The position numbers and the translations under genes were made by a program. Under the pieces are notes generated by a model. It ran no database searches. It was not told the DNA's origin and worked only from the letters and a program-made list of their open reading frames with translations. This document shows positions 1 through 21,958 of a stretch of 21,958 nucleotides of DNA, in pieces; the stretch's first letter is position 1; each line of letters begins with the position of its first letter. The stretch covers positions 1-21,958 of the forward strand of contig JAPLKR010000076.1 of the NCBI GenBank assembly GCA_026387965.1, given 5' to 3'. This DNA is from Fusobacteriota bacterium (GTDB lineage: Bacteria > Fusobacteriota > Fusobacteriia > JAPLKR01).

Positions 1-708
1 AATGCTTTCAAAATCCATCTCTGCCGAGTTGACTTGAGCGTGCCAATTGGCGTCTTCACTCTCTACTTGCATAAGCTTTGAACTCAGCTCTCTTTTAAAT
101 GCTTCCACATTTAAAAGTGCTTCATCACTCTCACTTTTCAGTCGCTCTTCAAATAGTTTATAGAGTGTTGTATCAAAAATTTGACCTAAAATGACAGATT
201 TTTCGGTACTTGTCGCTTGAATAAATTCATTAAATGAATTTTGTGCGAGCATCATAATTTTTCTAAATTGCTTATAGTTTAACTGAATAATTTCCTGAGT
301 TATCGCCATTTCAATCTCTGCAAGCTTCGTAATCTGTGTGCCTTCATAGATGAGTTCCGCTTTTTCACCGCGGGGTATGGATTTTCCTGAAGTATTGATA
401 AAAGTGTAGCTGGGAAATCTCTTGATGCAGTAGCTTTTTTTCCCAACCATGAATTCAAATTCTACAAAACTCTCCTTTTTTTCTTCTTCCCTTAAATGAT
501 CGCACACAAGAGAACTTCGTTTTTCACCATCACCAGAGTTTGCCTCCCCATAAAGGGCATAGGTAATCCCATCAAAAATAGAAGTCTTACCCGCTCCTGT
601 GGGTCCTGAAATAAGAAAAAGCCCCTCACGACTTAGAAGTGAAAAATCAATCTCAATGCGTGTTGCATAGGGGCCAACCCCCTTCATAATCAATCTTATT
701 GGTCTCAT
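1..708 (-). CDS. sbcC: Exonuclease SbcC, N-terminal part (runs off left edge)
   Basis: Large ATPase subunit of the SbcCD (Mre11-Rad50-like) nuclease, which opens DNA hairpins and processes double-strand ends. Only the first 236 codons are present; the frame stays open to base 1. It starts MRPIRLIMKGVGPYATR, a typical SMC/Rad50-type N-terminus, with Walker A GPTGAGKT at residues 35-42 and a Q-loop-like MMLAQNSFNEFI stretch near residue 180, followed by the beginning of the coiled coil. The family is usually about 1000 residues or longer, so most of the coiled coil, the zinc hook and the C-terminal Walker B half lie outside the window. The ATG overlaps the sbcD stop in an ATGA arrangement, so the two genes are translationally coupled. 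A G-rich ribosome site (GGGGG, then four bases to the ATG) lies in the end of sbcD. Identification is firm because Walker A and the sbcD partner agree. Confidence 0.93.
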   Translation of the reverse strand, partial: MRPIRLIMKGVGPYATRIEIDFSLLSREGLFLISGPTGAGKTSIFDGITYALYGEANSGDGEKRSSLVCDHLREEEKKESFVEFEFMVGKKSYCIKRFPSYTFINTSGKSIPRGEKAELIYEGTQITKLAEIEMAITQEIIQLNYKQFRKIMMLAQNSFNEFIQATSTEKSVILGQIFDTTLYKLFEERLKSESDEALLNVEAFKRELSSKLMQVESEDANWHAQVNSAEMDFESI

Positions 709-1838
709 CGTTCCCCCACCCTTTCAGCAACACTTTCAAGATAGTGCGTTTCCGCTTCTTCTAGCTCTATTCCCACACTTGCGCTGAAATGTTGAAAAAG
801 TTCCACTACGGAGAGCTTAGCTATCTCACTGCTTTGAACCTCTCTCTCCGATAATGCCACACTTACAATGTCCATCCCAAGTTCTAATACATTCTCATAC
901 TTACTTCTCAGACGATTCATTGCATCTAGCTCATACTGCGTTAATGTCACTTTAAGATAACTTTGTGGTGAAATTGCACTATTTAAAATCTCTGAAACAC
1001 TCCCCCTTACCTCAATCATCGGCCTATGTTCAACAATTTCAACCTCTTTTACGTTAATGTCGCTCCCAATCTCAACAACTGTTAACACTTTTTTTTGACT
1101 CTTCTCTGAAAAGGAGTATTTTATCGGACTACCACAGTAGCGACACCCCTCTCGCTTCACTTGACGCGCACCATGCAGATGTCCAAGTGCAACATAATCA
1201 AAAGGGGCAAATATATCCACACTGACATACTCTTTTCCACCAACCGAGAGTGCCTTAACCGACTCTTCTCGCTCGAGTGTATCTCCCACACCAATAACAA
1301 ACCCATGAAAGAGTGCCACACTTTTTTTATGCTTATCGAGGAGTGGGTAAGCACTCTCAACGATAAATTTCATCGTCTCATTATAGTCTGAAAGCGTTTC
1401 TTCTCGCGCTTCTAAAAGCGATTTATACATTTCACGAATGGTTACTGGCTCCACAAAAGGAAAAAAGAAAAACTGTACCCCCTCAATCTCTATCATATTC
1501 ACCAGCTCTCGATACTCTCCAATAATATAAAAGCCTTGACGCGCCAAGAGATTTCGTGAAAAATCCAATCTCACTGCGCTATCATGATTGCCTGCAATAG
1601 CGACCACTTTTCTTTTAAGCTCCACGCAAAGCGTATAAATGACATCGTCAAAAAGTGTTGTAGCCTCTTCAGAGGGCACACTTCTATCATATATATCCCC
1701 TGCTATCACGATGACATCAATTTGCTCTACTTTCACACACTCATACATTTGCGAAAAGAATGCCCTCTGATCCTCAATAAGAGAGTGCCCATTGAGTTTT
1801 TTCCCTATATGTAAATCAGCTAAATGCAGTAGTTTCAT
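705..1838 (-). CDS. sbcD: Exonuclease SbcD, Mre11-like nuclease subunit
   Basis: Metal-dependent phosphoesterase subunit of SbcCD. The start is the ATG at 1838 because AAGGAG lies six bases upstream and the protein then begins MKLLHLADLHIGKKLNG, as the family does; an in-frame extension to 1865 has no ribosome site. The product is 377 residues, normal for SbcD. Calcineurin-like phosphoesterase motifs are visible in order: DLH (D8, H10), GDIYDR (D48), GNHD (N84, H85), a later FHGF and GHLHG. These supply the two-metal site. The C-terminal third would hold the capping domain and the SbcC-binding region. It is co-transcribed with sbcC by an ATGA overlap. Upstream lies a leader of about 180 bases after the terminator of the ddl operon, so sbcDC probably has its own promoter, although I could not find a convincing one. 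Confidence 0.95.
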   Translation of the reverse strand: MKLLHLADLHIGKKLNGHSLIEDQRAFFSQMYECVKVEQIDVIVIAGDIYDRSVPSEEATTLFDDVIYTLCVELKRKVVAIAGNHDSAVRLDFSRNLLARQGFYIIGEYRELVNMIEIEGVQFFFFPFVEPVTIREMYKSLLEAREETLSDYNETMKFIVESAYPLLDKHKKSVALFHGFVIGVGDTLEREESVKALSVGGKEYVSVDIFAPFDYVALGHLHGARQVKREGCRYCGSPIKYSFSEKSQKKVLTVVEIGSDINVKEVEIVEHRPMIEVRGSVSEILNSAISPQSYLKVTLTQYELDAMNRLRSKYENVLELGMDIVSVALSEREVQSSEIAKLSVVELFQHFSASVGIELEEAETHYLESVAERVGER

Positions 1839-1924
1839 ATCCGACTCCTTACAAAAATTTGCCACGGGTAGCTTTGCAACACACGGTTAAATAGTATTGT
1901 TAGATTCATAATTAAAAATTTATC

Positions 1925-1984
1925 GAGCCTGATTTATCTGCTGTAATTGCGGTTAAATCACTTTTACGGATTTTTTTCAGGCTC
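1925..1984 (-). other. Compound inverted repeat in the sbcDC leader
   Basis: A perfect 8-base inverted repeat, GAGCCTGA at 1925-1932 and TCAGGCTC at 1977-1984, encloses 44 bases. A second 7-base repeat, TGATTTA at 1930-1936 and TAAATCA at 1954-1960, overlaps it, so two alternative stems share the TGA. In the transcript the GAGCC/GGCTC base and the TGATTTA/TAAATCA arm could also stack with one large bulge. It does not match any riboswitch family I can recognise, and it has no U-run in the position a terminator would need. Confidence 0.4.
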
Positions 1985-2014
1985 AAAATATTTCTTCTTA
2001 ATGCTTATTTTTTC

Positions 2015-2045
2015 AAAAAAAGCTCACCGAGTGGCGAGCTTTTTT
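2015..2045 (-). terminator. Intrinsic terminator after the ddl operon
   Basis: The stem pairs 2016-2025 with 2036-2045 (AAAAAAGCTC with GAGCTTTTTT), then one A-C mismatch, two more C-G pairs and the tetraloop GAGT at 2029-2032. The U-run sits directly downstream on the minus strand. It begins right after the stop codon of the small membrane protein gene and separates the ddl operon from sbcDC. Confidence 0.85.
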
Positions 2046-2222
2046 CTATTTCTTTGAAATTCTATTAAAGATAAAAAAGCCTATAATAATCAGTATCGCT
2101 CCCATATACGTCAGTACAACACTTGTGCTATGTAAAATGGCAACACCTTTAAAAAAATTAAAAAAACCCGCTAGCACAAGTAGAATAACTCCGATAATCA
2201 ATACACCGTTTTTCTTATTCAA
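2046..2222 (-). CDS. Small two-helix membrane protein, TTG start
   Basis: A 58-residue open frame starting at TTG 2222 and ending in TAG. A G-rich ribosome site (AGGGGG, its last G four bases before the TTG) overlaps the end of the upstream HD-domain gene, whose stop lies eight bases before this start. The peptide begins NKKNGVLIIGVILLVLAGFF, giving a first hydrophobic helix at about residues 5-22. A polar middle, KGVAILHSTS, follows, then a second helix (VVLTYMGAILIIIGFFIF) and a basic NRISKK tail. Two basic ends around two helices suggest both termini face the cytoplasm. I do not recognise a family. It is the last gene of the ddl operon, immediately before the terminator, which argues that it is real. 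No function can be given. Confidence 0.65.
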   Translation of the reverse strand: MNKKNGVLIIGVILLVLAGFFNFFKGVAILHSTSVVLTYMGAILIIIGFFIFNRISKK

Positions 2223-2230
2223 ATTGCCCC

Positions 2231-2662
2231 CTAATTTCTATTATCATAATATTGAAATGTTTCGATGGTATTATCCTCACCCTCACTATGATGCTTAGAA
2301 ATAAGCTCTGCGAGTTCTAAGTCCCACTGCTTTACTTTAAGATATCCAAGATAGGAATGCTTACTTATCTCTTTTCGAGAAATTTTAAATTTGGAATAGA
2401 GCGCTCTATCTATGAGTGTTAGTGAGGAAGATTTCCCGCAATCATGAAGTAGCGAAAGTCGCAGTAGCAGTTTTGAAGGGGTCTTGACTTCCAAGATAAT
2501 TTCTTTCACTATCCGAATAGAGTGGTTTTGATCATACTCTGAAAGCGAAAGAAAAATCTCCCTCTCCCAGGTCTCTTTTAAGATAGATAACGCAAGCTCT
2601 CTATCTTCTTTGGATACCTTGATAAAAATCGCTCGCCATGCTTGAGTCAAACGGTAGAACAT
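2231..2662 (-). CDS. HD-domain phosphohydrolase, function unknown
   Basis: A 143-residue protein with the metal-binding pattern of the HD superfamily: H47 in YDQNHSIR, the H73-D74 pair in LLHDCGK, H102 in KHSYLGYL and H124/H125 in ISKHHSEG. The spacing resembles small HDIG-type proteins that hydrolyse phosphomonoesters or phosphodiesters. I cannot assign the substrate. Length is about that of a stand-alone HD domain, with no extra domain. The ATG overlaps the ddl stop by one base (TAATG) and has GGAGAG just upstream, so translation is coupled to ddl. The small membrane protein gene follows after eight bases. Co-occurrence with ddl makes an envelope-related role possible, but that is inference from position only. 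Confidence 0.75.
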   Translation of the reverse strand: MFYRLTQAWRAIFIKVSKEDRELALSILKETWEREIFLSLSEYDQNHSIRIVKEIILEVKTPSKLLLRLSLLHDCGKSSSLTLIDRALYSKFKISRKEISKHSYLGYLKVKQWDLELAELISKHHSEGEDNTIETFQYYDNRN

Positions 2663-3687
2663 TATCTCTCCACAGCTAATTGAATTAATTTATCTAAAAG
2701 TTCGCTGTAACCAATTCCCACAGCTTCAAACAATTTTGGGTACATACTGATGTTGGTAAATCCTGGAAAAGTATTCACCTCGTTGAAAACCAAGCGAGTT
2801 GGGGTTAAAAAGAAATCCACACGTGAAAGTCCACTGCACCCAAGTATTTGATACACTTTTTTAGCAACACTTCGAACCCTCTCTCTTTGCTCCGATATGA
2901 GATTTGCAGGAATCTCAATTTTTGCACTGTCATTTTCGTATTTAGACTCATATGAGTAGAAGTCAGCCGTAACCACCTCCCCCACCTCTGAGGCCTCAAT
3001 TTCGCGGTTTCCAAGTATCCCACACTCAACTTCTCGCCCCACAATGCACTCTTCTAAAAGGACTGTTTTATCAAATTTAAACGCCTCTTCAATGGCAGGA
3101 ATTAAATCCTCAATATTTTTTACTTTGCTCACACCATAAGATGACCCTTCACAAGAGGGTTTTACGAAAATTGGAAGTCCTAATTTTGCAACCACTTTTG
3201 CAACATCGACACTCTCTCCTCGTTTCAAAAGTTCGAATTTTGCAATATCTATCCCTTGAATAGCTACCAACTGCTTGGCAAGCTCTTTATTCATAGCTAG
3301 TGCCGAAGCTACTGTATCACACCCTACATATTTGATGTTTAACGTCTCAAAATACCCTTGAATTTTTCCATCTTCACCGAAAGCGCCATGAAGTATCGGA
3401 ATTGCCACATCAATAAAAATTTTAGCTCCTGTTACAGGGTGCTCAAAACATGCTTTGCTCTCAATGGTTCCAAATGAAATTTTCTCGAAATTCCCTTTAT
3501 ATATTCTATCTGAAAGCAAGTCATCTCGAGAAACCAAACTAAAATCACCATTTTTTTCTATCTTGACCAAATATATGGTATACTTATCCTTTGAAAGGGC
3601 TTGAAAGATATTTCTTGTTGAAAGTATAGAAATAGCATGCTCGCTGCTTTTTCCACCAAAAAAAAGTGCTATATGTTTTTTATTCAT
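2662..3687 (-). CDS. ddl: D-alanine--D-alanine ligase
   Basis: An ATP-grasp ligase that joins two D-alanines to make the terminal dipeptide of the peptidoglycan precursor in the cytoplasm. At 341 residues it has the normal length. The N-terminal lobe begins with FFGGKSSEHAISILS; E16 is the usual first D-Ala ligand. PSCEGSSYGVSKV gives the central serine loop. FYSYESKY carries the tyrosine expected in D-Ala:D-Ala ligases; VanA-type lactate ligases lack it. NEVNTFPGFTNISMYPKL is the family's C-terminal signature, including the metal ligands. The start ATG at 3687 follows GTGAGGT. An extended -10 promoter lies about 30 bases upstream. It is first in an operon with the HD-domain protein and the small membrane protein. 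No vanH or vanX partner is present, which supports the housekeeping role. Confidence 0.95.
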   Translation of the reverse strand: MNKKHIALFFGGKSSEHAISILSTRNIFQALSKDKYTIYLVKIEKNGDFSLVSRDDLLSDRIYKGNFEKISFGTIESKACFEHPVTGAKIFIDVAIPILHGAFGEDGKIQGYFETLNIKYVGCDTVASALAMNKELAKQLVAIQGIDIAKFELLKRGESVDVAKVVAKLGLPIFVKPSCEGSSYGVSKVKNIEDLIPAIEEAFKFDKTVLLEECIVGREVECGILGNREIEASEVGEVVTADFYSYESKYENDSAKIEIPANLISEQRERVRSVAKKVYQILGCSGLSRVDFFLTPTRLVFNEVNTFPGFTNISMYPKLFEAVGIGYSELLDKLIQLAVER

Positions 3688-3715
3688 TATGACCTCACTT
3701 AAATCATTTTCTTCA

Positions 3716-3744
3716 ATTATAACAAATTTTCAACCATTTTGAAA
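3716..3744 (-). promoter_or_regulatory. Promoter of the ddl operon
   Basis: Consensus -10 TATAAT at 3716-3721 preceded by TG one base away (TGTTATAAT, extended -10). A weak -35, TTTCAA, lies at 3739-3744 with 17-base spacing. An inverted repeat, TTTCAA at 3728-3733 and TTGAAA at 3739-3744, lies across the -35 and spacer. Confidence 0.6.
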
Positions 3745-3762
3745 TAATAACCTATTAATTTC

Positions 3763-3774
3763 TTCAATATTGAA
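3763..3774. repeat. 12-base perfect palindrome upstream of the ddl promoter
   Basis: TTCAATATTGAA is a perfect palindrome about 20 bases upstream of the ddl -35. It shares the TTCAA half-site with the inverted repeat inside the promoter. It may be an operator site, but short AT-rich palindromes also arise by chance. Confidence 0.35.
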
Positions 3775-3845
3775 ATAATTTTACACCTCAAAGTCACTTT
3801 GTGAATATGCTATGAATTTCAAGTAAATATAATTAAATTTAAATT

Positions 3846-3923
3846 TCACAATATAACCACACACATATAGTAAACTGTATTTATAGAAGCCAATGCGAAT
3901 AATCGATTTATATAAATTTTCAT
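3846..3923 (-). CDS. Possible 25-residue hydrophobic peptide
   Basis: A short frame in the 348-base spacer between ddl and hpf. It starts at ATG 3923 with a strong ribosome site, AAAAGGAG, five bases upstream, and stops at TGA. The peptide begins MKIYINRLFALASIN and ends in a hydrophobic VYYMCVVIL stretch, so it could insert in the membrane. I recognise no family. The ribosome site follows directly on the U-run of the hairpin at 3937-3965, an odd place for a gene unless a transcript reads through. The rest of this spacer is AT-rich and holds two hairpins, the ddl promoter and short palindromes; I see no other gene. The strong ribosome site is the only real evidence. Confidence 0.3.
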   Translation of the reverse strand: MKIYINRLFALASINTVYYMCVVIL

Positions 3924-3936
3924 TTTTTCTCCTTTT

Positions 3937-3966
3937 AAAAAGAGGTTTTCCCCAACCTCTTTTTTA
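3937..3966 (-). terminator. Second hairpin terminator downstream of hpf
   Basis: AAAAAGAGGTT at 3937-3947 pairs with AACCTCTTTTT at 3954-3964 around a 6-base loop, with a U-run on either strand. It lies about 30 bases beyond the first terminator and probably acts as a backup. It stands just upstream of the ribosome site of the possible 25-residue peptide. Confidence 0.65.
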
Positions 3967-3994
3967 TTTTGTCAAAAATTATTCAATGGATATA

Positions 3995-4028
3995 AAAAAG
4001 GCCTACAGATTACTCTGTAGGCCTTTTG
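3995..4028 (-). terminator. Strong intrinsic terminator after hpf
   Basis: AAAAGGCCTACAGA at 3996-4009 pairs perfectly over 14 bases with TCTGTAGGCCTTTT at 4014-4027, with loop TTAC. It begins about eight bases after the hpf stop codon and has a U-run on the minus strand. Confidence 0.92.
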
Positions 4029-4035
4029 ATAATTT

Positions 4036-4596
4036 TTAGTCCCAAGCTGGCTCGATAAGTCCGATGCTGCCTTTTTTAGTTTTGTATACTACATTTAGCT
4101 CTTCAGATTCCATGTTCATAAAAGCATAGAATGATTTTTTAAGAAGGTTCATTTGTAGAATTGCCTCTTCGACGCTCATTGGTTTTTGCTCAATCAGTCT
4201 GTATTTTGTCACAGCGGCTGCTTTGTCCACTACTTCGTGCGTAATTGCTGATTCAAATACTACTTCTTTTGCAGGTTTTTGATGGTGGCTTCTGTTTTTT
4301 AATCTCTCTTTGTACTTCTTTACCTGTGCTTCTAAAATCTCAACAACTTCATCAATGGCAGTGTAAAGATTTTTGTCTACAGCATGAGCCTTTAAAGTAG
4401 TTCCATTTGCAAGAACGATAGCGTCTGCAATATGTCTGTCCCCTTCACTTTTTGTGTGCTCTACTGAAAGATTAAGTTTTATTTCAATGATACTATCGAA
4501 ATATTTAGTAAGTTTTTCTGCTTTCTTTGCCGCATATGACTTAATCGCTTCTGTAACCTCTAAATGAATTCCGGATACAATAATATTCATTTTCAT
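4036..4596 (-). CDS. hpf: Ribosome hibernation promoting factor, long form
   Basis: Binds the 30S subunit in starved or stationary cells and dimerises ribosomes to inactive 100S particles. At 186 residues it is the long form typical of Firmicutes. The N-terminal domain (about 1-110) begins MKMNIIVSGIHLEVTEAIKS, and the C-terminal dimerisation domain (about 125-186) contains KPMSVEEAILQMNLLKKSFYAF and ends in GLIEP. I chose ATG 4596 because AAGGA lies five bases upstream. The GTG just before it and the ATG at 4590 are alternatives and would change only a few residues. It has its own near-consensus promoter inside the end of the upstream ABC ATPase gene, and a strong terminator follows. Read-through from the ABC operon is also possible because no terminator separates them. 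Confidence 0.94.
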   Translation of the reverse strand: MKMNIIVSGIHLEVTEAIKSYAAKKAEKLTKYFDSIIEIKLNLSVEHTKSEGDRHIADAIVLANGTTLKAHAVDKNLYTAIDEVVEILEAQVKKYKERLKNRSHHQKPAKEVVFESAITHEVVDKAAAVTKYRLIEQKPMSVEEAILQMNLLKKSFYAFMNMESEELNVVYKTKKGSIGLIEPAWD

Positions 4597-4634
4597 CACC
4601 TTCCTTATCTCTGTACTTTTGTAGTGGTACGTTT

Positions 4635-4663
4635 AGTATAACCTACTTTTGATTTTTCGTCAA
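4635..4663 (-). promoter_or_regulatory. hpf promoter inside the ATPase gene
   Basis: The -35 TTGACG (4658-4663) and the -10 TATACT (4635-4640) are 17 bases apart, each one base off consensus. The -35 lies within the last six codons of the upstream ATPase gene. Transcription would start near 4628, giving a leader of about 30 bases before the hpf start. Confidence 0.75.
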
Positions 4664-5329
4664 TTTATTATTTACAACTTTATACTGAGTATCTGTAAGT
4701 GCTGCGAGCTCGACACTATGCGTAACCACAAGCACACTTTGATTCTTTTTTCGAACAAGATTCGAAAAAAGAGCATGTATTTTTTCACTCGTTTCAACAT
4801 CTAAATTTCCAGTGGGCTCATCCGCAAGTATTAGAGCTGGCCTATTAATTAAAGCTCTCGCAATAGCAACGCGTTGCTTCTCTCCTCCAGAAAGATTTTC
4901 AACTTTATAATCTTTTCTCTCCATAAGTTCAATTTCAGTTAGAAGTTCCGACGCATACTCACGTGCCTCTTTTGAAATTTTTCCCTCTTTTAAAAATGCC
5001 GGCATAACAATATTTTCATATACAGTTAACTCTTTTAGCAGATAGTGAAATTGAAAAACAAAACCAATCTCTTGATTTCTAAAGCGATTTTTTTCTTTTT
5101 CTGACAAGGTCTGAATCTCTCTGCCCTTAAAAATATACTTTCCACTATCAAATCCATCTAAAATTCCCAATATATTCAAAAGTGTGGTTTTACCACTTCC
5201 GGATTTTCCAATAATAGCTGCAAATTCTCCCTGTTTTAATGAAAAATCGAGTGACTGCAATATTTCTACTCTATTTTTTCCTTTTCCATATCCCTTACAT
5301 ACCCTTTGAAGCTCTATGATATTATTCAT
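4643..5329 (-). CDS. ABC transporter ATP-binding protein, LolD/MacB type
   Basis: The ATPase subunit for the FtsX-type permease encoded just upstream. At 228 residues it is a single nucleotide-binding domain. Motifs in order are Walker A GKSGSGKT (41-48), the Q-loop around Q93 (VFQFHYLL), signature LSGGEKQR (146-153), Walker B LILADE (166-171) followed by PTGNLD, and the switch histidine in VVTHS. The PTGNLD sequence and short length are typical of the LolD/MacB/FtsE-like family, which powers shape change in the permease instead of classical pore transport. Its ATG at 5329 overlaps the end of the permease gene by eight bases, with GGAGG ten bases upstream, so the two are coupled. The substrate is unknown; antimicrobial peptides or lipids are possible from the family. 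Confidence 0.9.
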   Translation of the reverse strand: MNNIIELQRVCKGYGKGKNRVEILQSLDFSLKQGEFAAIIGKSGSGKTTLLNILGILDGFDSGKYIFKGREIQTLSEKEKNRFRNQEIGFVFQFHYLLKELTVYENIVMPAFLKEGKISKEAREYASELLTEIELMERKDYKVENLSGGEKQRVAIARALINRPALILADEPTGNLDVETSEKIHALFSNLVRKKNQSVLVVTHSVELAALTDTQYKVVNNKLTKNQK

Positions 5330-6491
5330 GTTTCAGCGCCTCCACAACTTTTAATTTTGAAGCTTTGTATGCTGGAAGAATCGTAAACACAATAATAATC
5401 ACAAATGTTTCAATAGTAGTCATAATAAAATCTTTAAACGTTAATTTGACAGGAAGTTTTACAAGATAGTAAGCTTTAGTCAAAAATGGCAGCGAATAGT
5501 GTTTTAAGATAAAAAGTATCGCAAGAGAGAGAAGGGTTCCAATAATAAGTCCGATAATTCCAAGTATAATCCCCTCTAACATAAAAATTTTCAATACTTT
5601 ACTTTGATCAAACCCGTAAGCTCTGAGTATTCCGATATCACGTGTTTTCTCTTTGACAATGGTATTTAGTACAACTGCCACCACAAATCCCGATACCAGT
5701 AATATCAGTGACATCACGAGTATCATAACGGTTCTTTCAAGCGAAAGTGCATAGAGAAGATTATAGTTGAGTTGCCCCCATGTTTGGGTCAAAAGTCCCG
5801 TTTTTTTAGCAATGATTGAGGCAATTTTGCTCGCTTCATAGGGATTTATAAGTTGAACATTGATGGCTGTCGCCACATCTCCAGACTGCGATATAATTTG
5901 CATCGTTTGAAGCGGCAAAATAATAGCGCGTGAATCATAGTCAAAGTATCCAGAATAAAACACCCCTGAAACGGTTAAATATAGTGATTGATCGGATGGG
6001 GATATTACCTTTACTACCGATCCAATTTGTGCTCCAATATTTTGCGCTAACTGCTTTCCGATAATGACAGAACCCATTGTTGGAAATGTCGCACTCCCCG
6101 AAACCGTAATATTTGATAGATTGAACGCAGTACTTGACCCACTCATGGGAATACCTTCCATCATAACACCAGTGACAAAATTACCTTGTAGCCCTTGATA
6201 TTGAAGTATCCCTTGCGACTCATAAGTGGGGGTTGCTGACTTCACACCTGAAATTTGAGCAATTTTTCTGGCCACTTGCGTATAATTATCAATAGCCATA
6301 ACACCATTATAGGCTTTGACATGAGGCATCATCGAAAGCATACTATTAATCATCGAATCATCAAGTCCACTTGAAATAGCGAGTGACACTGTCATTACGA
6401 CACAAGCAATGATCACGCTTAATATAGCGATAAAACTCTGTCTTTTTCTTCCAAAAATATGCTTAAATGCTATAAACAGTAGTAACTTCAT
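5322..6491 (-). CDS. ABC transporter permease, FtsX/MacB type
   Basis: A 389-residue membrane protein with the four-helix FtsX layout. A first helix lies at about residues 19-41. A large extracellular domain of about 200 residues follows (MacB-like periplasmic core, rich in S, T and G with VVIGKQLAQNIGAQ-like turns). Three helices then lie at about 253-277, 304-329 and 355-372. The conserved loop KEKTRDIGILRAYGF after the second helix is the usual contact with the ATPase. Ribosome site GAGGAA lies six bases before the ATG. It sits three bases after the DUF1934 gene and overlaps the ATPase gene. In a cell without an outer membrane, such a transporter would more likely expel or release an envelope substrate than sort outer-membrane lipoproteins. 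The substrate is not shown by the sequence. Confidence 0.88.
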   Translation of the reverse strand: MKLLLFIAFKHIFGRKRQSFIAILSVIIACVVMTVSLAISSGLDDSMINSMLSMMPHVKAYNGVMAIDNYTQVARKIAQISGVKSATPTYESQGILQYQGLQGNFVTGVMMEGIPMSGSSTAFNLSNITVSGSATFPTMGSVIIGKQLAQNIGAQIGSVVKVISPSDQSLYLTVSGVFYSGYFDYDSRAIILPLQTMQIISQSGDVATAINVQLINPYEASKIASIIAKKTGLLTQTWGQLNYNLLYALSLERTVMILVMSLILLVSGFVVAVVLNTIVKEKTRDIGILRAYGFDQSKVLKIFMLEGIILGIIGLIIGTLLSLAILFILKHYSLPFLTKAYYLVKLPVKLTFKDFIMTTIETFVIIIVFTILPAYKASKLKVVEALKHE

Positions 6492-6494
6492 ATG

Positions 6495-6863
6495 TTATTC
6501 CTCAATTTTTGATATTTTTAATTCTATTGTATTGATGTGCTCGCTCCCTTGATACAAATCATAATTAATGAAAAATGTCCTTTCATTGTAATAGATAACA
6601 TGCGTTTTAGCATCCATAAATGAAGTGATTTCAGCCGTTTGGTACTTCATAGGCTTCTTGATCCCCTTTTCAAAGATAACACCACACTGCACAGAACCTT
6701 TTTTGCACAGAATGACTCCTTCTTTCGACACATTAATCTCTGTGGAAATATTTTCCTCTAAGTAAAAAATTCGCAATTTTTCTCTGCTATGTTCAAAACT
6801 GCCTTCTAAAGTTTTTTCATATTTTTCAGAGTGCATATCGCTCATCTTAATTTCTAGTTTCAC
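6495..6863 (-). CDS. DUF1934 family protein (YwiB-like beta barrel)
   Basis: A 122-residue soluble protein with no signal peptide or membrane helix. The pattern of alternating strands, with GVILCKKGSVQCGVIFEKG in the middle and FFINYDLYQG near the end, resembles the DUF1934/YwiB proteins of Firmicutes, which fold as a calycin-like barrel and have no known reaction. The assignment rests on motif resemblance only. The start is GTG 6863, with AAGGAG five bases upstream. It is the first gene of the transporter operon, lying three bases before the permease start, with a near-consensus promoter whose start point would be only about 20 bases upstream. Whether it serves the transporter is unknown. 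Confidence 0.62.
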   Translation of the reverse strand: MKLEIKMSDMHSEKYEKTLEGSFEHSREKLRIFYLEENISTEINVSKEGVILCKKGSVQCGVIFEKGIKKPMKYQTAEITSFMDAKTHVIYYNERTFFINYDLYQGSEHINTIELKISKIEE

Positions 6864-6890
6864 TTAGGCTCCTTCACTATTTTCTTTTTT

Positions 6891-6919
6891 ATTATAAAGA
6901 AATTTGATTTAATTTGCAA
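6891..6919 (-). promoter_or_regulatory. Promoter of the DUF1934-ABC transporter operon
   Basis: -35 TTGCAA (6914-6919), 17-base spacer, consensus -10 TATAAT (6891-6896). The -35 lies in the centre of a perfect 12-base palindrome, AATTTGCAAATT at 6911-6922, which could be an operator. Confidence 0.75.
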
Positions 6920-7011
6920 ATTCTTAAAACTTTGTAGCTGCTTTTCAAGTTTAAATGCCTCTGTAACTGTGTGAATACAAAATACTCTTGTGCCAATTCT
7001 TCTATTTCAAA

Positions 7012-7040
7012 AAAATAAAAGAAGAGGTTCGCCTCTCCTT
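7012..7040 (-). terminator. Intrinsic terminator ending the mutL-to-exported-protein unit
   Basis: On the minus strand, AAGGAGAGG pairs with CCTCTTCTT (one G-U pair) around the loop CGAA, followed by a U-rich tract. The stem overlaps the stop codon of the upstream gene by two bases. Confidence 0.75.
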
Positions 7041-7479
7041 AAAAATCAATTTCTAAATTATAAAACTTCTCATCCGCGCTCAGTATATAGGTCACACTGT
7101 TCATTGAAATTGTTCCCGTTTTACTATTTTGAAGATTTTTAAATATCTGTTGCGCCTGTCTCATAGAGTTTGGACTTTGAGTTGCTAATATAACGTAATT
7201 TGCCATGGTATTAAATTCCACAATGCTTGCCTTAAGTTGATCTGGGGTCATCTTGCTACTATCTAAAATTACCATAAGTATTTCATGCCCTACTAAGTAG
7301 AGCTGAATATTGCTATTTTGAGCAAGGGTATAATTACTGTTTTTTCCTGGAATTGTAACCAATTGATAACTTGTCGGAGCAACGCCATTATAAGCTGAAA
7401 TAAACTCTGATGGAGTAAATGCAAATGTGATTAATGTCATAAGCAAAAATAATCCACTGACTAAACCTATCTTTTTCAT
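7039..7479 (-). CDS. Small exported protein of unknown function
   Basis: A 146-residue protein. The start at ATG 7479 is chosen because GGGGGTGA lies just upstream with good spacing and the product then begins MKKIGLVSGLFLLMTLITFA, a typical signal peptide with a basic start and a hydrophobic core. A longer frame to 7494 would begin inside the upstream gene. Cleavage is likely near residues 18-24, although the segment could also stay as a membrane anchor. There is no lipobox cysteine. The mature part is mixed alpha/beta with no motif I recognise. The gene begins one base after the transsulfuration enzyme gene and ends in the terminator, so it is the last gene of that transcription unit. Confidence 0.72.
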   Translation of the reverse strand: MKKIGLVSGLFLLMTLITFAFTPSEFISAYNGVAPTSYQLVTIPGKNSNYTLAQNSNIQLYLVGHEILMVILDSSKMTPDQLKASIVEFNTMANYVILATQSPNSMRQAQQIFKNLQNSKTGTISMNSVTYILSADEKFYNLEIDF

Positions 7480-7480
7480 T

Positions 7481-8659
7481 TTATTCACCCCCATCCTCTA
7501 TTCGTTGTAGCGCTTGATTTAAGTCAAAAATAAGTTCTGCAGCCTCTTCATGCCCAATAGAAAGACGAATAAGCCCCACAGGGAATTGAAAATTTGTATG
7601 ATCTCTCTGCGTTTTTCCAAAATTAAGTGCCATAACCAAACTCTCAAAACCGCCCCAGCTCACACCAATTTGAAATATCTTCAAACTATTGATGAATATC
7701 TTAATTTTTTCAAACTCTTCTGTAACAAGTTCAAATGAAAAAAGCCCAGAATAACCTTTAAAATACTTATCCACAAGCTTTTTTTCTTCACCCTCATAGT
7801 GACCAATAAAGTTAACTTTCTTAACGAGCTTGTGACTGCCAAGAAACTCTGCAACTTGAATCACATTCTTTTCATGTCGCTTCATTCGTAGTGGCAGCGT
7901 TCGAAGACTTCTTAGTAGCAGCGCACTCTCAACTTGAGAAAACCGTGCGCCAAATTGCATGTACCCATCTTTAAAAATTTTACCTATTATTTCCCTGCTT
8001 CCAGCTACAACACCACCTACAATATCGCTATGCCCACCTAAATACTTACTTGCAGAATGAATGGTTAAATCCACACCCCAGTCAAGCGGTTTCAAAAAAA
8101 GTGGTGTTGCCCAGCTATTATCGATTACCGTTAATATACCACGGCTTTTGGCAATTTGAACTAATTTTTCAATATCAAGAACTTTAAATATAAAAGTCCC
8201 TGGTGATTCAAAATATATCATCTTTGTGTTTGCTTGAATCATAAACTCTACACTACACATATCACTATCCAAACAAAAACTTGACTCTACACCAAATTTT
8301 GATAAAAATTTTACCAATGTTTGAGCCGGTCCATAGACATTGTTAACAAAAAGCACATGGGAGCCCATTTCAAGGAGTGCCATAAATGTCGCGCTAATTG
8401 CACCCATCCCAGAACTAAAACACTTAGCACTTTCAGCATGTTCTAAATCTGCCAATTTTTTTTCTAATATTAGCGTTGAGGGGTTTTGCCCACGCGCATA
8501 AATAAATTTTTCATTTTCTGATTCAAACGCGTCAATAATATCTTCAAATTTTTCATAAACGAATAGCGAGTTTTGAAAAATAGGTGGTACCACTGCACCA
8601 AAATACTTGCTTGGATCTTCATGCGAGTGATGTATAATTTGATTTTCTTCTAAAAACAT
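7481..8659 (-). CDS. PLP-dependent transsulfuration enzyme (Cys/Met metabolism family)
   Basis: A 392-residue fold-type I PLP enzyme of the cystathionine gamma-synthase / cystathionine lyase / methionine gamma-lyase family. Visible motifs are YARGQNPST (54-62), which holds the Tyr and Arg that reach the PLP phosphate of the neighbouring subunit, SSGMGAISA (82-90), Y109, D180 in VIDNSWATP, which contacts the PLP ring nitrogen, and the Schiff-base lysine K205 in HSASKYLGGHSD. The family acts as a cytoplasmic tetramer. Which reaction it catalyses cannot be told from these motifs. AAAGGG lies upstream of the ATG. The tRNA-Arg gene ends 24 bases before it, and the exported-protein gene follows by one base. 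A pyridoxal kinase gene is in the same run of genes. Confidence 0.9.
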   Translation of the reverse strand: MFLEENQIIHHSHEDPSKYFGAVVPPIFQNSLFVYEKFEDIIDAFESENEKFIYARGQNPSTLILEKKLADLEHAESAKCFSSGMGAISATFMALLEMGSHVLFVNNVYGPAQTLVKFLSKFGVESSFCLDSDMCSVEFMIQANTKMIYFESPGTFIFKVLDIEKLVQIAKSRGILTVIDNSWATPLFLKPLDWGVDLTIHSASKYLGGHSDIVGGVVAGSREIIGKIFKDGYMQFGARFSQVESALLLRSLRTLPLRMKRHEKNVIQVAEFLGSHKLVKKVNFIGHYEGEEKKLVDKYFKGYSGLFSFELVTEEFEKIKIFINSLKIFQIGVSWGGFESLVMALNFGKTQRDHTNFQFPVGLIRLSIGHEEAAELIFDLNQALQRIEDGGE

Positions 8660-8683
8660 AAAACCCTTTCCGTAGAGATATTC

Positions 8684-8759
8684 TGGCGCACCTGAGAGGA
8701 ATTGAACCTCTGGCCAACGGTTTAGGAAACCGTTGCTCTATCCCCTGAGCTACAGGTGC
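8684..8759 (-). tRNA. tRNA-Arg (anticodon CCU)
   Basis: A complete 76-base cloverleaf including an encoded CCA end. Acceptor stem GCACCTG/CAGGTGC, D-arm GCTC/GAGC, anticodon stem ACGGT/ACCGT with loop TTCCTAA giving anticodon CCU (reads AGG), 5-base variable loop, and T-arm AGAGG TTCAATT CCTCT. The 5' end lies only three bases after the stop codon of the DUF1292 gene and the CCA ends 24 bases before the transsulfuration gene. It therefore appears to be cut out of a mixed mRNA-tRNA transcript. Confidence 0.97.
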
Positions 8760-8762
8760 AAA

Positions 8763-9104
8763 TTACTCCTCGTCCTCTTCGATAAATTCATCCTCAGCAA
8801 TAACTTCTTCATCTTCTTCTTCTTCTTCTTCCTCATCGACAAACTCCTCTTCATCCCAAAGGTTGGTAGTATCTATTTCCATTTTATCTTCTGATTCATA
8901 AAGACTTATCACTGTTTCAAAAATTTCATCATCATCAATCATATTGAGTTCGCCTTCTTCATCTTCTGTAAAAACATAAAGCTCTCCATATTCATCTTCA
9001 GCGACAATATAGTTTTCCCCTTGATCTTCAATCTCTCCAACCGCAATAAAATCTTCCAACTCACCATCAATTTCAACTGTGAATTCTTCACTAACTTCTA
9101 ACAT
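8763..9104 (-). CDS. Acidic DUF1292 family protein
   Basis: A 113-residue, extremely acidic protein. The first two thirds, with FTVEIDGELEDF, VAEDEYGELYVFTEDEEGE and DDEIFETVISLYES, follow the DUF1292 (YrzB-like) pattern of Firmicutes, whose function is unknown. The last 30 or so residues are a low-complexity tail dominated by Glu and Asp, from FVDEEEEEEEDEEV to the end, and are probably disordered. Ribosome site GGGAGG lies upstream of the ATG. It is 18 bases downstream of rlmH and three bases upstream of the tRNA-Arg gene. No motif suggests catalysis. Confidence 0.8.
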   Translation of the reverse strand: MLEVSEEFTVEIDGELEDFIAVGEIEDQGENYIVAEDEYGELYVFTEDEEGELNMIDDDEIFETVISLYESEDKMEIDTTNLWDEEEFVDEEEEEEEDEEVIAEDEFIEEDEE

Positions 9105-9122
9105 AAATACCTCCCCATTATT

Positions 9123-9590
9123 CTATTTGTGATATTTTCCATTATTAAGAATATCGTACCCTCGATAGAGCTGTTCTAAAAAAAGTACGCGAAATATTTG
9201 GTGTGAAAAGGTCATGTCAGAAAAACTCAGTCGCAAATCTGCACGATGCTTAAGTTCCTCTGAGACACCATACGACCCCCCTATCACAAAAGTTAAAGCC
9301 CTTTCACTTATAAAATTTTTATGCTCACCCAGAACATTTGAAAATGATTCTGATGTCATTTTTTTCCCCAAAACATCAAGTAAAATTACACAACTATTCT
9401 GGCTAATTTTTGAAAGAATTAAATCGCTCTCTTTTTGAATGGCCATCCCTCGCAGTTCATCTCCGCCGCAATCTTTTAATTCTATAATCTCAAGTTCGAT
9501 ATAACGCTTTAACCGCTTATCATATTCCTTAATGAGAGTATGAAGTGCCGCTTCTTTTAATTTCCCTACACAGATAAGTTTACACTTCAT
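9123..9590 (-). CDS. rlmH: 23S rRNA (pseudouridine-1915-N3) methyltransferase RlmH
   Basis: A SPOUT-class methyltransferase that uses S-adenosylmethionine to methylate pseudouridine 1915 in helix 69 of 23S rRNA on assembled ribosomes. At 155 residues it has normal length. It begins MKCKLICVGKLKE; the knot region contains FVIGGSYGVS (about 101-110), which forms part of the cofactor pocket, and the C-terminus has the hallmark MTFSHQIFRVLFLEQLYRGY ending in YHK. Its ATG overlaps the stop of the pyridoxal kinase gene (ATGA), so the two are coupled. Confidence 0.96.
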   Translation of the reverse strand: MKCKLICVGKLKEAALHTLIKEYDKRLKRYIELEIIELKDCGGDELRGMAIQKESDLILSKISQNSCVILLDVLGKKMTSESFSNVLGEHKNFISERALTFVIGGSYGVSEELKHRADLRLSFSDMTFSHQIFRVLFLEQLYRGYDILNNGKYHK

Positions 9591-10393
9591 TTTGATCTCT
9601 TTTCAGAATATAAAAAAAGTTCTTTTTCTTTTTTTTCATATGTAAGTTTAAAACTATTATAAATTATAGACGATAATTTTTCCACTACTTTTTCATTTTT
9701 TTCCCCTAAAATTTTATTTGCCATAAATAGTGCTGAAATATAATCTCCACTTCCCCTTGGAATAAAATCGAAATGAAACTTTTCACTGTACGATTCAAAG
9801 CACTCGGTTTTAGAAATATAAAGAATCCCAATTTTTTCTAAATTTTCTACACTGGTGACCAAAATACCTTGAAGTGAGTATTTTTCTAAGAGTTTTCTAC
9901 ATCCATTTTTTATCTCTGCTACACTATTTAACGTCTCTCCTGTTAAATATTCTAGCTCAAATACATTGGGCATAATGAAGTCTGCAAGTGGAAGAAGTCG
10001 CTCCTTAATGCCTTGGGCAATCTCGCTGCTCACATAGAGCCCCTTATCACTATCTCCCATTACTGGGTCTAAAAAATATTCGATTTTTTCTTCTAATTTT
10101 AATTTTTTAACCACTTTTTCTATAATATTTATTGTTTCTACCTTGCCTAAATATCCCGATAATATCGCGTCATGATGAGATAATACGCCAATCTTATCAA
10201 GCATATTAATTTGAGCCTCTAAAACCTCTTCACTTATCCACTCCCCGAAAAAATTTCCATATCCAGGGTGATTTGAAAAATTTACTGTATGAATGGCCGT
10301 TAAAGCTACTTCATACTCTTGAGCTGAAAACATTGTAACATTGTGACCTACTGATCCGTAGCTTACATGCGAATTAAACGATAGTGCTCTCAT
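9587..10393 (-). CDS. pdxY: Pyridoxal kinase (PdxY/PdxK type)
   Basis: A ribokinase-fold enzyme that phosphorylates pyridoxal (and perhaps pyridoxine) to salvage vitamin B6 as PLP. The start is ATG 10393, one base after the mutL stop, with AAGGA nearby; an upstream in-frame extension lies wholly inside mutL and is not used. The 268-residue product begins MRALSFNSHVSYGSVGHN and has VNFSNHPGYG (38-46), both typical of PdxY/PdxK, then LDPVMGD (109-114) and the anion-hole motif PRGSGD (212-217) with catalytic D217, where most family members have GTGD. It overlaps rlmH. The PLP enzyme four genes further on is a plausible consumer of its product. Confidence 0.9.
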   Translation of the reverse strand: MRALSFNSHVSYGSVGHNVTMFSAQEYEVALTAIHTVNFSNHPGYGNFFGEWISEEVLEAQINMLDKIGVLSHHDAILSGYLGKVETINIIEKVVKKLKLEEKIEYFLDPVMGDSDKGLYVSSEIAQGIKERLLPLADFIMPNVFELEYLTGETLNSVAEIKNGCRKLLEKYSLQGILVTSVENLEKIGILYISKTECFESYSEKFHFDFIPRGSGDYISALFMANKILGEKNEKVVEKLSSIIYNSFKLTYEKKEKELFLYSEKRSK

Positions 10394-10394
10394 T

Positions 10395-12194
10395 TTACTT
10401 CCTTTTAAAATATTTTTCAAGTTCAGAGCTTGAAACCGTAATAACGATTGGCCGGCCATGTGGACAAGTAAAATCACCGAGTACATAAAGTCTCGAAATA
10501 AGCGATTCCATTATTTCAATGGGTAATTCTTGACCGGCTTTTATTGCAGCTTTACATGCCATGCTAATGACAAGTTCTTCTCTCAAATCTTTGATATTTT
10601 CAAGCTTTAGTTGCTCTAATATTCCTTGAAAAACATCATATAACCTCTCTCGTGTGGTAAAATCGGGAATGGTATGAAGTTCAATTTGAGTATCTGAAAT
10701 AACATCATATGAAAATCCTAGTTTTTCTATTATAACACACTGTTTCAAAATTTCAACAATATCAGTGGGCAGTAGCGAGATCTTATAGGGTATTAACAAC
10801 TGCTTTCTTGAAACTTCTCTTGTCTGAAGTCGTTTTTTATATGTTTCATAGATTAAGCGCTCATCCACAACATGTTGATCAAAAATTTTTAAGTCTACTC
10901 CTTCTTGAACTAAAATATACATCTGGCTAAGCTGCCCTAAAACCTTTACATTTTTAGGAAGGGAGCTAGATACCCCTTTTCGAAATCCAGAATTATCATA
11001 TCCAATATCACTGCGCTCTTTTAATGTCCCTAATGATGAAAATGAAGCTGGATGCGTTCTATTTTCACTTATCTGAGCAGAAGCGCTATTTTCATATGTT
11101 TCGACTCGCGAAAGAGAGGAATTTTCTCGATTTTCTCCAGAAAATTTTTCGAAATTTTCAAGAGGAACGGCTATTTTTTTCACCTCTTGAGCTATATTAA
11201 ATGTAGGGAGTGCCACACTATCTTTCACCTGTGTTCCAAACTGTCGCAGTTCTAGTGTAATGCTATCTTTTATGGCAAAAAATAGGCGTTGTGACTCTCG
11301 AAACCTCACCACTTTTTTTGAAGGATGAACATTAATAGCCACTTCTGAGGGGGGCGTTTCTACAAAAAGTATCACAAAGGGAAATTTTCCTTTCATCAAA
11401 TAAGTATAATAACCCTCAACGATCGCCTCTTCAAGCATATTGGCTTTTACAACCCTTTTATTTACAAACGTATAAAGGGCGTCTTTTCGCCCTCTCGTTA
11501 AGGTTAAATTACCAAGATATCCATACTTAAAAGGAATCAAGGACTTATATATATCCATTCCAAAAATTTCAATAATAGTCGATTTTAGTCCATTACCCGT
11601 CGTCTTTACAACACTCTTCCCCTCGATTGTAAGAAAAATTTTATTATCATAGTTTGATAATGCTATCTTTAAGACACACTCTTTAATGGTGTTGTACTCA
11701 GTAGCGCTACTTTTTAAGAATTTCAGCCGGGCTGGCGTATTAAAAAAAAGAGTTGCAACTTCTATTTCTGTTCCAATATTTCGAACACTGGTCTTAATAC
11801 CCACCACTTTACCACCAATGATTGAAAGTTCATTTCCAACACTATCTCCCTCTATTCTAGAAGAGAGAGTCATTTTAGATACTGCCGCTATACTCGCTAG
11901 TGCTTCTCCTCTAAAACCAAAAGTACAAATATTAAAGACATCTTCTTTTGTAGCAATTTTACTTGTGGCGTGTCTTTCTACACTCAGTAGCAAATCAGAA
12001 CGATCCATACCCACACCATCATCAGAAATACGAATATATTTGCCACCTTGCTTGACATCTATTCTTATTGATTTCGCTTGTGCATCCAAAGCATTTTCAA
12101 CGAGTTCTTTAACCAGAGAGGCTGGACTGTCAACGACTTCTCCTGCAGCGATCATATTTGAAACATTATCATCAAGTAAATGAATCTTTCCCAT
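10395..12194 (-). CDS. mutL: DNA mismatch repair protein MutL (endonuclease type)
   Basis: Couples mismatch recognition by MutS to strand incision. The start is ATG 12194 after AAAGGAGAGG; an in-frame TTG at 12209 is part of the ribosome site region and unlikely. The 599-residue protein begins MGKIHLLDDNVSNMIAAGEV. GHKL ATPase motifs are ELVENALDA (30-38), SDDGVGM (57-63) and GFRGEAL (93-99). A Ser/Asn-rich linker spans about 350-410. The C-terminal domain has DQHVVDERLIYE (439-450), which keeps the Asp and Glu residues of the DQHA(X)2E(X)4E endonuclease motif though the fourth residue is Val, plus ACKAAIKAGQEL (546-557) and CPHGRP (577-582), the other metal-site motifs. It is therefore predicted to nick DNA. 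No mutS is in the window. Confidence 0.96.
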   Translation of the reverse strand: MGKIHLLDDNVSNMIAAGEVVDSPASLVKELVENALDAQAKSIRIDVKQGGKYIRISDDGVGMDRSDLLLSVERHATSKIATKEDVFNICTFGFRGEALASIAAVSKMTLSSRIEGDSVGNELSIIGGKVVGIKTSVRNIGTEIEVATLFFNTPARLKFLKSSATEYNTIKECVLKIALSNYDNKIFLTIEGKSVVKTTGNGLKSTIIEIFGMDIYKSLIPFKYGYLGNLTLTRGRKDALYTFVNKRVVKANMLEEAIVEGYYTYLMKGKFPFVILFVETPPSEVAINVHPSKKVVRFRESQRLFFAIKDSITLELRQFGTQVKDSVALPTFNIAQEVKKIAVPLENFEKFSGENRENSSLSRVETYENSASAQISENRTHPASFSSLGTLKERSDIGYDNSGFRKGVSSSLPKNVKVLGQLSQMYILVQEGVDLKIFDQHVVDERLIYETYKKRLQTREVSRKQLLIPYKISLLPTDIVEILKQCVIIEKLGFSYDVISDTQIELHTIPDFTTRERLYDVFQGILEQLKLENIKDLREELVISMACKAAIKAGQELPIEIMESLISRLYVLGDFTCPHGRPIVITVSSSELEKYFKRK

Positions 12195-12228
12195 GACCTC
12201 TCCTTTCAATTCAAGTATTTATATTATC

Positions 12229-12257
12229 ATTTAACCATATAACAGAGCTTTTTTCAA
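12229..12257 (-). promoter_or_regulatory. Probable mutL promoter
   Basis: -35 TTGAAA (12252-12257), 17-base spacer, -10 TTAAAT (12229-12234), about 35 bases before the mutL start. The -35 lies in one arm of an inverted repeat, TTTCAACA at 12252-12259 and TGTTGAAA at 12272-12279. The -10 is only a fair match, so this is tentative. Confidence 0.45.
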
Positions 12258-12305
12258 CACTTTTTTATAAATGTTGAAACTTTATTCTTAATTGTTTTGT
12301 GAAAA

Positions 12306-12668
12306 TCACTTTTGGCTTTGTTTCATCTTCTCCGTCATCTCTCTACGCTCTTCAATAAGATGATTTCCTAAATAGGCTAAATTCCACTCTCTATTGCTAT
12401 CTGTTAGAATACAAAAGAGGGGCCTTTTAAGAGATTTAGGAAATAATTTAAGCAGTGCATTTATATCTTTCTCTTTATATTCCACAAACATACAAACTGT
12501 CACTCCAACGCCCTCAAAATTCTGTTCATTTTCTTCAATAATTTGAGCAATGACTTTTGTTAGAGATTTCGTTGAAAGTAAAATAACACAGTCATAACTC
12601 TTGCTCAGTACACTATGTAGAACCTGACTCTCTTCTGTTGTATATCCATCTATTAATAATTTTAGCAT
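12306..12668 (-). CDS. DUF3783 domain protein, function unknown
   Basis: A 120-residue soluble protein. The C-terminal part, with RPLFCILTDSNREW, then LAYLGNHLIEERREM, resembles the DUF3783 pattern in which a proline-containing strand and a conserved Trp precede a helix with EE. The N-terminal half, MLKLLIDGYTTEESQVLHSV, looks like an alpha/beta fold with a possible nucleotide- or receiver-like shape, but I see no catalytic motif. The start has GGGAG upstream. It lies between the valS terminator and mutL and may be co-transcribed with mutL, because the hairpin between them lacks a U-run on this strand. Confidence 0.6.
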   Translation of the reverse strand: MLKLLIDGYTTEESQVLHSVLSKSYDCVILLSTKSLTKVIAQIIEENEQNFEGVGVTVCMFVEYKEKDINALLKLFPKSLKRPLFCILTDSNREWNLAYLGNHLIEERREMTEKMKQSQK

Positions 12669-12691
12669 ATTAACTCCCTTGTGAAATATTG

Positions 12692-12697
12692 ATTATA
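12692..12697 (-). promoter_or_regulatory. Possible -10 element of the DUF3783 gene
   Basis: A consensus TATAAT lies 23 bases before the start codon and downstream of the valS terminator. No good -35 is found at 16-18 bases, so this is weak evidence on its own. Confidence 0.35.
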
Positions 12698-12731
12698 TTT
12701 TGCTCGGATTTCATTTGTGACTCTCTTACTT

Positions 12732-12764
12732 AAAAAAAGCAAAGAGAAGCTTTCACTTCTCTTT
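12732..12764 (-). terminator. Intrinsic terminator after valS
   Basis: AAAGAGAAG (12741-12749) pairs with CTTCTCTTT (12756-12764) around a six-base loop. On the minus strand the stem is followed by GC and seven T. It lies just after the valS stop. Confidence 0.85.
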
Positions 12765-12773
12765 AGTCTCTAC

Positions 12774-15422
12774 TTATTTTGAAAGTTTTGTCAAAATATC
12801 TTCTAACTTTGCTTTTTCAGATTCGTAGTGAGCGAGTTTTTCTTTTTCTTTTTCAACAACCTCAGGGTTTGCCTTACTAACAAAGCTAGGATTATTTACT
12901 TTTTTTGATACGGCATCTATTTCTTTTTGCATCTTCTCAATCTCTCTTACTAACCTTTCGCGCTCTTTATCAAAATCTACAAGTCCAGAAAGTGGCAGAT
13001 AAAATTCTAAACCTGATGCCACTGCAAAGGCAGAGTCTTCTTCAATTCCCGCTTTCCCATCTTGAACACTTAACAACTCAAGATTGGTCAGCTTAATGAT
13101 ATCTGCTTCATATTTTGTAAGTATCGCAGTCTTTGAAGAGTTCGCAACAATGTATGCAGAGATTTTCTTGCCTGGTTGTACTTGATACTCGGTTCTAATA
13201 TTTCTTATCGCACGAATAGCCTCTTGAAGCAGTGTAATTTCAGATATAGCCACTTCACTGATATAGTTTTCATCACATTTTGGATATGACTCCAACATGA
13301 CAGTTTCAATCGTTAAATTAAGTGTTTTGAATATTTTCTCTGTAATAAATGGCATCAATGGGTGCAAAAGTTTTAAACTTTCACTGAATACATAGTGCAT
13401 GACAGACTTAATTCTATCCTTAGTAGCTCCATTTACTTCACCGCTATAAAGCGCTACTTTTGAAAGCTCTAAATACCAATCACAGAAATCCTTCCAAATA
13501 AAGTCATAAATCCCCTTAGCCACATCGTTTAAATAGAATTTATCCATATTTTCAGACGCTTCACGACTTACCTGATGAAGTCTGGAAATAATCCACTGAT
13601 CAATTTTTCCCAGTTTATTAAAATTTTGTGGAGAATATTGCAGTGTCAGACCTTGAGTATTCATTGAAACCAGTTTTGACGCGTTCCAAAGCTTATTGGC
13701 AAAATTTGCACCCATCTCAATCATTTTTTCAGAATAAAATGTATCGCTTCCGAGAGATGTATTAAATAGGAAACTGAAACGGATAGCATCTGCTCCGTAT
13801 TTTTCAATCAGATCTAATGGTTCGGGAGAGTTTCCGAGAGATTTACTCATCTTTCTTCCTTGCTCATCTCTGACAATTCCGTGAAGCAACACATTTGAAA
13901 ATGGAATCTCATCCATTGCATATAATCCCGCCATAATCATACGCGCGACCCAGAAAAAGAGTATATCCGCTCCTGTAACCAAGGTTCTGGTCGGATAAAA
14001 ACGTTTTAAATCTTTTGCATCCTCATTTGGCCACCCCATTGTAGCAAAGGGCCAGAGCCACGATGAAAACCATGTATCTAAAACATCTTCATCTTGTCTA
14101 AACATTGACGCACCACATTTTATACATATAGTTGGACTGTTTTTTGAAACATGCATTTCACCACATTTCTCACAGTAATGAGCAGGTATTCTATGCCCCC
14201 ACCAAATCTGTCTTGAAATGCACCAGTCACGAATATTATCTAACCAATGGTAATATACCTTCTCCCAACGTTCAGGAAAAAGAGTAATATCGCCATTTTT
14301 CACTACCGCTAATGCGTCTTTTGCAAGTGGCGCCATTTTTACAAACCATTGTGTACTTACCCTTGACTCTATCACCGTATCACAACGATAACAGCAACCA
14401 ATCGCGTTTTTCAAATGTTTTTCACTAACAAGTTGTCCTAACTCTGTCAACTTCGCCAAAACATTTTTACGCGCTTCAAAACGCTCTTGCCCACAAAACT
14501 CTCCACCAATCTCGTTCACTTTCGCATCTTCAGTAAAGATATTGATAAATGCCAAATTATGTTTTTTTCCAAGTGTGAAATCATTTGGATCATGACTCGG
14601 GGTAACCTTTAAAGCGCCTGTTCCAAAATCCCGTTCAACATACTCATCTGCAATAATAGGAACTTCGCGATTTATCATAGGAACTAACGCCATTTTTCCT
14701 ATTAAATGCTGATATCTCACATCTAAAGGATGTACTGCAATAGCGCTATCACCAAGGATTGTCTCTGGACGTGTAGTTGCAATGGTAATTGTTTCAGAAC
14801 TGTCTTTAATTTTATATGCCACTGTCCAAATATTTGATTCTTTATCGATATGGTTCACTTCATCATCTGCGAGTGCCGTCATATCATGTGGGCACCAATT
14901 TACCATATACTCACCACGGTATACTAAACCATCGTTAAATAGTTTAACAAAAATTTCATTTACTGCATTCGTGAAATGCTCATCCATGGTGAAACTCTCT
15001 CTTGACCAGTCACATGAAGCCCCTAATTTTCGAAGTTGCTCAGTGATAATTCCGCCATATTTTTCCTTCCACTGCCAAGTTTTCTCAATAAAAGCCTTTC
15101 TTCCGAGTTCCTCTTTTGAAATACCTTGCTCAAGTAGCATTCTTTCCACTTTGTTTTGTGTCGCAATCCCTGCGTGATCGCTCCCTGGCATCCAAAGTGT
15201 ATTAAATCCTTGCATTCTTTTAAAACGAATCAAAGTGTCTTGAATGGTATTATTCAAGACGTGTCCCATATGAAGTACCCCCGTTACATTTGGGGGAGGA
15301 ATAACGATGGTATAGCTCTCTTTACTCTCATCTTCTGTTGCTTTAAAATATCCCTTGCTTTCCCACTCTTTATAAATATCCGCTTCAAAGCTAGATGGAT
15401 TATAGCTTCCTTCTAATGACAT
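12774..15422 (-). CDS. valS: Valyl-tRNA synthetase
   Basis: Class I synthetase that charges tRNA-Val. At 882 residues it is normal size for Firmicutes. PPPNVTGVLHMGH (42-54) includes the HIGH-type signature as HMGH, and GRKMSKSLGN carries KMSKS at 524-528. The editing domain includes ATTRPET (215-221) and GTGALKVTPSHDPNDF. Cysteine pairs CYRC, CEKC and CIKC suggest bound zinc, as in other bacterial ValS. The last 60 or so residues (VDFDKERERLVREIEKMQKEID onward in pieces) form the C-terminal coiled coil that binds tRNA. GGAGGT lies five bases before the ATG. It is the third gene after engB and the GNAT gene, 17 bases from the latter, and no T-box leader precedes it. Confidence 0.97.
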   Translation of the reverse strand: MSLEGSYNPSSFEADIYKEWESKGYFKATEDESKESYTIVIPPPNVTGVLHMGHVLNNTIQDTLIRFKRMQGFNTLWMPGSDHAGIATQNKVERMLLEQGISKEELGRKAFIEKTWQWKEKYGGIITEQLRKLGASCDWSRESFTMDEHFTNAVNEIFVKLFNDGLVYRGEYMVNWCPHDMTALADDEVNHIDKESNIWTVAYKIKDSSETITIATTRPETILGDSAIAVHPLDVRYQHLIGKMALVPMINREVPIIADEYVERDFGTGALKVTPSHDPNDFTLGKKHNLAFINIFTEDAKVNEIGGEFCGQERFEARKNVLAKLTELGQLVSEKHLKNAIGCCYRCDTVIESRVSTQWFVKMAPLAKDALAVVKNGDITLFPERWEKVYYHWLDNIRDWCISRQIWWGHRIPAHYCEKCGEMHVSKNSPTICIKCGASMFRQDEDVLDTWFSSWLWPFATMGWPNEDAKDLKRFYPTRTLVTGADILFFWVARMIMAGLYAMDEIPFSNVLLHGIVRDEQGRKMSKSLGNSPEPLDLIEKYGADAIRFSFLFNTSLGSDTFYSEKMIEMGANFANKLWNASKLVSMNTQGLTLQYSPQNFNKLGKIDQWIISRLHQVSREASENMDKFYLNDVAKGIYDFIWKDFCDWYLELSKVALYSGEVNGATKDRIKSVMHYVFSESLKLLHPLMPFITEKIFKTLNLTIETVMLESYPKCDENYISEVAISEITLLQEAIRAIRNIRTEYQVQPGKKISAYIVANSSKTAILTKYEADIIKLTNLELLSVQDGKAGIEEDSAFAVASGLEFYLPLSGLVDFDKERERLVREIEKMQKEIDAVSKKVNNPSFVSKANPEVVEKEKEKLAHYESEKAKLEDILTKLSK

Positions 15423-15439
15423 TTAAACCTCCAAAATCG

Positions 15440-15895
15440 TTATAATTTTAATTCCATTGGAATATAAATTATTCCATTTAACTCTTGAACACTATTCAAT
15501 GATATAAACCCAAATTTTTTATATACTTCATTGGCATAAATAGATGAATTTAACGTTAGTTTTAAACATTGACGAGATTTACACCTCTCAACAATAAAAC
15601 TCATCAGTTTTTTCCCGATCCCCACATTATGGTACTCTTCTTTAACAAAAAAAAGTGATATATGCGAGTGTTCTTTAAGTGCAATAATCCCAACTAAATT
15701 TCCCTCTTGAAAAAAGCCAAATAACTCAAGCTCATTCGTTTCATGTTTTTTCTTTAACATTTCATAAGAAACAAGTTGTTTAAAAGTTTCAACTCCCTCA
15801 TCAGTAAGGGTTGGTGCTTGAAATTTAATAAAGCACCCCCAGCAAAGTAAGCTTGCTGCATTAATTTCTTCTAAACTATTCAACTCTTTTATCAT
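15440..15895 (-). CDS. GNAT family N-acetyltransferase
   Basis: A 151-residue protein of the GCN5-related acetyltransferase fold, which moves an acetyl group from acetyl-CoA to an amine. The central strand ELFGFFQEGNLVGIIALKE is followed by motif A, LFFVKEEYHNVGIGKKLM, whose NVGIGK fits the (Q/R)xxGx(G/A) pyrophosphate loop with Asn as the first residue. ANEVYKKFGFI is the typical motif B helix and strand. The substrate is unknown. The ATG at 15895 follows AGGAGC by five bases and overlaps the end of engB by 20 bases, so the two are coupled. It lies between engB and valS. Confidence 0.82.
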   Translation of the reverse strand: MIKELNSLEEINAASLLCWGCFIKFQAPTLTDEGVETFKQLVSYEMLKKKHETNELELFGFFQEGNLVGIIALKEHSHISLFFVKEEYHNVGIGKKLMSFIVERCKSRQCLKLTLNSSIYANEVYKKFGFISLNSVQELNGIIYIPMELKL

Positions 15896-16526
15896 GTATC
15901 GCTCCTAATTCTACTGAACCGACTGCTTCACTCTCTTTTTCAAGCACCTCTGTAATACTCTCCCCAACGAATTCTAAAATAGCTTCGCCTCCTGTTTTTT
16001 TCAAACTAGAGTGGAAGAAAACATCTTCATTATCAAATAGTATTCGTGTTCTAATCTCTTTCATTTGTCTAAATTTCTCATTCCCCGATAACTTGTCGCA
16101 TTTTGTAAATACAATTTTAAAAGAAATTTTATAGTGTGCGCACCATTTCAGTATCATCATATCCTCTTCACTGGGAATACGACGAATATCAAGCAGTACA
16201 AAAATCACTTTATAGCGTTCATCCATAAGATAACGCTCCATACTTTTTCCCCACTCTTTTTTCATCTCTTTAGGGACTTTTGCATAACCGTATCCGGGAA
16301 GATCTACAAAATAAAACTGTTTATTTATTTCAAAGAAATTCACAAGTTGAGTTCTACCTGGTGTCTTACTAGTCTTACACAGTTTGTTATGATTGGTTAT
16401 AGCATTGATTAAACTGGATTTTCCGACATTTGAACGGCCCACAAAAGCGAAATCAATTGTGTGTTCAATAGGATATTGATCCGGCCTAGCCGCCGATAGG
16501 ACGTAACTGGCAATATTAATTTTCAT
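15876..16526 (-). CDS. engB: Ribosome biogenesis GTPase EngB/YsxC
   Basis: A TrmE-Era-like GTPase needed for late assembly of the 50S subunit. The start is ATG 16526 (216 residues); an in-frame TTG at 16541 lacks a better ribosome site. Motifs are G1 GRSNVGKS (30-37), the switch region TPGRTQ (55-60), G3 DLPGYG (75-80) and G4 TKCDK (141-145). The product begins MKINIASYVLSAARPDQYP, as family members do. A C-terminal tail of about 25 residues after the GTPase domain, rich in Glu and Val, is a little longer than usual and overlaps the GNAT start. Placement downstream of lon is conserved in Firmicutes (lon-ysxC), though here a terminator and promoter separate them. Confidence 0.95.
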   Translation of the reverse strand: MKINIASYVLSAARPDQYPIEHTIDFAFVGRSNVGKSSLINAITNHNKLCKTSKTPGRTQLVNFFEINKQFYFVDLPGYGYAKVPKEMKKEWGKSMERYLMDERYKVIFVLLDIRRIPSEEDMMILKWCAHYKISFKIVFTKCDKLSGNEKFRQMKEIRTRILFDNEDVFFHSSLKKTGGEAILEFVGESITEVLEKESEAVGSVELGAIHDKRVE

Positions 16527-16603
16527 TTTACCTACTTTCAATTCTAAAGATGAAGTGAGGTTGTATCGCCCCCTCTTTGAATACTTTTCACCTATTTTAC
16601 TCT

Positions 16604-16632
16604 ATTATACCACGAAAACAGCTTAATCTAAA
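16604..16632 (-). promoter_or_regulatory. Promoter of engB-GNAT-valS
   Basis: Consensus -10 TATAAT (16604-16609) with TG one base upstream (TGGTATAAT, extended -10), 17-base spacer, and -35 TTTAGA (16627-16632). It starts right after the lon terminator and gives a leader of about 70 bases. Confidence 0.7.
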
Positions 16633-16633
16633 G

Positions 16634-16662
16634 AAAAAAGCGTTAGATTGCTCTAACGCTTT
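16634..16662 (-). terminator. Intrinsic terminator after lon
   Basis: AAAGCGTTAGA (16637-16647) pairs perfectly with TCTAACGCTTT (16652-16662) around the loop TTGC. On the minus strand a run of T follows. It ends the tig-clpP-clpX-lon unit. Confidence 0.9.
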
Positions 16663-16679
16663 GAAAGTTTCATAAACAT

Positions 16680-17840
16680 TTACACATTTAAGTGAGGAAA
16701 CACAATTTTAGCCACATCATCATATGTTTTTACATAGTGTATGGTTAAATCTTTTGTAACTTCTTTTGGAAGTTTTTTCGCATCACTTCTGTTCTCATCA
16801 GGCAATATGACTGTTCTACATCCAGCACGGTGAGCACCAATTACTTTTTCCAATATCCCCCCTACAGGAAGAACATCCCCAGAGATAGTAATCTCTCCAG
16901 TCATAGCAAGGTCAAAAGGTACAGGGTGCTTCCCGAGCACAGAAATAAATGTCGTCGTAATGGCAATTCCAGCTGAAGGACCATCTTTTGGAACAGCTCC
17001 CTCAGGAAAATGCAAATGAACATCCTCTTTTTCGTAGAAATCTTCAGGTATTTTGTACTCCGCAGCCTTAGAACGCACATAGCTATAAGCTACTTGTGCA
17101 GACTCCTTCATAACATCTCCTAGTTTTCCAGTAAGGCTTGTTTTTCCTTTTCCAGCCATCTTAACACCTTGAACTTCCATAACCATTCCACCAACCGAAG
17201 TCCAAGCAAGACCATTTACTTCACCAATTTTTAAAATATTTTTTCTCTTAGCTTCAGGCTTATATTTTATATCCCCAAGGTAATGTTTCAAATTGGTCTT
17301 TGTAATGTGTACTTTTTTAATATTTTTTTCCAAAACCTCTTTAGCAATTTTTCTACATACTTTGCTGAGTTGTCGCTGTAAAAGGCGTACCCCAGCTTCG
17401 CGCGTATAACCATTGATGATTTCATAGATAGCATCTTTAGAAAAGGTTACACTATACTCTTTCGAAGCAAGACCGTTTTCAGTTACTGCTCTCTCAACTA
17501 AATATCTTTCAGCAATATGAAATTTTTCAATTTCAGTATAACTGTTAAGCTCAATGATCTCCATCCTGTCACGCAGAGGTCCAGGAATATCCCACATATC
17601 ATTTGCCGTTGCTATAAAGAAAACATTTGAAAGATCAAATGGCATATCAATATAATGATCTCCAAAAGTATTATTTTGTTGCGGATCTAATACTTCAAGC
17701 AGTGCAGATGTTGGATCTCCTTTAAAATCAGAAGTGAGTTTATCCACTTCATCAAGTAAAAAGACAGGATTATTCACCCCAGCATTTTTTATTTCTTTCA
17801 TGATTCTTAACAATACGCTCCTTAACCTCTTTAAGACCAT
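16680..17840 (-). pseudogene. lon: lon, C-terminal fragment (rest of AAA+ and protease domain)
   Basis: The second part of the ATP-dependent protease Lon, in a different frame from the first part. Only sequence from about 17807 (RIMKEIKNAGVNNPVFLLDE) resembles Lon; codons before it are N-terminal gene sequence read out of frame. Walker B PVFLLDEVDK, sensor-1 FIATAND, arginine finger PLRDRME and sensor-2 TREAGVR are present. The protease domain is complete: catalytic Ser in PKDGPSAG and Lys in [10 protein letters not shown], 43 residues apart as in normal Lon. The Walker A segment and about 70 residues before the join are absent. AAGGAG at 17818-17823 lies four bases before an in-frame TTG at 17813, so independent translation of this fragment is conceivable. 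It would lack a functional ATPase but keep the peptidase site. Either real decay or an assembly error explains the break. Confidence 0.9.
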
Positions 17841-18795
17841 AATGTTCGTCTTCTAACACTTTCATCGCATAAGTGATATCAAGCATATCTTTTGTCTTTT
17901 TACTCCAAGGAAGCTCAATAATTGTCTCAATATAACTTCTTGAAACAGATGTTTCTGCTGAATAAGCCGGCATTTTTTCAAGTTTTAAAAGCTCTTTTTC
18001 AACTTTTATTTTTACTTCTTTTGGAAGCTTTGCTTTTTCTATCAGTTGACGAAGCTCATCCACTTCATCTTCCATGCTTTCCCCATCACCAAGCTCATCT
18101 TTAATGGCTTTCATCTTCTCACGAAGATAATACCCTTTTTGAAGGTTGTTTATTTGGTCTTTGACTTTATTATCAATCTTCTTTTCAAGACCGACAATCT
18201 CAATCTCTTTTTTGATAAGCTCTAAAATTTGGTACCCAAAGTCATTAATAGATGTAACTTCTAGTAATTTTTGCTTTTTTTCACTTGTTACCATGATATT
18301 TGAAGCGAGTAGATTAAACACTTTTTCTATATCATCGATACTTCTAAGATTTAATATCAATTCCGGCGAAACATTATTAGTCAGTTTGATGTATTTTTCA
18401 AAATTTTCCAACACCTGCCGTTTCAACGCTTCAGTCTCTTCACCTTCTTGTTTCGACACTTCAAGCACTTCATATTCAGTCTCATATAGCTTATTTCCAG
18501 CATTCACTTCAATTAGCTTTACACGATTAATAATTTCCACTAACACCTTAATGGTTCCATCTGGCATTTTTACCGTTTGTAAAACTCTTGCAGAAACCCC
18601 AACCACATTTAAATCTTTTAGTGCATCTGGCGCTTCTTGAAGCTTTTCTTTTTGCATAAATAATAAAAACTCACTAGAATCAGCAATAATTTTTTCTAAT
18701 GTTTCCACACTTTTTTTTCTTCCGACAAAAATTGGGGTAATGACACCTGGAAATACCACCAAATCTCTAATTGGAATAAACAAAGCTCTCTTCAT
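17770..18795 (-). pseudogene. lon: lon, N-terminal fragment ending at an internal deletion
   Basis: The first part of ATP-dependent Lon, which degrades misfolded and regulatory proteins. AGGAG precedes the ATG at 18795 by seven bases, and clpX ends 13 bases upstream. Residues 1 to about 200 form the substrate-binding LAN domain (MKRALFIPIRDLVVFPGVIT at the start), then the helical region with GYYLREKMKAIKDELGD. The protein follows Lon as far as DEHYGLKEVKERIV (about residue 329), just before the AAA+ nucleotide-binding site. After it come 12 unrelated codons and a stop at 17770. Intact LonA is about 770-800 residues; this fragment ends at 341. The join is out of frame with the C-terminal part, and the Walker A region should be where the break is. 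Confidence 0.9.
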
Positions 18796-18808
18796 CCCTT
18801 ATCTCCTC

Positions 18809-20032
18809 TTATTTCCTCAGTATTTGTATCTTCTCTTTGTCTGTTACACCATTTTCATCAATAATGATTTCTTTAATATCCTCTTCTGAAGGAATATTGA
18901 ACATTAAATCTAGCATGATATCTTCAATAACTGAGCGAAGTCCTCTTGCTCCAGTATTTCTTTTTTTGGAAATTTTGGCGATCTCTATTAAACTCTCTTG
19001 TGTAAACTTAAGTTTTACTCCTTCAAATTCAATTAATTTTTGATACTGTTTAATAATAGAATTTTTGGGTTCCATTAGTATACGCACCAAGGCCTCTTCA
19101 TCAAGCTCAGAAAGAACACTAAGAATTGGAAGTCTTCCAATGAGCTCTGGTATAATGCCAAAATGCACCAAATCTTCAGGAAGAACCTTTTGAAGCACAT
19201 GACTGTTTACATGTTGCTTGCTCTCAATTTTAGCACCAAATCCCATATTTTTGTTAGCTGTTCTTTTACTAATAATCTTTTGAAGACCATCAAAGGCTCC
19301 ACCAACAATAAACAAAATATTTTTAGTGTTAATTTGCACAAACTCTTGCATTGGATGCTTTCTGCCACCTTGTGGAGGAATGTTTGCAACTGTTCCTTCT
19401 ACAATTTTTAATAACGCTTGTTGAACACCTTCTCCAGATACGTCTCGCGTAATGGAGGTGTTTTCTGATTTTCTTGATATTTTATCGATTTCATCAATAT
19501 AAATGATTCCCATTTCAGCACGTTTGGTATCCATATCTGCTGCATGGTAAAGTCTTACAAGAACATTTTCAACATCCTCACCAACATACCCCGCCTCAGT
19601 GAGCGTCGTTGCGTCTGCAATAGCAAACGGTACATTCAATATCTTGGCTAGGGTCTCAGCCATAAGCGTTTTCCCTGTTCCCGTCGGCCCAATCAAGAGA
19701 ATATTGCTTTTTTGCAACTCAACATCAGAATCTTTCTCCAAATTGAGCGAATTGATGCGCTTATAATGATTATACACTGCTACTGCTAGTTGCTTTTTTG
19801 TTTGATCTTGACCAATCACATAATCATCTAAATGTTTTTTGATCTCTTGTGGTTTGAGGAGCGTAATCTCTTGATGCTCGCCCTCTTCTTCATCAAAGCC
19901 ATCTTCGTCGAGTATCATCTCATAACACGCTTCTATGCACTCATTACAAATATATGTATTATTGCCTGCTATTAAACGCTCGACTTCCGACTCTTCTTTT
20001 CCACAAAATGAACATCGTGCTGTTGTGCTCAC
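18809..20032 (-). CDS. clpX: ATP-dependent Clp protease ATP-binding subunit ClpX
   Basis: AAA+ unfoldase that feeds proteins to ClpP. I prefer the GTG at 20032 (407 residues), because GGGAGGG lies just upstream and the product then begins [13 protein letters not shown] like other ClpX proteins; an ATG four codons earlier has a poor ribosome site. The zinc-binding domain has Cys 7, 10, 29 and 32. Walker A GPTGTGKT (115-122), pore loop GYVGED (148-153), Walker [10 protein letters not shown] (176-184) and sensor-2 GARGLR (361-366) are intact. The ClpP-docking tripeptide is MGF (263-265) where most have IGF. It follows clpP and precedes lon, the usual order. Confidence 0.96.
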
Positions 20033-20058
20033 GAGCCCTCCCATATTCTTTTCAAAAA

Positions 20059-20637
20059 TTATATCTTTTGAACAATTTTATCTACAAGACCATACTCTAA
20101 TGCATCTTGCGCTGACATGAAATAATCTCTTTCCATATCATTTTTTAGTCTATCTATTTCAACATTTGTATTCTCAGCCATAATTTCTGTTAGAACCTCT
20201 TTGATTCTTAAGATCTCATTGGTATGAAGTAGAATATCTGTTGCTTGTCCTTGGACACCACCTAGCGGTTGGTGAATCATGATTCTAGAATTTGGAAGTG
20301 AAAAGCGTTTGCCTTTTGCTCCCCCCGCTAAAAGAAATGCACCCATACTGGCCGCCTGCCCAACACAAATCGTTGAAACATCTGGTTTGATATATTGCAT
20401 TGTATCATAAATCGCAAGCCCTGAGGTTACGACTCCACCAGGGCTATTGATATATATAATAATGTCTTTTTCAGGGTCTTGTGCTTCTAGAAACAGTAAT
20501 TGAGCAATCACAGAATTCGCTACCATGTCGTTAATCTCAGATCCTAAAAAAATAATTCTATCTTTTAAAAGTCTTGAGTAGATATCATAGCTTCTTTCGC
20601 CTTGAGCTGTCTGTTCTATCACTACTGGTACGTACAT
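20059..20637 (-). CDS. clpP: ATP-dependent Clp protease proteolytic subunit ClpP
   Basis: Serine peptidase forming the two-ring ClpP barrel that degrades proteins delivered by ClpX. At 192 residues, it is the standard size. The catalytic triad is S97 in [12 protein letters not shown]122 in MIHQPLGG and D171 in ERDYFMSA. The N-terminus [20 protein letters not shown], which carries the axial loop and processing site, is typical. AAGGGG within the last codons of tig lies five bases before the ATG; the two genes are two bases apart. clpX follows after about 26 bases. Confidence 0.98.
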
Positions 20638-20639
20638 AA

Positions 20640-21926
20640 TTACCCCTTAATAACTGTATTTGCTATCAAACACTCAACTGCTTTTCTTGCTTTTCTCTCA
20701 TATACAAGGTTTTGTAAGAAAGCTTCATAATTTCCAGCAGATTTTAGTTGAGTTTCAAATTGCTCTCTTGTCATTTTGTAAGCCTTAATGATTTTTTCAA
20801 TTTCGCCTTCCATGTCTACTTCATCAACTTGAATATTTTCAAGTTCCGCAATTTCAGAAAGTAAAATATCTAATTTTAATTGAACTTCTGCATTTGGAGC
20901 AAGTTGTTTAAACATATCTTCCTTACTTGACTTAGTCATAGAAAGGTAACTATCGATATTCATTCCTTGCATTTGAAGCTGCTGTTCAAATTGACGAATA
21001 TTTCTTTCCACTTCTTTTTGAACCAATGACTGTGGAATATGAACTTCAGAAGTTTTTAGCACCTCTTGAATAATTTTTTCCTCAATCTCTTTTTCAATTT
21101 TATTCGCTTCACGTGTTGTTAATTCTTCGTGTTTTTTAGTCTTCATGTCTGCGAGATTTTCAAATCCTTGCGCTACAGCAAATTCATCACAAATTTCCAC
21201 AGTTTTTTGTTTTTTTACTGCATGAAGATTAATTTTGAACATTGAAGGCTTTCCAGCTAAAGCTACTGAGTGATACTCTGCAGGAAATATAACATTAACA
21301 TCAAACTCTTCCCCTGCTTTTCTGCCAACGATTTGCTCTTCAAATTTATCAATAAATGAATGACTTCCAAGTTTCAACTCATACTTTTCAGCTCTTCCAC
21401 CTTCAAATGGAACACCGTCTACAAATCCTTCAAAATCAAGCATCACTGTATCGCCAAGTTCTGCAGCCGCTTCTACAACTTCTAATTCAACTTTAGCTTT
21501 TGCTAGTCTTTCAATTTCCCCATCTACAGTATCTGAAGTTACATTGACAATTCCTTTTTCAACTTCAAGCCCTTTATATTGACCAACTTTTGCTTTTGGT
21601 AAAATTTCCACTTTAAATTCAAATTTCCCGGTTTCTAAATTCATATCAGAAAGACCTGGCTGGCTCACTACATGAAGATTTTCTTTTTCTAAAATTTCAC
21701 CATAGTAATTTTTTACTATATCATCTATTAAATCTTCCGTGATTTGCCCAGCATACTGTTTTTCAATTTTATCGATTGGTGCTTTACCTTTTCTAAATCC
21801 TGGAATATCTGCTTTTGCTGCAACTTTTTTCACTGCTTCTGTTCTAAATTTTTTCAAATCTTCAACTGCCACCTCTAAATTAATTACTGCTAATGTTGCA
21901 TTTTCCATCGTAACATTGTAGTTCAC
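20640..21926 (-). CDS. tig: Trigger factor, ribosome-associated chaperone and prolyl isomerase
   Basis: Binds the ribosome near the exit tunnel and holds nascent chains, with FKBP-type peptidyl-prolyl isomerase activity. 428 residues from a GTG at 21926, preceded by AGGAGG eight bases upstream; an ATG six codons later lacks such a site. The ribosome-binding signature GFRKGKAP is at 43-50. The isomerase domain spans about 158-238 ([20 protein letters not shown] at its start) and the C-terminal chaperone domain fills the rest. It heads the tig-clpP-clpX-lon run; its promoter lies beyond the right edge of the window. Confidence 0.97.
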
Positions 21927-21958
21927 TTGTAAATCCTCCTAAATATCTTTAATTTTAA

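Follow-up and report, generated by a model that had tools for sequence, protein, structure and literature searches.

The single housekeeping lon gene of a draft Fusobacteriia genome is probably inactivated by a recent out-of-frame deletion of its Walker A region

The window analysed here, a 21,958-nucleotide stretch of contig JAPLKR010000076.1 from the draft genome of a Fusobacteriota bacterium (GCA_026387965.1), carries tig-clpP-clpX-lon-engB-valS in an order identical to that in Fusobacterium vincentii. On the minus strand, clpP (20059-20637) and clpX (18809-20044) are intact, matching TIGR00493 and TIGR00382 respectively over their full lengths, in agreement with the intact ClpXP that the first-pass annotation had described; the downstream neighbour of lon, the engB/ysxC GTPase gene (15876-16541, minus strand; PF01926), is likewise intact and is the same neighbour as in F. 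vincentii. Because this gene order matches, we identify the broken gene between clpX and engB as the housekeeping lon.

The lon gene runs on the minus strand from 18795 to 16680 as two open reading frames in different frames, and no single continuous frame spans all of the LonA domains. The upstream frame (18795-17770; 341 amino acids) encodes the LON substrate-binding domain and runs into the first part of the AAA+ module. Its genuine Lon portion, residues 1-329 (17809-18795), comprises the N-terminal substrate-binding domain (PF02190, 2.3e-37), the coiled-coil, and the beginning of the AAA+ module as far as KEVKERIV, and is followed by an out-of-frame tail (17770-17808) of about 12 foreign residues that ends at a premature TAA stop (17772-17770). 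The downstream frame (17840-16680; 386 amino acids as listed) has Lon homology from 17807, where Lon resumes at RIMKEIKNAGVNNPVFLLDE, the first residue being the R of the PGR motif, and reaches the natural end of the protein. This 3' part (16680-17807, minus strand; 375 codons) retains Walker B, sensor 1, the arginine finger region, the lid, and the protease domain, as seen in motif positions and in matches to PF00004 (positions 51-127), PF22667, and PF05362 (9.3e-81), with DGPSAG and the downstream catalytic lysine region intact. The TIGR00763 lon model aligns to the two parts in different frames, with model positions 2-340 at 18780-17806 and 409-795 at 17807-16698.

To place the lesion we aligned the gene with 29 intact Lons, drawn from this class, Selenomonas, and Cellulosilyticum, a comparison the first-pass annotation had proposed for fixing its length and endpoints. 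All 29 have exactly 69 residues between KERIV and the R codon. In their place the window has a single base (17808), bordered by the V329 codon at 17811-17809 and the R codon at 17807-17805; the gap of 69 residues, or 207 bases, less the one base present, therefore corresponds to 206 missing bases, a length of the form 3n+2. DNA matches to relatives place the junction likewise at 17807-17809 on the minus strand, with base 17808 between the in-register parts. In the relatives the lost stretch begins directly behind KERI[LV], ends with the PG of PGR, and takes in everything from GPPGVGKT, the Walker A motif, to MPG, so Walker A falls inside the gap and is absent from lon. The earlier reading, in which Lon is followed normally to about residue 329 and then resumes in another frame after the loss of some 68-70 residues and near 206-209 bases, is thus borne out, with the exact length at the lower end of that range. 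None of the 29 Lons shares this frame without a gap, the one pattern in a relative that the annotation had held to speak against a deletion.

Apart from this gap we found no further lesion in either half of lon. At positions invariant among relatives, the two halves keep 32/33 (97%) and 106/108 (98.1%) of residues, the same retention as in intact lon genes, with no relaxation in either half. Judged from sequence, the break is therefore either very recent or not real, consistent with the first-pass view that both parts are well conserved and the event recent. The gap also appears to be peculiar to this genome: in a survey of the class, lon was matched in 96/98 genomes, among them each of the 79 good-quality ones, and no other lon has the 206-base gap with its frame change. 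A few other genomes of the class do have fragmentary or stop-bearing lon matches, which either lie at the end of a contig or are additional copies.

A lon model search of the assembly, which totals 1.79 Mb in 141 contigs and is 95.5% complete, found no second lon. A candidate on contig C108 was rejected, the only other Lon_C match being RadA. Nor does the missing piece appear to lie elsewhere in the genome, where the Walker A part of the lon model gave only weak generic AAA+ matches, two of them FtsH and ClpB. ClpX, ClpP, FtsH, and ClpB are all complete.

In most respects the two halves together resemble canonical LonA (TIGR00763; MEROPS S16; endopeptidase La), with its N-domain, second AAA+ half bearing Walker B and sensors, lid, and Ser-Lys protease domain, as well as its conserved neighbours clpP-clpX-lon-engB. 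Unlike LonA, the gene here lacks the 69 residues with Walker A and has its halves out of frame, which is why neither half reaches the TIGR00763 cut-off.

The reading we favour, with some confidence, is that the single housekeeping lonA lost its function very recently, when one out-of-frame deletion of 206 bp took out the half of the AAA+ module that holds Walker A. The main alternative, that the organism's lon is intact and the draft joined pieces across some 206 poorly covered bases or took up a minor variant, is the less probable of the two while keeping a substantial share of the probability; the first-pass annotation had likewise set natural loss against assembly error. An assembly or consensus fault would fit a draft of 141 contigs, the universal occurrence of lon among the good-quality genomes surveyed in the class, and the presence of exactly one lesion in a gene whose remainder is fully constrained, as expected of an intact gene wrongly assembled. 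Against such a fault, the site contains no run of N, and no direct repeat long enough for repeat collapse was found at the junction, the longest local direct repeat nearby being 12 nt at 92% identity and lying away from it. Collapse of this kind requires a repeat at both ends and is therefore unsupported; a false join over a stretch that lacked coverage may still have occurred.

Also set against an assembly fault are other genes of the genome broken in decay-like ways. In a gene-break survey that used the proteins of one relative (G073) as queries and, as control, a single genome of F. vincentii at equal median identity, clear breaks were present at 6/210 gene places here, lon counted, versus 1/152 in the control, a small excess; open reading frames covered 0.888 here and 0.919 in the control. 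The six clear breaks affect lon, a glycogen debranching enzyme, a rubrerythrin, a 4Fe-4S protein, a tyrosine recombinase, and one locus on contig C2, a seventh flagged case with a stop near the end of the match having been set aside. In the glycogen debranching enzyme gene (L082:3673-4186, contig C35) about 455 codons are missing internally and the ends that remain are in different frames, and in the XerC/D-like tyrosine recombinase gene (L103:5807-6634, C57) one internal stop interrupts an otherwise well-conserved frame. The rubrerythrin gene (L054:6850-7121, C7) has a frame change and a stop and lies at a contig end, and the gene for the 4Fe-4S membrane protein (L090:8490-8713, C43) has a frame change. 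In the C2 stretch (L049:1893-2390) several proteins of the relative match with internal stops, probably marking decayed genes. Lesions of these kinds are expected in a genome that is losing genes and mildly favour true decay; together with the lack of a junction repeat, they incline us slightly toward a real loss of lon.

If the deletion is real, translation of lon would stop 12 residues past the junction, and the cell would make at most a 341-residue N-domain fragment consisting of the substrate-binding domain and the lead-in to the AAA+ module. The 3' half would encode Walker B, sensors, lid, and protease, but lack Walker A. From established Lon biochemistry no Lon activity would be expected, and protein quality control would presumably be carried by ClpXP, FtsH, and ClpB, all of which are intact.

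Might the 3' part instead be retained as a reduced but useful Lon, translated alone or fused by a +1 frameshift and acting as an ATP-independent peptidase? In favour of this, the protease domain is undamaged and keeps its motifs, and a precedent of sorts is LonC (MtaLonC), a Lon-like protease that lacks ATPase activity and has an intact open reading frame, insertions of its own, and Walker motifs that are altered (PMC3391209); LonC proteases have no ATP-powered unfolding activity (PMC3391209). Such a product could start at either of two ATGs, one at 17840 and one, in frame, at 17801-17799, or could arise as a fusion of about 704 residues if a +1 frameshift took place at the junction. A change of frame cannot, however, bring back the missing Walker A, a -1 slip as read from the sequence would miss the right frame, and RNA structure at the junction is unremarkable (z -0.99). 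We accordingly rejected a programmed frameshift, given that Walker A is not restorable and that the junction RNA is unexceptional; reinitiation at an internal ATG of the 3' part is conceivable but unsupported. The gene shares with LonC a Lon protease domain without working ATP hydrolysis, but its open reading frame is broken, its 3' part is closest to LonA, and its Walker B and sensors remain as they are in a working ATPase, free of the changes seen in LonC. The same form occurs in no relative, whether among the 29 aligned Lons or in the 98-genome class survey. We consider a reduced Lon very improbable, and it would be similarly far-fetched to see here a Fusobacteriia lineage that has just lost Lon during genome reduction and kept the protease half as an ATP-independent peptidase.

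Inactivation of lonA by deletion, the reading we prefer, would not represent a new kind of system, since natural loss of lon is already known. Escherichia coli B and its descendants are Lon-deficient through an IS186 insertion in the lon promoter (PMC7377907), and one report describes viable lon loss-of-function mutants of Pseudomonas aeruginosa (PMC12221181). As in E. coli B, Lon would here have been lost and other ATP-dependent proteases kept; the cause there is IS186 in the promoter, in contrast to a deletion inside the gene. If real, this would add to the known natural losses of a near-universal protease, here in a class with a lon match in every good-quality genome searched, and would offer a useful setting in which to study how ClpXP and FtsH compensate for missing Lon. 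Otherwise it is a caution on inferring gene loss from a draft assembly. Neither outcome alters current understanding.

The relatives recovered by genome search share no rank lower than class with the source organism. A megablast of the lon 3' half against plasmid records found nothing, and the closest named match of this half there, at 57.7%, is a F. vincentii record of 2.1 Mb. Given that match, and relatives that have only the class in common, the organism probably belongs to a separate family or order of Fusobacteriia. The F. vincentii record itself (NZ_CP084075.1) was deposited as a plasmid, pSB055A; tig-clpP-clpX-lon-engB-valS lies on it, and it appears to be the chromosome.
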